Positions 1-64,000 of a DNA stretch of 64,000 bases are shown in pieces. The translations under genes were made by a program, and so were the position numbers. Numbering within the stretch: position 1 is the stretch's first letter; each line of letters begins with the position of its first letter. The DNA comes from an uncultured Spirochaetales bacterium (GTDB lineage: Bacteria > Spirochaetota > Spirochaetia > Sphaerochaetales > Sphaerochaetaceae). Location: contig CALXOK010000001.1 of NCBI GenBank assembly GCA_944390025.1, forward strand, positions 124,001 to 188,000, read 5' to 3'. The notes under the pieces were generated by a model. That model did not search any database, was not told where the DNA came from, and saw only the letters and a program-made list of their open reading frames with translations.

Positions 1-181
1 AAGACTAAAGCCCGGAATGGTCATTGCAATTGAACCGATGGTTGCTCTTGGAACCTGGAAAATAAAGGAATCAAAGACTGATGGCTGGACTGTGCGTACA
101 GCTGACGGCAAAAGTGCCTGTCACTGGGAGCATACAATAGCGATTACCGATAACGGTGTGGAAATACTCACCGAGTTCTGA
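1..181 (+). CDS. map: Methionine aminopeptidase, C-terminal end (5' truncated by window)
   Basis: The reading frame is open from the window edge to a TGA at 179-181. It encodes the last ~59 residues of a type I methionine aminopeptidase, the enzyme that removes the initiator Met from nascent proteins. The segments [12 protein letters not shown] and [17 protein letters not shown] match the C-terminal metal-binding region of the family; the Glu in IEPM and the Glu in WEHT are the expected metal ligands. The rest of the gene lies outside the window. A strong hairpin follows directly. The family call is secure from these motifs. Confidence 0.93.
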
Positions 182-186
182 TATTG

Positions 187-213
187 AAAAAAGGGAGGCT
201 CAGGCCTCCTTTT
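187..213. terminator. Bidirectional Rho-independent terminator
   Basis: GGAGGC (194-199) and GCCTCC (204-209) form a stem with loop TCAG. The stem has an A-tract on its left and a T-tract on its right, so it can end map on the plus strand and the small membrane protein gene on the minus strand. Confidence 0.85.
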
Positions 214-214
214 C

Positions 215-526
215 TCATATAAGCCTCATATGAGCGCGGGAATGAGTGAACAGATCGAAAACCGTATTGATGAAAGGTCTCAGACCGGCAAGAATCATCA
301 AGGACTCAATCACCATCAGGATTCCTAAACACAAACCTATAATCCCGCAGACAAATCCAGCGACTGAACCTCCTGCCTTCCTGCATCTGTTTCCGAAAAT
401 GACGGCAACGATTCCAAGAATCAGCGCAATGAAGCCGGATGAGAAGAAATAGAATATGATTGAGAGTATGCCGCAGACAAGAGAAGCTGTTTCTTCCTGC
501 TTCAGTTTTCTTTCTTCATCAGCCAT
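215..526 (-). CDS. Small two-helix membrane protein (DUF4190-like)
   Basis: A 103-aa protein with a charged N-terminus (MADEERKLKQEE) and two long hydrophobic Gly-rich segments, about residues 14-45 and 53-82. This resembles the DUF4190-type small membrane proteins of unknown function; I cannot assign a role. The start is well supported: AGGAGG sits 8 bp upstream of the ATG at 524-526. It is divergent from the MATE exporter gene, with a perfect palindrome between them, so the two may share a regulator. The plus-strand ORF over the same bases has no support. Confidence 0.75.
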   Translation of the reverse strand: MADEERKLKQEETASLVCGILSIIFYFFSSGFIALILGIVAVIFGNRCRKAGGSVAGFVCGIIGLCLGILMVIESLMILAGLRPFINTVFDLFTHSRAHMRLI

Positions 527-561
527 TTTTCTTCCTCCTTCTGTTTATAGAATATAATGAT

Positions 562-578
562 TTTCTGTCAGACAGAAA
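562..578. promoter_or_regulatory. Perfect 17-bp palindrome, candidate operator
   Basis: TTTCTGTC-A-GACAGAAA is an 8+1+8 perfect inverted repeat in the 95-bp gap between two divergent genes. It overlaps a possible -35 (CTGACA) for the minus-strand gene, 16 bp from TATAAA (544-549), and lies just upstream of the MATE -35 at 585. Its size and place fit a dimeric repressor or activator site. The regulator is unknown. Confidence 0.5.
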
Positions 579-584
579 CATAAT

Positions 585-613
585 TTGTTAAAAAATCCTC
601 ACTGTGCTATAAC
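585..613 (+). promoter_or_regulatory. Sigma70-type promoter of the MATE gene
   Basis: TTGTTA (585-590), a 17-bp spacer, then TATAAC (608-613). The -10 ends only 8 bp before the ATG at 622 and no Shine-Dalgarno lies between, so the transcript should start at or within a base or two of the ATG. Confidence 0.6.
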
Positions 614-621
614 GGATAATC

Positions 622-1992
622 ATGCTGTTACATCAGACAGATTTCTCAAAACAGTCCGTATTGAAATCCATAATGCTATCTTCCTTTCCTCTGATAATAG
701 CAGAGCTTGTGAACCTGCTGTACAGTCAGGTGGACAGGATTTACATTTCAAGGATTGAGGGAATCGGCTCTGTCGCTCTGACAGGTGTCGGACTGTGTCT
801 GCCCATCATCAGTCTGATATCAGCATTCGCCCGGCTTTACGGCTCAAACGGAGGAGGGCCGCTTTGCGCTATCGAGCTTGGCAGGAACAACCATGAAGAA
901 GCAGAAAGATTGTTATCGACGTCATTCAGTCTAACGATTATAACAGGGGCTGTAATCACGGTGATTGTCCTCCTTTTCAACCGCCAGATACTCTATCTGT
1001 TTGGTGCAAGTGATCAGACATTCCCTTATGCCCGGGATTACATTGTCATCTATGTAATTGGTTCCATACCGGTTCTGATTACACTGACACTCACACCATT
1101 CATCAATGCCCTAGGATACTCTTCAGTCGGTATGATTGCCGTGATAATCGGAGCTGTCTCAAATATCATTCTTGATCCGCTTTTCATCTTTGTATTCTCG
1201 ATGGGTGTGAAGGGTGCTGCTGTCGCGACAGTAATCAGCCAGATAATCTCATCAGTCTTCGTGATATGCTTCCTCAGAAGCCGTAATCTTCCTATCAGGC
1301 TGAGGTTTAAGAGAATTGAATCTCACAGGGCCGGAAAGATATGCATGCTCGGTATAAGCGGCTTCACAATGGGTGCGACTAACTCTGCTGTACAGCTTGT
1401 ATGTAACAAATGTGCAGCAATCTGGGGCGGTGATCTGTATGTCGGGGTTATGACAATCCTCAATTCTGTCAGGGAAATATACTCAACTCCTATTAATGGA
1501 ATCTCAGGAGGCGCAAGTCCTGTCATGAGCTATAACTACGGACGGCAGGATTACAGAAGAGTCATGAAAGCAAGCAACATCCTTCTTTACATGATGCTTG
1601 TCTACACAGGGTTTATATGGGCTCTTCTTTATATCTTCCCGGATCCCTTCATCATGCTCTTTGCAAGTGACGAAGCTCTCATCAATGCAACCCACCATGC
1701 CCTGCAGATTTATTTCTTCGGTTTCATTTTCATGTCCCTTCATATGACAGGGCAGCAGACCTTCGTCGCTTTAGGATATGCAAAACAGGCTGTGTTCTTC
1801 TCTCTCTTCAGAAAAGTCATAATAGTCGTACCTCTGACTATAATCCTCCCTTATGCATTCGGTGTTGACGGTGTGGTCCTTGCTGAACCTATCAGCAATG
1901 TCATTGGAGGGTTTGCAACTTATACTGCAATGAGGCTTGTTGCTTTCCGTCATCTGAAGAAACAGCTTGCAAATGACAGGGCCTTAAACTAA
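622..1992 (+). CDS. MATE-family multidrug/toxin efflux protein
   Basis: A 456-aa polytopic inner-membrane protein of MATE type: cation-coupled export of drugs or metabolites, normally 12 helices in two six-helix halves. Characteristic stretches are the N-terminal FPLIIAELVNLLYSQVDRIY, GVGLCLPI, and the mid-protein GISGGASPVMSYNYG of the second half. Length is normal for the family. The substrate cannot be told. The ATG at 622 has no Shine-Dalgarno and follows the -10 by 8 bp, so it is a leaderless-start candidate. It diverges from the small membrane protein across a palindrome that may regulate both. The downstream gene has its own promoter overlapping this gene's stop codon. Confidence 0.9.
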   Translation: MLLHQTDFSKQSVLKSIMLSSFPLIIAELVNLLYSQVDRIYISRIEGIGSVALTGVGLCLPIISLISAFARLYGSNGGGPLCAIELGRNNHEEAERLLSTSFSLTIITGAVITVIVLLFNRQILYLFGASDQTFPYARDYIVIYVIGSIPVLITLTLTPFINALGYSSVGMIAVIIGAVSNIILDPLFIFVFSMGVKGAAVATVISQIISSVFVICFLRSRNLPIRLRFKRIESHRAGKICMLGISGFTMGATNSAVQLVCNKCAAIWGGDLYVGVMTILNSVREIYSTPINGISGGASPVMSYNYGRQDYRRVMKASNILLYMMLVYTGFIWALLYIFPDPFIMLFASDEALINATHHALQIYFFGFIFMSLHMTGQQTFVALGYAKQAVFFSLFRKVIIVVPLTIILPYAFGVDGVVLAEPISNVIGGFATYTAMRLVAFRHLKKQLANDRALN

Positions 1993-1995
1993 TAT
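1967..1995 (+). promoter_or_regulatory. Promoter of the phosphoribosyltransferase gene, inside the end of the MATE gene
   Basis: TTGCAA (1967-1972), 17 bp, TAATAT (1990-1995). The TAA stop of the MATE gene is the first half of the -10. The predicted transcript has a short leader containing AGGAG before the ATG at 2018. Confidence 0.5.
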
Positions 1996-2017
1996 TTTTC
2001 ACAATAGGAGACAACGC

Positions 2018-2635
2018 ATGTCAAAAGAATTCATCACCTGCGACATGATCCGTGACGCAGCACTTAAGCTTGTCTACAGAATGTACACTGAAGACGGGTT
2101 TGTTCCAGATGTCATTTATGACTCACTCAGAGGTGGAGCATATATGGCTAATGTCATGAGCGAATTCTACAAGCTCATCGCGCTCAAAGAGGGCAAGACA
2201 CCTGTGTTCTACGCTGCAGTTGTAGCAAGAAGCTACAACCTCGTTAAAGACCATGCCGGTCATGTTGACATTGACGGCTGGACCTGGTCTCCCAAAAACC
2301 TCAAGAAAGGGCAGAAGGTCCTTATTGTCGATGACATCTTCGATACTGGAATGACAGTCAATGCCCTTGCCAACACAGTCATGGAATGTGGAATCCCGAG
2401 AGAGGATATCAAGGTGGCGGTATATGACTACAAGGTTCCTGTCTTCAAAAATGAGAAGCCTCTGCCGATACAGCCTGACTACTGGTGCCGCAAGCATGTG
2501 CTTGAGAGGCCGGAAGATGAGAGATGGATTCATTACACATGCCATGAGTTCATCGGCCTGACCCATGATGAGATTGAGACGGTCTATACAGATCCAGAAG
2601 TGAGGAACATCCTTCATACAATCCTGGAGAACTGA
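2018..2635 (+). CDS. Phosphoribosyltransferase (purine salvage type)
   Basis: A 205-aa type I phosphoribosyltransferase. VLIVDDIFDTGMT at residues 101-113 is the PRPP-binding loop (two acidic residues then DTG), and SLRGGAYMA near residue 36 is the early PPi-binding loop. Such enzymes attach ribose-5-phosphate to a free base; the overall look (C-terminal WCRKHV...RWIHY) suggests a hypoxanthine/xanthine-guanine type, but the base is not certain. AGGAG stands 8 bp before the ATG. It has its own promoter and is closed by a clear terminator, so it is probably monocistronic. Confidence 0.85.
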   Translation: MSKEFITCDMIRDAALKLVYRMYTEDGFVPDVIYDSLRGGAYMANVMSEFYKLIALKEGKTPVFYAAVVARSYNLVKDHAGHVDIDGWTWSPKNLKKGQKVLIVDDIFDTGMTVNALANTVMECGIPREDIKVAVYDYKVPVFKNEKPLPIQPDYWCRKHVLERPEDERWIHYTCHEFIGLTHDEIETVYTDPEVRNILHTILEN

Positions 2636-2644
2636 AAAACAAAT

Positions 2645-2677
2645 AAGGAGGTGAGCAAATAAGCAAACCTCCTTTTT
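2645..2677 (+). terminator. Rho-independent terminator after the phosphoribosyltransferase
   Basis: AAGGAGGT (2645-2652) pairs with ACCTCCTT (2667-2674), followed by a T-run to 2677. Confidence 0.8.
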
Positions 2678-2684
2678 AATAAAA

Positions 2685-2707
2685 CGGGATGCCCTGAAGA
2701 CATCCCG
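2685..2707 (-). terminator. Rho-independent terminator for the lipoprotein gene
   Basis: CGGGATG/CATCCCG (2685-2691 and 2701-2707) with a 9-nt loop. Read on the minus strand it is followed by TTTTATT, so it ends the lipoprotein/outer-membrane-protein operon. Confidence 0.8.
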
Positions 2708-2731
2708 CAGAAAGAAAATTCAATAATACAA

Positions 2732-3757
2732 TCAGACATCGTCGAGGGAGAACAAGCCATACTGTGTTGTAAGCACATAGACTTCTTCACCAAGTTTGAA
2801 TATTTCACTTGCCTCGATATCATTGCTTTGAGTGTTTCTGATAGAAAATTTAGATTCAGTATTTTCATTACTGAGTGTAAGTATTCTGGAAGGAGAACGC
2901 TCTCCTCTGTATTCAATGAAATAAAGCTTTCCATCAGAGCCGACAAATGACGGGAAAATACTGCTAGAACTACCAGTAGCATCTGCAACATATTCCATAT
3001 CAGGACTTCCAACAGTTCCTCTATAGACAGTGAAACCTGAAGTAATTGCATATATATCATCAGAATCGCTATAAGCGACAGATTTGATTGAGATGTCGCC
3101 AGAAACGTCATTCCCTTCTTTATCCTTGAAATTAACTTCTTTACCATTAAGATAATATTTATTATCAGAAGTGCGGATAAGGCCGTTGATACAGTCTGCA
3201 AAATTTTTAACTGTCTCAGGAAGTTCAGAAAGCGTTAGTGTAGTTTCTGATGCAACTGCCTTATAAATAGTTGCCTTGTTTGAAGACTGTGACTCTTTAG
3301 TTACAAGATAGGTATCTGTATCAATCTGGTAGCATGCAATCACAACAAAACTGTCAGATGCCCCCGATGGCTTTATTTCTATAGCTTTTTTTTCAGTCCC
3401 ATCACCAAGAGAGATGTAATAGAATTTCTGTTCATTCACACTGACATTCGGCTGTTCGTCAGTCATGTAAATGATTGCATCTTCGCTCTCACTCATCCAG
3501 CCAAGGCCGAGATAGAATTTCTCGAAGATGGCATCATCAAGGATTGTGGTTTCATTTTTACTGGCATTGCCTTCCTGAAGTCCGTCTTTTGATACAAAGT
3601 AGAAAACATTGTCCTTTGCCCCAATGAAGACCCTGTCTTTATGGTCTATTCTGTTTACGTGAGGAAGACGGGAAAGGATGCCCTCATTATCGAGATTGCA
3701 GGAGACAAGCGAGAGAACAACAACAATCAAGGAAAGAAGAATATATTTTTTTCTCAT
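2732..3757 (-). CDS. Lineage-specific lipoprotein
   Basis: 341 aa with a lipoprotein signal peptide: MRKK, a hydrophobic stretch, then LVSC with the lipidated Cys at residue 20. The mature part is rich in Asp, Ser and Thr and repeatedly shows short DGKLYFIEY-like strands (KDNVFYFVSKDG, SDDIYAITSG, GSDGKLYFIEY, GEEVYVLTTQYG). That pattern suggests a beta-propeller-like repeat fold; this is inference. No enzyme motif is seen and I do not recognise the family. GGAGG lies 8 bp before the ATG and the gene follows the outer-membrane barrel gene by 18 bp, so the two are probably co-transcribed. The product is probably anchored at an envelope membrane facing the periplasm or surface. Confidence 0.8.
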   Translation of the reverse strand: MRKKYILLSLIVVVLSLVSCNLDNEGILSRLPHVNRIDHKDRVFIGAKDNVFYFVSKDGLQEGNASKNETTILDDAIFEKFYLGLGWMSESEDAIIYMTDEQPNVSVNEQKFYYISLGDGTEKKAIEIKPSGASDSFVVIACYQIDTDTYLVTKESQSSNKATIYKAVASETTLTLSELPETVKNFADCINGLIRTSDNKYYLNGKEVNFKDKEGNDVSGDISIKSVAYSDSDDIYAITSGFTVYRGTVGSPDMEYVADATGSSSSIFPSFVGSDGKLYFIEYRGERSPSRILTLSNENTESKFSIRNTQSNDIEASEIFKLGEEVYVLTTQYGLFSLDDV

Positions 3758-3775
3758 TATTACTTTCCTCCAGAA

Positions 3776-4393
3776 CTACTGACGATACGTGAATGACAAT
3801 GTTATTGGAATCATTGTCATAAGGGAATTCTGGTCAGCTCTGTCCTTCTGGAAATAGAGTTCAGGGATGACCCAGATGCCTGACTTGAGTCCGACTCCCC
3901 AGTGCTCCGTGAAATACCAGTCAAAACCGGTTTCGAAAGAAAGGAAGAAGGGAAGATAGGCTCCGCCATAAGAATAAGACATATATGAAATACCAAGGCC
4001 AAGGGAAAGAGGAATCTCGAATGTTCCCTGCACAGGAAGGAATGTCATCTTGAACTGCATTGGCACGTTTGTCAGAAGAGCATCATTGACAACAAAATTA
4101 AATCCGTAGCCAATCTCACCGCCAAGAGCGATATAGGAGTTGACAAATACCTGGTATGCTATTGAGCCGAATCCACCGACTGGATCAAGTCCTGTATGTC
4201 CTTCTGAACCGACACCTGAGCCGACATAAGTCTTATCTTCTCCGAATGCAGTCAGTGTCAGCGGCAATGTGGGTCCTGCGGTTATTGTGAAACGCTGGCT
4301 GCCGTTGTCGTAATATGGTGCTGCAAAAAGGGAAGTGCAGAGCACTGATACAAGAAGCATCACCATACAGAATTTCTTGAATTTCTTTTTCAT
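3776..4393 (-). CDS. Predicted outer-membrane beta-barrel protein
   Basis: 205 aa. A signal peptide (MKKKFKKF..., hydrophobic to about residue 22) is probably cleaved near LFA-AP at residue 24. The mature protein alternates short amphipathic strands rich in Tyr, Phe, Gly (SIAYQVFVNSYIALGGEIG, GLGISYMSYSYGG, FFLSFETGFDWYF, GVGLKSGIWV, PITLSFTYRQ), as in eight-stranded outer-membrane barrels. Function is unknown. The minus-strand -10 TATATT (4401-4406) ends 7 bp before the ATG with no Shine-Dalgarno, so the mRNA is probably leaderless. It heads an operon with the lipoprotein downstream and diverges from folD. Confidence 0.75.
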   Translation of the reverse strand: MKKKFKKFCMVMLLVSVLCTSLFAAPYYDNGSQRFTITAGPTLPLTLTAFGEDKTYVGSGVGSEGHTGLDPVGGFGSIAYQVFVNSYIALGGEIGYGFNFVVNDALLTNVPMQFKMTFLPVQGTFEIPLSLGLGISYMSYSYGGAYLPFFLSFETGFDWYFTEHWGVGLKSGIWVIPELYFQKDRADQNSLMTMIPITLSFTYRQ

Positions 4394-4472
4394 AGATTTG
4401 AATATAACTGAAAAGGCCGTAAAAGTCTAAACCAAGTTGTAAAATTCACGTGTTTTCCATTAAATTACACAT
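4394..4472. promoter_or_regulatory. Divergent promoters for the barrel gene and folD
   Basis: Minus strand: TAGACT (4424-4429), 17 bp, TATATT (4401-4406), 7 bp to ATG. Plus strand: TTGTAA (4437-4442), 18 bp, TAAATT (4461-4466), 6 bp to ATG. Neither start has a Shine-Dalgarno, so both transcripts look leaderless. The two -35 boxes are 7 bp apart. Confidence 0.5.
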
Positions 4473-5357
4473 ATGGCAATAAGAATTGATGGAAAAGAAA
4501 CCGCACAGGTTTATCAGGAGAAAATAAAAAAGGAAACAGAAGAGTTTTTCCTCAGGACAGGAAAGCGACCTGTTCTTGCTGTGATACTTGTCGGAAACGA
4601 TCCAGCGAGTATCAGCTATGTGACAAGCAAGAAGAGCGCCTGCGATAGTCTGTGTTTCGGCCATAAGGATTTCACTCTTGATGAGAATACAAGTGAAGAA
4701 GAGCTTATTGAGCTTATCAGAAAACTCAATGAAGACAATGAGACTGACGGTATTCTTGTTCAGTTCCCAGTTCCTCCTCAGATAAACGAAGATCATGTGA
4801 TTCTCGCAATATCACCAGAAAAGGATGTCGACGGGCTTCATCCTGTGAATGCCGGTCTTACTCTGATGGGTAAAGATGGTTTTGTCTCATGTACTCCCAA
4901 AGGCATTCTTGCTCTTCTTGACAGGTACAATATCCAGACAGATGGAAAGAGAGTATGCATCATTGGCCGCAGCAATCTTGTCGGAAAACCTTTATCAAGT
5001 CTTCTAATGCAGAAGGGAAGAGATGCTACTGTCACTGTATGCAATACACACACTGTCAATTTGAAAGAAATCACGCTTGAGAGTGATATCATCATTGTCG
5101 CAGCAGGCCATGTGAACACTCTGACCGGAGATATGGTTAAAGAAGGTGCTGTTGTAATTGATGTAGGAACAAACCGCGTGGAAGACGAGAGCCGCGAACG
5201 GGGCTGGCGTCTTGTAGGTGATTGTGATTACAATGCCATAAAGAATAAGGCTTCTTATATCACACCAGTGCCCGGTGGTGTCGGACCAATGACTATAACA
5301 ATGCTTATGGACAACACATTGATTGCCGCCAGAAAACGGGCAGGAGAACTGATTTGA
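4473..5357 (+). CDS. folD: Bifunctional methylenetetrahydrofolate dehydrogenase/cyclohydrolase
   Basis: 294 aa, full length. FolD interconverts 5,10-methylene-THF, methenyl-THF and 10-formyl-THF, supplying one-carbon units for purines and initiator formyl-Met. Diagnostic segments are SYVTSKKSACD with the catalytic Lys near residue 54, QFPVPPQI, DVDGLHPVNAG, PCTP-like CTPKGI, GRSNLVGKPLSSLL (NADP-binding) and the C-terminal TPVPGGVGPMT. The ATG lacks a Shine-Dalgarno and follows the -10 by 6 bp (leaderless candidate). The last bases TTGA are shared with the start of miaB, implying translational coupling. Confidence 0.96.
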   Translation: MAIRIDGKETAQVYQEKIKKETEEFFLRTGKRPVLAVILVGNDPASISYVTSKKSACDSLCFGHKDFTLDENTSEEELIELIRKLNEDNETDGILVQFPVPPQINEDHVILAISPEKDVDGLHPVNAGLTLMGKDGFVSCTPKGILALLDRYNIQTDGKRVCIIGRSNLVGKPLSSLLMQKGRDATVTVCNTHTVNLKEITLESDIIIVAAGHVNTLTGDMVKEGAVVIDVGTNRVEDESRERGWRLVGDCDYNAIKNKASYITPVPGGVGPMTITMLMDNTLIAARKRAGELI

Positions 5358-6640
5358 AATATTACATTCTTGAATCATATGGCTGTCAGCTGAACATGGC
5401 AGAGGGCAATGCTCTTGAGACTCTTCTCAAGGGTGCTGGTCTTGAGAAGACAGAAGATGCAAAACTTGCTGATGCGGTCATTCTGAACACCTGTTCAGTG
5501 CGCAAGAGTGCGGAGAACCGCATCTGGGGTCGTCTTTCTTTCTATCATCACATAAAAAAAGCGGATCATCCGATAAAAATCATTGTCACAGGATGCATGG
5601 CAGAACGTCTTAAGGAAGACTTTCTCAAGGAAGCTCCGTTTGTTGATGCTGTAATCGGAACAAATGAGAAAATGGATATTCTCTCTTTCCTTACTGAAGG
5701 AAGGCTTGAGAAAGAAGACAAGTATCATTTTGTCTCAAACTATTATAAAGAAGGAGATTTCTCTTCCTATGTTCCTATTATGAACGGATGCAATAACTTC
5801 TGTTCATACTGTATTGTCCCATATGTGAGGGGAAGGGAAATCTCAAGAAGCATTGATGAGATCATAACTGAGATCAAGAACCTTGATTCAAAAGGCGTGA
5901 AGGAAATCACATTGCTCGGTCAGAACGTGAATTCCTATAATTTTGAAGGAATACGTTTCCCTGAACTTCTTTCTTCCATATGCAAGGAACTGGATAACAT
6001 TGAGTTTGTCCGCTTTGATTCTCCTCATCCTAAGGATTTCTCTGATGAACTAATTTCTGTCATAGCTTCGCAGAATAGAGCCTGTAAACATATTCATCTG
6101 CCGATGCAGAGTGGAAACACAAGGATTCTTCAGCTGATGAACAGGAAGACAACAAGAGAGGATTTCTTCGCTCTTGTGGACAGAATCCGTGATGGAATTG
6201 ACGGTGTGACATTCGCCACTGATGTGATGACTGGATTTCCTACTGAAACAGAGGAGGAGTATGAAGACACTCTTTCAGCAATGGAATATCTTTCACCGAT
6301 TGAGGCCTTCATGTATTACTACAACCTCAGAGAAGGAACTCCTGCCGCAAGAATGGAAGGTCAGATTGAAGAAGAGGAGAAGGTCCGGCGCCTTGAGCGG
6401 TTGATTGATGAGCAGCTGAAAAGAGCGTCCCGGATAAAGGAGACCCGGGTTGGCCTGACAAGTCGTGCCGTCATCACTGGTGTCACCAGAAATGACAGGA
6501 ATGCCTTCCTTGCCCGTAATGAGCACAATGAGATGATTTCCTTCATACCGGAAGACAAGCGCCTTAAGCCTGGAGATATGGTAACACTTGAGACAACATC
6601 CTTAAATGGCAATACATATTTGGGAAAAGAGGTGAGATGA
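5354..6640 (+). CDS. miaB: tRNA-2-methylthio-N6-dimethylallyladenosine synthase
   Basis: 428 aa radical-SAM methylthiotransferase that adds the 2-methylthio group to i6A37 of tRNAs. The N-terminal UPF0004 domain has the cluster-binding Cys11, Cys47 and Cys81 (YGCQLN, NTCSVR, TGCMAER). The radical-SAM CxxxCxxC is Cys146/150/153 in GCNNFCSYC, and a TRAM domain is at the C-terminus. The start is TTG at 5354, with AGGAG 7 bp upstream, overlapping the folD TGA. There is no competing ATG. It forms folD-miaB-cobB with overlaps or a 1-bp gap. Confidence 0.96.
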   Translation: MKYYILESYGCQLNMAEGNALETLLKGAGLEKTEDAKLADAVILNTCSVRKSAENRIWGRLSFYHHIKKADHPIKIIVTGCMAERLKEDFLKEAPFVDAVIGTNEKMDILSFLTEGRLEKEDKYHFVSNYYKEGDFSSYVPIMNGCNNFCSYCIVPYVRGREISRSIDEIITEIKNLDSKGVKEITLLGQNVNSYNFEGIRFPELLSSICKELDNIEFVRFDSPHPKDFSDELISVIASQNRACKHIHLPMQSGNTRILQLMNRKTTREDFFALVDRIRDGIDGVTFATDVMTGFPTETEEEYEDTLSAMEYLSPIEAFMYYYNLREGTPAARMEGQIEEEEKVRRLERLIDEQLKRASRIKETRVGLTSRAVITGVTRNDRNAFLARNEHNEMISFIPEDKRLKPGDMVTLETTSLNGNTYLGKEVR

Positions 6641-6641
6641 C

Positions 6642-7436
6642 ATGAGTGAATATCAGGAAAAGGAAAGTGTTTTCAATGAGAAATTTGAGTCATTCAAGAG
6701 GCTCCTCTCTTCTTCAAGGAAGACTGCGGTTTTCACAGGCGCAGGGGTGTCAACACTTTCCGGTATTCCTGATTTCAGAGGTAAACACGGAGTATATAAT
6801 TCTCCGTGGAAAGGCCTTGCTGTAGAGGAGATTCTTTCAATCGACTATTTCTTCGAGAATCCAGAAATATTCTATGCCTGGGCAGAGGAGGTCTGGTATC
6901 ATCTTGAAGACTATGAGCCGAATATTGTTCATTACACGCTAGCGAAAATGGAGAACATGGGTCTTTTAAGCAGTGGAATATTCACCCAGAACATTGACTT
7001 CATGCATCAGAGGGCAGGCAGCAGGAAGGTTTATGAGCTTCATGGTTCCGCAAAGGCTGCATACTGCACCAGCTGTCATGCATATTACACATATGACCAG
7101 ATTGCACCTGTAGTGCGCTCTCATCAGGTTCCATACTGCAAGACCTGCAAATCCCTTATCAAGCCTGATATCGTTTTCTATGGAGAAGCATTATCTGCAG
7201 ATGTGCTCAAGAGGGCAGAAATAGCTTTCTCTCAGGCGGACCTCACCCTTATACTCGGTTCTTCCCTCACAGTTTATCCTGCAGCAGCATTCCCTCAGTT
7301 AACGAAGTATCATGGAGGCAAGACTGTCATTGTGAATGCCCAGCCTACGGATCAGGACAGAGATGCTGAACTCTGCTTCAAGGATCTTGAACAGTTTTTC
7401 AGTGCCTTGAATGACCATCTGGACGGAAAAAGCTGA
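6642..7436 (+). CDS. cobB: NAD-dependent protein deacylase, sirtuin (Sir2) family
   Basis: 264 aa. Sirtuins remove acyl groups from lysines using NAD+. The NAD-binding GAGVS (33-37) and GIPDFRG (41-47), TQNID (115-119), catalytic His134 in ELHGS, and zinc ligands Cys142, Cys145, Cys166 and Cys169 are all present, so the enzyme should be active. GAGGTGAG before the ATG gives a Shine-Dalgarno. It is the last gene of folD-miaB-cobB, ending at a terminator shared with the convergent ssrA. Confidence 0.93.
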   Translation: MSEYQEKESVFNEKFESFKRLLSSSRKTAVFTGAGVSTLSGIPDFRGKHGVYNSPWKGLAVEEILSIDYFFENPEIFYAWAEEVWYHLEDYEPNIVHYTLAKMENMGLLSSGIFTQNIDFMHQRAGSRKVYELHGSAKAAYCTSCHAYYTYDQIAPVVRSHQVPYCKTCKSLIKPDIVFYGEALSADVLKRAEIAFSQADLTLILGSSLTVYPAAAFPQLTKYHGGKTVIVNAQPTDQDRDAELCFKDLEQFFSALNDHLDGKS

Positions 7437-7454
7437 CATCTATTTGACAAAAAG

Positions 7455-7490
7455 AAAAACCTCATTTTCCGTAAGAAAAACAAGGTTTTT
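7455..7490. terminator. Bidirectional terminator between cobB and ssrA
   Basis: AAAAACCT (7455-7462) pairs with AGGTTTTT (7483-7490), with a second imperfect inner stem. It gives U-runs on both strands, ending cobB on plus and tmRNA on minus, just beyond the tmRNA 3' end at 7498. Confidence 0.8.
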
Positions 7491-7497
7491 CTGATAG

Positions 7498-7871
7498 TGG
7501 AGGTGAGGAGATTCGCACTCCTGTCCTGCCGGGACATCCTGGAACGTCTACAGAGCTTAGTCACATTTTAGGTTTTCCCCTTCAGATAGAGCAATGTGAC
7601 CAGCACATCCGGAAGGTATCCGCCTTTATGTCCTCTGAATCCAGCGGCTGAATCAGAGCAAGACCCTGTTGGTGTCGGACAGCCTCAGGTTAGGATCAGC
7701 ACCTTCAGCGCCGTGCTCAAAAACACTGCTTAGGCAGCGAGAGCGAGTGCTTCGTCAGAGACAAATTCGTCTTCTTTCTTGGCATTTAATTTTTTTTGAT
7801 AGTTTTACAAGTTGTCGCTTGGCCTGCAGTCCCAGACCTGCTCTGCCGGCAGTCGAAACTGGAACACCCCC
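7498..7871 (-). ncRNA. ssrA: tmRNA (transfer-messenger RNA)
   Basis: About 374 nt. The 5' end GGGGGUG (7871-7865) pairs with CACCUCC (7505-7499) as the acceptor stem, with discriminator A at 7498. The T-arm is AGGAG-UGCGAAU-CUCCU. Next to the 5' stem is the conserved UUCGAC stretch. The mRNA-like part ends ...EALALAA followed by UAA. CCA is not encoded; the bases after the discriminator are CTA, so the tail must be added by the CCA enzyme. tmRNA rescues stalled ribosomes with SmpB, whose gene is about 2.3 kb away. It has its own promoter upstream and a terminator just past the 3' end. It fills most of the 500-bp gap between protein genes. Confidence 0.95.
7730..7786 (-). other. tmRNA tag-peptide reading frame
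   Basis: Reading from AAT at 7786 to the stop at 7730-7732 gives NAKKEDEFVSDEALALAA. The resume codon is uncertain: GCC at 7783-7781 would give tag (A)AKKEDEFVSDEALALAA, while AAT would add one Asn. The ALAA end is the usual protease signal. The tag is rather long and acidic in the middle. Confidence 0.75.
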
Positions 7872-7894
7872 GTTTCTTGTCTGTAAGCAAACGA

Positions 7895-7923
7895 AATTTA
7901 ACAAATAATGATTTGTTTGGCAA
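7895..7923 (-). promoter_or_regulatory. Promoter of ssrA
   Basis: On the minus strand TTGCCA (7923-7918), 17 bp, TAAATT (7900-7895). Transcription would start about 16 nt before the mature 5' end, leaving a short leader for RNase P to remove. Confidence 0.55.
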
Positions 7924-7938
7924 TTGCTATGAAAATAC

Positions 7939-9492
7939 TCATTCAAGTGTCACAGTAATTTGGGGATTCGAACAATTAGAGCTAATCACTCCCTTAATCA
8001 GCAAAAACGTTAGTTTCGAATTATCATACTTATTGCTAAATGAAACAGATTTTTCAGCTTTCTCACATCTTATATTGTCTGAACCAAATCCATTTCGAAA
8101 GATGTAGCTGTAACCTATGTTGCTGAAAGTTCCGCCATCAACTGATACATTTATATTATTGTATATATCGTCATCGTAGACATAGACCGGAACTTCAAAA
8201 CTGTCTTGTTTTTCACCGTGTCTATAGCAGTCAGAAATATTAATTGTAGTTTTTCGTCCTTCTGACTTTGAGACACTGAACGTTTCGAATTTGTCATTCT
8301 GTTCATCTAGCTTTCGGATTGTGATTGAAGCACCTTCTTCTGAAGTTACAATCTCATTGTTTTTCGCTGTGTCATACCAATAAACAGGGAACCAGCAATC
8401 TTCTTCAAGCTTATCGAAATAAACCGAAATAGTTTTTTTATTGCTATCATCATTTGCTTTGTTGATTCTGAAGGAGCGAGTATGAAAGCCTTGTCCTGGT
8501 TCAACAGGTCTAAGCTCAAAATAACCGAGACGACCAATTCTGGATTCAAATGAACAGTTTTCATTTGAATCAGAATAGATTGTCAGGCCAATGACAAAGG
8601 GTTCGGAACACTTAGGAAGGATATATACTTCAGGGCTCCCCATGGATTGATTTTTATTTATTTCATATGAAAGTTTAATTGGGTTTCTCAAGCATGTTCG
8701 CCATCTACCGGTTGTACCTGGTTCGACTGAAGAAACTATTGAGTAATAAAGTTTTTCATCTGAATATTCAGTCAAATCCTGAATTTTGTTTCCGACATTC
8801 AATCCGTTTCCATTACTCGTATAAAACTTTCCTGTTGTGTTGCCACCACCTATTCCTATACTGCTTGCATCAAAAATACAGACTTCATCTAGTTTTTCTA
8901 GTCTATATTCAGATGGCTTTGATAAATTAATTATGTAATATGCCTCAAATACGTTATTTCCATCGCTATCAACATACACAGGTGTATCTTTTAAGTAATC
9001 AATATACATGTCTTTGTTTTCAGTGAAATCTTTTTGTTTTCTTTCATAGACAAGCACATTGCTGAGGTTTCCTGAGAGGCCTGTTTCTGATGGCTTGAAA
9101 GTGATGGTCCCATTTCCATCAGGAAAAAGCATGAATGAATTGGAACCTGTATTAACAAGGCTTCCGGAAGGGGAACGTGCGGCTAATGATTCATAACTGT
9201 TTTGAACAACAGGAGTGTTGCTACGTGAAGAAGGTGAGGTGTTTGATTTATTATACGCAGTTACATTGAAGGCAACTGAATATAATTTGTCTGGGATCAG
9301 TCCTGAAATGGTAATTGTTGAGTCAGCATTCATTGGCCCAAGAGAAACGGGATTACTTTCTAAGTCTTTTACATCTTCTTCTGTAAGTGAAATATTCTCA
9401 ACAGGAAGGATTTCTTCATTGTCAGGACTGGAATTACAAGATATAAACAGCATTGAAATAATCAGCAGCAGGACATAGGCAATCTTTTTCAT
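7939..9492 (-). CDS. Large lipoprotein, putative phase-variable surface protein
   Basis: 517 aa from the ATG at 9490-9492, which has TTGAGGG 5 bp upstream; an in-frame TTG at 9504 would add four residues but lacks a ribosome site. MKKIAY, a hydrophobic run and LFISC put the lipidated Cys at residue 19. The mature part is Ser/Asn/Thr-rich with several short beta-type segments and no catalytic motif; I do not recognise a family. Internal hints of Ig-like or jelly-roll strands (TITISGLIPDKLYSVAFNVTAYN, GTITFKPSETGL) suggest an adhesin or surface role, which is inference. Base composition is more AT-rich than nearby housekeeping genes. Its promoter holds a G7 tract. Confidence 0.75.
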   Translation of the reverse strand: MKKIAYVLLLIISMLFISCNSSPDNEEILPVENISLTEEDVKDLESNPVSLGPMNADSTITISGLIPDKLYSVAFNVTAYNKSNTSPSSRSNTPVVQNSYESLAARSPSGSLVNTGSNSFMLFPDGNGTITFKPSETGLSGNLSNVLVYERKQKDFTENKDMYIDYLKDTPVYVDSDGNNVFEAYYIINLSKPSEYRLEKLDEVCIFDASSIGIGGGNTTGKFYTSNGNGLNVGNKIQDLTEYSDEKLYYSIVSSVEPGTTGRWRTCLRNPIKLSYEINKNQSMGSPEVYILPKCSEPFVIGLTIYSDSNENCSFESRIGRLGYFELRPVEPGQGFHTRSFRINKANDDSNKKTISVYFDKLEEDCWFPVYWYDTAKNNEIVTSEEGASITIRKLDEQNDKFETFSVSKSEGRKTTINISDCYRHGEKQDSFEVPVYVYDDDIYNNINVSVDGGTFSNIGYSYIFRNGFGSDNIRCEKAEKSVSFSNKYDNSKLTFLLIKGVISSNCSNPQITVTLE

Positions 9493-9514
9493 AAAAACCC
9501 TCAAGTATGTGTTT

Positions 9515-9543
9515 TAAGTATCGCCCCCCCATGCAGGTGTCAA
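9515..9543 (-). promoter_or_regulatory. Lipoprotein promoter with a G7 tract in the spacer
   Basis: Minus strand: TTGACA (9543-9538), 17-bp spacer, TACTTA (9520-9515). The spacer contains seven consecutive G (9530-9524). Gain or loss of one G would move the spacer from 17 to 18 or 16 bp, so strength could switch by slipped-strand replication errors. Confidence 0.6.
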
Positions 9544-9650
9544 GGAAAGAGATGCTTCGAAATAATATTCATTTTAGTAAGCATAATTGTTGTACGCCTT
9601 GAATAACAGACGCGTTGTATATTATCTTCTAGGTTAATCAGGAAGAAACA

Positions 9651-10220
9651 ATGGGCAATAAAACAGATGCGCGTATAGCAAAGACTAATGAGAAACTCAG
9701 AAATGCTTTGCTTGAGCTTATGAAGAAACAGTCAATCGATACTATTTCTGTTACAGAACTGTGCAAAACCGCAGGTATAAACAGGAACACATTCTATTCA
9801 CATTACAGGGAACCGGTTGACTTACTGAATGAGATTGAGAATGAGCTTCTTGGAATGATGTGGAACACACTTAGCCAGGCTGATAAGCTTGCGGCCGACT
9901 TGAACACATATATCAGATCCGCGCTTCAGACAATCAACCAGAACAGGGAACTGTGCTATATCATCCTGTCCCGGCACGGCAACCGTCATTTTGTCAAATC
10001 CCTTATTGAGATGCTTCAGCCTCTTGTTGTCCATTCCTGGGTTGCAATGGGGATGACTGAGGAAGAGTCCGCAATCACATATACATACTGTGTAGGCGGA
10101 GCAATAGCTGTTCTTGAGCAGTGGGTGAATGAGAACTATCAGACAGACGTTAACCGCCTGTCTGACATGCTTTCTGATTTGATAGAGAACGGCCGTATCA
10201 GAAATATAAACAGATATTAA
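9651..10220 (+). CDS. TetR/AcrR-family transcriptional regulator
   Basis: 189 aa. The N-terminal TetR DNA-binding domain is clear: helix-turn-helix ISVTELCKTAGINRNTFYSHY at about residues 26-46, preceded by RIAKTNEKLRNALLELM. The C-terminal ligand-binding part is helical and has no recognisable ligand motif. GGAAG stands 5-6 bp before the ATG. It is divergent from the poly-G lipoprotein gene (about 160 bp between starts) and could regulate it or itself. Its stop codon overlaps that of smpB on the other strand by 4 bp. Confidence 0.88.
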   Translation: MGNKTDARIAKTNEKLRNALLELMKKQSIDTISVTELCKTAGINRNTFYSHYREPVDLLNEIENELLGMMWNTLSQADKLAADLNTYIRSALQTINQNRELCYIILSRHGNRHFVKSLIEMLQPLVVHSWVAMGMTEEESAITYTYCVGGAIAVLEQWVNENYQTDVNRLSDMLSDLIENGRIRNINRY

Positions 10221-10687
10221 TAGTTGAGATTCTTCAGCTCGCGTCTCTGGTCACGCTGCAGGTCGCGCTCCTTGATTGCAGCCTTCTTGTCGTATACGGC
10301 CTTACCTCGGGCAAGGGCAATCTTCATTTTCACAAGATTGTTCCTGATGTAAATCTCAAGAGGCACGATTGTCATACCTTTAGCCTCAACCTTCCGGTTG
10401 AATTTCTTGATTTCCTGCTTGTGAGCAAGAAGGATTCTCTTCCTGTCCCCCTGATGGTTGAAAACCTTTCCTCCATGGGAGTAGGGCTGGATGATGAATC
10501 CGATAAGCTCAAGCTGGCCGTTCTTAATCTCGACGTAGCTGTCTGAGAAAGAACATCGTCCTTCTCGGATGCTTTTCACCTCAGTGCCAACCAGTGCAAT
10601 GCCACACTCCAGTTCCTCAAGGATTTCATAGTTGAAATAGGCTTTTTTATTTTTCTGTATCAGTTTGAATTCTTTCTTGTCCGACAT
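10217..10687 (-). CDS. smpB: SsrA-binding protein
   Basis: 156 aa. SmpB binds the tRNA-like end of tmRNA and places it in the A site of stalled ribosomes. Family segments KKAYFNYEI, GIALVGTEVKSIREGRCSFSD, VFNHQGDRKRILLAHKQEI and the basic C-terminal tail KAVYDKKAAIKERDLQRD are all present. GGAAA precedes the ATG; the gene follows the FGE-fold gene after 2 bp and is probably translated from the same mRNA. Being this close to ssrA is convenient but they are in separate transcripts. Confidence 0.97.
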   Translation of the reverse strand: MSDKKEFKLIQKNKKAYFNYEILEELECGIALVGTEVKSIREGRCSFSDSYVEIKNGQLELIGFIIQPYSHGGKVFNHQGDRKRILLAHKQEIKKFNRKVEAKGMTIVPLEIYIRNNLVKMKIALARGKAVYDKKAAIKERDLQRDQRRELKNLNY

Positions 10688-10689
10688 TT

Positions 10690-12087
10690 TCAGATTTCCT
10701 TTACAAGCCTGAAGCCGCAGTAGTCACTGGTTGTGCTTCTGTCCATCACACCTACAGTTTCCTCACTGACTGAACTACTGTCATTTATATAGCTTCCACC
10801 TTTTACAATCACATCAGTGAAAGGAAGCTCGTAAGCACTGTAAGATTCATTCTGACTCCGTGCAAGAGGTACGTAGGATGTTGATGTCATCTCCCACAGT
10901 CCGCCAAGCATGGAAGAAGGAGTTGATGAATCAGTTTCTGTGGAGACAAGACTTCTGGCATAAGGCTTTCCTTCTGCTGAGACGGCGGCAAGATACCACT
11001 CTGCCTCAGTCGGAAGCCTGTATTTTTCACCGGTTGTCTCGCTGAGCCAGCGGGTATAGGCGTCCGCCGCGTACCAGCTGATATTGCGGACCGGAACCAG
11101 AGAATGATAGGAGGTGCTCAGAGTGACACCTTCAAGATAGTATTCATCAACCATCCCGTCTGCGATGAGAGTCGCAAGATTGTTTTTTGCCCAATATGGA
11201 TTTGCCTCCACAAAGAGAGCATAATCATATTCACTCACGCATTCACGTGCTATGGCAAAAGCATCCGTATTTGTCCTGAATGAAAGAGTGTTATAGCTGC
11301 CTGTGTCTGCACCCATTGAGACTTCTGATGCAGGATAAACAAACCAGTCGCCATCCTTTTCAGGAACAATTCTGGCTGTTTCAGTGGCAGGTGAAGAAGG
11401 GATTTCTCCATTGATCAGGGATTGAATCTCATTGACATCAGCTGTTCTATAGATTATGCCGTTGTCATCAAGGATTTCCATTGCCTGTTTAAGGCCTTCA
11501 AGCATTTTCTCGGACGTGACGAAAAGACTGAAAAGATAGAAATCATCAGATACATCACTCAGGCCGAGGGCAGCAACGTCTCTGGCATATGATGAAAGCA
11601 ACGGGCGGTAATTATAGAACCTGTCGTATTCAAGAACAGCACTGTAGGCGACAAGTCCTTCAAGAGTTTCTTCCTTTATTCCATGATACAGTTCAGTTTC
11701 ATCCGCTGTTATGGTGACAGGAACATCAAGAATTCTTCTGAAAAAAAGAGTCCCGAATACAGGGTGGTCAACATCAAGAGAAGTACTGCCTGCAACAGTC
11801 GAATTCTTTATGTATGTCACCTCATGTGTTCCTGACTGTATGAATACTCTCTGTCCTGTGGTTGATGCTGTGTATCTTCCGTCGACAAAGACTCCGACAT
11901 CAGTCATTTCAGATGTGAACTGCACCCATCTTCCACCGTTCACAATGCCCGGAAGATAAAAGATGAGAAAGACTGCAAGCAAAACGATTATTGCAAACAG
12001 TATAAGTATATATTTACCTGGTCTCATTCCGAGGATTTCGGGGAGGCGGACCGGGGTTACTTCTGGTATGTCCTTCTTTTTTTTCAT
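10690..12087 (-). CDS. Membrane-anchored FGE-sulfatase-fold (SUMF1-like) protein
   Basis: 465 aa. A cytoplasmic N-terminus is followed by one membrane helix at about residues 28-50, then a PEGA-like beta module (VGVFVDGRYTASTTGQRVFI), a helical middle, and a C-terminal formylglycine-generating-enzyme fold (PVRNISWYAADAYTRWLSE, YRLPTEAEWYLAA, GGLWEMTST, VIKGGSY, CGFRLV). The pair of active-site cysteines of true FGE is absent, so it is more likely a binding or scaffold protein than an oxidase. Proteins of this type are common in spirochaetes with unknown roles. The -10 TACGCT ends 9 bp before the ATG. It heads a two-gene unit with smpB. Confidence 0.8.
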   Translation of the reverse strand: MKKKKDIPEVTPVRLPEILGMRPGKYILILFAIIVLLAVFLIFYLPGIVNGGRWVQFTSEMTDVGVFVDGRYTASTTGQRVFIQSGTHEVTYIKNSTVAGSTSLDVDHPVFGTLFFRRILDVPVTITADETELYHGIKEETLEGLVAYSAVLEYDRFYNYRPLLSSYARDVAALGLSDVSDDFYLFSLFVTSEKMLEGLKQAMEILDDNGIIYRTADVNEIQSLINGEIPSSPATETARIVPEKDGDWFVYPASEVSMGADTGSYNTLSFRTNTDAFAIARECVSEYDYALFVEANPYWAKNNLATLIADGMVDEYYLEGVTLSTSYHSLVPVRNISWYAADAYTRWLSETTGEKYRLPTEAEWYLAAVSAEGKPYARSLVSTETDSSTPSSMLGGLWEMTSTSYVPLARSQNESYSAYELPFTDVIVKGGSYINDSSSVSEETVGVMDRSTTSDYCGFRLVKEI

Positions 12088-12154
12088 TGCCTGCTAAGCG
12101 TAATAAAAGCCAATTCTATTGTCAACAAAGACCTGATATGTTAGCTTTCAGCAT
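12088..12154. promoter_or_regulatory. Overlapping back-to-back promoters for the FGE-fold gene and lepB
   Basis: Plus: TTGTCA (12119-12124), 17 bp, TAGCTT (12142-12147), 7 bp to the lepB ATG. Minus: TTGACA (12125-12120), 17 bp, TACGCT (12102-12097), 9 bp to ATG. The two -35 boxes share five bases in TTGTCAA, so RNA polymerase cannot use both at once. Neither gene has a clear Shine-Dalgarno. The lepB -10 is weak. Confidence 0.5.
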
Positions 12155-13141
12155 ATGGAAAAGATATACAGCTTCGTCGAGAGGCATGCAGAAAGATATC
12201 TGACAAAAAGAAAGGCTCTCAAAGAAGCAGGAAAGGGTGAGAAGAAGACAGTTTTAAAGGAAATATGGTCCTGGCTTGACGCCTTCATCTTCGCAATAAT
12301 CGCTGTTCTTCTCATAAACCAGTATCTTTTCCAGCTGTTTGTCATTCCTTCTCCCTCTATGGTTGATACAATCAATGTCGGAGACCGTGTTGTCGTCAGT
12401 AAGCTAAGCTACGGGCTTGAGCTGTATCCGGCAGGAACCAAGATATTCACAGACAGCAGGGATGTGAGCAGGGATGACATCATCACTTTCTATAACCCTG
12501 AATATGAGTCAAAGGGGCCAGTATTCGACATCCTGTCCCAGATTATCTATATGGGCACTCTTTCATTAGTGAATATTGACAAGAATGCGGATGGAACTCC
12601 CGCCGAGAGGCTTTTTGTCAAGAGAGCTGCCGGACTTGGCGGCGATCAGGTCTGGTTTGAGGACGGGGATGTCATGATTGAGCCTGCAGGCTATGCATCT
12701 GCAGTCAGTGAAACAGCTTTCAGACAGGAGAACGGACTTTCCCTTCAGCCTGCAAGATCTGTTGGAAAAGATTACTATCCCGGCCTTCAGGCCTGGGCGA
12801 GACTCTATGCTCTTCAGGAAGCCGGAGTCTCGACTGCTCCGTCTCACTTGATTGAGGATTATAAAAACGCTGATGGCTCTCAGCTTTATGATATGTATGA
12901 GTTTTCAAAACACATGACACAGTACAGCAGTCTGATTGATCCATCTGACATGGATACAAGAAGCCAATGGGCACGTTACAGAGCAGGAATCTATGTGCCT
13001 GAAGGTTATGTTCTTCCTCTTGGTGACAACCGTGACAACTCACGTGACGGAAGATACTTTGGCCCTGTGCCTGAATCGGATATTAACGGAAGAGTCCTGT
13101 TCCGTTTCTGGCCGATAAACAGAGCAGGCGGACTTGACTGA
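12155..13141 (+). CDS. lepB: Signal peptidase I
   Basis: 328 aa inner-membrane serine protease that cleaves Sec/Tat signal peptides. One hydrophobic segment at residues 42-62 precedes the catalytic Ser68 in IPSPSMV. The general-base Lys is Lys156 in FVKRAAGLGGD, and the family box LGDNRDNSRDGRYFG lies near the C-terminus. An insert of roughly 100 residues between the Lys region and GDNRDNS makes it longer than minimal homologues. The ATG follows the -10 by 7 bp without Shine-Dalgarno (leaderless candidate). hemW begins in the stop codon. Confidence 0.95.
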   Translation: MEKIYSFVERHAERYLTKRKALKEAGKGEKKTVLKEIWSWLDAFIFAIIAVLLINQYLFQLFVIPSPSMVDTINVGDRVVVSKLSYGLELYPAGTKIFTDSRDVSRDDIITFYNPEYESKGPVFDILSQIIYMGTLSLVNIDKNADGTPAERLFVKRAAGLGGDQVWFEDGDVMIEPAGYASAVSETAFRQENGLSLQPARSVGKDYYPGLQAWARLYALQEAGVSTAPSHLIEDYKNADGSQLYDMYEFSKHMTQYSSLIDPSDMDTRSQWARYRAGIYVPEGYVLPLGDNRDNSRDGRYFGPVPESDINGRVLFRFWPINRAGGLD

Positions 13142-14277
13142 TGAAAGAATTCCTTGACCTGACAAAACCAGTATCACTGTATCTTCATATTCCGTTCTGC
13201 ACTACAAAATGCGGCTATTGCGCATTCTATTCTCTGGAAAACTCAAAATGCGGTAAAGATGACAAGGACCGCTTCTTCACTGTCATCTCAAGCCAGCTTG
13301 AAGCGCTTGTCGAAGAGCTACGGTGTCCTTTTGATACTGTTTATATCGGGGGTGGAAATCCTGGACTGATTGGAGCTGAAAGAATCATCAGCCTTCTTGA
13401 GACAGCTTCAAGATATGGAAAGAGCAGGGAAGTCTCAATGGAGATAAACCCTGAAACCCTTGATGAATCGTTCAGGGCAGTTTGTGAATACGTCACACGT
13501 TTCTCTCTTGGTATCCAGAGTTTCAATTCCCGCCACCTGAGGACACTTACGAGAAACGCTTCACAGGAAAGTGTTGTCAGGGCACTTGCGCTTCTTCAGG
13601 ATTTCAGAAAGGAAAAAGGTATTCAATTCAATGCTGACCTGATGACAAACATTCCTTTCCAGACACTTGAAGAAGCGCTTGATGACATTGACAGGCTTGT
13701 CTCTTATTCTCCTGACCATATCTCACTTTACTCACTCACCTTTGAGGAAGGCACTAAGCTCATTCAGGAACACAGGCCCAAGAGTGAGGAAGAGGAGGCT
13801 TACATGCTGACTCATCTTTGGGATCATCTTGAGAAGCTCGGATATGAGCATTATGAGGTAAGCGCTTTTGCAAAAGACGGCTCTTACTGCAAGCACAATC
13901 TCGTTTACTGGAATCTTGGTCAGTATATCGGTCTGGGCCCTTCATCTGAATCCAGTGCAGGATACAGCACTGTTGTATCCTCAAGGGAAAAGGAAACGCT
14001 TGAAGAATACTTGCTCAATCCGTCCTTTGACAGTGTCCGTCTCACGCGTGAAGAAGCGCTTGAAGAATATCTGATGACAGTGCTGAGGACGAAGTGGGGC
14101 CTGTACAAGAAGGAATTCGCAACCCGCTTCGGTGCTGATTTCGACAGTCTTTTTTCAGACAGGATCAGACAGCTGGATGCATCGTGGTATGAAGATAGCA
14201 AAGATACCTTCCGCCTTACACGTGAAGGAGTTATGGTCATGAACCGCGTTCTTGTCACGCTCTTTCTCGCGCTTTAG
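13141..14277 (+). CDS. hemW: Radical SAM heme chaperone HemW
   Basis: 378 aa. The radical-SAM motif is Cys20-x3-Cys24-x2-Cys27 in FCTTKCGYCAF. True HemN enzymes have a fourth Cys two positions later (CxxxCxxCxC); here that residue is Phe29, the HemW pattern. HemW binds heme and hands it to proteins rather than oxidising coproporphyrinogen. Other family stretches are VYIGGGNPGL, SLGIQSFNSRHLRTLTRN and NADLMTNIPFQT. The HemW-typical C-terminal winged-helix part is present. It overlaps the lepB stop by one base, so is in the lepB operon. Confidence 0.9.
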   Translation: MKEFLDLTKPVSLYLHIPFCTTKCGYCAFYSLENSKCGKDDKDRFFTVISSQLEALVEELRCPFDTVYIGGGNPGLIGAERIISLLETASRYGKSREVSMEINPETLDESFRAVCEYVTRFSLGIQSFNSRHLRTLTRNASQESVVRALALLQDFRKEKGIQFNADLMTNIPFQTLEEALDDIDRLVSYSPDHISLYSLTFEEGTKLIQEHRPKSEEEEAYMLTHLWDHLEKLGYEHYEVSAFAKDGSYCKHNLVYWNLGQYIGLGPSSESSAGYSTVVSSREKETLEEYLLNPSFDSVRLTREEALEEYLMTVLRTKWGLYKKEFATRFGADFDSLFSDRIRQLDASWYEDSKDTFRLTREGVMVMNRVLVTLFLAL

Positions 14278-14358
14278 GTTGACAGCCATTTTTTCTTTAT
14301 GGTAGTTTATCAAGCGTTCGAAATAAAACATATTCTTAATTCACATAAGAGGTTCTAA

Positions 14359-15099
14359 ATGTCAGGCCACAGTAAATGGGCAACCATCAAGCACAAGAAG
14401 GGTCTTGCTGACGCGAAGCGCGGCCAGAAGTTCACCAAGCTTATCAAGGAAATCACTGTCGCAGCAAAGATGGGCGGCGGAGATCCGGATTCCAACGCAA
14501 GACTGAGAACAGCCATCCTCAAAGCCAGAGCAGAGAACATGCCTAAGGACAATATTGAAAGGGCAATCAAGAAAGCTAGCGGTGAGGATGCAAACACAAC
14601 TTTCTACGAACTCACATACGAAGGATATGCTCCAGGCGGAGTCGCAATCATCATCGACACGCTTACAGACAACAAGAACAGGACTGCTGCTGATGTCAGA
14701 AGCACTTTGACAAAGCTCGGCGGTTCCCTTGGTGCCACAGGCTGTGTCTCTTACATGTTCCAGACTAAGGGTGTCATCACATATGATGCTTCAAAATACA
14801 CAGAGGACCAGATTTTCGAGGCTGCTCTTGAGAACGGAGCTGAGGATGTCAGCGCTGATGACGGAGTGATTGAGGTCACGACAAGTCCTTCAGACTTCGC
14901 AGCCGTTCTTGAAGCCATGCAGGCTGCAGGTTTCGAGCAGGACAGTGCTGATGTCAACAAGATTGCCGACAACACTGTCACACTTGACAAGGAGAAGGCA
15001 AACAAGGTCCTCAAGATTGTCGAGCGTCTTGAAGATCTCGAAGATGTCCAGCAGGTTTCCACTAACCTTGACCTGCCGGATGATTTCGAAGAGGAATGA
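14359..15099 (+). CDS. yebC: YebC/PmpR family DNA-binding/translation factor
   Basis: 246 aa, full length. The N-terminus MSGHSKWATIKHKKGLADA is the family signature, followed by RGQKFTKLIKEI, ENMPKDNIERAI and YEGYAPGGVAI. Members act as transcription regulators or help ribosomes through difficult peptides. AGAGG stands 6-7 bp before the ATG. It leads yebC-ruvC-ruvA-ruvB-queA, the usual association of yebC with the Holliday-junction genes. Confidence 0.95.
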   Translation: MSGHSKWATIKHKKGLADAKRGQKFTKLIKEITVAAKMGGGDPDSNARLRTAILKARAENMPKDNIERAIKKASGEDANTTFYELTYEGYAPGGVAIIIDTLTDNKNRTAADVRSTLTKLGGSLGATGCVSYMFQTKGVITYDASKYTEDQIFEAALENGAEDVSADDGVIEVTTSPSDFAAVLEAMQAAGFEQDSADVNKIADNTVTLDKEKANKVLKIVERLEDLEDVQQVSTNLDLPDDFEEE

Positions 15100-15102
15100 G
15101 AA

Positions 15103-15603
15103 TTGATTATCCTGGGTGTTGATCCGGGACTGGCTAATACAGGCTGGGGTGTGGTCGAGACAGTCAACCAACGCTACCGGCCTGTTTCTTTTGGTGTCAT
15201 CAGGACTGACGCCACACACAGCCTGCCCGAAAGAATTCATGCCATCGCTTCTGAGCTTGGTAAACTTGCCAAGATGTACAGGGTTGAGGCCGTCAGTATA
15301 GAGGACATTTTTTTCGCACAGAACATCTCCAGCTCGATATCTGTCGCAAAGGTCATCGGTGCAGTCACTCATGAAATGACAAACCTCGGTCTTGATGTCC
15401 AGTATTTCTCTCCGCTTCAGATCAAGATGGCAATTACGGGAATCGGAAGGGCTGACAAGAATCAGGTGCAGCAGATGGTCGCGCTTCTGCTTAAAATGGA
15501 CAAGATCCCAAAGCCGGATCATGCGGCTGATGCACTTGCTGACTGTATAACATACGCCGTGATGAACAGCACGATGCAGAAAATTGGAGGAATTAAGCGT
15601 TGA
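15103..15603 (+). CDS. ruvC: Crossover junction endodeoxyribonuclease RuvC
   Basis: 166 aa. RuvC cuts Holliday junctions bound by RuvAB. The first catalytic Asp is Asp7 in GVDPGLANTGWG, the Glu is in VSIEDIFF, and the C-terminal acidic pair is in DHAADALADC. The start is TTG at 15103, with GAGGAATGAG just upstream, 3 bp after the yebC stop. Its stop overlaps the ruvA TTG start as TTGA. Confidence 0.96.
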   Translation: MIILGVDPGLANTGWGVVETVNQRYRPVSFGVIRTDATHSLPERIHAIASELGKLAKMYRVEAVSIEDIFFAQNISSSISVAKVIGAVTHEMTNLGLDVQYFSPLQIKMAITGIGRADKNQVQQMVALLLKMDKIPKPDHAADALADCITYAVMNSTMQKIGGIKR

Positions 15604-16226
15604 TTAATGCGATTAACGGTGTCATAACCGCCTGCAATGAAAACAATATCATAATCAATGCCGGAGGTATTGAGTACATCCTTGAGGTAAGCGGACGCTG
15701 CAGCGCACATTTTGCACCTTACATCAACAAGGAACCGGTCAGGGTCCTGACTGTTTTCCAGGTCAGAGAGGATGCGATGACACTCTTCGGCTTCATGGAC
15801 AGGGCTGAGCGTGAATGTTTTATCGAGCTGATTAAAGTTCCTGGCATTGCTGGAAAAGGCGCCTTGAAAATCCTCACATCAATCAGCGTCAACGACTTCA
15901 TCAGGGCTCTGGACAGCAGGGACCTGTCCACGCTTTCCAGAATTCCTGGAATCGGATCAAAGACGGCCCAGAAGCTTGTCCTCCAGCTGAGAGACACTCT
16001 TGTTTACGATGAGAATGAACCGGATGGAAGCAGAAGTGCACAGACTAATGACGCAAAGGCTTATGAAGATGTGATAGAATCCTTTGTTGGAATGGGCTTT
16101 GAGAAAAAGCTCGTTATAAGGACACTTGAGAAGATTCTTACAAAGGAGAAGGAGAATCTCAAAGGTCTTGGAAAAGAAGAATGTGAGAATCATATCTTCC
16201 CGCTGCTACTCAGGAGTTTGAGCTGA
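15600..16226 (+). CDS. ruvA: Holliday junction branch migration protein RuvA
   Basis: 208 aa. RuvA binds the junction as a tetramer and recruits RuvB. The N-terminal OB fold ([25 protein letters not shown]), the two helix-hairpin-helix motifs ([13 protein letters not shown] and [16 protein letters not shown]) and the C-terminal domain III that contacts RuvB are all present. The start is TTG at 15600 overlapping the ruvC stop; GGAGG lies 9 bp upstream. Confidence 0.96.
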
Positions 16227-17281
16227 TGATTGAAGATGAAGATTTCCTGCCTTCTGACAGTCCTGTTGCGGTAACATTTCAGGCTGTTGACGAAAAGATA
16301 GAGAATGTGCTGCGTCCGCAGTATCTTGAGGACTTCCAGGGACAGAAACAGCTTAAGGAGAATCTTGGGGTATTCATCAAGGCCGCCCGTGAAAGAGGAG
16401 AGGCTCTTGACCACACCTTCCTTATCGGGCCTCCGGGACTTGGAAAGACCACGCTTGCATCCATTATCGCGAATGAGATGCATTCTGAGCTGAGGATGAC
16501 GAGTGCTCCCGCTCTTGAGAAACCCAAGGATCTTGCCGGTATTCTCACAAATGTCACCGAGAATTCCATTTTCTTCATCGATGAGATTCACCGTCTCAAG
16601 CCTGCTCTGGAAGAGATGCTGTACATCGCGATGGAAGACTTTGAGATTGACTGGGTCATAGGGCAGGGCCCCAGTGCACGTACGATGAGGATTCCTCTTC
16701 CGAAGTTCACTCTTATAGGAGCAACTACAAAGGCAGGGGCTGTATCAACGCCTCTTTCTGAAAGATTCGGCATCACCGGGCATCTTGAGTATTACAATCC
16801 TGATGAGCTGCAGCAGATTATCTTGCGTTCTGCCGGTATCCTCAAGTGTGATATATCTTCTGATGCATCCGCCTTGCTTGCCCGCTGTTCAAGAGGAACG
16901 CCGAGAATCGCTAACAGACTTCTCAAGAGGCTCAGGGATTTCGCCGACGTCATGAAGGAAGGAAAAATCGATACTGACATTGTCCGTTTCGGTCTTGAAA
17001 AGCTTGGAATCGACTCAAGAGGTCTGGAAAAGCAGGACAGGGCGATTCTCAGAACAATTATTGAATACTACCATGGAGGTCCTGTCGGTGCCGACACGCT
17101 CTCGATTTCTGTCGGAGAGGCTGTTGAAACGCTTGAGGATTTCTATGAGCCATATCTCATCCAGCAGGGCTATCTCATGCGCACTCCACGCGGCAGGATG
17201 GTCACACCGAAGGCTTATGAGCTGCTTGGGATTAAATACGAGAAAGGAAACACTGATGCTGACCAGGGATTATTATTTTGA
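16226..17281 (+). CDS. ruvB: Holliday junction branch migration ATPase RuvB
   Basis: 351 aa AAA+ motor that drives branch migration. Walker [10 protein letters not shown] is near residue 70, Walker [10 protein letters not shown] near residue 115, sensor 1 LIGATTKAG, and the arginine-finger region PLSERFGI follows. The C-terminal winged helix ([22 protein letters not shown]) is intact. It starts one base before the end of ruvA and overlaps queA by 26 bp. Confidence 0.97.
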
Positions 17282-18293
17282 CTTGCCTGAGAATCTCATT
17301 GCCCAGGTTCCTTCTGACAGAAGGGGTGATGAGAGACTTCTCTTTCTTGACAGGAAAAGCGGTGAGTACCGTGACATGATGATGAAGGATTTTCCCTCTC
17401 TCATCACAGATGACTGTGTCATGGTAGTGAACAATTCCAAGGTGAGAAAGGCCCGCTGTTATGGAATGACAGAAAATGGCGGCACTGTTGAATTCCTCTT
17501 TCTTGAAGAGAATGAGGATCACAGCTGGATTTGCATGTCATCAAAGGCAAAGAAACAGAAGCCTGGACGTATATATACCTTTTACGACAGAAACGGAAAA
17601 CCTGTGGAGAAAGCTGAGCTGCTTGAAAGCCTTGATGACGGCACGAAACGCCTTGGCTTTGAGCATCCTCTTGATGAGGAGTTTTTCTCGCTGTGCGGTC
17701 ATGTGCCGCTTCCTCCTTACATTAAAAGAGAAGACACTTTCTCAGATGAAAGCCGCTATCAGACGGTTTATGCCTCTCAGGAAGGATCTGTTGCAAGTCC
17801 GACAGCGGGACTGCATTTCACAAAGGAGATTCTTGAGGAAATCAGAAACAAAGGTGTCGATATTCTTGAAGTGACACTGCATGTCGGAGCCGGAACGTTC
17901 CTTCCTGTCAGAAGCGAGAACATTGAAGACCATCATATGCATTATGAGCGTTACAGCATTGATTCAGATACAGCTGACCGTCTCAACAGGGCAAAGAGAG
18001 AAGGAAAGAAAATCGTTGCAGTCGGTACAACGAGTGTCAGAACACTCGAGAGTGCAACCGGCGGGGACGGAGTGATCAGGTCAGGCTGGGGCAGGACGAA
18101 TATATTCATCTATCCCGGCTATAAGTTCAGGACTGTCGACCGGCTGCTTACAAACTTCCACACTCCTGAATCAACGCTTCTGATGCTTGTCAGTGCTTTT
18201 GCTGGTCGCGAGAACATCCTCAATGCGTACACACATGCAGTCAAGGAAGGCTACCGATTCTTCAGCTATGGAGATGCGATGTTCATCGGCTGA
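17256..18293 (+). CDS. queA: S-adenosylmethionine:tRNA ribosyltransferase-isomerase
   Basis: 345 aa. QueA moves ribose from SAM onto preQ1 in tRNA to form epoxyqueuosine, the second-last step of queuosine. It is recognised by [20 protein letters not shown] at the N-terminus, [42 protein letters not shown] and [11 protein letters not shown] chose ATG 17256 because the family starts with this motif and AAAGGAAA precedes it; the frame stays open far upstream inside ruvB but that extension has no homology. It is last in the ruv operon and overlaps tmk tail to tail by 11 bp. Its presence implies a preQ1-based pathway together with tgt at 41 kb. Confidence 0.95.
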
Positions 18294-18888
18294 TGAAATC
18301 CCAGATGATTTTTGACTGAGTCTCTATGTCAAGTGAACCGTCAACCCTGAGGTATTTCACTCCCTCAGGGAGATTATCAAAGACCCTGATGAAGTTCTTG
18401 CGCACTTTCTCAAGATATTCGATTCTGTCAAACAGCTCCTTTTCCTCTCCTCGTCCTTCAATCCTCTGAATGCAGGAAGAAGCATCCGTATCGATGAAGA
18501 TGATGTACTCACTGTATGGATAGCTGTTGATTTTTTTCAGCCACTCAAAATCTTCTGTCACACCCTGATAGGCAAGAGAAGAGTAGAAGTACCTGTCGCT
18601 GATTACTGTCTTTCCTTCATCAAGCAGACGCCTGATACCATATTCCGGATTGAAAAGGTGGTCGCTTCTGTCTGCAGCATAAAGAAGGGCAAGAGCGGTG
18701 CTTGTTGTCTTCACCTGATGACGCAGAACCTTCCTCACAAGCTGGCCGACAGGATTGTCTGTAGGCTCTGCAGTAAGAATCACATCACGCTCAGCCTTGA
18801 GACGGGCTTCAAGCCGCCTTGCCTGCGTGCTTTTACCACTGCCGTCAAGACCTTCAAATACGATGAAACCAGAGAGAAGTTCACACAT
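18283..18888 (-). CDS. tmk: Thymidylate kinase
   Basis: 201 aa. Phosphorylates dTMP to dTDP. The P-loop is EGLDGSGKSTQ (residues 12-22), with the DRYFYSSLAYQG substrate-binding segment and a lid region rich in Arg/Glu (RIEGRGEEKELFDRIEYLEKVR). Length is normal. The gene is convergent with queA and shares 11 bp of 3' end. No strong Shine-Dalgarno is seen before the ATG; a TAAAAT lies 11 bp upstream, so it may have a very short leader. Confidence 0.94.
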   Translation of the reverse strand: MCELLSGFIVFEGLDGSGKSTQARRLEARLKAERDVILTAEPTDNPVGQLVRKVLRHQVKTTSTALALLYAADRSDHLFNPEYGIRRLLDEGKTVISDRYFYSSLAYQGVTEDFEWLKKINSYPYSEYIIFIDTDASSCIQRIEGRGEEKELFDRIEYLEKVRKNFIRVFDNLPEGVKYLRVDGSLDIETQSKIIWDFISR

Positions 18889-18971
18889 TTAAACACCCGA
18901 TTTTACTTTTCAAGCCATTTTAACTAGCTTTTAGAATATCTTACGATAGTCTATACTAACCTATAAGCGAG

Positions 18972-21900
18972 ATGAAGTACCATACAACCCTGTCCACAAT
19001 TATCATTTCATTGATTGTCTTGCTGTGCTTCGCACTTGCGGTTGTATTCTGCGTCACTTCTCTCGGCATCACATCTCCCGGCTATCTGATTGTGGATCAG
19101 ATTCTGACCAGAATTGATAACACTACCGATTTCAGTGTTTCCTTCTCATCGATAGAAAGGAACATGTCATCACGTATCACAGTCAATGATATCGAGCTGC
19201 GATACATGGATAATACTGTAATCCAGCTTGATGAACTGACTGTTTATCAGAATCCTTTCCAGATTGCGAAATACTTTTTCACAAAGAGCGGAAGGATTGA
19301 AATTGACATTGATGGACTGAGCGTGAATCTTGAAAGCCTTGATCAGGGCGGAGAGAAAAGCCAGCAGCCGGTTTCCCTTGTCGAGGTCAACGAGATGATC
19401 CAGTCAGTAGAAAGCTATGACTACCTTGTCAGGGACATGGCATTCTACCAGCTGGCATATTCAGTGAACATAGAGAATTTCACGCTCCGTCTTGGCCAGC
19501 ACCTGAATTTCTCTGGGCTGAGGATGAACCTCCTTCTTGATGAGGGACTCAGTCTTAACCGCTTTATATTCAACGCTCCTGAAATCTCTCTTCAGCTTGC
19601 TGATGCCGGCATCAATGCAGAAGACCTCAGCCTGATATTCTCTAAAGACGAGGAGGGATACAGTACCCGTTTCAGCGTGCAGTCAGCCCAGGGCCGCTAT
19701 AATGACTTGAACATAAACAGTTCCTCTCTTGCATTGTCTCTTGACTTTGAGAATTTCTCTTCTCTGGACATATTCCATCTGCCGCTGAGGCTGTCAGCAG
19801 GGCAGACTGATATCAGATATAATGACTACAGCCTTTCCGCTGACTACATATCATTCGCAGCAACAGGCAATAACGGTGCGGATGCTGTCATCCTTGATGC
19901 TGAGTTTGAAAGCGCTTTTGCTGATGCAAGCTCATTCCGGATCAACACCCATCTTAGCAGGAATGAAGAGAAAACAAGCATCACAGTCTCAACACCTTCT
20001 GGAATCTCAGTCCATTCGCAGGATTATGGATTCGATGCCTACCTGAGAAGTCTCAGTGCTGATATTCGCATAGAGAATGGAATCACATTCACTATTCTTG
20101 GAGATTCACTTGAAGCTTCTGGACTTGATGGCGTCACATCTGGATTCTATTCCAGTCTGACAGGCAGTACACTTACCAGCTCTGGTCAGCTCAATGATTC
20201 AAGCTTCTATGCGGATATTTCAAGCAGGTTTGAAGCTGAAAGCGAGTATGAGTTCTTTGATGGAACAAGCCTTGATTTCAATGTCTCATGTCTGATGGAG
20301 AAGGGCAGCATGCCTGATATCATCGCAGACATCAGAAGCCTCAGTTTAGAATCTCTTGAAGAGGCTGTTTCAGGCAGGGTGAGGTATTTTGACGGAGGGC
20401 TTGAAGGCAATGTCAGGCTGGGAGACAGGCTGTCTGTGAGTATGACCAATGGTGAGCTGAAAACAGCAAGCATAAACATTTCCTCACTGAGTCTTGATGA
20501 TTTCATGCCTCTGATAAGACAGTTCGCTCCGTCCCTCGATGCCTATATTGATGAAAGCACGAGACTTAACGGAACTCTCAACCTTGATTACAGTACTGCT
20601 GGAGGCCTTGCCGGGAACATGCTCGGTTCTCTTGCTTTTGAGAACATTCAGTTCAATCAGTATCACTTCAATATGGCCAGCACCCTCAGTGCTTCATTCA
20701 ATCCTGAGACTGTCAGCATTTCTTATTTCACCATTACGACTCAGTGGATACGTGTGAGCTATGGAGGGGATATATCACTTGAGACGCTCTTCCCTCAGGG
20801 CAATCTTTCAATCGAGTTCACTGAATCCGGTGAGAAGCTTCTTAATTTCGATTTCTTCCTTGACAGCGAGAATGAGTACTATGTTGACGCTTCAATTCCC
20901 CGTTTCCCGAACAGCTATCTGAGAGGCTCCGTCAACTGGGCCAGAGAGAAAGTCATCACTTCATCCGGCGAACTGAGAAGCGGAAACACAATCTATCCTT
21001 TTGACTTCGTGTTTGACATGAATGCTAGTGAGGCGAAGCTCACTTCCTCCGGTCTGGAGATTAATGTCGGCTTCAAGGATGTGTTTGATCTTGGCATCAG
21101 CTTCAATTCCTTCACTCTGCCAGTGATTCTTGATGCCGGCCAGAATCCGACCTCTCTTGATGGTAATTTCAATTTCAGCTTCGACTTTGCCGGTCAGTCA
21201 TATACAGGCCATTCTGATGATTTCATCATACACTCAATGAGCCTCATTCCAAGCCATCCTGAAGTGAGTTTCGACCTTTACCTTGATAACTCAGAACTCC
21301 GGCTTGACAACATCTATCTGAGAGACGAGTTCACACCTTATACAGGCCGCCTTATATTCCAGCTTGAGAACATGAACCTTGCTCTTACTCTTGGTAACAT
21401 GGAAGAGAGAATCAATCTGTCCCTGCTGCTGCACAGCGGCGATTATTCCGGACTGCTCAGTCTTGAGAATGTTTCGCTTGACCGCTATTCATTCCGCAAC
21501 ACAGCACTCACAACAACTCTTATTGGCAGAGGAGAGAGCGGGAACGATTTCGCATTCTCAGGAACTGTCCTTGTCGAGAGCACTGATGAGAATGAGAGCA
21601 CTTTTGCACTTTCAGCGGATGTTGTCATCGATGAAAGAGGAATTGAGTCCAAGAATCTCAATTTCACGACTGACAATCTTGATCTCAGGGCTGACAACAT
21701 CAGCTTTGATGCTGCTGATGGACTATTCTCACTCGATGCATATATGCATTTTGTGAAGGTGAACAAGGACAGGGCTTATCCAGTAAGTGCTGCTGCCTCT
21801 GTTGAAGTAAGCCTTGATGGCGGTGGATCTATTCTTGAAACTCTGTCCGACACGATTTCAAATCTTGAAGATAAAACGTTCAATGTCTCTGCGACACTGG

Positions 21901-23591
21901 ACTATCTTGATATTGATAACGGATATATCAGGCTTGAAGATAAAATGATTGATGCACTTGTCACATCACAGCATGCTGACTTCTATGGCAACTTCATAAC
22001 CGGCTCCCTTGTCTTTGACACAATGAGCTTTGATATAACCATATTCAACAACGAGATACTCCACGGCCATGCCAGCGGTCATTTCAGTGCCGATGACATA
22101 AATATCCAGCTTGATGACATCAATTTCAATCTTGCATCAATCAACTGGCTTTATCCATCTCCGCTTGTGACATTTGACAACCCTGCATGGGTTTACGGCG
22201 ATTTCATCCTTTACGGTTCAATTGATGATTCCCATCTCTACGGCCAGGGAGGAACCCACGGCTTTGACATGAGAGTCTGGTGGGTGAAGGATGCCTATCT
22301 GCATCTGGGAGACACTGAAGTGACTGTAGTTGACAACCACGCTTCTACAAGCATGACTCCTGTCGTCGTTGTTGATGAGGATGACGGTGATCTTCACCGG
22401 GGTTTTGCTGTCGCACAGGCCCAGCTGAGCAATGCTGATATCCTGGAGTACTATGATATCGAAGTATGGGTTCCCGAGGGCGAGACAATCTTCATACACG
22501 CTCCTGTCTACAGTCAGGGCATACAGATAAAGGCTGATGTCAGCGGCCATTTCAAACTCACCTCAGATTTGAAAAAGAACAATCTGAGCGGAGAGCTTGA
22601 TCTTTACAATGCAGTTCTTTCAATCGGCATTGATGACATTCCTGAATGGTGGGGCCCCAGCCGCTTTGAGGTGAGAAATGAGTATGACGTCACACTCAGG
22701 GAAAACTGCTCATTCGTGATGCCTCTCGGACCTAACCCGATTCTTCAGGCATATTTCGATGAAGACTGCTCATTCCATTTCCTCTATGATTCTGTTTCAC
22801 GGGAAAGGGCTTTCAACGGAACGCTGTCTTTCCGCTCCGGTGAGATATATTATTTCCAGAAGAACTTCTTCATTACGGAAGGAAGCATCATATTCCCATC
22901 AAGCGGAAGCGACATGAGCAATGCGAGACTGAATCTCAGGGCGAGACTTAGGGATTACAACAGTAAAGGAGAGAAGGTTGACATTTACCTTGTGCTCAAC
23001 AACTCATCGCTGAGCAGCTTCAATCCGACCTTTGAGAGCACGCCTCAGATGAATATCGAGGAGATAATGCAGATTCTCGGTTCTTCAATCCTGCCTTCAA
23101 GCGCGTACAACGGCACGAATCTCGCTTCATTCGCCTCGATTCTCACATCCGGAATGGATGTTCTCAACAGGATGGGTGTCATTAACACGACAGGATATTC
23201 TGATCTCAGTGCAGCAATCCGCGAGGGACTTGGGGTCGATATATTCTCCCTTAAAACCAACATCCTGCAGAATTTTATTATTGACACCATTTTCTCCTCG
23301 TCTTACAACCTGTCTCCGCTTGCGACATATCTTAACAACACATCGATTTATATCGGTAAATACATGACCAAGTCGCTTTATCTGCAAATTATGTTCTACC
23401 TGCAGGCAGTCGAGAACGGAAGGAATGAGAATTCGTTCTTGTCTAATGACCTGTCGCTTGATCTTGAGATTTCTCTGGAGTGGGAGAATCCTCTTGGAAC
23501 AATCACGTTCTTCACGACTCCTCAGAACATGACGCTTTACAGCATTATGGACAATTTCGGAATCAGCTACAGCAAAACTCTGTATTTTTGA
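18972..23591 (+). CDS. tamB: Translocation and assembly module protein TamB (DUF490, AsmA-like)
   Basis: 1539 aa. One N-terminal membrane helix (about residues 7-29) anchors a huge periplasmic protein built of repeated beta strands, ending in the conserved TamB C-terminal domain (about 1150-1539), seen as LSGELDLYNAVLSI, GTLSFRSGEIYYFQKNFFITEG, RLRDYNSKGEKVDIYLVL and MNIEEIMQILGSS. The family forms a hydrophobic groove bridging the envelope, with roles in lipid transport and barrel assembly. bamA follows 36-54 bp later, the usual pairing. TATACT at 18952-18957 may be the -10; the leader would be short and the Shine-Dalgarno is weak. Confidence 0.9.
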   Translation: MKYHTTLSTIIISLIVLLCFALAVVFCVTSLGITSPGYLIVDQILTRIDNTTDFSVSFSSIERNMSSRITVNDIELRYMDNTVIQLDELTVYQNPFQIAKYFFTKSGRIEIDIDGLSVNLESLDQGGEKSQQPVSLVEVNEMIQSVESYDYLVRDMAFYQLAYSVNIENFTLRLGQHLNFSGLRMNLLLDEGLSLNRFIFNAPEISLQLADAGINAEDLSLIFSKDEEGYSTRFSVQSAQGRYNDLNINSSSLALSLDFENFSSLDIFHLPLRLSAGQTDIRYNDYSLSADYISFAATGNNGADAVILDAEFESAFADASSFRINTHLSRNEEKTSITVSTPSGISVHSQDYGFDAYLRSLSADIRIENGITFTILGDSLEASGLDGVTSGFYSSLTGSTLTSSGQLNDSSFYADISSRFEAESEYEFFDGTSLDFNVSCLMEKGSMPDIIADIRSLSLESLEEAVSGRVRYFDGGLEGNVRLGDRLSVSMTNGELKTASINISSLSLDDFMPLIRQFAPSLDAYIDESTRLNGTLNLDYSTAGGLAGNMLGSLAFENIQFNQYHFNMASTLSASFNPETVSISYFTITTQWIRVSYGGDISLETLFPQGNLSIEFTESGEKLLNFDFFLDSENEYYVDASIPRFPNSYLRGSVNWAREKVITSSGELRSGNTIYPFDFVFDMNASEAKLTSSGLEINVGFKDVFDLGISFNSFTLPVILDAGQNPTSLDGNFNFSFDFAGQSYTGHSDDFIIHSMSLIPSHPEVSFDLYLDNSELRLDNIYLRDEFTPYTGRLIFQLENMNLALTLGNMEERINLSLLLHSGDYSGLLSLENVSLDRYSFRNTALTTTLIGRGESGNDFAFSGTVLVESTDENESTFALSADVVIDERGIESKNLNFTTDNLDLRADNISFDAADGLFSLDAYMHFVKVNKDRAYPVSAAASVEVSLDGGGSILETLSDTISNLEDKTFNVSATLDYLDIDNGYIRLEDKMIDALVTSQHADFYGNFITGSLVFDTMSFDITIFNNEILHGHASGHFSADDINIQLDDINFNLASINWLYPSPLVTFDNPAWVYGDFILYGSIDDSHLYGQGGTHGFDMRVWWVKDAYLHLGDTEVTVVDNHASTSMTPVVVVDEDDGDLHRGFAVAQAQLSNADILEYYDIEVWVPEGETIFIHAPVYSQGIQIKADVSGHFKLTSDLKKNNLSGELDLYNAVLSIGIDDIPEWWGPSRFEVRNEYDVTLRENCSFVMPLGPNPILQAYFDEDCSFHFLYDSVSRERAFNGTLSFRSGEIYYFQKNFFITEGSIIFPSSGSDMSNARLNLRARLRDYNSKGEKVDIYLVLNNSSLSSFNPTFESTPQMNIEEIMQILGSSILPSSAYNGTNLASFASILTSGMDVLNRMGVINTTGYSDLSAAIREGLGVDIFSLKTNILQNFIIDTIFSSSYNLSPLATYLNNTSIYIGKYMTKSLYLQIMFYLQAVENGRNENSFLSNDLSLDLEISLEWENPLGTITFFTTPQNMTLYSIMDNFGISYSKTLYF

Positions 23592-23645
23592 TGAATTCAA
23601 TAGTCTTTTTCCTTTTTTTCAATTATATTGGTGCAAGGAGTTTTT

Positions 23646-26234
23646 GTGCTTATGAGTAGAAAAATCGCTCTTTTCATTCTGGCGATTATGTTTATCCTAT
23701 CACCTCTTGCGGCTGACGAGTCCGCTTCTGCTGAAACAGCTTCTGTTTCACAGACACAGCTTGAAGGTGAGTGGTGGTATGGAAGGCCCATTGAGGATTT
23801 CACATATACAGGTCTTCAGAACGTTCAGGCTCGGACTGTCAACAGCCTTCTGAGGTCTTTTATCAACCAGACATTCACGCCTGAAGTCGAGAATGAAATC
23901 AACAATATCCTGTACAGTCAGAACTGGCTTGAATATATTGAGTCCTTTGACACAATCCTCAATCCGGCAACAGGCGGTATCACGATAAACATCAATCTTC
24001 ATGAAATAACGATGGTTTCTGATATCACCTTCGAAGGGAACACTGAACTCCGTGCAAGAGTGCTTGTTGAACAGCAGGGTATTCAGGAAGGTGATTTCTT
24101 CTCTCCTGGTATTCTGCGTGCTAATGCCGCGACCCTTGAGGATTACTATCATTCAAGAGGCTATGCTGATGCTAAAGTAAGCGCCCACAGCGAGATTCAT
24201 GAGGCATCAAATACCGTTACCGTTGTCTACACCGTGTCTGAAGGACAGCAGTACAAAATCAGTTCAATCAATTTCATCGGCAATAATGCTTTCACAGCCA
24301 AAGAGCTTAAAAAGGAGATGAAAAGCAAGGAGAGAAGTTTCTTCCGTTCCGGTAACTTCGTGAGAAACACAATGGATCAGGATATGGCTCTTCTGCTTGC
24401 TTACTATAACGACAACGGCTATATCGATGCAGTCATTGAAGGCTATGAAATTGATGATGTCACCCAGCCGGATGACAAATACCACATGATTGATGTCAAC
24501 ATCACACTGACTGAAGGCAGCCAGTGGATGCTCGGCACAATCACATTTGAGGGCAATTCTGTTTTCTCTGATGAAGACATCCAGAATGAGATTTACCTCA
24601 AGAGTGGCATTGTCAACAACCAGAGTGATGTCATGACTCAGATTCAGGCCATAGCCTCTCTTTATTATAATGACGGCTACATTCAGACGAATATCACTCC
24701 TCAGATTATAAAGGATGAAGAATCACATACCGTCTCTTATCATCTTGTAATCACTGAAAGCGGCCAGTCTGTAATCGAGCGCATTGTCATTACTGGTCTT
24801 ACAAAGACAAAACCATATGTCATCGAACGTGAGCTTGAGCTCAAGGTCGGAGATGTCTTCAGTCAGGCGGCTCTTCAGTCCTCTGGACAGAATATACTGA
24901 ATACTGGAATCGTCACTGATATTTCAACAGGACTGTATCAGGGTGAGACAGAAAACGGAGTCATTCTTGAGATTGCTGTGGAAGAGGGTAATCAGATGCA
25001 GCTTCAGTTCGGTGCCACATTCGGCGGAACTGTTGACGGCTTCCCTGTATCAGGCTTCCTCCAGTGGTCAGATACAAACCTCTTTGGTACAGGAAGAGAT
25101 TTCACCATCATGACAAATCTCTCTCCTGACACACAGGCTGTCTCAATGTCTCTTTCTGACACCTGGGTTGGTAACAAGAGATGGTCAAACGGAATATCCT
25201 TGTCTCTTGAAAGAAGCGTGAAGGATGACATCCTGCAGAGAGGAACCGGCTCTCCTTATTATGACGGATGGGATTCAGAGTCTCTGACCTATCCTCTTGG
25301 ATTCACTTCCAATCAGGCATGGAGTGATGCAGACAGGCATACCGGATCTTCAATCAACAGAATGGATTATACCTTCTACACAATCAGTCTCGGCTATTCA
25401 ACTGGTTACACTTTCACATTCGAGCCAGGTAACCTGACCCTGTCTGCCGGGCTGTCAATCGGACTGTCTCATGCGTTCTACGATGATTACTATGATCCGT
25501 ATGAGCTTATCATCAAACGCTATCACGAGAAGTGGCAGTTCTCGAACAAACTCTCTCTTTCTATCACATGGGATGGCAGAGACCTTATTTCCGATACGAC
25601 CAAGGGTTACCTGTTTGCATTGAATTATACCTATGCAGGAGGTGTGCTCGGAGGACTTTCCAACTATAACAGACTGAGCTTCCAGGCTGCCGGTTATGTT
25701 CCTCTGTTCACTTATGTCAACGATGAGAATGAGTCCAGAAGCCTTGTTCTTTCCGGAACATCAACTGTCTCATTCATGTTCCCGCAGTTCTGGAACAACA
25801 CCTATGAGAAGGGATGGGATTTGTATTCACCATTCAAAGGTGCCACACGTTATGAGATGCTCTATCTTGATGGAATGAATATCGGAAGAGGTTTCCCTGT
25901 GAACAACCAGACAACCGGACTCAGTTTCCTCTGGCACAACCAGGTTGAGCTTTCTTATCCGATTGTCAGGAACATCCTGAATGCAGAAGTCTATGCTTCG
26001 GTTGACGGCGTCATCCATTCTCTTGAGGATCTTGACGGCTTCAGCAGTCTTGACTGGTATTTCTCAACTGGATTTGGAATCAAGCTGAGAATCCCTGGCT
26101 TCCCGCTTGGACTTTACTGGGTCAAGACCGCGGAATGGGTATATGACGACGGAGTCAGAGGTGATTTCCACTTCAACAGAGGCTCTGTATTCGGCGGACA
26201 GATTGTTCTTGCAATCACAACATCTATTTATTAA
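23646..26234 (+). CDS. bamA: Outer membrane protein assembly factor BamA
   Basis: 862 aa from GTG 23646, which stands 5 bp after AAGGAG; the ATG at 23652 is 11 bp from it and an in-frame TTG at 23628 lies before it. A signal peptide (IALFILAIMFILSPLAADES) is followed by five POTRA-like repeats (ITFEGNTELRARVL, INFIGNNAFTAKEL, ITFEGNSVFSDEDI, IVITGLTKTKPYVI and an initial one) and a C-terminal barrel from about residue 450 with SDTNLFGTGRDF and GRGFPV, the latter matching the lid-lock region. BamA inserts barrel proteins into the outer membrane. This confirms a diderm cell. Confidence 0.95.
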   Translation: MLMSRKIALFILAIMFILSPLAADESASAETASVSQTQLEGEWWYGRPIEDFTYTGLQNVQARTVNSLLRSFINQTFTPEVENEINNILYSQNWLEYIESFDTILNPATGGITININLHEITMVSDITFEGNTELRARVLVEQQGIQEGDFFSPGILRANAATLEDYYHSRGYADAKVSAHSEIHEASNTVTVVYTVSEGQQYKISSINFIGNNAFTAKELKKEMKSKERSFFRSGNFVRNTMDQDMALLLAYYNDNGYIDAVIEGYEIDDVTQPDDKYHMIDVNITLTEGSQWMLGTITFEGNSVFSDEDIQNEIYLKSGIVNNQSDVMTQIQAIASLYYNDGYIQTNITPQIIKDEESHTVSYHLVITESGQSVIERIVITGLTKTKPYVIERELELKVGDVFSQAALQSSGQNILNTGIVTDISTGLYQGETENGVILEIAVEEGNQMQLQFGATFGGTVDGFPVSGFLQWSDTNLFGTGRDFTIMTNLSPDTQAVSMSLSDTWVGNKRWSNGISLSLERSVKDDILQRGTGSPYYDGWDSESLTYPLGFTSNQAWSDADRHTGSSINRMDYTFYTISLGYSTGYTFTFEPGNLTLSAGLSIGLSHAFYDDYYDPYELIIKRYHEKWQFSNKLSLSITWDGRDLISDTTKGYLFALNYTYAGGVLGGLSNYNRLSFQAAGYVPLFTYVNDENESRSLVLSGTSTVSFMFPQFWNNTYEKGWDLYSPFKGATRYEMLYLDGMNIGRGFPVNNQTTGLSFLWHNQVELSYPIVRNILNAEVYASVDGVIHSLEDLDGFSSLDWYFSTGFGIKLRIPGFPLGLYWVKTAEWVYDDGVRGDFHFNRGSVFGGQIVLAITTSIY

Positions 26235-26237
26235 AAT
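26209..26237 (+). promoter_or_regulatory. mutS promoter overlapping the bamA stop codon
   Basis: TTGCAA (26209-26214), 17 bp, TAAAAT (26232-26237). The bamA TAA stop is the first half of the -10. The -10 ends 8 bp before the mutS ATG, with only TTCTCTCC between. Confidence 0.55.
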
Positions 26238-26245
26238 TTCTCTCC

Positions 26246-28834
26246 ATGGCTGAAAAGAATGACTTGACGCCTATGATGAGGCAGTATCAGGAGATAAAAG
26301 CTGAATATCCTGATGATGTGCTCTTCTTCCGGCTAGGAGATTTCTACGAAATGTTCGACAGCGACGCCATCATGGTGTCGCGTCTTTTAAATCTGACTCT
26401 CACGCACAGAGGTTCACAGCCGATGTGCGGCATTCCTTATCATGCTGCAAAGAGCTATCTGAAAAGACTTCTTGATGCAGGTAAAAAGGTTGCAATCTGT
26501 GAGCAGATAAATCTGAGTGAAAATTCAAAGGAACTTGCGAAGCGTCAGGTCGTTCAGGTCTATACGCCCGGCACAGTCATTGAAGATGAGTATCTGGACT
26601 CGTTCTCAGACAATTTCATTCTTGCCTTTGATATCTGCAAAGGCGAATACGTCGCTGCTTTCTGTGATATCTCCACAGGTGCATTCTTTGCAAAAAGACT
26701 GAAAAAGGACAGCAGCTTCTCTTCTCTTGCCTCGCTGATGGGAACGCTGAGTATAGCTGAGATTCTTGTCTGTGATGATCTTTATTTCACAAACAAGACA
26801 CTTCGCCAGCTTCTCGATCAGGAAGGGCCTGTTGTCACAAAGCTTCCTTCATGGAACTTCTCCACAAAAGAAGGAAAGAAACAGCTCAAGCTTGTAATGA
26901 AGGCGGAGAATGTGACTGCGTTCGGCCTTGATGAGAATGATACGCTCCTGTCTCCCGCAGGTGCCTTGCTTGGCTATGTCTCGAGAATGAGCAGAAGCGA
27001 GCTCACGCAGATAGACAACCTGCGCATTGTTGATGAAAGCGGTTTTCTGCTGATGGATGATTCCACAATCAAAAACCTTGAGATTGTGAAATCACTTCAG
27101 TACGGATCATCTTCTTATACGCTTTTTTCATCGATGAATCAGACTAAGACAGCAGCCGGAAGCAGACTTTTGAAAGAAGTCCTTCTGCAGCCGCTGAATG
27201 ATGAAAAGGAAATCAACAGGCGTCTTGACTGGACTCAGCGCCTTTATGATTCAGTTGATGAAAGAAACAGAGTCAGAAAACTGCTTTCTGAAAGCTCTGA
27301 TCTTATAAGGCTTTCTTCAAAATTTGAGATGAAACGCTCTGTTGTGAGAGACCTGATTGCTGTCAAGGAAAGCCTTTTCTCGTTCTTCCGACTTGTCAGC
27401 GACAACAGCTTATATCTTGAGCTTCTTGATAACTCTATCTCCTCTCCTGAAAGACTTCTTGAGCTTGCAAAGAGAATTGATGATTCCATCAATCCGGAAT
27501 GCACAAATGAACGTGACAGCGGGAAAATCATAAAAGACGGATATGATTCAGAACTTGACAGCCTCAGACTGGTTCACAGCAAGGGAGCAAGCCTGCTGGA
27601 TGACTACCTTGAGAAAATCAAGAAGGATACAGGTATAACTATTCTCAAGATCGGCGAGAACAAGATAATCGGAACATATATTGAGGTTCCCAAAGGACAG
27701 GTATCAAGAGTCCCTGAATATTTTACCAGACGTCAGACACTAGTTGGAGGAGAGAGGTACACAACGCCTGAACTGATGGAGATTGAAGCAAGAATCAGCT
27801 CGGCTCTGGCAGATGCTGATGCCAGAGAGAGGGAGCTTTATCTGCAGATTGTACAGGACGTGAGTTCTGTATCACATGACCTTCTTGCCATCGGTCACAT
27901 GCTTGCCCGTCTCGATCTTTTCCAGAGCTTTGCCCAGACAGCTTCTCTGTATGGTTACGTGAGACCACAGATAGTCAGGGAAGGGGAGCTTGAGATTCTT
28001 GATTCAAGGCATCCTGTTGTTGAACAGTACATCGAGAGAGGCGGTTTTGTTAAAAACTCTTTCTCTTCTGCCTCATCCCGCTTTGCACTTATCACAGGGC
28101 CAAACATGGCTGGTAAGTCGACATTCCTAAGACAGAATGCACTCATCATTCTCATGGCGCATGCAGGAAGTTTCGTCCCTGCATCTAAAGCCGTTATTCC
28201 TCTTACTGACCGTATTTTCTGCCGTGTAGGTGCTTCGGACAATCTTGCAAGAGGAGAGTCGACATTCCTTGTTGAGATGCAGGAAGCCGCCTTTATCCTG
28301 CGTAACGCGACCAGAAAAAGCTTTGTTATCATGGATGAAATCGGCAGGGGAACAAGCACCCAGGATGGAATGAGTCTTGCCTATGCAATAATGATGAGCC
28401 TTGTTGAAACGGGGTGTGTCACCCTGTTCGCGACGCATTACCATGAGCTGACTATGATTGACACATCCAGAATGCAGCTTCTCACTCTTGAAGTCAGTCA
28501 GGAAAAGAACAACATCGTATTTCTCCGAAAGGTTATCGAGGGTGTTGCTGAAAGCAGCTATGGACTACATGTCGCGAAGATGGCAGGTGTTCCATCATCA
28601 GTTATAAGAGAGGCTTCTGCCTTCCAGAAAAAGCATTTTGCTGATTACAATTCCTCGCCTATGTCATCATCCCAGCTTGATCTCTTCATTGATGCATCAA
28701 GTGCTGAAAGCAGTGAACTGAACTCAGTTCTTGATGACCTGATGGATTTTGATGTCTCATCATCAACCCCGATTGAGGCGATGAACCTTGTCTGTCAGCT
28801 TCAGAAAAAGGTTACAGGCCTGAAGAAAGACTGA
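26246..28834 (+). CDS. mutS: DNA mismatch repair protein MutS
   Basis: 862 aa, full length. MutS binds base mismatches and small loops. The N-terminal mismatch-recognition domain has the FxE motif in RLGDFYEMF, the clamp and lever domains follow, and the ATPase shows Walker A GPNMAGKST at about residues 618-626 and DEIGRGTSTQDG (Walker B). LFATHYHEL and the C-terminal helix-turn-helix are present. Only 11 bp separate it from bamA; there is no Shine-Dalgarno and its own promoter ends 8 bp before the ATG, so translation is probably leaderless. MutS also limits slippage at mononucleotide tracts such as the G7 promoter. Confidence 0.97.
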   Translation: MAEKNDLTPMMRQYQEIKAEYPDDVLFFRLGDFYEMFDSDAIMVSRLLNLTLTHRGSQPMCGIPYHAAKSYLKRLLDAGKKVAICEQINLSENSKELAKRQVVQVYTPGTVIEDEYLDSFSDNFILAFDICKGEYVAAFCDISTGAFFAKRLKKDSSFSSLASLMGTLSIAEILVCDDLYFTNKTLRQLLDQEGPVVTKLPSWNFSTKEGKKQLKLVMKAENVTAFGLDENDTLLSPAGALLGYVSRMSRSELTQIDNLRIVDESGFLLMDDSTIKNLEIVKSLQYGSSSYTLFSSMNQTKTAAGSRLLKEVLLQPLNDEKEINRRLDWTQRLYDSVDERNRVRKLLSESSDLIRLSSKFEMKRSVVRDLIAVKESLFSFFRLVSDNSLYLELLDNSISSPERLLELAKRIDDSINPECTNERDSGKIIKDGYDSELDSLRLVHSKGASLLDDYLEKIKKDTGITILKIGENKIIGTYIEVPKGQVSRVPEYFTRRQTLVGGERYTTPELMEIEARISSALADADARERELYLQIVQDVSSVSHDLLAIGHMLARLDLFQSFAQTASLYGYVRPQIVREGELEILDSRHPVVEQYIERGGFVKNSFSSASSRFALITGPNMAGKSTFLRQNALIILMAHAGSFVPASKAVIPLTDRIFCRVGASDNLARGESTFLVEMQEAAFILRNATRKSFVIMDEIGRGTSTQDGMSLAYAIMMSLVETGCVTLFATHYHELTMIDTSRMQLLTLEVSQEKNNIVFLRKVIEGVAESSYGLHVAKMAGVPSSVIREASAFQKKHFADYNSSPMSSSQLDLFIDASSAESSELNSVLDDLMDFDVSSSTPIEAMNLVCQLQKKVTGLKKD

Positions 28835-28840
28835 TATAAT
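28812..28840 (+). promoter_or_regulatory. Promoter of the 95-aa membrane protein gene
   Basis: TTACAG (28812-28817), 17 bp, consensus TATAAT (28835-28840) directly after the mutS TGA. The predicted leader of about 15 nt contains AGAGGG before the ATG. Confidence 0.6.
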
Positions 28841-28862
28841 TAATCAAAAAAGAGAGGGTCTT

Positions 28863-29150
28863 ATGCTGTTTCTGAACGAACCTGGTAAGAAAGTCAAGGC
28901 AATCGGAGCTGTCATATTCATCATCGGAATTGTCATAGCACTGCTTGTCCTGATTGCGTCACTCTTGTTTGAAGAGCCATTACTCGGCTTTCTTGCCGCA
29001 TTACTGATTGTTTTCCTTTTCTGGCTTTCAGCCCTGTCCATGGTGCTGATCGGACAGATGGGGCAGGACCTGCAGAGACAGACACAGCTGCTCGAGAAAA
29101 TCGCAAGAGAAGCCAAATCTGATGAGAAAACCGAAAATGTATTGACATGA
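28863..29150 (+). CDS. Small membrane protein of unknown function
   Basis: 95 aa. Two hydrophobic helices (about residues 14-38 and 43-65) are followed by a charged helical tail (GQDLQRQTQLLEKIAREAKSDEK) that could form a short coiled coil. AGAGGG is 4 bp from the ATG, and it has its own near-consensus promoter. No family is recognised. It sits between mutS and the rimP operon; its stop codon lies against the -35 of the rimP promoter. Confidence 0.7.
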   Translation: MLFLNEPGKKVKAIGAVIFIIGIVIALLVLIASLLFEEPLLGFLAALLIVFLFWLSALSMVLIGQMGQDLQRQTQLLEKIAREAKSDEKTENVLT

Positions 29151-29171
29151 TAAAGCTTTAAACTGTAATTT
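29142..29171 (+). promoter_or_regulatory. Promoter of the rimP-nusA-infB operon
   Basis: Consensus TTGACA (29142-29147), 18-bp spacer, TAATTT (29166-29171). Transcription would start near 29179, about 20 nt before the terminator hairpin. Confidence 0.55.
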
Positions 29172-29197
29172 ATACACAGTTCAGTTTTCTAATGAGA

Positions 29198-29226
29198 AAG
29201 GAACCCGTTCAGGAGTTCCTTTTTTT
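29198..29226 (+). terminator. Terminator hairpin in the rimP leader (candidate attenuator)
   Basis: AAGGAAC (29198-29204) pairs with GTTCCTT (29215-29221), then seven T in total run to 29226. It ends 12 bp before the rimP ATG, too close for another promoter, so every rimP transcript must pass through it. It also ends transcripts from upstream. Confidence 0.75.
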
Positions 29227-29237
29227 ATGGATCAGGG

Positions 29238-29729
29238 ATGTTAAGAAACGAGATATTAGACAATTCACTGTACCAGGAGATGACCTCTCTCATTGAGCCT
29301 ATGGGCTTCAAGGTGGTTGATGTCATCAGGAACGAGACAGCAGGAGGCGTGCTCATGTACCTGACTGTCTTCTCACCGGAACGTGAGGTGACAACGGATG
29401 ACCTTGCTGCGGTATACAATATTGTTTACCCGCGCTATCAGGTGCTTCTGAACACACGCGACCTCACGCTTGAAGTCTCTTCTCCAGGACTCCAGAGAAA
29501 CTTCAAGGATTATTATGAGTTCACCCTCTTCACAGGAAAGATGGTCAGAATTTATTCTGAGCGTTTCTCCTCTAATCTGGAAGGGCGTATAAAGGAATGC
29601 AAGGATGGCACTGTCACACTGACTGATGTCATCATTCAGGATACAAATGAGAAAATGGATGAGCTGGCTCTGGCATTTGAAGATATCCAGAAGGCAAAGC
29701 TCACATACCGTTGGGAGGAGAAGAAATAA
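29238..29729 (+). CDS. rimP: Ribosome maturation factor RimP
   Basis: 163 aa. RimP helps assemble the 30S subunit. MTSLIEPMGFKVVDVIRNETAGG near the N-terminus, LTLEVSSPGLQRNF (the family signature) and a C-terminal SH3-like domain (FTGKMVRIYSE, GTVTLTDV) are present. The ATG at 29238 has a poor ribosome site (CAGGG touching the ATG), which together with the upstream hairpin suggests controlled expression. It overlaps nusA by one base. Confidence 0.9.
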   Translation: MLRNEILDNSLYQEMTSLIEPMGFKVVDVIRNETAGGVLMYLTVFSPEREVTTDDLAAVYNIVYPRYQVLLNTRDLTLEVSSPGLQRNFKDYYEFTLFTGKMVRIYSERFSSNLEGRIKECKDGTVTLTDVIIQDTNEKMDELALAFEDIQKAKLTYRWEEKK

Positions 29730-31219
29730 TGGCTGCAGATCTGAAAGAGGCTATCAGGCTGATGATAGAGGAAAAGAACTATACTCACGACATGGTTCTT
29801 GAGACAATCAGGGAGTTTGTAAAGGCTGCATACAAGAGAAAGTATGGCACTGACCAGAATGTCGAAATCAGCTTCAGTGACGATGACGAGCTCACTGTCT
29901 GTGCCCGCAAGATTGTCGTTGATGAGGATAACTATTACAACGAAGTGACGGAAATCCCTCTTGATGAGGCTCAGGAGCTGACTGAGGATGTTGAGATCGG
30001 TGATGAGATTCTCATTCCGCTTAATTTGTCAACCTTTGACCGCGGTTCTGTCCAGTCAGCAAAGCAGAGGGCCCAGCAGTCATTCAAGGAAGTCCAGAAC
30101 AACAGGACATATAAGGAGTTCAAGGCCAAAGAGGGCGAGATCATCCTCTGCTATGTCAACTCTGAGCTGCCTAACGGAGACTACCGTCTCAATGTTGGCG
30201 GTGGAGTTGAAGGTATCCTTCCGAGGAAAAACCAGTCTCCGAGAGAGACTTACGAGCTTGGCAGTGAAGTCAAGTGCTATCTTGAGAAAGTCGAGAATGC
30301 CGATACAGCTAAAGAAGCTTCAGCTTTCAACCAGAAAGGCAGAAAGCAGAAGAAGGATGTCAGAATCATCCTTTCCAGAACAAGTCCGAAACTTGTCGAG
30401 AAGCTTCTTTTCATCCAGGTCCCTGAAATTTATGACCGTGAAGTTGAAATCGTGAAAATCGTCCGCCAGGCAGGTCTCAGGACCAAGGTCGCAGTCAGGG
30501 CCAACAGCCGTGATATCGATCCCGTCGGTGCAACAGTCGGTCTCAAGGGAAACAGGATCCAGGCTGTCATCACTGAGCTTGATGGAGAGAAGATTGATAT
30601 CATCCCGTACGACGAGAATCCAATCAACTATATCGCATCAGCTCTCACACCGGCTCATGTCGAGAAGGTTTACCTCATTGATATGACGACAAAGAGGGCA
30701 ATTGCAATTGTCAGCCAGAAGGATGTCGGTCTTGCAATTGGACCGAAGGGTAGCAACGTGAACCTCGCCAACAGCCTTTGTGACTGGATTATTGAAGTCA
30801 TGACTCAGGAGCAGTTCGATGAACTTGATCTCACTCAGGAGACCAGAGAAAGAGCTGAGGCTATCTTCGCAGATGGCGGAGCCGGCGTGGATGTTTCTGC
30901 TGATGCAGCACCTCTCACTGCTCAGGAGCTTGGAATTGATGAGAACGAGACACTGCTGTCTGACCTCAACATCTCACCGGAGCTTGTCGAGAAGCTCAAT
31001 TTCCGCGACATCTACACTGCAGAGGAATACTTCAGCCTCACACCTGAAGAGCTTGATGAAATCGGCCTGAGCGAAGAAGAGAAGGCTTCTATCAATGACT
31101 GCATTGATGTTGAGGAGGAGACAGAGGAGGAATTCATCTGTCCGAACTGTGGAGCAACTGTGAAGATGGGCACGACAGTCTGTCCGAACTGCGGTGCTGA
31201 ATTCGAGTTTGAAGAGTAA
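29729..31219 (+). CDS. nusA: Transcription termination/antitermination factor NusA with C-terminal zinc ribbon
   Basis: 496 aa. NusA binds RNA polymerase and RNA in pausing, termination and antitermination. The N-terminal domain, S1 domain (GEIILCYVNSELPNGDYRLNVGG), and two KH domains (VGATVGLKGNRIQAV and VGLAIGPKGSNVNLA) are clear. After an acidic linker with a helix-hairpin-helix-like repeat comes CPNCGA-x8-CPNCGA at about residues 470-488, a zinc ribbon not part of the usual NusA. I use ATG 29729, with GGGAGGAG 8 bp upstream, rather than the in-frame TTG at 29711. It overlaps rimP by one base. Confidence 0.95.
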   Translation: MAADLKEAIRLMIEEKNYTHDMVLETIREFVKAAYKRKYGTDQNVEISFSDDDELTVCARKIVVDEDNYYNEVTEIPLDEAQELTEDVEIGDEILIPLNLSTFDRGSVQSAKQRAQQSFKEVQNNRTYKEFKAKEGEIILCYVNSELPNGDYRLNVGGGVEGILPRKNQSPRETYELGSEVKCYLEKVENADTAKEASAFNQKGRKQKKDVRIILSRTSPKLVEKLLFIQVPEIYDREVEIVKIVRQAGLRTKVAVRANSRDIDPVGATVGLKGNRIQAVITELDGEKIDIIPYDENPINYIASALTPAHVEKVYLIDMTTKRAIAIVSQKDVGLAIGPKGSNVNLANSLCDWIIEVMTQEQFDELDLTQETRERAEAIFADGGAGVDVSADAAPLTAQELGIDENETLLSDLNISPELVEKLNFRDIYTAEEYFSLTPEELDEIGLSEEEKASINDCIDVEEETEEEFICPNCGATVKMGTTVCPNCGAEFEFEE

Positions 31220-31230
31220 TAAGGAAGTAT

Positions 31231-33813
31231 ATGAGCGAAGAAAAAGCTAAAGTCAGAGTAATAAAGAAATCACAGACACCTGCTGCGAATGCTTCTCCTG
31301 CTGTCCAGCCTGCTGCAACTCCGGAAAAGAAGGTTGTTGTCATCAAGAAGAAGATTGTGACAGTCAAGGCCCGTGTGAAGGATGAGAAAAAGGAAGAGGC
31401 AGCTTCTGTCCAGACTGCTGCCGCTCCGGCTCAGGCTGAGACTCAGACAGCCAGTACTCAGGAAGCTGCCAGGAAACCGGCCTCCCGTCCGCTTGTCCAG
31501 CCTTCATCCTCCCGTCTTGCATCAACGGTTCCGGCGGCCAACCGCAATCTTGTCGGCGGAGAGCGTGTAAGAAGCACGGTACTTAACGGACCTGTCGTCA
31601 TAAAGGCGGAAAACCTTCCTCCTGTGCCGGGACAGATTGTCTCAGGCACACCGGCTACAAACAAGCCGCGTGTTGTCGGTATTGTCGGCGGCCGTCCTTC
31701 AAGACCTGCCGGTCAGGGAAGATACAATAACAATCAGGGCTCATTCAGACGCAACAACGGTGCTCAGCCATCAGAAGGCGGTCAGAGAAGACCGTTCAAC
31801 AAAGACGGTGCTCCATTCAGACAGAATGGACCTGTTGGTGGAAGGCCTGGTTTCGGCCGTCCGGGAATGAGGCCTGCTGGTGGCGCTCCTTCTTCTGACT
31901 CAATTGACCTTAATCAGAAGAGCGGTGCAAGAAAGACCCAGGGAAAGAAAAAGGACAGCAACGACTACAGGACACGCCGTGACCAGGAAGTCGACTTCCA
32001 GTACCAGCAGAAGAAGAAAGAGGAAAGCAAGCTTGCCTCTGTCCCGAAGTCCATTGACATTATGGAGAATATCACAGTCGCTGACCTTGCGAAGAAGATG
32101 AATCTCAAGGCAAGTGACATCATCTCCAAGCTTTTCAAGATGGGCATGATGGTCACAATCAACCAGCAGATTGACCATGAGACTGCAGAAATCATCGCAT
32201 CCGAGTTCGGCTGCTCTGTCCACTTGGTCTCACTTTATGACGAGACTGTCATCGAGAATGAGGAAGACAGGGAAGAAGATCTTGTTCCAAGAGCTCCTAT
32301 TGTCACTATCATGGGCCACGTCGACCATGGTAAGACAAAGCTTCTTGACGCCATCCGCTCATCTGATGTCGCAGGAGGCGAATTTGGCGGAATCACACAG
32401 CATATCGGTGCATACAAGGTCAATGTCCCGGGACGCGGAGATGTCGTCTTCCTTGATACTCCGGGTCACGCTGCATTCTCCATGATGAGAGCACGCGGTG
32501 CACAGGTGACAGATATCGTTGTCCTTGTTGTCGCGGCAAATGACGGTGTCATGCCGCAGACAAGAGAGGCTATTGACCATGCAAAGGCTGCAAACGTTCC
32601 AATTATCGTTGCAATAAACAAATGTGATCTTGCTGACAGCAATCCGGACCGTGTCATGCAGCAGCTTTCTGATATCGGTCTCATTCCTGAGGAATGGGGT
32701 GGCCAGACACTCTACTGCCGTATTTCCGCCCTCAAGAAGGAAGGTATTGACGATCTTCTTGACACAATCCTCCTTCAGGCTGAGATGCTTGAGCTCAGGG
32801 CCAATCCGAACTGCCGTGCTGTCGGTAAGGTGCTTGAGTCCAGAATCGATCAGGGCCGCGGTACTGTCGCCACTGTCATTGTCCAGAAAGGAACCCTGCA
32901 TCAGGGTGACTATTATGTTGCAGGTATTTATCCGGGACGTGTCAGGGCAATGTTTGACGACAAGGGAAAGAAAATCCAGAGTGCAGGACCGTCTACTCCG
33001 GTTGAAATCATCGGCCTTTCAAATATCCCGTCTGCAGGAGATCCGTTCCAGGTCACCGAGGATGAGAAACAGGCCAGAATGGTCGGTGCTAAAAGACAGG
33101 AACTTGAGCGTCTTGGAAATACCGGAACCGGAAACAAGGTCACTCTCGAGAACCTCTATGACAAGATCAGGGAAGGTGAGATCAAGGACTTCAACGTCAT
33201 CATCAAAGGTGATGTTCAGGGCTCTGTTGAGGCACTTCAGGGAACTCTCCAGAAGCTCAGCACTGATGAAATCCGCCTGAATGTCATCAGGGCATCCGCC
33301 GGTGCAATCATTGAAAGTGATATCACGCTTGCTGCTGCTTCCAATGCTCTTGTCATCGGCTTCAACGTCCGTCCGACACCAAGAGCCCAGGCTCTTGCTG
33401 AGCAGGAGAAGGTCGAGATCAAGAAGTACAACATCATCTATGACGTGGTGGATGACATCAAGGCCGCGATGGAAGGAATGCTCTCTCCTGAAATCAGGGA
33501 AATCGATTCTGGAAAAGCTGAAGTCAGGGAAGTCTTCCGTGTTCCGAAGATCGGTCTTGTCGCAGGCTGTTACATCCTTGAGGGTAAGGTCACCAGAAAC
33601 TGCTATGTACGCGTTATCCGTGACTCCATCCAGATCAACAAGGAGAACATCCATATCGCTTCACTCAAGAGATTCAAGGATGATGCAAAGGAAGTCACCG
33701 CAGGATATGAATGCGGTATCGGCCTTGAGGATTTCCAGGACATTCAGAAGGGAGACACCCTTGAATTCGTCATCATGCAGGAAGTTGCAAGGAAACTTGA
33801 TTTGGACGTATGA
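31231..33813 (+). CDS. infB: Translation initiation factor IF-2
   Basis: 860 aa GTPase that places initiator tRNA on the ribosome. Residues 1-250 are low-complexity, rich in Ala/Pro/Gln then Gly/Arg/Asn, as in many bacteria. The IF2-N helical module ([17 protein letters not shown]) precedes the G domain: G1 GHVDHGKT near residue 361, [24 protein letters not shown]2-C domains complete the protein. It follows nusA by 11 bp; AAGGAAG is the Shine-Dalgarno. Its last bases overlap rbfA as ATGA. Confidence 0.97.
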
Positions 33814-34160
33814 GCACATATTCAGAGTCAAGACTTGAAAGCAGGATTATGGAAGCCATTTCCACGATGATTGTCACTCAGGTTATCAAGAACCCGCATC
33901 TGTCACGTTTCACATCCGTGACGGATGTGCGTCTTGCCAGTGACAACACAAGTGCAACTGTCTACATCTCCACTGTGATGGAAAAGGATCTGGACAGAAG
34001 CGTGAAGGCTCTCAACAGCGCCTCCGGTTTCATCCAGACAAGACTTGCATCAGTCCTGAAGACAAGAAACACACCGGTTCTCACCTTTGTCGCGGACAGA
34101 AGCTACATCGAAGGCGAGAGGATTAACAATCTCATCGACAAGGCGCTCGGGAAAGACTGA
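33810..34160 (+). CDS. rbfA: 30S ribosome-binding factor A
   Basis: 116 aa KH-fold cold-shock/assembly factor acting on 16S rRNA 5' end maturation. The pattern SRLESRIMEAISTMI, RFTSVTDVRLASDNTSATVYIS and LKTRNTPVLTFVADRSYIEGERINNLI matches the family. The ATG overlaps the infB stop by four bases. Confidence 0.93.
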   Translation: MSTYSESRLESRIMEAISTMIVTQVIKNPHLSRFTSVTDVRLASDNTSATVYISTVMEKDLDRSVKALNSASGFIQTRLASVLKTRNTPVLTFVADRSYIEGERINNLIDKALGKD

Positions 34161-34162
34161 GG

Positions 34163-35032
34163 ATGTCTGTTTTTTCCTGCATTGTCATGAAAAAGGAAGC
34201 AGGGATGACAAGTTTTGAATCCCTGCGACCGGTAAAGAAAGCTTATAAAGGATATAAAGCAGGACACACAGGCACGCTTGACAGATTCGCAAGCGGCCTG
34301 ATGGTCGTGCTTGCAGGGGATGCGACAAAACTTAATCCGCTTTTCTCGTCCTTTGACAAGAAGTACAGGGCAAGAATTGAATTCGGAAGTGAGACCGACA
34401 CACTTGATCCTGAAGGAAAAGTCATAAAGACCTGTGATTATATCCCTTCCCATGAAGAGATTGATTCTGTCCTGAAGGCTTTCACAGGAGCACAGAAACA
34501 GGTCCCGCCTGTCTATTCAGCAGTACATGTAGATGGAAAACGTGCTTATGCTCAGGCAAGAAAGGGTAAAGAAGTCCAGATGCCTGAAAGGGATATTGTC
34601 GTCCATTCTCTCAGCTGTATTTCCTATGAGCCTCCTTTCCTGACTGTAGATGTTCACGTCAGCAAGGGAACGTATATACGCTCACTTGCCCGTGACATTG
34701 CATCAGCTTTAGGAACGGCAGGACATCTTGATGCACTTGAGCGTTATGCTGTCGGTCCTTTCTGCTATGCTGACATCACTGGCATTCCTGTATCTGATGA
34801 AGAGACAGATGCTGTTCTAGGTAAAGTAGTCAAGGGCAGAGTCGATTTCGCCAATGACTATCTGAAGCCGCTTGCCAACGGCTGGGTAAATGAGAAAGGA
34901 ATTGTCAGTATCATGGAAGGTGGCAGTTCATATTACAGGCTTTATTGCGATGGAATCTTTCTTGGTGTTGTCGCAAGGAAGGAAACAGGAGGCTGGAGCA
35001 TCGTTGCCCTGAAAGACCGTGAGAATCTATGA
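34163..35032 (+). CDS. truB: tRNA pseudouridine(55) synthase TruB
   Basis: 289 aa. Makes pseudouridine 55 in the T-loop of tRNAs. The catalytic Asp is in GHTGTLDRFASGLM (near residue 37). KKYRARIEFGSETDT, QVPPVYSAVHVDGKRAYAQAR and YIRSLARDIASALG are typical. The C-terminal part is compact, without a long PUA domain. Only 2 bp separate it from rbfA. It overlaps ribF by 14 bp. Confidence 0.95.
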   Translation: MSVFSCIVMKKEAGMTSFESLRPVKKAYKGYKAGHTGTLDRFASGLMVVLAGDATKLNPLFSSFDKKYRARIEFGSETDTLDPEGKVIKTCDYIPSHEEIDSVLKAFTGAQKQVPPVYSAVHVDGKRAYAQARKGKEVQMPERDIVVHSLSCISYEPPFLTVDVHVSKGTYIRSLARDIASALGTAGHLDALERYAVGPFCYADITGIPVSDEETDAVLGKVVKGRVDFANDYLKPLANGWVNEKGIVSIMEGGSSYYRLYCDGIFLGVVARKETGGWSIVALKDRENL

Positions 35033-35816
35033 TTTCAACGTCCTTGCTGAGAAAAAACTCTTATGCGATGTTCCGGTTGCCCTGACAATCGGAGTCTTTG
35101 ACGGTGTCCATCTTGGTCACCAGAAGATTTTCACAAGACTGGAAGAATGCAAGAAAAGTGACAGCAGCCTGTCAACAATGGTCATAACATTCGGCACGAA
35201 CCCGAAGGTCAGAGGTCTTAATCCGCTTGATACTCTCAGGCTCAGAATGGAGTACATTGAAAGCTTTGGAATTGACATCTGCGCTGTTATTGACTTTTCT
35301 CATGATTTCAGTAAAATGTCAGGTCGTGAGTTCATCCGCTTGCTATGTACTATGTGCCGTGTGAGAACAGTCATAGTCGGGGAGGATTTCAAATGTGGCA
35401 GCCCGTCAGGACAGGTTACGGCTTTACAGCTGTCCGACGTGTTCCGGTCATATGGCTGTGAGGTCAATGTTGATATCATACCTCCTGTCATGGATCGCAA
35501 TGGCACTAGAATCTCTTCCACACATATCAGGCAGCTGGTCTCACAGGGTGAGCTGAAGCTTGCAATGAGTCTTGCAGGAAGTCCCTACCGTTATGACCTT
35601 TCTGATAATTCTTTCAGAAAGATTGGGGATTCCTATGTGACGACTCCTGTAAGCACGCAGCGACTGCCTGAAGACGGACAATATCCGGGTGAGCTGATTC
35701 TCCTGACAGGAGAGAAAGTGAAATGCACAGTTTCACTGCTCAATGACAGCATCAGCATCAAGCCGGTAATTGATACAGATCTGGTTAAAGCAGATTCCAT
35801 TCTTATATTCGGTTAA
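35019..35816 (+). CDS. ribF: FAD synthetase (FMN adenylyltransferase) with degenerate riboflavin-kinase part
   Basis: 265 aa from GTG 35019, shorter than the usual ~310. The N-terminal nucleotidyltransferase is intact: GVFDGVHLGHQ (HxGH-type motif) and RISSTHIRQLV. The C-terminal segment after SPYRYDL keeps a short beta core (LPEDGQYPGELILL) but I cannot find the GRxLGFPTAN ATP/Mg loop or the downstream Glu-containing motif of riboflavin kinase. It may therefore make FAD from FMN but not FMN from riboflavin. It overlaps truB by 14 bp and precedes rpsO, as in many bacteria. Confidence 0.88.
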   Translation: MRIYDFNVLAEKKLLCDVPVALTIGVFDGVHLGHQKIFTRLEECKKSDSSLSTMVITFGTNPKVRGLNPLDTLRLRMEYIESFGIDICAVIDFSHDFSKMSGREFIRLLCTMCRVRTVIVGEDFKCGSPSGQVTALQLSDVFRSYGCEVNVDIIPPVMDRNGTRISSTHIRQLVSQGELKLAMSLAGSPYRYDLSDNSFRKIGDSYVTTPVSTQRLPEDGQYPGELILLTGEKVKCTVSLLNDSISIKPVIDTDLVKADSILIFG

Positions 35817-35832
35817 GGAGAACTGAAAAGAA

Positions 35833-36099
35833 ATGATTGCAAAGGAAACAAAGCAGGAAATCATCGCACAGTATGGCGGCAGTGCTGCCAACACAGGAGA
35901 TGTCGCAGTACAGGTCGCACTTCTCACAGCTAGAATCAATGACCTTCAGGGCCACTTCAAGACTCACCCGAAGGATCATGCTTCACGCCGCGGACTTCTC
36001 AAGCTCGTCGGACAGAGAAGGAGACTTCTTCGCTACATCAAGAACCGTGACATCAATGAGTACAGAGATCTCATTGCAAAGCTCGGTCTCAGAAAGTAA
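35833..36099 (+). CDS. rpsO: 30S ribosomal protein S15
   Basis: 88 aa, full length. Recognised by [46 protein letters not shown] split over the four-helix fold, and [14 protein letters not shown] lies in the 16-bp gap before the ATG. It precedes pnp, the classic rpsO-pnp order. Confidence 0.97.
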
Positions 36100-36109
36100 A
36101 AATAAATTG

Positions 36110-36134
36110 AAGCCAGACTCAAGCAGTCTGGCTT
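36110..36134 (+). promoter_or_regulatory. rpsO-pnp intercistronic hairpin
   Basis: AAGCCAGACT (36110-36119) and AGTCTGGCTT (36125-36134) form a perfect 10-bp stem with a 5-nt loop. The bases after it (TCGTG) are not a U-run, so it is a weak terminator at best. In E. coli the equivalent place holds an RNase III site by which PNPase controls itself; a similar role here is inference. Confidence 0.6.
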
Positions 36135-36182
36135 TCGTGTACAGAAAAAGAACAAAAAAAGAACTTATAAGGGATTTTATTT

Positions 36183-38306
36183 ATGGCAAATGTAACTAGC
36201 GTCTCAGTTAAAGTCGGCGATGCCGAACTGGTTTTTGAGAGCGGAAAAATCGCGAAGCAGGCTGCCGGTGCAGTCTATGCTCATTACGCAGGAAGCGCAG
36301 TCGTCGCAACAGTGTGCTGTGGCGAGCAGCCTTCAGAACCGATTGATTATGTTCCGGTTTCCGTTGAGTACAATGAGAAGTACTATGCAGCTGGAAAGAT
36401 TCCAGGAGGCTTCCTCAAGAGAGAGAGCCGTCCTAAGGACAAGGAAATTCTTGTCTCCCGTCTGATTGACAGACCGATGAGACCTCTTTTTGAAAAGGCT
36501 TTCGGCCGTGAGATCCAGATTGTCCCGACAGTCGTCTCATCAGACATGATTCATACTCCTGATATCGTCGCAATCAATGCAGCAAGCTGTGCTGTCACAA
36601 TTTCAAGCATTCCGTTCTACGGACCAGTTGCTGCCGTGCGTGTCGCGCTTATCAACGGAGAGTATGTCATCAACCCGACATTCCAGCAGATTCCAACAGC
36701 TTCCCTTGATATCGTCGTTGCAGGAACACATGACGGCATCACAATGGTCGAGGGTGGTGCAAAGGAAGTAAGCGAAGAGCAGATGCTTGGTGCAATCGCA
36801 GCTGCTCAGCCTGTCATCACTGAAATCTGTGAGGCACAGATGAAGATGAGAGAGCTCTGCGGCAAGGAAAAGCTTCCTCTCATGGAAATCAGTGAGGATC
36901 TTTCCTGGCTCGAGCCGGTACGTGAGTTTGCCATTCCTCTCGAGAAAGAGGCAAGCTTCGTGAAGGGCAAGATGAACCGTTATGCAGCTCTTGAAAAAGC
37001 ACATGATGCCGTCAGGGAGAAATTCGCTGACCTCATTGCTGCTGATGAGAAGAGAAGCGGCCAGCTTGCTGCAATGTTCGAGGATCTTGAATACCATATC
37101 CTCCGCGATTCAATCCTCAATGACGGTGTCAGAACAGACGGCAGAAAGGTCACGGAAATCAGGCCAATCACATGTGAGGTCGGACTTCTTCCATGCACAC
37201 ACGGTTCAGCTCTCTTCACAAGAGGTGAAACACAGTCTCTTGCTGTCACCACACTCGGTACAGCATCTGACGAGCAGATGTTTGATACAATCGACGGAGA
37301 CAAGACATTCTCCAACTTCATGCTCCATTACAACTTCCCTCCGTATTCAGTCGGTGAGTGCGGCCGCCTGACAACAGGCAGAAGAGAGATTGGACACGGA
37401 CATCTGGCCCAGAGGGCACTTGAGGCTGTCATTCCTTCAAAAGATGATTTCCCGTACACAATCCGTGTCGTCTCTGAAATCATGGAGTCAAACGGCTCAT
37501 CTTCAATGGCTTCCGTCTGCGGCGGATGTCTTTCCCTCATGGATGCAGGTGTTCCAATCAAGAAGCCTGTCGCCGGTATTGCAATGGGTCTTATCACAGA
37601 AGGTGCTGACTATTCAAAGTATGTCATCCTCTCAGATATCCTCGGCGAGGAAGATCACCTTGGCGATATGGACTTTAAGGTTGCAGGTACAAAAGACGGT
37701 ATCACTGCATTCCAGATGGATATCAAGATTGCAGGTGTCACACCTGAAATCATGTCCAAAGCTCTTAATCAGGCAAAGGAAGGCAGAATGCACATCCTTG
37801 GAATCATGGGTCAGACTCTTGCTGCTCCAAGAAGCGAGATCAGCGAGCTTGCTCCTAAGATTCTCACATTCAAGGTTCCTGAAGATGCAATCGGAGCAAT
37901 CATCGGAACCGGCGGAAAGACTATCAAGTCAATCGCCCAGCAGAGCGGTGCCGAGATCAATATCGATGACAACGGACAGGTAACTGTCTACGGCAAGAAC
38001 AACGCATCCGCACAGGAAGCCAAGAGACTTGCTCTTTCCATCATCGAGAAGCCGGAAGTCGGTAAGATTTATCATGGAACAGTCAAGAGAATCGTCGATT
38101 TCGGCGCATTCATCGAGATTCTTCCCGGCAAGGAAGGTCTTTGCCACATCTCCAAGCTTGCCCGCACACGCGTCAAGCAGGTTTCCGATGTGCTCAAGGT
38201 CGGACAGGAAGTTGACGTCAAGCTCATTGACATTGACAGAATGGACCGCCTGAACCTCTCCTATATCGATGCTCAGCCTGCTGAAGACAAGAGCTCAGAG
38301 AAATGA
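36183..38306 (+). CDS. pnp: Polyribonucleotide nucleotidyltransferase (PNPase)
   Basis: 707 aa 3'-5' phosphorolytic exoribonuclease. Two RNase PH-like halves ([35 protein letters not shown], then [17 protein letters not shown] and [21 protein letters not shown] split across the second half) are followed by a KH domain ([16 protein letters not shown], about 575-590) and an S1 domain ([17 protein letters not shown]). AAGGG precedes the ATG by about 10 bp. dut begins in its stop codon as ATGA. Confidence 0.97.
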
Positions 38307-38746
38307 CTGATGTGATGCTTACACTCGGCAAGGGGGCGAAAGTGCCCTCTTACCAGAGTGAGGGAAGTGCAGGCTGCGATGTCAGTGCGGCCCTTGCCGG
38401 GAAAGAGCTGACAATCCCGGCTGGAGGGACCTGCCTGATTCCAACAGGTCTCAGAATGCAGATTCCTGAAGGCTATGAGATTCAGGTCCGCCCACGTTCC
38501 GGTCTTGCGCTTAAGCACTCAGTGACTGTTCTCAACACTCCTGGTACCATAGACAGTGACTACAGAGGAGAAGTGGGGGTTATCCTGATCAATCATTCCC
38601 ATGAGGACTTCATAGTCAGGGATGGAGACAGAATCGCACAGCTTGTGCTGTGCAAGGTTGAAAGAGCCAGTTTCATCACGACAGACCGTCTTGATGATAC
38701 AGCCAGAGGAAGCGGTGGATTCGGATCCACGGGTACAGGGCATTGA
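38303..38746 (+). CDS. dut: Deoxyuridine 5'-triphosphate nucleotidohydrolase (dUTPase)
   Basis: 147 aa trimeric-type dUTPase making dUMP from dUTP. All five motifs are seen: [41 protein letters not shown] and the C-terminal [10 protein letters not shown] that closes the active site. It overlaps pnp by 4 bp and lptF by 4 bp. Confidence 0.96.
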
Positions 38747-40020
38747 GAAGGACAAGAGCATCATATTCTTTGCTTAATCTTTATGTGACAAGGGAGTTTA
38801 TCATGAACTTCCTTGTCTCTTTTCTTTTCTTCTTCTTCATATTCTTCATTAACCAGATTCTTCTTCTTGTTCAGGAAATCGCACTGAAAAGCGTTGATGT
38901 GAAAACAATAATCATCCTTGTTATCTGTGCGATTCCTCAGTTCCTGCAATATGTTGTGCCCTTTGCCACTCTCTCCGCTTCATCTATGATTCTTGGCGAT
39001 CTTGGTGCAAGCAATGAGCTTATGGCATTGCGTTCAAGCGGAATAGCACTATACAGAGTCTACAGGGTACTGATATTCTGCTCAGTCTTCCTGAGCATTT
39101 TCACATACTATATTTCAGACTACCTGATGCCGCTTTCAAGCAGAGTCTATCAGCAGCGTCTTGGCGAGGTCATGAGACAGCTTCCGACCTTCGAGCTAAG
39201 TCCGGATTCAACGAATACAATTGCCGATGTCGTAATGCGCAATGGAGAAGTCTCAGGCAGTACTGTCTCGGATATACTGCTTTTCACGACAGAGGATTCT
39301 CCATACATGACAATCTCAAGTCCAGAAGGAAGTCTTGAGCTCATTGACAGCACAAGATTCATATACGAGCTTAATCTCGATTCACCTCAGATTCTCATGA
39401 CCGAGGATGATATCTCACGTGCAGTAAGCGCAAAAGGGGACAGTGCTTCGGTGTTTCTTGATTTCTCATCTCAGGTTCCCTCTCTTACAGACACGAATCC
39501 TTCAAATCTCTCAAACAGCGAGCTCTGGCCCCTGATGATGTCAAGAAAGGAAATAAGGGATGAGAATGTAAGGCGCTTTCATGAGCAAAGGGAAGAAAGC
39601 CTGATGAGTCTTGCCGGAAATCTGAAAAGGATAGAAAGCATTGATAACTACCACAGATCATATGAGGATCTTGAAGATGATACTGAGTATTTGAACCGTC
39701 TTGGAGAAGATGAGCCCGTACAGTTCTATTATCAGTATTACAGTGCTGAATTCAACAAGAAATTCGCGCTTGCGCTTGGATGTATCGCTCTTACTGTGGT
39801 GACGCTTCCTCTGAGCCTGATCAAGATCCGGCATGGCCGCCTTGTCGGTTTCGGCCTCAGCCTGCTGATTGCAGTCTCCTACTGGTACATTCTATTTGTC
39901 AGCCAGCTCAAGATTTTCGACTATTCTTTCAATGCAGGTTTCCTGATGTATATTCCGGATACTGTGATGCTCATTGCCGGAAGTGCTATGCTGATATACA
40001 GAAAGAGGAGGGTTGGATGA
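38743..40020 (+). CDS. lptF: LptF/LptG-family permease, first of a pair
   Basis: 425 aa. YjgP/YjgQ family: an N-terminal membrane bundle ([21 protein letters not shown], then [34 protein letters not shown]), a periplasmic beta-jellyroll middle, and C-terminal helices. LptF and LptG with LptB form the ABC transporter that pulls lipopolysaccharide or a related glycolipid from the inner membrane. The start is taken as TTG 38743, overlapping the dut stop (TTGA), because the family motif begins ten residues later. The middle carries an extra charged helical stretch ([20 protein letters not shown]). Its partner follows with a 4-bp overlap. Confidence 0.85.
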
Positions 40021-41105
40021 AGATTCTTGACCGTTATGTTGTCTTCAGCATACTGCGCATCTCACTTGCGACCCTCTTTATATGCACGCTTCTTGTTCTT
40101 GCCGTTGAGATGTTCTCGTCAATGAACAACTATGTGACAAATTCACTTCCTTTTACAGACATTCTATGGCTTTCGGTTCTTGGAATACCTGAGTATCTGA
40201 TGATGTGTGTTTCACTTTCTTTCCTTTTCGGAACGACATTCTTCTTTTCTCAGCTTGAAAGCAACAATGAAATGATAATGGTTCTTAATGCAGGCATCAG
40301 CTACAGACGGCTCTGTCTGCCTGTAATAATCATGACATCCATAGTCACGGCATTGTTCTTCATCTTCAGTCAGAGCGTGATGATTGACGCATCTGTCGAG
40401 CATGACCGCCTGAGCGTGGAATATTTCGGCCAGAGTGGAACTCAGGACAGTTCAAGCATAAGCGTTGCATCATTTGATGAAAGCTATATCATCAACGCAT
40501 CATTCTTCTCGAGGGGTATCAGCAGGCTGTATGATGTCACACTGATAGAGCGGGATGATGACAGAAGACTGGAGGCAAGGATATCTGCACTGTATGCGGA
40601 CTGGGATGAGAGTGCAGGCTGCTGGGTTCTTCATGATGGAAGGCAGTATCTTGTAAATGGTGATATTGTTGAGTCATCTTTTTTTGATGAACTCAAAAAG
40701 GACAATGTGACACTGGAGCCGGAATACTTCACGAATCAGTCCCGGGATATCACGACTATGGGATTCAGTGCTGCAATGACATATCTGAAGAATGTCAGGA
40801 TTCTTGATAAAGACGCCTGGTATGCCTCGATGACAAGCTTTATCTCAAGGCTATCCTCTCCATTCGCTATACTGATTCTCGTTCTCATTTCCCTGCTCAT
40901 GAACTATCGTTTCAAGAAAAATGTCTTCCTGTTTTCTCTGATACAGTCCCTTTGCACGGCTGTTGTTTACTATGTAGTCCAGATGCTTGTAAGCATAATG
41001 TGCTCCCAAGCTATGCTTGAACCGGTGTTTTCTGCTATCATACCTGCAGCTTCGGTTCTGATTATCTCATTGACGATAAGACTTACAGGAATAAGGAATG
41101 CCTAA
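40017..41105 (+). CDS. lptG: LptF/LptG-family permease, second of a pair
   Basis: 362 aa from ATG 40017, with AGGAGG 5 bp upstream; the frame is open upstream but that extension lies over the previous gene. It has the same architecture: N-terminal helices (ILDRYVVFSILRISLATLFICTL; EYLMMCVSLSFLFGTTFFFSQLESNNEMIMVLNAGISYRRL), a periplasmic beta domain and three C-terminal helices. It would pair with the product of the preceding gene. Which is F and which is G is not certain. It overlaps tgt by 8 bp. Confidence 0.83.
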   Translation: MKILDRYVVFSILRISLATLFICTLLVLAVEMFSSMNNYVTNSLPFTDILWLSVLGIPEYLMMCVSLSFLFGTTFFFSQLESNNEMIMVLNAGISYRRLCLPVIIMTSIVTALFFIFSQSVMIDASVEHDRLSVEYFGQSGTQDSSSISVASFDESYIINASFFSRGISRLYDVTLIERDDDRRLEARISALYADWDESAGCWVLHDGRQYLVNGDIVESSFFDELKKDNVTLEPEYFTNQSRDITTMGFSAAMTYLKNVRILDKDAWYASMTSFISRLSSPFAILILVLISLLMNYRFKKNVFLFSLIQSLCTAVVYYVVQMLVSIMCSQAMLEPVFSAIIPAASVLIISLTIRLTGIRNA

Positions 41106-42231
41106 AAAAATATACACTCAAATATTGAAAGACAAAGACACGAATGCAAGACTGGGTTACATCGATCTGCCGCATGGGAGGGTCGAGACTCCTGCATTCA
41201 TGCCTGTCGGTACAAATGCGACTGTAAAGGGAATCTATCACGATAAAATTCGTGAAATTGGGTATGACATCATTCTGGCTAACACCTATCATCTTTATCT
41301 ACGACCTGGGATGGAAGTCATAAAGCAGTTCGGCGGCCTTCACCGTTTCTGCTCCTGGGACAGGAATATTCTCACCGACAGCGGAGGTTTTCAGGTGTTC
41401 TCCCTCTCGGGGTTGAGGAAAATCAGGGAAGACGGAGTGACATTCCAGTCTCACATAGACGGCTCAAGACATGTTTTCACACCGGAGAAGGTTGTTGATA
41501 TCCAGTCAATAATCGGAAGTGACATCGCAATGTGTCTTGATGTATGCACACCGCCCGGGATTGCTCACAGGAATGCTGAAGAAGCCTGGAGGGTCACAAG
41601 ACTGTGGGCTGAACGCAGTATCAAAGAGCGTGACAGACTTGGTGAGGAATTCCGCGGTCATCTGTTTGGCATTGTTCAGGGAAACTTCTATGAGGACCTC
41701 AGAAAGGAAAGTGCCCAGGTCATAAGCGATATGAACTTTTCAGGGGTTGCAATCGGCGGACTGTCTGTCGGTGAAAGCAAGGAGGATTTCAATCATTTCC
41801 TTGCACATACAAGCCAGTTCATCACTGAGGAAAAACCGCGTTATGTGATGGGAATCGGCTCTCCTGACTATATTTTCGAGTGCGTTGAGAATGGAATCGA
41901 CCTTTTTGACTGCGTGCTTGCGACGCGTATTGCACGTAATGGCGCAGTTTTCACTGATGACGGACTTGTCACACTGAAAAAAGCCATTCATAAATTTGAT
42001 GAAAGACCTCTTGATGAGAATTGCACATGCACAGCCTGCAGGAAATATTCTCGCGCCTACATGCACCATCTCATCAAGTGCAATGAGATGTTCGGAGGCA
42101 TGCTCGCGACCGAGCACAATCTGACATATCTTCATACTCTGCTTGAAAGAATCAGACAGAGCATCAGGGAAGGTTTTTTCAGCAGTTTCAAGAAGGAGTA
42201 TCTTGAACGATACTATGGAAAAGAAAAGTGA
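41098..42231 (+). CDS. tgt: Queuine tRNA-ribosyltransferase (tRNA-guanine transglycosylase)
   Basis: 377 aa. Swaps guanine 34 for preQ1 in GUN-anticodon tRNAs. The nucleophile region and substrate pocket are intact (LTDSGGFQVFSL, DIAMCLDVCTPP, AIGGLSVGE) and zinc is bound by CTCTACRKY...HHLIKCNE near the C-terminus. The pocket residues Cys in DVC and Val in GGLSVG match preQ1-using bacterial enzymes (Z. mobilis Cys158, Val233) rather than queuine-using ones. AGGA lies 6 bp before the ATG. It is in lptF-lptG-tgt-murJ by overlaps. Confidence 0.96.
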   Translation: MPKKIYTQILKDKDTNARLGYIDLPHGRVETPAFMPVGTNATVKGIYHDKIREIGYDIILANTYHLYLRPGMEVIKQFGGLHRFCSWDRNILTDSGGFQVFSLSGLRKIREDGVTFQSHIDGSRHVFTPEKVVDIQSIIGSDIAMCLDVCTPPGIAHRNAEEAWRVTRLWAERSIKERDRLGEEFRGHLFGIVQGNFYEDLRKESAQVISDMNFSGVAIGGLSVGESKEDFNHFLAHTSQFITEEKPRYVMGIGSPDYIFECVENGIDLFDCVLATRIARNGAVFTDDGLVTLKKAIHKFDERPLDENCTCTACRKYSRAYMHHLIKCNEMFGGMLATEHNLTYLHTLLERIRQSIREGFFSSFKKEYLERYYGKEK

Positions 42232-43726
42232 GCCTGCTAGCCTTGTGATGATGACATTCACCCTGTTTTCAAGATTGCTTGGAATCCTGAAAAGCAGGGT
42301 GATGGCAGTTTACTTCGGTTCAGGCGCACTTGCCGATGCGATAAATTTCGCCTTCAATCTTCCTAACAGCCTGCGCAAGGTCTTTGCAGAAGGAAGCCTT
42401 TCAGCAAGTTATATTCCTCTTTTCTCACAGTGTCAGGAAGACAAAGAAAAAACTGAGACTCTTTACCGTCAGATAACATCATTCCTTATCCTGATATTCC
42501 TTTCTCTTCTTGTACTGTCAGTTTTTCTTTCCAGACCGCTGGTTGCCTTCCTTTCTGATTTCCCGCAGGAGAGTCAGGTGAACATTGCAGCATCGCTTCT
42601 GCCTTTTTTCACGGTTTTCCTGTTTTTCATATCATTTGCAATACTTGTTTCTTCAATTCTTCAGGTCAGGAGGAAATTCCTTGCATCAGCCGTAAGTCCG
42701 GTATTCTTCTCCCTTGCCGTTATAATCGCAATACCGCTTCTGAGTGAGAGAATGAAGCATTACTCAATGGCTGTTGGAGTAGTTGCAGGATCAATAGTTG
42801 AGGCTGCAGTCGTATATCTCAGCTTCAGGAAATACGGGATAAGGTTTGCCTTTGATTTCCATTTCAATAATCCTGTTTTCAGAAAGATGCTTTCTTCCTG
42901 GGCACCTGCAAGCATAAGCAGCCTGATTGCAATCATCAGCCAGAATTTGAGTTTTTTCCTCGCATCAGGCCTCAGTGAAGGATCAGTCACTTCAGTTTCC
43001 AATGCAATTGTTTTCTATTCAGCTCCTTACGGGATCTTCTTCGCCTCAATCAGTGCAGTTTATTTCCCGCTTATGTCAGGCTGCAAAAATGAGAAGAAGA
43101 GGGCAGGTGTGCTCTCTGACAGTCTTGTCTACCTCTACACATTTCTCCTTCCTTCCGCAATAACTTTTATTGCCCTGAGCAGGGACTGTGTGTCAGCAGT
43201 CCTGCAGAAAGGTGCATTCTCTGTCAATAACACAGTCATGACAGCGTCTGTTCTTGACTGGTATCTTGTCGCAATGATTCCTATGGCTTTCTATGCGATG
43301 CTTCAGAGGTATATGTACAGCAGAGGTCTTTACAGGAAAAACCTTCTTGTCTCGCTTGCTGTCAGCATTTCAGATATCTTTCTGACTGTTGTTTTCATTA
43401 ATACTGGTTTTGATGTGATTTCTTTGCCAGTCAGCTCTGTATTCTCCAATATTATCGGGATGATGCTCTTGTCATTTCATGTGAAGGATGCACAGTGGAA
43501 GGGATTTTTCTGCAGGCTTGCAAGAATAAGCATCGTGAACATCCCGCTTATCCTGCTTGCATGTGTATATAAAATATGGAACCCGCAATATTATGTTGCG
43601 GGCTCCACACTCTTTAATTTCCTCAGAACAGCTGGACTTGGACTTGCATGCGTCGCACTTGTCCTCATCCTCTACGCTGTCTTCAGAGTCGATTTCTTCC
43701 GTCAGCTCAGAAATCAGCGACGCTGA
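42215..43726 (+). CDS. murJ: Lipid II flippase MurJ (MOP superfamily)
   Basis: 503 aa, about 14 membrane helices. Flips the peptidoglycan precursor lipid II. The N-terminal FSRLLGILKSRVMAVYFGSG, ADAINFAFNLPNSLRKVFAEGSLSASYIPLFS is the MurJ signature with its conserved Arg residues. I chose ATG 42215; a TTG at 42203, 4 bp after AGGAG, is possible and would add four residues. It overlaps tgt by 17 bp and greA tail to tail by 20 bp. Confidence 0.93.
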   Translation: MEKKSEPASLVMMTFTLFSRLLGILKSRVMAVYFGSGALADAINFAFNLPNSLRKVFAEGSLSASYIPLFSQCQEDKEKTETLYRQITSFLILIFLSLLVLSVFLSRPLVAFLSDFPQESQVNIAASLLPFFTVFLFFISFAILVSSILQVRRKFLASAVSPVFFSLAVIIAIPLLSERMKHYSMAVGVVAGSIVEAAVVYLSFRKYGIRFAFDFHFNNPVFRKMLSSWAPASISSLIAIISQNLSFFLASGLSEGSVTSVSNAIVFYSAPYGIFFASISAVYFPLMSGCKNEKKRAGVLSDSLVYLYTFLLPSAITFIALSRDCVSAVLQKGAFSVNNTVMTASVLDWYLVAMIPMAFYAMLQRYMYSRGLYRKNLLVSLAVSISDIFLTVVFINTGFDVISLPVSSVFSNIIGMMLLSFHVKDAQWKGFFCRLARISIVNIPLILLACVYKIWNPQYYVAGSTLFNFLRTAGLGLACVALVLILYAVFRVDFFRQLRNQRR

Positions 43727-46406
43727 TGGAAACAACCTTGTAGCTGTAAGGATTGCCGTTTATTGAGAAGTCAAGCTCATCCCCGACAGTCCTGTTAAGA
43801 AGCTTCATTCCAAGAGGAGTCTTGAAGTTCAGGATTCCGTTATCCGGGTCGCTTTCCCACTGGCCGAGAATCGTGTAGGAGACATCCTTGTTCTGAAGTC
43901 TGTCATGAAGAACGACCGTTGTTCCGAAGCTGACCTTGCTGTCGCTGACAGAATCAGGAGTGATGACCTGAGCCTTCTCAATCTCGTCAGTCAGAGTTCT
44001 CAGACGAGCGTTGAGGTTCTTCTGCTTGTCCTTGCCGTACTGGTATTCAGCATTCTCCCTCAGGTCTCCAAGCGCCCTGGCATCAGCAATCTCGTTTGCA
44101 ACTTCCTGAAGCTCGACATGCTCGATATGTTCCTTCTCCTTGATCTTCTCCTCGAGTGCTTTCTTTGTACAGAGGAAACCCATAGGAATGAGACTGTCTT
44201 CATCAATGGTGACAGGCTGGTCATCAAAGAAGGTGAAGTCAGGATATTTCTGGCTGATCAGATGCCTGACCTCAATTACGTAACCGCGGTCAATATTCTT
44301 GTCATTTGCGATGATTGAGTAAATCTTGCTGGCAAGATCTCGCTCTCCATCCTCGATTGCCTTGAATATCTGCTTCTCCTTGAAAAGATAATTGATGACA
44401 AGATCATTGCGCTTCCTGTTCTCACTTACATCCTTCTTCAGGTCGATTGAAGAGGCAGTGTAGTCAAGTACAAGAAGAAGCGTAATGATAAGATCCTCAT
44501 TGCTGATTCCGGCATTCTGCCATTCCTGAGCTGTCGCATTCTTGTAATTCCAGAGGAAGACATCAACATTCTCCCTGTAGGAATGGACACTGTCCTTGAG
44601 GATATCAAGGTAAATTGATTCCTTTCCATTGTTCTTAAGACTGTTCGGAATCCAGGAATAGGTGTAGTAGGGGAAACACTTCTTGTAAAGCTCCGGCCAG
44701 GACTTGTCACAGGCCATGACGTTCTCAAGATAGCTTCTCTTCAGATCTGCATTGTTGATTGCATCAAAGACAGAAATCTTGTCTTCAATCTTCTTGTAAA
44801 GATCAGAGAAACTGACCTGAGTTGTAATGACAGCTGTAGGAATATGCTGCTGGTTCCTGAGCTGGTCAAGCAGAAGGAATGATGCAAGCACCCTGTCTGT
44901 GACATTCTCGCTGAAACGGGCAAGCTGGCTGTTGAAGAACTTGACCATGTCTGAGAACGCCTCGCTCTCGACATCAAGATCCTTTGATACGAAGTCCTTG
45001 ATAATCTTGACTCTGCTGTAGAAGTCCTTCTCGGCATTGAAGACTGTAAGCTGCTTCTCTTCCTGAGTGATTGGACTTGTCCTGAGGGTGTATGTGTCAG
45101 TCTCATCGACAACAGCACTGAAGTAAGGATCTTCCTGAAGAATCCTGCGGGCATCCTGCTTGAATGCTTCCCATTCCTTAGCGCTGAGAACGGATGGAAC
45201 AAGTTTCTCCTTCATTTCCTTCATCGAGCATCTGTTGCCCTTGCTTTCCATAAGTGTGACAAGAGCCCAGCGGGTATCACTCTTGACTCTCTGGGCAAGT
45301 TTTGCAGGAACAGCAGTCTTGAGAACCATTATATTGTTCTTCGGAAGCGGAGTGAGAGCCTTGAATGCCATGTCAGATGTCATGGAAATCTTATTTGTCT
45401 TGTTGAAAGCGACAACAACCTGCCTGTCGTCAATAGACTGGATAAGACCGAGTTTACCTGTGCTTCTCTGATAGACAAAGCTTCCTACATCGAAACCGAT
45501 GTCAGTCTCGAAGAAGCCGATTGCCTTCTGGATATCCTCATCAGAATTCTCAAGACCGGAGTTTTTGATACATGTTGCAAGACGGGTGGATTTCGCATAC
45601 TTCTTCCTGTATGTCTTGACAAGTTCCTCACGTGCCTGAGTGCTGTGCGGGTCAATCTCAAGAGCCTTCTTGAGTATGAGAATGGCCTTGGTGGGATCTT
45701 CTGAATAAAGAGGATAAAGCTGAGTCAGAAGAGTCAGGGCAAGACCTCTGTCAACAGCCTGGGCAACCTTGTCGGAAATGCCGAGAAGATAGCCGTATTC
45801 TTCCTTCTGCAAATCAAGAAGGACTGACCACAGCTGTTTGATATTGTCTGCATCCTTGCTTGAGATACAGCGGGTGAGGGCTCTTCTGTAATAATGAATG
45901 GCCTTGTCTGTGTCTCCTGTCTCAAGGAAATGGTCACCAAGAGTCTTTGTGATTTTCTTCTCGTCGAAGTCAACCTTTACAAGGCGCTCGAGAATCTTCC
46001 ATTTCTCTTCTTCAAGTCCTTTTTCCTCATAACAGTCTGCAAGAATCCTGAGAGCATACTTGTTCTCATTGAAGGAAAGAATCCTGTCACAGATGAATTC
46101 AACAACTGTCCAGTTGTGATTGTCATAGAATGTTATGAGCAGATTCTGCATGAAGATGTTGTCCTCATGCGGACGGCGGATGAATGCGGCTGCAGCAAGC
46201 ACATAACGTGCATAGACAGAGTTCTCCCTCTGTGATGTGATTTCACTGGCTCTGTCAACGATTTCAACCAGGTCCTCATAACTCATCCTGCTCATTGCCT
46301 TGTCGATGTCCTTGAACACGTCAAGCGTGAGAGATGAGAGCTCATTTTTAGAAAATTCCCTGTCCTGAGCGAGAATTTTCATAACAGCATTGTTCTTTGC
46401 CGGCAT
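43707..46406 (-). CDS. greA: GreA transcript-cleavage factor fused to a large N-terminal helical-repeat region
   Basis: 899 aa. Residues from about 742 are a complete GreA: coiled coil with acidic tip (IADARALGDLRENAEYQYGKDKQ) then the FKBP-like C-terminal domain (FGTTVVLHDRLQNKDVSYTILG). GreA rescues backtracked RNA polymerase. Ahead of it lie about 740 residues of helical repeats, TPR-like at 100-290 (LGDHFLETGDTDKAIHYYRRAL; ILILKKALEIDPHSTQARE). Such large GreA proteins are typical of Treponema and relatives. GGAGG stands 6 bp before the ATG under a strong promoter. Convergent with murJ. Confidence 0.92.
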   Translation of the reverse strand: MPAKNNAVMKILAQDREFSKNELSSLTLDVFKDIDKAMSRMSYEDLVEIVDRASEITSQRENSVYARYVLAAAAFIRRPHEDNIFMQNLLITFYDNHNWTVVEFICDRILSFNENKYALRILADCYEEKGLEEEKWKILERLVKVDFDEKKITKTLGDHFLETGDTDKAIHYYRRALTRCISSKDADNIKQLWSVLLDLQKEEYGYLLGISDKVAQAVDRGLALTLLTQLYPLYSEDPTKAILILKKALEIDPHSTQAREELVKTYRKKYAKSTRLATCIKNSGLENSDEDIQKAIGFFETDIGFDVGSFVYQRSTGKLGLIQSIDDRQVVVAFNKTNKISMTSDMAFKALTPLPKNNIMVLKTAVPAKLAQRVKSDTRWALVTLMESKGNRCSMKEMKEKLVPSVLSAKEWEAFKQDARRILQEDPYFSAVVDETDTYTLRTSPITQEEKQLTVFNAEKDFYSRVKIIKDFVSKDLDVESEAFSDMVKFFNSQLARFSENVTDRVLASFLLLDQLRNQQHIPTAVITTQVSFSDLYKKIEDKISVFDAINNADLKRSYLENVMACDKSWPELYKKCFPYYTYSWIPNSLKNNGKESIYLDILKDSVHSYRENVDVFLWNYKNATAQEWQNAGISNEDLIITLLLVLDYTASSIDLKKDVSENRKRNDLVINYLFKEKQIFKAIEDGERDLASKIYSIIANDKNIDRGYVIEVRHLISQKYPDFTFFDDQPVTIDEDSLIPMGFLCTKKALEEKIKEKEHIEHVELQEVANEIADARALGDLRENAEYQYGKDKQKNLNARLRTLTDEIEKAQVITPDSVSDSKVSFGTTVVLHDRLQNKDVSYTILGQWESDPDNGILNFKTPLGMKLLNRTVGDELDFSINGNPYSYKVVSISVADF

Positions 46407-46419
46407 AAAATGCCTCCAG

Positions 46420-46449
46420 ATTATACTAAATTATTCAGTCTAAAAACAA
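46420..46449 (-). promoter_or_regulatory. greA promoter
   Basis: Minus strand: TTGTTT (46449-46444), 18 bp, consensus TATAAT (46425-46420). The -35 is formed by the U-tract of the terminator of the upstream AI-2E gene. Confidence 0.65.
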
Positions 46450-46485
46450 ACCGGGCAGGTTGGTCCTGCTCGGCGCTGTTTTTCA
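46442..46485 (-). terminator. Terminator of the AI-2E transporter gene
   Basis: Minus strand: CCGAGCAGG (46473-46465) and CCTGCCCGG (46459-46451) pair with one mismatch around a 5-nt loop, followed by TTTGTTTTT. Confidence 0.75.
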
Positions 46486-46567
46486 GATGTAACTATATAA
46501 TAACACCTTTTCAAAGCTTTGGCAAATTTGGTTTTTTCTTTTTGTCAGAAAGAGAAAATAGCGGATT

Positions 46568-47734
46568 TCAGCTTTTTCTGAGAATATCATCGGTATGAAT
46601 CCAGCTTTCTGCTTTCTGGATATCCATCTTCTGCTTCTTCTCCTTGAGAAGCGTGTAGACAATTGAGCCGACAGGAACTGCAAAAAGCATTCCCAAAAGC
46701 CCGAAAACAGAACCGCATAGAGTGACGAGGATGAATGTGTAAACCGGTGGAAGTCCAAGAGATCCTCCGACAACCCTCGGGTAGATGAGATTCCCCTCAA
46801 GCTGCTGGAGAATAAGAATGAACAGAAGGAAGAAAAGGGCTTCCAGAGGAGATGTGACGGCAATGACAATCGCACCGAAGATTGCGCCGACAAATGCGCC
46901 GTAAACAGGAATCAGAGCTGTAACGCCGACAAGGACTCCAATCATTGTCGCATTGGGCAGGCCGAGGATGAACATTCCGAAAGCACATAATGAGCCGATG
47001 ATGATGGCTTCAAGAACCTGGGCGACAATGAAGTGCCTGAATGCCTTGTAACTTATTTTTGAGACATGGGACAGCCAGGTTGAGATCTCATTGTGGTTGA
47101 GCATGACAATCAGGCTTGTAAGATGACGGGCAATCATCTCCTTGTTTGTGACGAAATAGATTGCGAACACGATTGCTATGAAGAAAGTCACCGCACCGGA
47201 TATTGTCCCGAGAATCGTATTGAATGTTGAAGTGATTATCCTTGGGGAATTGATTCTGGCGAATTCCTCGACAACCTGATAAAGCTCGTCCAGACTCATA
47301 TCAAGCCAGGTGAGAACAGTATGAAGGGCTGCCTCGAAACTTGGCTCATTCTCGACTATATGTCCCTGAAGCATGTCAGAAAGCACGAGAATGGATGAGG
47401 CAAGCGTCTTGATTGCATTAATCGTCGCCGGAATGATGAAGCCGAGAATCAGAGCGCAGGCAAGGAAGAAAATCAGAAGGGAAAGTATGATTCCGGCAGC
47501 CCTGCTGCTTCTTGCAAGCAGTCTGATTTTTGAAGATGCAATTTTTTTCTCGAAGAAACTGGCAGGAATGTTGAGGATGAAAGCAAGAATGATTCCAAGA
47601 AAAAATGTCGTGAATGCGGACGTAATGAAACCGGCAAACGCCCTCATCGCTGAGGGAAGGTTTGAAAGCAGTACGTAAAAGCTTATGAGAATCAGACCCA
47701 GAAGCAGGAAAGAAAGGAATTTTTTCTTGCTCAT
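46568..47734 (-). CDS. AI-2E family transporter
   Basis: 388 aa, about eight membrane helices. Matches the AI-2E/PerM-type family: PSAMRAFAGFITSAFTTFFLGIILAFILNIP early, and the C-terminal GVTALIPVYGAFVGAIFGAIVIAV, QLEGNLIYPRVVGGSLGLPP and VTLCGSVFGLLGMLFAVPVGS. Members export autoinducer-2 or act as cation/H+ antiporters; the role here is unknown. I use the ATG at 47732-47734 (MSKKKFLSF...), because the upstream GTG extension is hydrophilic and lacks a ribosome site, although the ATG itself also has a weak one. It is divergent from yhhQ and ends at a terminator. Confidence 0.85.
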   Translation of the reverse strand: MSKKKFLSFLLLGLILISFYVLLSNLPSAMRAFAGFITSAFTTFFLGIILAFILNIPASFFEKKIASSKIRLLARSSRAAGIILSLLIFFLACALILGFIIPATINAIKTLASSILVLSDMLQGHIVENEPSFEAALHTVLTWLDMSLDELYQVVEEFARINSPRIITSTFNTILGTISGAVTFFIAIVFAIYFVTNKEMIARHLTSLIVMLNHNEISTWLSHVSKISYKAFRHFIVAQVLEAIIIGSLCAFGMFILGLPNATMIGVLVGVTALIPVYGAFVGAIFGAIVIAVTSPLEALFFLLFILILQQLEGNLIYPRVVGGSLGLPPVYTFILVTLCGSVFGLLGMLFAVPVGSIVYTLLKEKKQKMDIQKAESWIHTDDILRKS

Positions 47735-47777
47735 CGCTTGAATTCTATTTTGAATGTGAAGACAAATCAATCGGCTA

Positions 47778-47807
47778 TTGTAAATTTTCACATCACTCTG
47801 CTATATT
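47778..47807 (+). promoter_or_regulatory. yhhQ promoter
   Basis: TTGTAA (47778-47783), 18 bp, TATATT (47802-47807). The -10 ends 7 bp before the ATG and only CTCCATC lies between. There is no room for a preQ1 riboswitch in the transcript. Confidence 0.6.
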
Positions 47808-47814
47808 CTCCATC

Positions 47815-48486
47815 ATGGATTACAAGGTACCGGAAAACCCTTATCAAAACCGGAGCGGCAGTTTCACACCGCTTGTTGTTGTCACAGCAGTTCTGGTTAC
47901 GCTCTATCTGACAGCCAATCTCATGGCAGTCAAGATTATCAGAATCGGGTCCCTCTCGCTTTTTGATGCAGGGACAATCACCTTTCCTCTCACATACATG
48001 CTTGGAGATGTCCTTGCCGAGGTATGGGGATACAGAACGGCAAAACGAGTCATCTGGCTCACGTTCGCATGTAATGTCATGCTTGTCTTCTTCACAGGAA
48101 TCGGCGTGCTGCTTCCTTATCCTGAATACATGGAAAGCACCCAGCAGGCATACAGTGCGATTTACACCTATGTTCCACGCATTGTCATAGCATCCCTGAT
48201 TTCATTCCTGCTGGGAGAACTTGCCAATGCGAAGATGCTTGTGATGATAAAGAAGTGGCAGAAGGATGGCAGGCATCTGTGGATAAGGACAATTGGATCG
48301 TCAGTTGCGGGTTATCTCATCGACACGACATTTTTCGTTCTCATTGCCTTCTACGGCACAGTGCCTGACGGGGAGCTGATCTTCATGATTGCAGTCCAGT
48401 ACGCTGCAAAGCTCCTCATTGAGGCGGTCTTCGGCACTCCGCTTGCATATGCCGCAGTTAATTATATTAAAAGGAGATTCCAGTGA
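47815..48486 (+). CDS. yhhQ: Queuosine precursor transporter (YhhQ/VUT family)
   Basis: 223 aa, about six membrane helices. Family marks are TLYLTANLMAVKII, TITFPLTYMLGDVLAEVWGYRTAKRVIW and SVAGYLIDTTFFVLIAF. YhhQ proteins import preQ0/preQ1, and in some species queuine or queuosine. The ATG follows its -10 by 7 bp with no Shine-Dalgarno (leaderless candidate). The next gene, a radical-SAM protein, starts in its stop codon, so the two are coupled. Confidence 0.92.
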   Translation: MDYKVPENPYQNRSGSFTPLVVVTAVLVTLYLTANLMAVKIIRIGSLSLFDAGTITFPLTYMLGDVLAEVWGYRTAKRVIWLTFACNVMLVFFTGIGVLLPYPEYMESTQQAYSAIYTYVPRIVIASLISFLLGELANAKMLVMIKKWQKDGRHLWIRTIGSSVAGYLIDTTFFVLIAFYGTVPDGELIFMIAVQYAAKLLIEAVFGTPLAYAAVNYIKRRFQ

Positions 48487-49172
48487 GCGGACTTGTGCGG
48501 TACAGTTCAATTGACACAGGACTCAGACGTGAGTTCATTCTTCTGCAGGGCAGGGGATGCAGGTGGAGAAAATGCACTTTCTGTGACTACCATCTTGATG
48601 TGTCCGGCTCCCCTTTTGAAATCAACAGGAGCATCCTTGAGCAGGTCAGCGGAAAATACGGAGTGCTTGATATCATAAACTCAGGTTCGGCAATGGAGCT
48701 TGATGATAAAACTGTCAGGCTGATAGCTGAAACAGTCAGGGAAAAAAATATTCATGATTTATGGTTCGAGGCCCACTGGATGTACCGCAGCCGGCTGGAT
48801 GTTTTCAGCGCTAACTTCCCATGCCGTGTCCATTACCGTACAGGAATTGAGACTTTCAACCCGAGCCTTCGCAAGAAATGGAACAAAGGTGTTGAAGAAA
48901 CAGTCACCCCTGAAGAAGTGAGGAAATATTTTGAAGGCGTCTGCCTTCTGGCCGGTCTGGAAGGACAGACCAGGGAAGATATCATCCAGAGCGTCAGCAT
49001 CGCTGAAAGGCTGTTTGAGTATTATTCAGTCAACCTTTTCTGCCCGAACTCTACAGCCGAAAGAAGGGATGAGGAACTGTGCAGGTATTTTATCAGTGAA
49101 CTTGCTCCGGAAATAAGGAAAAGCAGTAAGGCAGAGGTCCTGATCGACAACACAGACCTTGGCGTCGGCTGA
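48483..49172 (+). CDS. Small radical SAM protein, candidate queuine lyase (QueL-like)
   Basis: 229 aa from GTG 48483 overlapping yhhQ as GTGA. It has an unusual cluster motif, Cys-x4-Cys-x2-Cys in GCRWRKCTFCDYH near residues 26-34, then INSGSAMELDD and VHYRTGIETFNP. The C-terminal half (FCPNSTAERRDEELCRYF) adds further Cys. In Clostridioides difficile a radical-SAM enzyme encoded beside YhhQ (QueL) releases queuine from queuosine 5'-phosphate; position and size fit, but I cannot confirm homology by eye. The alternative is an uncharacterised radical-SAM enzyme acting on a YhhQ substrate. Confidence 0.6.
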   Translation: MSGLVRYSSIDTGLRREFILLQGRGCRWRKCTFCDYHLDVSGSPFEINRSILEQVSGKYGVLDIINSGSAMELDDKTVRLIAETVREKNIHDLWFEAHWMYRSRLDVFSANFPCRVHYRTGIETFNPSLRKKWNKGVEETVTPEEVRKYFEGVCLLAGLEGQTREDIIQSVSIAERLFEYYSVNLFCPNSTAERRDEELCRYFISELAPEIRKSSKAEVLIDNTDLGVG

Positions 49173-49174
49173 TA

Positions 49175-49203
49175 TTTCCTTACTTGCATCTTTAAGGTAT
49201 AAT
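49175..49203 (+). promoter_or_regulatory. rpe promoter
   Basis: Consensus TATAAT (49198-49203) ending 8 bp before the rpe ATG. The -35 at 17 bp is poor (TTTCCT, 49175-49180), so an activator may be needed. Confidence 0.5.
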
Positions 49204-49211
49204 ATTCTGTC

Positions 49212-49889
49212 ATGAGCGATAACAGAATCGAGATTGCACCATCCATCCTCTCTGCTGACTTCTCAATTATAAGAAACGAGATCAGCGAGATTGAGGAATG
49301 CGGTGCGAAGTATCTCCATATTGATGTCATGGACGGAGTCTTCGTTCCGCAGATCACTTTCGGTCCGAAATTCATCAAGGACATCCGTCCTCACAGCGAT
49401 TTGTTCTTTGATGCCCACCTCATGATTACCGCTCCGGAAAATCATCTTGAGGCATTCATCGATGCAGGATGCGATTGCATAACGATTCATCAGGAAAGCT
49501 GTATTCATCTCAACAGAGCCTTGAATTTTATAAAGGACAGGGGAGTGAAGTGCGGAATCTCGATTGTGCCAAGCACCCCGGTGAGTGCAATAATTCCTGT
49601 TCTTGATATCGTCGACCTTGTGCTTGTCATGACAGTCAATCCGGGTTATGGCGGACAGAAACTCATCCAGAGCTGTATGGACAAGGTCGTGGAGCTCAAT
49701 GAGCTGCGTTCAAGCGAAGATTATGGTTACCTGATCAGTGTTGACGGAGGTGTCAACCTTGATACGGTTCAGGATGTCGTGGCTGCAGGTGCTGATATCG
49801 CGGTTGTAGGTTCCGCTTATTTCAATGCAATTGACAAGGCGGCCTTCCTTGAAAGGATGCATTCACTTGCCAGGGAGAGTTTTCACTGA
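49212..49889 (+). CDS. rpe: Ribulose-phosphate 3-epimerase
   Basis: 225 aa TIM barrel interconverting ribulose-5-P and xylulose-5-P in the pentose phosphate pathway. APSILSADFS, HIDVMDGVFVPQITFGP, FDAHLMI, VLVMTVNPGYGGQ and ISVDGGVN carry the metal ligands and phosphate-binding loop. AAGG is 14 bp from the ATG, too far for a good ribosome site; the -10 ends 8 bp before it (leaderless candidate). It begins a run rpe-dtd-recA-scpA-scpB-rluB-cmk-rpsA. dtd starts on its last base. Confidence 0.96.
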   Translation: MSDNRIEIAPSILSADFSIIRNEISEIEECGAKYLHIDVMDGVFVPQITFGPKFIKDIRPHSDLFFDAHLMITAPENHLEAFIDAGCDCITIHQESCIHLNRALNFIKDRGVKCGISIVPSTPVSAIIPVLDIVDLVLVMTVNPGYGGQKLIQSCMDKVVELNELRSSEDYGYLISVDGGVNLDTVQDVVAAGADIAVVGSAYFNAIDKAAFLERMHSLARESFH

Positions 49890-50350
49890 TGCTTGCTGTG
49901 ATTCAGACAGTCAGGGATGCCTCTGTCACTGTTGAAGGAAAGACTGTCGGAAGCATTGAAGAGGGAATGCTTGTATATTTCGGCGTTGAGAAAGATGACC
50001 GCATGGAAGAGCTGAAGCCATTTCTTGAGAAGCTTGTCAGACTGAGAATCTTCAAGGATGAGAACGGGAAAATGAATCTTTCCCTTGCCAGTTCTGGCGC
50101 AAGGATTCTATTTGTCAGCCAGTTCACCCTTGCAGGAGACATTTACAAAGGCAACAGACCTGGTTTCGATAATGCGGCTCCTGCTCCTGTTGCAAAGGAA
50201 TTCTATGAAGAAGCGCTCAGGATTCTTGCCCAGATGGGATACAGCGTCAGCTCAGGATGCTTTGGAGAACATATGATGGTCAGTTATATCAATGACGGAC
50301 CAGAGACATTCATTCTTGATTCAAAGAGACTTTTTGCTCAAAAATGTTAA
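49889..50350 (+). CDS. dtd: D-aminoacyl-tRNA deacylase
   Basis: 153 aa. Removes D-amino acids and mischarged Gly from tRNA. VIQTVRDASVTVEGKTVG, LFVSQFTLAGD (SQFTL active-site motif) and the C-terminal NDGPET are present; the latter is NxPxT in most members, here with Glu before Thr, keeping the Gly-cisPro. It overlaps rpe by one base. Confidence 0.93.
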   Translation: MLAVIQTVRDASVTVEGKTVGSIEEGMLVYFGVEKDDRMEELKPFLEKLVRLRIFKDENGKMNLSLASSGARILFVSQFTLAGDIYKGNRPGFDNAAPAPVAKEFYEEALRILAQMGYSVSSGCFGEHMMVSYINDGPETFILDSKRLFAQKC

Positions 50351-50383
50351 AGATTCAGTATGTAGTCAGTGCAGGAGATAAAT

Positions 50384-51451
50384 ATGGCAAAAATTGCTGA
50401 AATTTCAAAAGACGTGCAGGCGGCACGCACACAGGCGCTTGAAGCTGCCAGAAGCCAGATTGACAAACAGTTCGGAAAAGGTTCGCTGATGAAACTCGGA
50501 GACGCCCAGGGCACTCTTGATGTCGAGGTAATTCCTTCAGGAAGCCTTCTGCTGGATGAGGCACTTGGAGTCGGAGGATACCCGAAAGGCAGAATCATCG
50601 AGATTTACGGACCTGAGAGCTCCGGCAAGACGACTCTTGCTCTTCATGCGATTGCTGAAAGCCAGAAAATGGGCGGCATTGCTGCATTCATCGATGCTGA
50701 GCACGCACTGGATCCGACATATGCCAAGAACCTCGGGGTGAATATAAATGAGCTCTGGATAAGCCAGCCCGACAACGGTGAGCAGGCTCTTGAAATCACA
50801 GAGTCCCTTGTCCGTTCCGGTGCTGTCGATATCATCGTTGTCGATTCTGTCGCGGCTCTCACTCCTCAGGCTGAGATTGAAGGGGAGATGGGTGACAGCC
50901 ACATGGGTGTGCAGGCCCGTCTCATGAGCCAGGCTCTCAGAAAGCTCACAGGAATTCTTGCAAAGAGCAATACGACAATCATATTCATCAACCAGCTGAG
51001 AATGAAAATCGGGGTCATGTTCGGGAATCCTGAGACGACAACAGGCGGTAATGCCCTGAAATTCTATGCGTCTATCAGAATGGATGTCCGCAAGATTGAC
51101 TCAATCGGAAAGAGCCAGGATGAGCTTTACGGTAACAGGGTGAGGGTTAAGATTGTCAAGAACAAGGTTGCTCCTCCTTTCAAGAAATGCGAGCTTGACC
51201 TCCTCTTCGGAAAGGGAATCAGCTATGAAGGCAGCATGCTTGATGCCGCATTGAAGTATGGCATGATTGAGAAGTCCGGATCCTGGTATTCCTATGAAGG
51301 AGAGAAAATCGGTCAGGGAAGGGAGAAGACTATCGAATACTTTGAGAACAACAGGCAGCTTACCGAGGAGCTTGTATCTAAACTCAGAGAGAAGATGTTC
51401 ACCCATAAAGAAGATAACAAGACAGATGAATCTGTTGAGTCAGAGGGCTGA
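50384..51451 (+). CDS. recA: Recombinase RecA
   Basis: 355 aa. Forms filaments on ssDNA for strand exchange and SOS signalling. Walker [18 protein letters not shown], the Walker B region [12 protein letters not shown], loop L1 [10 protein letters not shown], and L2 [23 protein letters not shown] use ATG 50384, 6 bp after AGGAG, rather than the in-frame ATG at 50369. No LexA-type box is evident in the 33-bp gap after dtd. Confidence 0.98.
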
Positions 51452-51453
51452 CC

Positions 51454-52404
51454 TTGGCTGCTGACGACAGAGCGGATGTCCTATTTGATCCACAGGAAAA
51501 GCAGGTCTTCAAGACACAGGAGTTTGAAGGCCCGCTTGATTTGCTGCTTTACCAGATTCAGAAATCTGAAATCAACATTTATGACATCCCGATTGCAGAA
51601 ATCACACAACAGTTTCTTGAATATATCGAGCAACACAAGGATTCCGGACTCAGGAACCTTGCGGATTTTTACCGCATGGCGGCTGATTTGCTATATATCA
51701 AGAGCAAGATGCTTCTTCCGATTGAAGTCGAGTTCGATGAAGAGTACGAGGATCCTAGAAAGGAGCTTGTTGACAGGCTCATCGAGTACCAGAAATTCAA
51801 AAAATATACTGACCTCCTCACTGGAGCCGCTGTAGGCGACAGTTTTCATATTCCCAGAAAGGAGAATTTCTTTGCTCTTCCTTTTCAGGATGAGGAACTT
51901 TTCAATGGAATCAAAATCAGCGATCTGCTCGACACTTTCCGCAGCCTGATTGAGAAAAAATCCCCGACAAAGCTCTTCAACGTCTTTGAAGAAGTCTCCG
52001 TGAAGGAGAAAAGAGCATACATGATGGAGCTCTTTGAGACACATGACCAGATTACAATCAGCGAGGTCATTGTCCATTTTGACCAGCCTCTGCATATCAT
52101 ATGTTCATTCATGGCGATTCTTGAAATGGCCAAGGACAAGGTAATTGTTTTCCAGCAGAAAGAGAAGAACGGCGAGATTTACATTGTCCTGCGTCCCCAG
52201 GACTGGCAGGCCAGCCTTGCTGATGAATATGATAAGGACTATGATGAGGTCGTTGAGAACGATTTGAGCGATCCTGATGACTATTCAATCATCTCTTCTG
52301 ACAGAAGGGAGGAAACGGACAGGATGCTTGAAGAGGAAGACGAAGAGCAAAAGCTTGAAGAAGAGTATCTGGGAGATGAGGAGAATCTTCTGGATGAGGA
52401 CTGA
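51454..52404 (+). CDS. scpA: Segregation and condensation protein A
   Basis: 316 aa kleisin linking SMC heads. FEGPLDLLLYQIQKSEINIYDIPIAEITQQFLEYI is the family N-terminus, ADLLYIKSKMLLP follows, and the C-terminal winged helix lies around 215-255. The tail from about 265 is highly acidic (EEEDEEQKLEEEYLGDEENLL), longer than usual. The start is TTG 51454, 2 bp after recA, with a weak AGAGGG. scpB follows after 4 bp. Confidence 0.93.
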   Translation: MAADDRADVLFDPQEKQVFKTQEFEGPLDLLLYQIQKSEINIYDIPIAEITQQFLEYIEQHKDSGLRNLADFYRMAADLLYIKSKMLLPIEVEFDEEYEDPRKELVDRLIEYQKFKKYTDLLTGAAVGDSFHIPRKENFFALPFQDEELFNGIKISDLLDTFRSLIEKKSPTKLFNVFEEVSVKEKRAYMMELFETHDQITISEVIVHFDQPLHIICSFMAILEMAKDKVIVFQQKEKNGEIYIVLRPQDWQASLADEYDKDYDEVVENDLSDPDDYSIISSDRREETDRMLEEEDEEQKLEEEYLGDEENLLDED

Positions 52405-52408
52405 CTGA

Positions 52409-52984
52409 ATGGCAAAAAAAGAGCTAATGAGTACCAATGCCCGTCTCGTTGAAACAGTTCTTTTTATAGAGAATGAGGCGTTGGACATGGAACGTCTGTG
52501 CTCCATGACAAATCTTGATGAGAAAAGCGTTGCCAAGGCTGTCAAGGAGCTCAGCACAGTATATGAGGAAAGCGGTCACGGACTGAGAATCAAGGAAAAT
52601 TCTGATTCTTCAATCGAATTCGCCCCATGCAGTGACCTGTATGACCTTCTGCGTTCCACATACGGACGCAAGGTGGACCGCAGGCTGACCCGTGCTGCCA
52701 TGGAAACCCTTTCCATTGTCGCATACAGCCAGCCGATAACAAGAAAGGAAATTGACAATATCAGGGGAGTCGCCTCTGATTCGATAGTACGCCTTCTCAG
52801 AGAGAGAGAATACATCAAGGTTGTCGGCCGTAAGGATGTTCCGGGCCATCCATGTCTTTACGGTACCAGCAGGAAGTTCCTCTTTGAGTTCGGATTGAAA
52901 TCCATAAGCGACCTGCCGAAACTGAGCGCAATCGACTCTATGAGATTCAACAAGGAAGAAAGTGGAGATACAGATAATGGATGA
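52409..52984 (+). CDS. scpB: Segregation and condensation protein B
   Basis: 191 aa. Two winged helices, with LVETVLFIENEALDMERL, LTRAAMETLSIVAYSQPITRKEIDNIRGVASDSIVRLLRER and VPGHPCLYGTSRKFLFEFGL typical of ScpB. With ScpA it forms the SMC accessory complex; smc is not in the window. It overlaps rluB by 8 bp. Confidence 0.95.
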   Translation: MAKKELMSTNARLVETVLFIENEALDMERLCSMTNLDEKSVAKAVKELSTVYEESGHGLRIKENSDSSIEFAPCSDLYDLLRSTYGRKVDRRLTRAAMETLSIVAYSQPITRKEIDNIRGVASDSIVRLLREREYIKVVGRKDVPGHPCLYGTSRKFLFEFGLKSISDLPKLSAIDSMRFNKEESGDTDNG

Positions 52985-53789
52985 TTCACAGGCACTCAGG
53001 CTGCAGGTGTATATGGCAAAATGCGGTGTAGGCAGCAGAAGGCACTGCGAGGAGCTCATCAGCCAGAGAAGGGTGATGGTCAACAACAGAGTGGTTGATC
53101 AGATGGGAGTGAAGGTCACTCCAGAAGACATAGTTCAGGTTGACGGAGAGACAATCGAGCTTGTAGACAAGGTCTATTACATTGCCTTGAACAAGCCACG
53201 GGGCTATGTCTGCACAAACTATGATCCGAATGAAGAGCGCTATGCCAGGGATCTGATTATGATCAGGGACCAGAACCTGCTTTTCAACGTCGGCCGTCTG
53301 GATAAGGACTCAAACGGACTGATTCTTTTTTCCAATGACGGGGATTTTGCCAACAAGGTGACGCATCCGCGTAATGAAATCGAGAAAGAATATGTTGTCC
53401 ATCTTGACCGCAAGGCTGATGTCGAGGATTTGAAGAAAGCGCTCAAAGGACTTTACATTGATCTTCCGCAGCCTTACAGGATAAAAAGCTACAGCTTCAT
53501 TCCGCAGAGAAAGGATTACATCAGGGTTGTGCTTACTGAAGGCAAGAACCGTGAAATCAGAAAGATATTCTCATTCCTCGGCTATGAGGTCAAAGGTTTG
53601 ACACGCGTTAGAATCGGATGCATTGAGCTCGGTTCACTCCAGCCCGGTGAATTCAGAAATCTCTCAAAGAAAGAAATAGAAGGCCTTCTTGCCGGCAAGA
53701 ACAGTCTTGATGAGAGAAAGAAATTCGGTGCGGCGCTGAAAAGGGAAAGGGAACTGAAGAGGAGACAGAGTGATGGTAATAGCAATTGA
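52977..53789 (+). CDS. rluB: 23S rRNA pseudouridine synthase (RluB/RsuA family)
   Basis: 270 aa. The N-terminal S4 RNA-binding domain (QVYMAKCGVGSRRHCEELISQRRVMVNNR) precedes the catalytic domain with Asp in NVGRLDKDSNGLILFSNDG and KEYVVHLDRK. The basic tail (KKFGAALKRERELKRRQS) probably aids rRNA binding. ATG 52977 is preferred, with GGAG 9 bp upstream, over GTG 52962. RluB fits the scpA-scpB-rluB-cmk-rpsA order; RluE/F or RsuA cannot be excluded. Confidence 0.9.
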   Translation: MDDSQALRLQVYMAKCGVGSRRHCEELISQRRVMVNNRVVDQMGVKVTPEDIVQVDGETIELVDKVYYIALNKPRGYVCTNYDPNEERYARDLIMIRDQNLLFNVGRLDKDSNGLILFSNDGDFANKVTHPRNEIEKEYVVHLDRKADVEDLKKALKGLYIDLPQPYRIKSYSFIPQRKDYIRVVLTEGKNREIRKIFSFLGYEVKGLTRVRIGCIELGSLQPGEFRNLSKKEIEGLLAGKNSLDERKKFGAALKRERELKRRQSDGNSN

Positions 53790-54414
53790 CGGACCCGCAG
53801 GATGCGGCAAGAGCACAATAGCAAAGCTTGTTGCTTCAAGGCTTGGATTCTACTTTCTGAACACAGGTTCTTTCTACAGGGCAGTTGCATATGCACAGCT
53901 CAAGAAGGGCGGGGATTGCAATGACAGGGACTCCTGCCTTGAGACAGCAAAGAACATCAGGATAACAGTGGAAAACGGAAACATCTGCCTTGACGGGGAG
54001 GATGTCGAGGACCGTCTTCATACAAAGGATGTCGATATGGTGTCAAGCATAGTCTCATCTGATCCGCGCCTGAGAGAGATTGTCACGGACATGGTCAGAA
54101 AGGTTGCCGGAACCATGGATATAGTCACCGAAGGCCGTGATACCACAACCGTCATCTTCCCGGATGCCAGATTCAAGTTCTACTTCGATGCGCAGCCTGA
54201 AATCAGGGCAAGAAGACGCATTGAGCAGCAGAAAGGCGACCAGAGTTTTGAGGAAGTTCTTGAACTGATTAAGAAAAGGGATGAGAACGATATGAACAAG
54301 GAAGCTGGAGCCTTAAAAAAGGCCGATGACGCTGTTTATATAGACACTTCTTACTTGACCATAAGCCAAGTTTGTGAGAAAGTTTGTTCTGTCGTGCAGT
54401 CTGAGCTTAATTAG
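53773..54414 (+). CDS. cmk: Cytidylate kinase
   Basis: 213 aa. Phosphorylates CMP and dCMP. P-loop IDGPAGCGKST at residues 5-15, LNTGSFYRAVAY, TEGRDTTTVIFPDARFKFYFDA (RD motif) and RRIEQQKGDQSFEEVLELIKKRD lid. ATG 53773 has GGAG 8 bp upstream; it overlaps rluB by 17 bp. The next gene is rpsA, and in some treponemes the two are fused; here a stop codon and a good ribosome site separate them. Confidence 0.95.
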   Translation: MVIAIDGPAGCGKSTIAKLVASRLGFYFLNTGSFYRAVAYAQLKKGGDCNDRDSCLETAKNIRITVENGNICLDGEDVEDRLHTKDVDMVSSIVSSDPRLREIVTDMVRKVAGTMDIVTEGRDTTTVIFPDARFKFYFDAQPEIRARRRIEQQKGDQSFEEVLELIKKRDENDMNKEAGALKKADDAVYIDTSYLTISQVCEKVCSVVQSELN

Positions 54415-54448
54415 CTGTACGGTAAAGCATTTAATAGGAGCAAAAGAA

Positions 54449-56146
54449 GTGGAAGATGAAACTCAGATGACTGACATGCAGTCCCTCCTGCAGGAGCAGT
54501 ATCTAAAGTCACTTGCGGGCATTGAAGACGGTCAGATCGTAACCGGAACTGTTGTACAGTTAAATGACGACTATGTATTTGTTGATGTTGGCTACAAGAG
54601 TGAGGGTAAAATTCCTGTAGACGAATTTATTGAACTTCCGAAACTTGGTGACAGAGTCAATGTTGTGATTGTCAACAAGGAAGGCAAGGGTGGTCAGGTT
54701 ATCGTTTCCAAGAAAAAAGCCGATGCTAAGGAAAGAACAGAGGCATTAAGGGAAGCAGCAGAGAACAAGACACCTGTTCTTGGCAAGTTCAGCAAGGTTA
54801 TTAAAGGCGGTTTCGAGGTTGACCTCGGAGCAGACTATAAAGGTTTCTGCCCGCTTTCAAAGGCAGATGTCAACAGAGTTGAGAATCCTGAATCTCTCAT
54901 CGGAAAGACAGATTATTTCATCATTGACAAGTTCCATGCTTCTTCAAAGATGAAGAGTGTTGTCTCAAGAAGAGAGTATCTTGAGAAGATTATCGCCCAG
55001 AACAAGGAGAAGTTCTTCTCTACAGTTCAGATTGGTGATGTCGTTCAGGGTGAAGTCAAGTCATTCACAAGTTTCGGTGCATTCATCGACCTTGGCGGTT
55101 TTGACGGACTTCTTCATATCAACGACATGAGCTGGGGCCACGTCACAAAGCCTAAGGATTTCGTGAAGAAGGGCCAGGTCGTTCAGCTCAGACTCATCAA
55201 TGTCGATCCAGAGACACAGAAAATCAACCTTTCCCTGAAGCACATGCAGCCGGATCCCTGGACAAACTTCGAGGAGAAATATCAGGTTGGTGATGTCATC
55301 AAGGCACCGGTCACAAAGATCACAAGTTTCGGTGTTTTCATTGAACTTGAGCCTGGTATCGAAGGTCTTGCTCATATCTCTGAGCTCAGCTGGACAAAGA
55401 AGATCAACAATCCTAAGGAAGTTGTCAACATCGGCGATGTCGTCGAGGCAAAGATTCTTGGTTATGATCTTGACAAGAAGAGGGTTTCCCTCGGCCTCAA
55501 GCAGCTGATGGACAATCCCTGGGATACAATCGCAGATCGCTATCCGGTTGGTACAGTCCTGAAGAGGAATGTTGTCAAGCTCACCAATTCTGGTGCTTTC
55601 GTCAACCTTGAGGACGGAATCGACGGATTCCTCCACATCGATGATGTTTCCTGGACAAAGAAACTCAAGAATATGTCACAGTTCTGCAAGGAAGGCGACG
55701 AGATTGAGGTTCAGGTCTCCAGAGTTGAGCCGGAAAACAGAAGAATCCGTCTTTCTGTCAAGAATCTTGAAGGAAATCCTTGGCAGAACCTCAGGAAGAC
55801 AAATCCGAAGTATTCCATCATCAAGGGAACTGTTTCCAACGTCACAGATTTCGGTGTCTTCGTCAAGGTTGCCGGTGACATTGAAGGTCTTATCTCCAAG
55901 TACAATCTTGTAGGTCCGGATGAGGAATACACAGACAAGGTGCTTGAGAACTTTAAGGTCGGTGATGAAGTGACAGCAATGGTTGTCGAGATTAATCCTC
56001 AGACTCAGAAGCTTTCTCTTTCAATCAAAGAAATGATCAAGAGAAACCAGGAGTCAGAAATGGCTAAGTACATGGCTGATGAGAAAGAAGACAGCGATAC
56101 ATTCTCTCTTGCAGACATGCTCAAGGCAAAAGACGAGCAGATCTGA
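54449..56146 (+). CDS. rpsA: 30S ribosomal protein S1
   Basis: 565 aa from GTG 54449, 8 bp after AGGAG; the in-frame extension upstream runs into the end of cmk and is not supported. Six S1 repeats can be counted (starts at about residues 25, 105, 190, 275, 360 and 447), e.g. VVQGEVKSFTSFGAFIDLGG and VIKAPVTKITSFGVFIELEP. S1 brings mRNA to the 30S subunit; leaderless mRNAs are known to depend on it less. A strong terminator follows. TTGTTC-18-TAATTA at the end of cmk is a possible extra promoter. Confidence 0.96.
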   Translation: MEDETQMTDMQSLLQEQYLKSLAGIEDGQIVTGTVVQLNDDYVFVDVGYKSEGKIPVDEFIELPKLGDRVNVVIVNKEGKGGQVIVSKKKADAKERTEALREAAENKTPVLGKFSKVIKGGFEVDLGADYKGFCPLSKADVNRVENPESLIGKTDYFIIDKFHASSKMKSVVSRREYLEKIIAQNKEKFFSTVQIGDVVQGEVKSFTSFGAFIDLGGFDGLLHINDMSWGHVTKPKDFVKKGQVVQLRLINVDPETQKINLSLKHMQPDPWTNFEEKYQVGDVIKAPVTKITSFGVFIELEPGIEGLAHISELSWTKKINNPKEVVNIGDVVEAKILGYDLDKKRVSLGLKQLMDNPWDTIADRYPVGTVLKRNVVKLTNSGAFVNLEDGIDGFLHIDDVSWTKKLKNMSQFCKEGDEIEVQVSRVEPENRRIRLSVKNLEGNPWQNLRKTNPKYSIIKGTVSNVTDFGVFVKVAGDIEGLISKYNLVGPDEEYTDKVLENFKVGDEVTAMVVEINPQTQKLSLSIKEMIKRNQESEMAKYMADEKEDSDTFSLADMLKAKDEQI

Positions 56147-56167
56147 CGCTCGGACAAACCAATACAG

Positions 56168-56200
56168 CAGGCGGGAATAATCAGGCCCGCCTGTCTGGTT
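56168..56200 (+). terminator. Terminator after rpsA
   Basis: CAGGCGGG (56168-56175) pairs with CCCGCCTG (56186-56193) around a 10-nt loop, followed by TCTGGTTT. The U-run is interrupted. Confidence 0.65.
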
Positions 56201-56213
56201 TAAGGGGATTACC

Positions 56214-56903
56214 ATGAAAGATAAATCAAAGAACCTTACTTCATCAGAAAAGCTTGCTGCTAAAACTGAAGGTTTCTTTTCAAGGAATTACAGACTTCTC
56301 ATTGTAATAGTTGTCGTTGTGCTTCTTATCTGTGCCGGAATTGGAATCTGGTCAGTTGTTTCATCAAACGGTAAAGAAGCTACAGCCAATGCAGTTTATT
56401 CACTTGAAGAGGATTACAATGCTCTCTTCCTGATGGATTCCACAACCAATGACTACACAGCAGCATGCGATCAGTTCGTTGCTGATGCTGAGGCTATCCT
56501 TGCATCCACCAGCAGTGATGAGTATGCGAATATCAAGACAAACTATCTGCTCGGCCTTTATTATTTCTCTGTAAAAGACTGGAATAATGCTGCTGCATGT
56601 TTTGACACTGCTGCAAACAACGGGCAGGGTACATACCTCGGTTCACTGAGCCTTGCAAACGCTGCAGCAAGCAGTGAGAATGCAGGTGATCAGGATGCTG
56701 CTCTTGCTTACTACAACAGAATCTGGGATGACTACGGAACTGAAGCTCCGGAAAGCCCGAAAGCACTTTTCAATGCTGCAAGAATCTATGAAGCTCAGGG
56801 AGATATAGAGCTTGCAATTGCAACATATTCTCAGCTTGCTGATCAGTTCGGTGCCTCTGAATATGCAAACCTTGCAAACGCAAGACTCATTGTCTTAGAG
56901 TAA
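56214..56903 (+). CDS. Membrane-anchored tetratricopeptide-repeat protein
   Basis: 229 aa. A basic cytoplasmic N-terminus, one membrane helix (about residues 29-48) and a periplasmic part with three or four TPR-like helix pairs (YANIKTNYLLGLYYFSVKDWNNAAACF; LANAAASSENAGDQDAALAYYNRI; ALFNAARIYEAQGDIELAIATYSQLADQF). The layout recalls YfgM-type and other TPR anchor proteins that bind partners in the envelope. The partner is unknown. AAGGGG stands 7 bp before the ATG. A lipoprotein gene follows 34 bp later. Confidence 0.8.
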   Translation: MKDKSKNLTSSEKLAAKTEGFFSRNYRLLIVIVVVVLLICAGIGIWSVVSSNGKEATANAVYSLEEDYNALFLMDSTTNDYTAACDQFVADAEAILASTSSDEYANIKTNYLLGLYYFSVKDWNNAAACFDTAANNGQGTYLGSLSLANAAASSENAGDQDAALAYYNRIWDDYGTEAPESPKALFNAARIYEAQGDIELAIATYSQLADQFGASEYANLANARLIVLE

Positions 56904-56937
56904 CTGTAAAGCAGTTAAAACTTATAGGAGGATGAAA

Positions 56938-57714
56938 TTGAAGAAACTCATCACAGCTTTTCTTCTATTTTTTATCCTCTTTCTTGTATCCTGCGGGATG
57001 CCTAATTCCCATGATTATTCTAGTGATGTTGTCATTACAAGAGTTGGAAGTGACCAGATTTATTTAAACGGATTCAGAGTTCATTTTTATAATAGTCAGA
57101 TTAAAATTAATCCCTCAGTATTATTAATGTACACAATTGCTGATGATGATTATTCATTAATTTCAAATTTCAATTCTCATATCAGAAACAGTAGCAATTA
57201 TTATAATGGAACTCCTGCAACATTCCTTGATAATGGACGTCTGGATAACGTTGAATCAGCAGCAGGCAATAAAACAATTTATTTTTATGAGTTTTCAGGA
57301 CAGGATAATAATCAAAATAATATCAATGTTTCAGGTTCACCTAATTATACATTTTCAAATATGACAGCATATCACGACTATTATTTCATGATAAAAAAAG
57401 AAGTTTCTGAGGACAATAGTGGATTTTATTTTGTCCTTGATATTTTTAAGGACAGTAAAGATAGTCAAAATCTATTATATTCAATTAATTTATTCAGGTA
57501 TGATGGGAATAGCTTTCTTTCGGATCTAAGAAAAAATGAAATTTCATCGGAAAATGATTATTCCTTCTATGATGATTCAACCTATAATGAAGGAGACAAT
57601 TATGATATACAGCTTTTCCTTGCTTTATGCATTGTTCCTTCTTCAGATTCTTCATACAGCAATATATTCTGGACACAACCTGTAAGCTTTGAAATAAACA
57701 GTAGAAACCAGTGA
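56938..57714 (+). CDS. AT-rich lipoprotein of unknown function
   Basis: 258 aa from TTG 56938. AGGAGG occupies 56926-56931, touching the ATG at 56932 but 6 bp from the TTG, so TTG is the likely start. KKLITAFLLFFILFLVSC places the lipidated Cys at residue 19. The mature protein is Asn/Ser/Tyr-rich (NSQIKINPS, QDNNQNNINVSGSPNY) with beta character and no known motif. The gene is clearly richer in A and T than its neighbours, which suggests fast divergence or transfer. It is followed by a bidirectional terminator. Confidence 0.75.
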   Translation: MKKLITAFLLFFILFLVSCGMPNSHDYSSDVVITRVGSDQIYLNGFRVHFYNSQIKINPSVLLMYTIADDDYSLISNFNSHIRNSSNYYNGTPATFLDNGRLDNVESAAGNKTIYFYEFSGQDNNQNNINVSGSPNYTFSNMTAYHDYYFMIKKEVSEDNSGFYFVLDIFKDSKDSQNLLYSINLFRYDGNSFLSDLRKNEISSENDYSFYDDSTYNEGDNYDIQLFLALCIVPSSDSSYSNIFWTQPVSFEINSRNQ

Positions 57715-57722
57715 ATAAAGAA

Positions 57723-57743
57723 TCCCGCAGGAGGCCTGCGGGA
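57723..57743. terminator. Bidirectional terminator between the lipoprotein and thioredoxin reductase genes
   Basis: TCCCGCAG (57723-57730) and CTGCGGGA (57736-57743) form a perfect 8-bp stem with loop GAGGC between convergent genes. The minus strand continues TTCTTTATT. Confidence 0.75.
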
Positions 57744-57770
57744 AAGCACTTATCAGAAGAAAAATCTTAA

Positions 57771-58985
57771 TCAGAGAGCCGCTTCAATTTCCTTGAAGTT
57801 TGAACTTTCCTTTGCAGAAGCTGTTGCAACTTTCTTTCCATTCTTATAGAGAGCAACTGAAAGCGGTTTGCCATCAAGAATCTTCATGACCTTGTCGCTC
57901 TTGTAGATATCAACCGGCTTGATTTCAACATCATGCTCCTTAGCAAATGTCTCCATCTTGAGCAGGGTTGCCCTGTCGTTCTCCTCACTAGCGTTGTAGT
58001 AGAAGACGAGGATCTTGTCCTTAGAAAGAATATCATCATGAATAGTCTCAAGATCACCGATATAGCGCTCTGCCATATAACCGGCAACAGCACCGTCACC
58101 GACAGCTGTAGAGACCTGACGGAGAGTCTTTGATCTGACATCACCTGCGGCAAAGATACCAGGCTGATTTGTCTCCATATCAACATTAGTGATGATGTAT
58201 CCTCTCGGATCAAGGTTCACAAGACCTTCAAAGAGCTGAGTGTTCGGGAGATATCCGATGAAGAGGAAGCATCCGTCGATATCAACAGGAATGATTTCGC
58301 CAGTCTTGAGGTTCTTGAGGTTGACTCTCTTGAGCATGTCATCGCCTTCGAAAGAATCAACAGAGGTGTTCCAGATGAAGTGCATCTTCTCATTCTTGAA
58401 TGCCTTTTCCTTGGCAACCTCGTTTGCATCAACATGACCTTCATCATGGACAACAGACACCCATACTTCTGAACAGAAACGGGTAAGGAACATACCTTCT
58501 TCGATTGCTGCATCACCAGAACCGATGATAAGAACTTTCTTACCTGTATAGCGTGCTGCATCACAAGTTGCACAGAAGGAGATTCCCTTATCGAGGAATT
58601 TCTCTTCTCCAGGTGCACCTGTAAGTCTGTTTCTTCCACCTGTGGAGAGGACAACAGCTTTTGCATGATAATCAGTGCGGAATGTTGAGACATTCCAGCG
58701 GCCGTCATCAAGCCTGCTGACTCCCTTGCAGTCTGTAAGTTTAACACTGACACCGAATTTCCTGAACTGCTTGTCAAAAAGCTTCATGAGCTCTGTGCCA
58801 TCAATTCCTTCAGGAAAACCAGGATAGTTCTCGATTTCACTTGTATATGTTGCAAGACCACCGATAAGGGACTTCTCAAGAAGAAGTGTCTTGAGACGTG
58901 CTCTTCCTGCATAAAGAGCCGCTGTCATACCACCGGCACCACCACCGATGACAACAACGTCGTAGTCTTCAATTCTCTTTTCCAT
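57771..58985 (-). CDS. Thioredoxin-reductase-like flavoprotein with a C-terminal thioredoxin fold lacking CXXC
   Basis: 404 aa. Residues 1-315 are a complete TrxR: FAD site VVIGGGAGGMTAALYAGRA, redox pair Cys138/Cys141 in SFCATCD, NAD(P) site VLIIGSGDAAIEEG, and GIFAAGDVR. Residues 323-404 align with thioredoxin (KILVFYYN, VEIKPVDIYKSD, KPLSVALYKNGKKV with a likely cis-Pro), but the active-site CGPC is replaced by SEEN (333-336). The added domain therefore probably binds a partner rather than exchanging disulfides. It is third in yedF-yedE-this gene, implying reduction in sulfur or selenium transfer (inference). AGGAG lies 7 bp before the ATG. Confidence 0.88.
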   Translation of the reverse strand: MEKRIEDYDVVVIGGGAGGMTAALYAGRARLKTLLLEKSLIGGLATYTSEIENYPGFPEGIDGTELMKLFDKQFRKFGVSVKLTDCKGVSRLDDGRWNVSTFRTDYHAKAVVLSTGGRNRLTGAPGEEKFLDKGISFCATCDAARYTGKKVLIIGSGDAAIEEGMFLTRFCSEVWVSVVHDEGHVDANEVAKEKAFKNEKMHFIWNTSVDSFEGDDMLKRVNLKNLKTGEIIPVDIDGCFLFIGYLPNTQLFEGLVNLDPRGYIITNVDMETNQPGIFAAGDVRSKTLRQVSTAVGDGAVAGYMAERYIGDLETIHDDILSKDKILVFYYNASEENDRATLLKMETFAKEHDVEIKPVDIYKSDKVMKILDGKPLSVALYKNGKKVATASAKESSNFKEIEAAL

Positions 58986-59006
58986 AATTCATCTCCTAAA
59001 TAAACA

Positions 59007-59034
59007 GTTGTCCCCGTCCGGGGACGAGGACAAC
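59007..59034 (-). promoter_or_regulatory. Strong intercistronic hairpin between yedE and the reductase gene
   Basis: GTTGTCC (59007-59013) and GGACAAC (59028-59034) form an outer stem, and the GC-rich inside can pair further. On the minus strand it is followed by TGTTTATTT, a weak U-run, then the reductase ribosome site. It may be a partial terminator or an RNA-stability element that sets the ratio between yedE and the reductase. Confidence 0.55.
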
Positions 59035-59044
59035 ATGAAAAGAA

Positions 59045-60274
59045 TCAGTTGAATGAACTTCTCTTCTTTCCTTCCCACCACCAGGCAAGAATCCAGAGCC
59101 CGAGAAGGGCAGCAAGCTGGATGATGAGAGCAGGAACAAGACCACCAAGCACAGCAGGAAGATAAACCTTGACACCAGCTGTGAGGAATGTTCCGGCAGT
59201 TGCTGATGTGATAGCACCACCGAGGAAGTTACCGATACACCAGAACGGGAAGCAGATCCAGAGCTGGACATAACCTTCACCCATTCTGACGAGTGTTCCG
59301 GATGCACAACCACCAGCAAGAACAGCACCAATTCCGAAAAGGAAAGCACCAATGAAGAGCTGGAGGCTGATCACACTGCCTGGCATGTTCTCTGCTGTAA
59401 GACCTGAAAGGTCAGCACCGAATGTATTAGCATGCTTTCCGAAGAAGAAGATTGTGGAAAGTGCAAATGCAACGATGACAGCTCTTGTGAGCTTAGTCTC
59501 ACCTGTAAGGCCCGGATCCCTGTATGCTGCAGTGAAGCAGAAGCGGGAGCGCTGGAGGGAATAGCCAAGACCAAGGCCGATGAGCATCAGAAGAGGAGCC
59601 TTTGGATAGGTAGGAGCAACGGCTGCAGCAATGATTGCACTGATGACAAGAATGACAACACCAGCAGCAATCTGGATCTTCTTGTTGCGTGCCTTCTGCT
59701 CAGCTGTAAGTCTCTTTCTGTTAGGTCTCTTGTTGGATACAGGTGGCATGAAGAACTTGAGAAGCTTACCGCCAACTGTAGCTCCGAGGAAGACAAACAG
59801 GAGAAAGAACCATGCAGCAAGTGAGAACTGAGGAAGCTGTGAGAACAGTCCGCCGATGTTACAACCGCCAGCCATCTTAGCACCGAAGCCCATCAGCAGA
59901 CCGCCGATGATTGCAGCAAGAGCCTGCTTATAGTGCTTGATGTTTCTGATCTTCCACTGAGCAGCAAGAAGACATGCGACAGCCGCACCGACCATAATCC
60001 ATGTATCTGTAAGTGCTGGCTGGCTGCCAAAGAAGCTGTAAGTCTCAAGTGTTGTGTTCTTGAATACACTGTCAGAACCTGTGTTTACGCCAAAGAGGTT
60101 AAAAAGAAGGGCACCCCAGTTACCAAAAGCACCAGAAACACCCCATGTGCTTCCGACCATGCACAGAGCCATTGCGAAAATGACAATGAGAACTGCACCA
60201 GCGTAATATGACCACTCCTTCTTCAGGATGATGTCATAAAGTGCTGGCTTTTCAATCTGATTATTCTGATCCAT
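59045..60274 (-). CDS. yedE: YeeE/YedE-family sulfur-compound transporter, YedE type
   Basis: 409 aa, about 10-12 helices in two related halves. The order of motifs follows E. coli YedE: WGVSGAFGNWG, GFGAKMAGGCNIGGLF (Cys138), LQRSRFCFTAAYRD (Cys246) and LAGGCASGTLVRMGEGY (Cys323). The family includes the Spirochaeta thermophila thiosulfate importer TsuA, in which conserved cysteines pass the ion along; YedE has also been proposed for selenium. GAGGAG precedes the ATG and overlaps the yedF stop. Substrate unproven. Confidence 0.88.
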   Translation of the reverse strand: MDQNNQIEKPALYDIILKKEWSYYAGAVLIVIFAMALCMVGSTWGVSGAFGNWGALLFNLFGVNTGSDSVFKNTTLETYSFFGSQPALTDTWIMVGAAVACLLAAQWKIRNIKHYKQALAAIIGGLLMGFGAKMAGGCNIGGLFSQLPQFSLAAWFFLLFVFLGATVGGKLLKFFMPPVSNKRPNRKRLTAEQKARNKKIQIAAGVVILVISAIIAAAVAPTYPKAPLLMLIGLGLGYSLQRSRFCFTAAYRDPGLTGETKLTRAVIVAFALSTIFFFGKHANTFGADLSGLTAENMPGSVISLQLFIGAFLFGIGAVLAGGCASGTLVRMGEGYVQLWICFPFWCIGNFLGGAITSATAGTFLTAGVKVYLPAVLGGLVPALIIQLAALLGLWILAWWWEGKKRSSFN

Positions 60275-60288
60275 TTTCAGTCAGCTCC

Positions 60289-60516
60289 TCAGCATGTCTT
60301 CTCGATGACAACTTCCCATTCTCCGTCACCGACTTCTTCGATTTCGACATTGTAGCCCTGACCGCGTGCCCAGTCCGGGACATTCTTCATTGCGCATGTG
60401 TGGTCGATACCGACAACAAGCACATCACCGACATTCATTTCCTTGATTGCATTCTGTGTCTTCACGAGAGGCACTGGGCAGGCCTCGCCAAGACAGTCAA
60501 GATACTTTTCTGCCAT
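60289..60516 (-). CDS. yedF: TusA/SirA/YedF-family sulfur-carrier protein
   Basis: 75 aa. DCLGEACPVPLVKTQNAI has the CPxP motif whose Cys (residue 13) carries persulfide sulfur or selenium in this family. A second Cys is in DHTCAMKNVPDWARGQGY, as in YedF, and the protein ends in Cys (EKTC), an unusual exposed position. It likely accepts the substrate brought in by YedE, with the reductase resolving it. AAGGAG is 9 bp before the ATG. It heads the operon. Confidence 0.9.
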   Translation of the reverse strand: MAEKYLDCLGEACPVPLVKTQNAIKEMNVGDVLVVGIDHTCAMKNVPDWARGQGYNVEIEEVGDGEWEVVIEKTC

Positions 60517-60517
60517 T

Positions 60518-60564
60518 TTTAAATTCTCCTTATAGCAAAAGTTGTTTTAAGGATAGAATTTAAA
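60518..60564. promoter_or_regulatory. Long inverted repeat spanning the yedF promoter and ribosome site
   Basis: TTTAAATTCTCCTTA (60518-60532) is matched in inverse by TAAGGATAGAATTTAAA (60548-60564), identical apart from a 2-nt insertion; arm centres are about 31 bp apart (three helical turns). A promoter TTGCGA-17-TATCCT on the minus strand has its -10 in the right arm, and the left arm contains the Shine-Dalgarno. This fits a regulator binding both arms; the neighbouring Crp/Fnr proteins are candidates. Confidence 0.5.
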
Positions 60565-60637
60565 CATAAAAGTCGCAATATTGGATTTTTACGGAGTAGG
60601 GGAAATAGTCAGAAAAAAGTGTGACTTTCAGACAAAA

Positions 60638-61294
60638 TTACATTTCTGACAAAGAATGCAGGTCTTTGATTATGATTCTGCCCCATTTATTTTCTATATA
60701 ACCGGCTTTCTCAAATTCTGACAGAATAGATGAGACCTGAGAGCGTGCAAGGTCGATATCCCGGCTGATTTCATCCTGTGTCACTTCAAGAGTCTCTGAC
60801 TGCAGATTTGTTGAAAGGTTGTAAAGGTAATATGCGATTCTCTGCCGGGAGGAAATGAGACAGCGGGTCTTTATTATGAAAAGCAGGTCAGAATACCTGT
60901 CCATGAAATTACGTCTCAGGAACAGTGACATCTCCGGATAACGGTTCTTGAGGTCCTTATAAAGCCAGCTTGGTATTTTCAATATCCTGCAGTCAGTATC
61001 AGCAACAAGGGTTATCATGCTGGAAAAGCCGAAAAGCTCACGGGCGGAAGCCAGTGTGCAGATATCCCTCTCATTCAGATAATATAAAAGAATAGGGTGG
61101 GTGAAATCATGAAGCATGCTTCGTAGCCGTCCTTCAAGAACGACAATCAGGCTGAAACATGTGTCCTGTATGTCCAAAACCGCCTTTCCGGACTCAAAGG
61201 ACTGAGTATAGCTGTAGAAAGACAGATCTGACTTATCCTTTTCAGACAGATCATTGAAAAAGGGAAAATAGGACTCGAGCAACTGTCTTATCAT
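60638..61294 (-). CDS. Crp/Fnr-family transcriptional regulator
   Basis: 218 aa. An N-terminal cyclic-nucleotide-binding-type beta roll (SFESGKAVLDIQDTCFSLIVVLEGRLRSML) and a C-terminal winged helix with LEVTQDEISRDIDLARSQVSSILSEFEKAGYIE. Fnr-type clustered N-terminal Cys are absent, so it does not hold an iron-sulfur cluster; the ligand is unknown. It lies 121 bp upstream of yedF on the same strand and divergent from a second Crp-type gene. TAAAAT ends 6 bp before the ATG, no Shine-Dalgarno (leaderless candidate). Confidence 0.87.
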   Translation of the reverse strand: MIRQLLESYFPFFNDLSEKDKSDLSFYSYTQSFESGKAVLDIQDTCFSLIVVLEGRLRSMLHDFTHPILLYYLNERDICTLASARELFGFSSMITLVADTDCRILKIPSWLYKDLKNRYPEMSLFLRRNFMDRYSDLLFIIKTRCLISSRQRIAYYLYNLSTNLQSETLEVTQDEISRDIDLARSQVSSILSEFEKAGYIENKWGRIIIKDLHSLSEM

Positions 61295-61354
61295 GCGTCT
61301 ATTTTAACAGAATTGAGATTCAAATACTAATCAGGATTGGTTAATATATTTTTA
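61295..61354. promoter_or_regulatory. Divergent promoters of the two Crp/Fnr genes
   Basis: Plus: TTCAAA (61319-61324), 17 bp, TAATAT (61342-61347), 7 bp to ATG 61355. Minus: TAAAAT (forward 61301-61306) 6 bp from its ATG, with a poor -35. TTGAGATTCAA (about 61313-61323) is a small inverted repeat between them. Confidence 0.45.
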
Positions 61355-62023
61355 ATGATTACACAGAGCGAATATCAGGCTTTTCTTGAATTGTTTCCAG
61401 TTTTCCTTCTTCTAGATGAAGAAGATTCATCTCAGTTGCTGCAGTCTCTAACAATTCGTCAGCTCACGGCAAAGACATCAATTCAGGACAGTACAGAATC
61501 CGCAAAAGAAGTTTATTTCATTAAAGACGGTCTGATGAGAATATTTGCAGGAGATGAAAACACTCAGGTTCTTTTACAGTATCTCACAGCAGGAGAAAGC
61601 TGCTTTCTGACATCTGCGAAAATCAGTCACAGTGAATATATGGACTTCAAGATTGAATCTGCAAGTGACCTTGAGCTGTTTGCTCTTGATGAAAAAACTT
61701 TTTCAAGACTGGAATCCGGTTATACAGATATCAGGAACTATACAGATTCTTCACTTGCTTCAGCTGTGAAAAGCATCTCAGAAGTTCTTAAAGTCATTAT
61801 CAATAAAAGTCTTTACGAGAAGACAGTAATATATTTAAGATATTTGACAGACAAGCTTGGGTCATATGAATTGAAGCTGACACATGAGTTCATTGCTAAG
61901 GATTTGAACACAAGCCGTGAAGTCATTACAAGAGTCCTTTCCAGAATGAAAGCAGATGGAAGGATAAAAATTAGAAACCGGATAATAAACACATCAGATT
62001 TATTCTCCAAAGATGATAAATAA
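61355..62023 (+). CDS. Crp/Fnr-family transcriptional regulator (second)
   Basis: 222 aa from ATG 61355 (MITQSEYQAF). A beta-roll sensor (SAKEVYFIKDGLMRIFAGDENTQVLLQYLTAGESCFLTSAKI) and a winged helix with LTHEFIAKDLNTSREVITRVLSRMKADGRI. It is a distant relative of the divergent neighbour. No iron-sulfur Cys cluster. An in-frame TTG at 61337 would add six residues but would lie 5' of the predicted transcript start. No Shine-Dalgarno; the -10 ends 7 bp before the ATG. Confidence 0.85.
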   Translation: MITQSEYQAFLELFPVFLLLDEEDSSQLLQSLTIRQLTAKTSIQDSTESAKEVYFIKDGLMRIFAGDENTQVLLQYLTAGESCFLTSAKISHSEYMDFKIESASDLELFALDEKTFSRLESGYTDIRNYTDSSLASAVKSISEVLKVIINKSLYEKTVIYLRYLTDKLGSYELKLTHEFIAKDLNTSREVITRVLSRMKADGRIKIRNRIINTSDLFSKDDK

Positions 62024-62525
62024 GAATAATAGAAAAAATTGTATATAATCTATATTCTGTCAACTAGACTATATTTCATGCTAAAAAACTGACTGTTTAA
62101 GAGCATAAAATGCATAAGTGAAGGAAATATGGGTTAAAGCAAGGTTGAACACTTTTTTGAGCTGTTTTTTATAAATTTAAACTTAACTTTACTTGTTTAA
62201 TCAAGTTTTATGTATATAAATATAACTTAACAGTTAAATTAATGTTTTATTAACTCAATTTCCTATATTTCTTTACGTAATGTTTTAATTATATTATTTT
62301 TAAGTTTTATAAACAGATTTTATCATGTTTTAATTACGTTATGTTTTATTTATATTTATTGTCATATTTTCTTTAAAAAGTATTAATAATAAAATTTTAT
62401 TTACTATATTTTTAAAGAAGCTTAACTTTCTAAATTTAATATATATAACTTTATATTTCTTGTAATTTTTCTTTACATTACTATTTCTCTTAATAATTTC
62501 AACTGGATTCATTTTTTTGCTTTGC
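62024..62525. other. Very AT-rich intergenic stretch with iterated ATGTTTTA/AAGTTTTA motifs
   Basis: About 500 bp with no credible gene. From about 62160 almost all bases are A or T. ATGTTTTA occurs at 62242, 62280, 62325 and 62341, and AAGTTTTA at 62203 and 62302, all in one orientation. TTACGTAATGTTTTA (62273-62287) and TTACGTTATGTTTTA (62334-62348) differ by one base. Near 62078-62107 ATGCT/AGCAT with inner AAAC/GTTT can fold as an imperfect hairpin. There are no consensus DnaA boxes. A minus-strand 73-codon frame here is Lys/Ile/Asn-rich chance sequence. Confidence 0.6.
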
Positions 62526-62554
62526 TTGATTCCCCTACCCCATGTGCATATAAT
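62526..62554 (+). promoter_or_regulatory. mazG promoter
   Basis: TTGATT (62526-62531), 17 bp, consensus TATAAT (62549-62554). The -10 ends 8 bp before the ATG at 62563, giving a leaderless message. The long A/T stretch upstream could act as an UP-type element. Confidence 0.7.
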
Positions 62555-62562
62555 CAGCATTT

Positions 62563-63375
62563 ATGATTGAATACCAGTTCAAGGAAGCGGAAGATACAAC
62601 TTCAGCTTTTCACAATCTTTATGAAATTATTTCTCTTCTCAGGAGTGAGAACGGATGTCCTTATGACAGAGCCCAGACAGAGAAGTCCAGTCTTGGAAAT
62701 CTAATTGATGAAGCTTATGAATATCTTGAAGCACTGAACAAAGAAGACACTGATTTGTGCAAGGAAGAGCTTGGTGATGTTCTTCTGAATGTATTCTCAA
62801 TCCTGCAGATACATGAAGACAAGAATGATTTCACTTCAGTTGATGTTCTTAACGATGTATGCAGAAAACTGATTCGTCGTCATCCTCATGTTTTCTCCAC
62901 AGACAAAGCAAATACAGCCGAAGAAGGTCTTGATTTATGGAACAAGGCAAAGGAGAAAGAAGGAAGAGATAATTCAATCAAAGCTGTCCTTGAACATATC
63001 CCTTCAGCTATGCCCCCTCTTGAGAAAAGCTATGAAATTCAGAAGAAACTCGGCAAAATCGGTTTTGAATGGACAAACGTTGACGATGTCATCGACAAGG
63101 TCTATGAGGAGCTTGATGAAGTCAAGGAAGCAATTCATGAAGATAACAGCGACCATATAGAAGATGAGCTTGGAGATCTTTTCCTAACAATTGTTAACCT
63201 TGCCCGTTATGTGAAAGTACGTCCGGATCAGGCGCTTGAAAGAGCAAACTACAAGATTACATCCAGGTTTGTTAAACTCTATAATCTTGCTTCTGAGAGG
63301 AATATTCCTGTTGATAAAGAGCACCTTGATGAGCTTGACAAGCTCTGGGATGAAGTTAAGAAAACAGAAAACTGA
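62563..63375 (+). CDS. mazG: Nucleoside triphosphate pyrophosphohydrolase MazG
   Basis: 270 aa with two MazG repeats. The first: ENGCPYDRAQTEKSSLGNLIDEAYEYLEAL and EELGDVLLNVFSI; the second: VYEELDEVKEAIHED and EDELGDLFLTIVNLAR. ExxE and ExxD metal sites are kept in both. MazG removes abnormal or excess NTPs and can affect ppGpp levels. The predicted message begins at the ATG. It ends directly against a convergent gene with no terminator between. Confidence 0.94.
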   Translation: MIEYQFKEAEDTTSAFHNLYEIISLLRSENGCPYDRAQTEKSSLGNLIDEAYEYLEALNKEDTDLCKEELGDVLLNVFSILQIHEDKNDFTSVDVLNDVCRKLIRRHPHVFSTDKANTAEEGLDLWNKAKEKEGRDNSIKAVLEHIPSAMPPLEKSYEIQKKLGKIGFEWTNVDDVIDKVYEELDEVKEAIHEDNSDHIEDELGDLFLTIVNLARYVKVRPDQALERANYKITSRFVKLYNLASERNIPVDKEHLDELDKLWDEVKKTEN

Positions 63376-64000
63376 TTACAGGGAATAGAGGCGCTGCTCT
63401 ACAATATCTGGTAGCGCACGGTAAGCAAGTGAATAATATGATTTTGCCTTCTCTTTCTGGCCCATCTGGGCATAGATGTCACCGATAAGTATTGAGAGCA
63501 CATTATCGCTTTCACGCCAGATTGAAAGCGCAAGATTAAGAATGAGGCTCCCTTCATTCCTGCTGATCAGAAGACTGCAGGCGGTCTTTACAGAATTATC
63601 GAAATCATCACTCCTGCCCTCCTCACTGAGCCAGGACTCAAGATTCGAAACAATCAGAGTTGATGATGAGCGGGCATTCAAAGTGATGACTGCCGCCTGA
63701 CGGCCAGAAATTTCTTCCCTGAAAACGTTGTATAGAGCTGAAGCCTCATCCTTTAAATCATTCTTCATCAGGACTGAGTAGTATACAAGCTGGTCTCTGA
63801 GCAGAACTCCGGAATGAGAGCAGATAAGGCCACCTGCTTTAAGCCTCACAGCCGGGTCGCTCGAATAATAAAGCAGAATTCTCAACGCATCGTCAGTTCT
63901 TTCTTCATTACTGCTGTTGTACATTGCGTAATAAAGAAGAGCAGCATCCCCTGCTTCTGAATATTGCTGAAGATTGTAGTGACACAGCATCTTGTAATAG
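63376..64000 (-). CDS. TPR-containing protein, 5' end beyond the window
   Basis: The frame is open from 64000 through ATG 63990 to a stop at 63376, so the true start is probably outside. At least 207 residues are seen. Helix pairs such as YNLQQYSEAGDAALLYYAMYN, and ILIGDIYAQMGQKEKAKSYYSLAYRALPD near the end, are TPR-like. No catalytic motif. Its stop abuts that of mazG tail to tail. Function unknown; perhaps a protein-interaction or envelope protein. Confidence 0.75.
   Translation of the reverse strand, partial: YYKMLCHYNLQQYSEAGDAALLYYAMYNSSNEERTDDALRILLYYSSDPAVRLKAGGLICSHSGVLLRDQLVYYSVLMKNDLKDEASALYNVFREEISGRQAAVITLNARSSSTLIVSNLESWLSEEGRSDDFDNSVKTACSLLISRNEGSLILNLALSIWRESDNVLSILIGDIYAQMGQKEKAKSYYSLAYRALPDIVEQRLYSL

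Follow-up and report, generated by a model that had tools for sequence, protein, structure and literature searches.

Is the short poly-G tract in a lipoprotein promoter of this spirochaete a phase-variation switch? A preliminary description of the window – the whole 64,000-nucleotide stretch that we analysed, C1:124001-188000 of the 1.83 Mb genome – proposed that it is, reporting TTGACA and TACTTA 17 bp apart with a G7 tract (9524-9530) in the spacer, and a putative surface lipoprotein 3' of the promoter. As judged by sequence inspection, the promoter elements are borne out base for base: the minus strand reads 5'-TTGACA CCTGCAT GGGGGGG CGA TACTTA...GAGGG TTTTT ATG-3', with a perfect TTGACA 7 bp 5' of the tract and 31 bp separating the tract from the lipoprotein start. 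The gene product does carry a signal peptide and a lipobox (Table 1). We assign a probability of roughly 0.6 to the reading that the site is a lipoprotein promoter belonging, as a short member, to a poly-G-spacer family found across the genus, in which slippage shifts the spacing, with switching being rare at this copy.

Table 1. Features of the site and its locus (window positions), and promoters of the same design elsewhere in the genome (contig:position)
Feature	Position	Strand	Details
-35 hexamer TTGACA	9538..9543	-	6/6 to consensus; sequence and pattern search
Spacer segment CCTGCAT (7 bp) between TTGACA and G tract		-	sequence
G7 tract in -35/-10 spacer	9524..9530	-	sequence; exactly 7 G
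CGA between G tract and TACTTA	9521..9523	-	sequence
TACTTA, putative -10 of the preliminary description	9515..9520	-	17-bp spacer; 2/6 to TATAAT
GATACT, alternative putative -10	9517..9522	-	15-bp spacer; 4/6; sequence
GAGGG, candidate ribosome-binding site	9498..9502	-	sequence
ATG start codon of lipoprotein gene	9492-9490	-	sequence
517-aa lipoprotein gene	7939..9492	-	signal peptide, lipobox FISC
TetR_C_8-type regulator	9651..10220	+	divergent from lipoprotein gene
tmRNA (ssrA)	7497..7871	-	just 3' of lipoprotein gene, same orientation
TTGACA-N6-G9-TACTCT	C3:154004		603-aa lipoprotein
TTGACA-N9-G11-TACCCT	C19:1976		545-aa lipoprotein
TTGACA-N7-G9-TACTCT	C27:6515		secreted protein
TTGACA-N8-G11-TACTCT	C34:165		915-aa lipoprotein

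Two candidate -10 elements can be read at the site. TACTTA lacks the conserved last T of TATAAT; GATACT, which starts two bases earlier, keeps that T. Neither version was reported by our promoter scan of the window, which accepts at least 9 of 12 matches and spacers of 16-18 bp only. TACTTA aligns with the TACTCT, TACTTT and TACTAT of sister sites at all but the last base, and this alignment supports TACTTA, the choice of the preliminary description, as the probable -10; the last base of the family -10 is, however, among its most conserved (T in 26 of 29 sites). Whichever hexamer is taken, the poly-G lies between -35 and -10, the arrangement of tp0126/porA-type spacer promoters, and, as in our definition of the genus family, TTGACA stands 4-13 bp before a tract of at least G7 with a lipoprotein gene 3' of it. 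What the site lacks is a TANNNT straight after the tract, CGA intervening, and we have filed it as a putative divergent relative of the genus-wide TTGACA-N-polyG-TANNNT promoters rather than as a typical member. The CGA may represent the interrupted 3' end of a formerly longer G tract, in which C and A have been substituted.

The closest known parallel is the promoter of tp0126, an OmpW homologue of Treponema pallidum, where a poly-G tract lies between -35 and -10 and expression is best at 17 nt (PMC7864442). Both are surface-protein promoters of a spirochaete with poly-G in the spacer, but for tp0126 the length variation and its effect have been measured, whereas the window site, which belongs to a lipoprotein gene and holds only G7, is known from sequence alone. 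At Neisseria meningitidis porA, how much of a surface protein is made changes with the length of the spacer poly-G; the differences from our site are that the porA tracts comprise 9-11 G, are proven variable under antibody selection and come from another phylum (PMC3639595). The preliminary description had likened the site to the tpr genes of Treponema; the link between poly-G and promoters in T. pallidum stands, but tp0126 is a closer match than tprE/G/J (PMC7864442). The tprE/G/J and tprL tracts resemble ours in being tied to outer-membrane-protein promoters: tprE, tprG and tprJ are permissive at ≤8 G and tprL is higher at 8 than at 10 G (PMC7864442), the tprL tract overlapping the -10 region whereas the window tract lies within the spacer. 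We consider the site a candidate further instance of the known tp0126/porA spacer-switch type; our search of the open-access literature found no paper on poly-G spacer promoters in any spirochaete but T. pallidum.

How such a switch would operate follows the tp0126 pattern, although we infer from the sequence that the promoter is active, which hexamer serves as its -10 and that the window locus may switch. RNA polymerase would contact TTGACA together with a -10 element immediately 3' of the G tract, and replication slippage would add or remove a G, bringing the -35/-10 spacing nearer to or farther from ~17 bp and transcription up or down. Were TACTTA the -10, G7 would be optimal and gain or loss of a G would both lower expression; were it GATACT, one or two extra Gs would raise expression. 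The length differences of this kind given here, those of the in-gene tracts below included, come from other loci and do not speak directly to the window site. Near-identical copies in the sister genus g10 differ solely in the number of Gs: genome G041 has G10 (C6) versus G9 (C48), with flanks identical over 56 and 118 bases, and G042 has G9 (C13) versus G10 (C26 and C27), with flanks identical over 75 and 42 bases. Within the window's genus, homologous promoters of G008 and G014 are one base apart in spacer length. Mismatch-repair loss as the cause of long tracts is ruled out, MutS1 being present in 136 of the 139 family genomes, this one included.

Campylobacter surveys place the lower limit for poly-G phase variation at G7, a length at which, the authors note, mutation may be too infrequent for switching to be efficient (PMC6321876), and the threshold for slipping tracts in T. 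pallidum is at least G8 (PMC7864442); set against these thresholds, the window tract is exactly G7. The short tract, the CGA interruption and the intact MutS together make slow switching or near fixation of the window copy probable and frequent switching unlikely: slippage would be rare, and the gene would probably stay close to a single level of expression, which an occasional slip could alter. The best-surviving alternative, which we nevertheless regard as unlikely, takes this one step further and holds that the site is a former G9-G10 spacer switch that has become locked, its tract interrupted and the last T of its -10 lost, with the gene fixed on, low or off. GGGGGGG-CGA-TACTTA does read as a G10 carrying two substitutions and followed by a TACTNT-like -10, the genome is free of G8 runs and every other non-tRNA run above G6 is at least G9, and the presence of MutS would also suit a locked tract. 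Against it, there is no ancestral sequence, the relatives being without the gene at this locus, and G7 still sits at the accepted lower limit for Campylobacter poly-G phase variation (PMC6321876).

Is the tract more than chance? Pattern searches of the whole genome returned 54 runs of exactly G6, three of G7, none of G8 and 12 of G9-G12, versus Markov expectations of ~31-51, ~4-8, 0-2 and ~0, respectively (models trained on the window). Long G tracts are strongly over-represented in this genome; the length of the G7 is no more than chance. The position of the G7 is not chance, though its length alone is unexceptional, because the genome's two remaining runs of exactly G7 both lie within tRNA-Ser genes, which leaves our tract as the sole genomic G7 run outside tRNA genes. 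Coincidence would mean a constitutive promoter, ordinary or weak, or no promoter at all, with a G7 of chance length within it; this explanation could draw on the G7 count falling within the Markov expectation and on the omission of the site from the promoter scan. We hold it to be quite improbable: TTGACA-N4..12-G7 matches once in the window versus 0.01 expected from shuffles, and this sole non-tRNA G7 shares the geometry and gene context of the other family members.

These family members are found first of all in the same genome, where 4 of the 12 long tracts (G9-G12) lie in promoters of the form TTGACA-N6..9-Gn-TA, each ahead of a gene for a lipoprotein or a secreted protein (Table 1); the remainder include some directly 5' of start codons and some inside genes. 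Within the genus, TTGAC-N4..13-G7 is present in 11 of 16 genomes, with the reversed-pattern control yielding 0 of 16. Among the 34 genus sites tabulated, TA directly follows the tract in 29 and TANNNT in 26, and the distance from -35 to TA has its mode at 16 (12 sites) and is 15-17 in 19 sites. A lipobox protein is preceded by 24 of the 34, and lipoprotein-like genes make up 3 of the 51 window genes of at least 150 aa, the latter by a stricter test than the lipobox call used on the genus sites. The architecture extends to 44 of 139 family genomes (control: 0 genomes), with its highest density in g10, and to 69 of 393 phylum genomes in 22 of 167 genera (control matches in 2 genomes). It recurs across the class Spirochaetia, and named records that carry it include Candidatus Aphodenecus pullistercoris and Treponema bryantii. 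It is not exclusive to spirochaetes, since Clostridia and others also carry it.

This genomic context supports the switch reading more than the site itself does. The proposal of a candidate phase-variation switch is borne out in part: strongly for the kind of element – recurrent promoters before lipoproteins in the genome and genus, and differences in G number in the sister genus – but not for the site itself, with its chance-length G7, CGA interruption, weak -10 and MutS. Counted against the reading that we prefer, i.e. a rarely switching short member of the poly-G-spacer family, are the break with the TA-after-tract rule, a -10 that is a poor match at 17 bp and wrongly spaced at 15 bp, the chance length of the G7, the presence of MutS1 and the lack of an orthologous tract in nine relatives. 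That the tract acts other than by spacer length (e.g. as a protein-binding site or an unusual DNA structure), independently of the 17-bp rule, is very improbable: the sister-genus -35 to TA distance, often 19 and not 16-17, and the tract effects beyond the spacer rule described for tprE/G/J, tprL and opc (PMC7864442) would be consistent with it, but the peak and range of distances in the window's own genus fit RNA polymerase spacing.

The lipoprotein itself gave no Pfam or NCBIfam match and no significant PDB sequence match. An AlphaFold model (mean pLDDT 72) predicts it to be all-beta, and the Foldseek matches of this model score at about 0.2 or lower (query-normalised TM-score), which leaves the protein with no fold assignment. 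Among the ten genomes compared, a lipoprotein between ssrA and TetR occurs in this one only: the nine relatives have MiaB and Sir2 upstream and TetR-smpB downstream, and lack the lipoprotein at the locus, which leaves no orthologous tract there to compare. The simplest reading of this arrangement would be a lineage-specific gain beside ssrA, loss in all nine relatives being less likely. The ssrA gene retains its own promoter-like sequence, TTGCCA-17-TAAATT. The divergent TetR is probably not a dedicated regulator of the lipoprotein gene, TetR and smpB being conserved in the nine relatives without it.

The closest homologue of the lipoprotein (38%) is found in G008 (L118, minus strand, tract at 4893), where a G10 just after the lipobox cuts the assembled product to 33 aa, as against the 484 or 485 aa predicted for a tract of G9 or G12. 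Similarly, a paralogue in the window's genome (C37:5655) is out of frame as assembled, with G10 (289 aa); with G9 or G12 its frame is open (895 or 896 aa). This tract (L061:5655-5664 of G000 C37) is one of two in lipoprotein genes on the contig; at the second (7995-8003), G9 is the one length from G7 to G11 that keeps the lipoprotein frame open.

Poly-G promoter switching in T. pallidum has been tied to immune evasion. Taking the above together, we lean towards the view that the uncultured gut members of this spirochaete family, along with much of the class Spirochaetia, switch many lipoproteins independently, through a standard poly-G-spacer promoter in up to ~12 copies per genome and through in-gene poly-G tracts, the window site being a member that switches slowly or is locked and that was acquired beside ssrA in recent times. 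If such switching is recurrent in uncultured gut spirochaetes, it would amount to a strategy general among host-associated spirochaetes, and the recognisable motif would allow candidate switched surface proteins to be listed.

Several further tracts came to our attention. The g10 genomes (e.g. G033-G047, L277-L296) have up to ~12 such promoters each; their -35 and TA mostly stand 19 apart, and the tract is preceded by a conserved TACC/AACC-like sequence. Should the optimum be 17, the majority of these copies would be off. Records of Clostridia (L184, L189, L204, L220, L229 and others) show TTGACA-N-polyG-TAGAAT with a spacing of 15-19, several of them in genome SIG415, and several TTGACA-polyG-TA sites occur in one metagenome assembly, that of Alphaproteobacteria bacterium Emb289P3bin18 (L164, L173).

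Within the window's own genome (G000), one 246-aa gene holds two in-frame G9 tracts (L052:4766-4774 and 4858-4866; C1:9765 and 9857). Its product resembles a DNA methyltransferase by the VDPPYG motif only, and one extra G in either tract shortens it to 90 aa, making the gene a candidate phase-variable methylase. A G12 directly 5' of a lipoprotein ATG (L056:4975-4986, C11) occupies the position expected of a ribosome-binding site, where tract length could possibly tune translation. A G10 (L053:4953-4962) and a G9 (L054:5137-5145) on C3 each lie immediately 5' of the start codon of a further ORF. Finally, a G9 followed by TATTGA (L059:363-371, C28) lies 5' of a 693-aa protein that resembles membrane pyrophosphatases, by sequence resemblance only; phase-variable tracts would not usually be expected to control such a protein.
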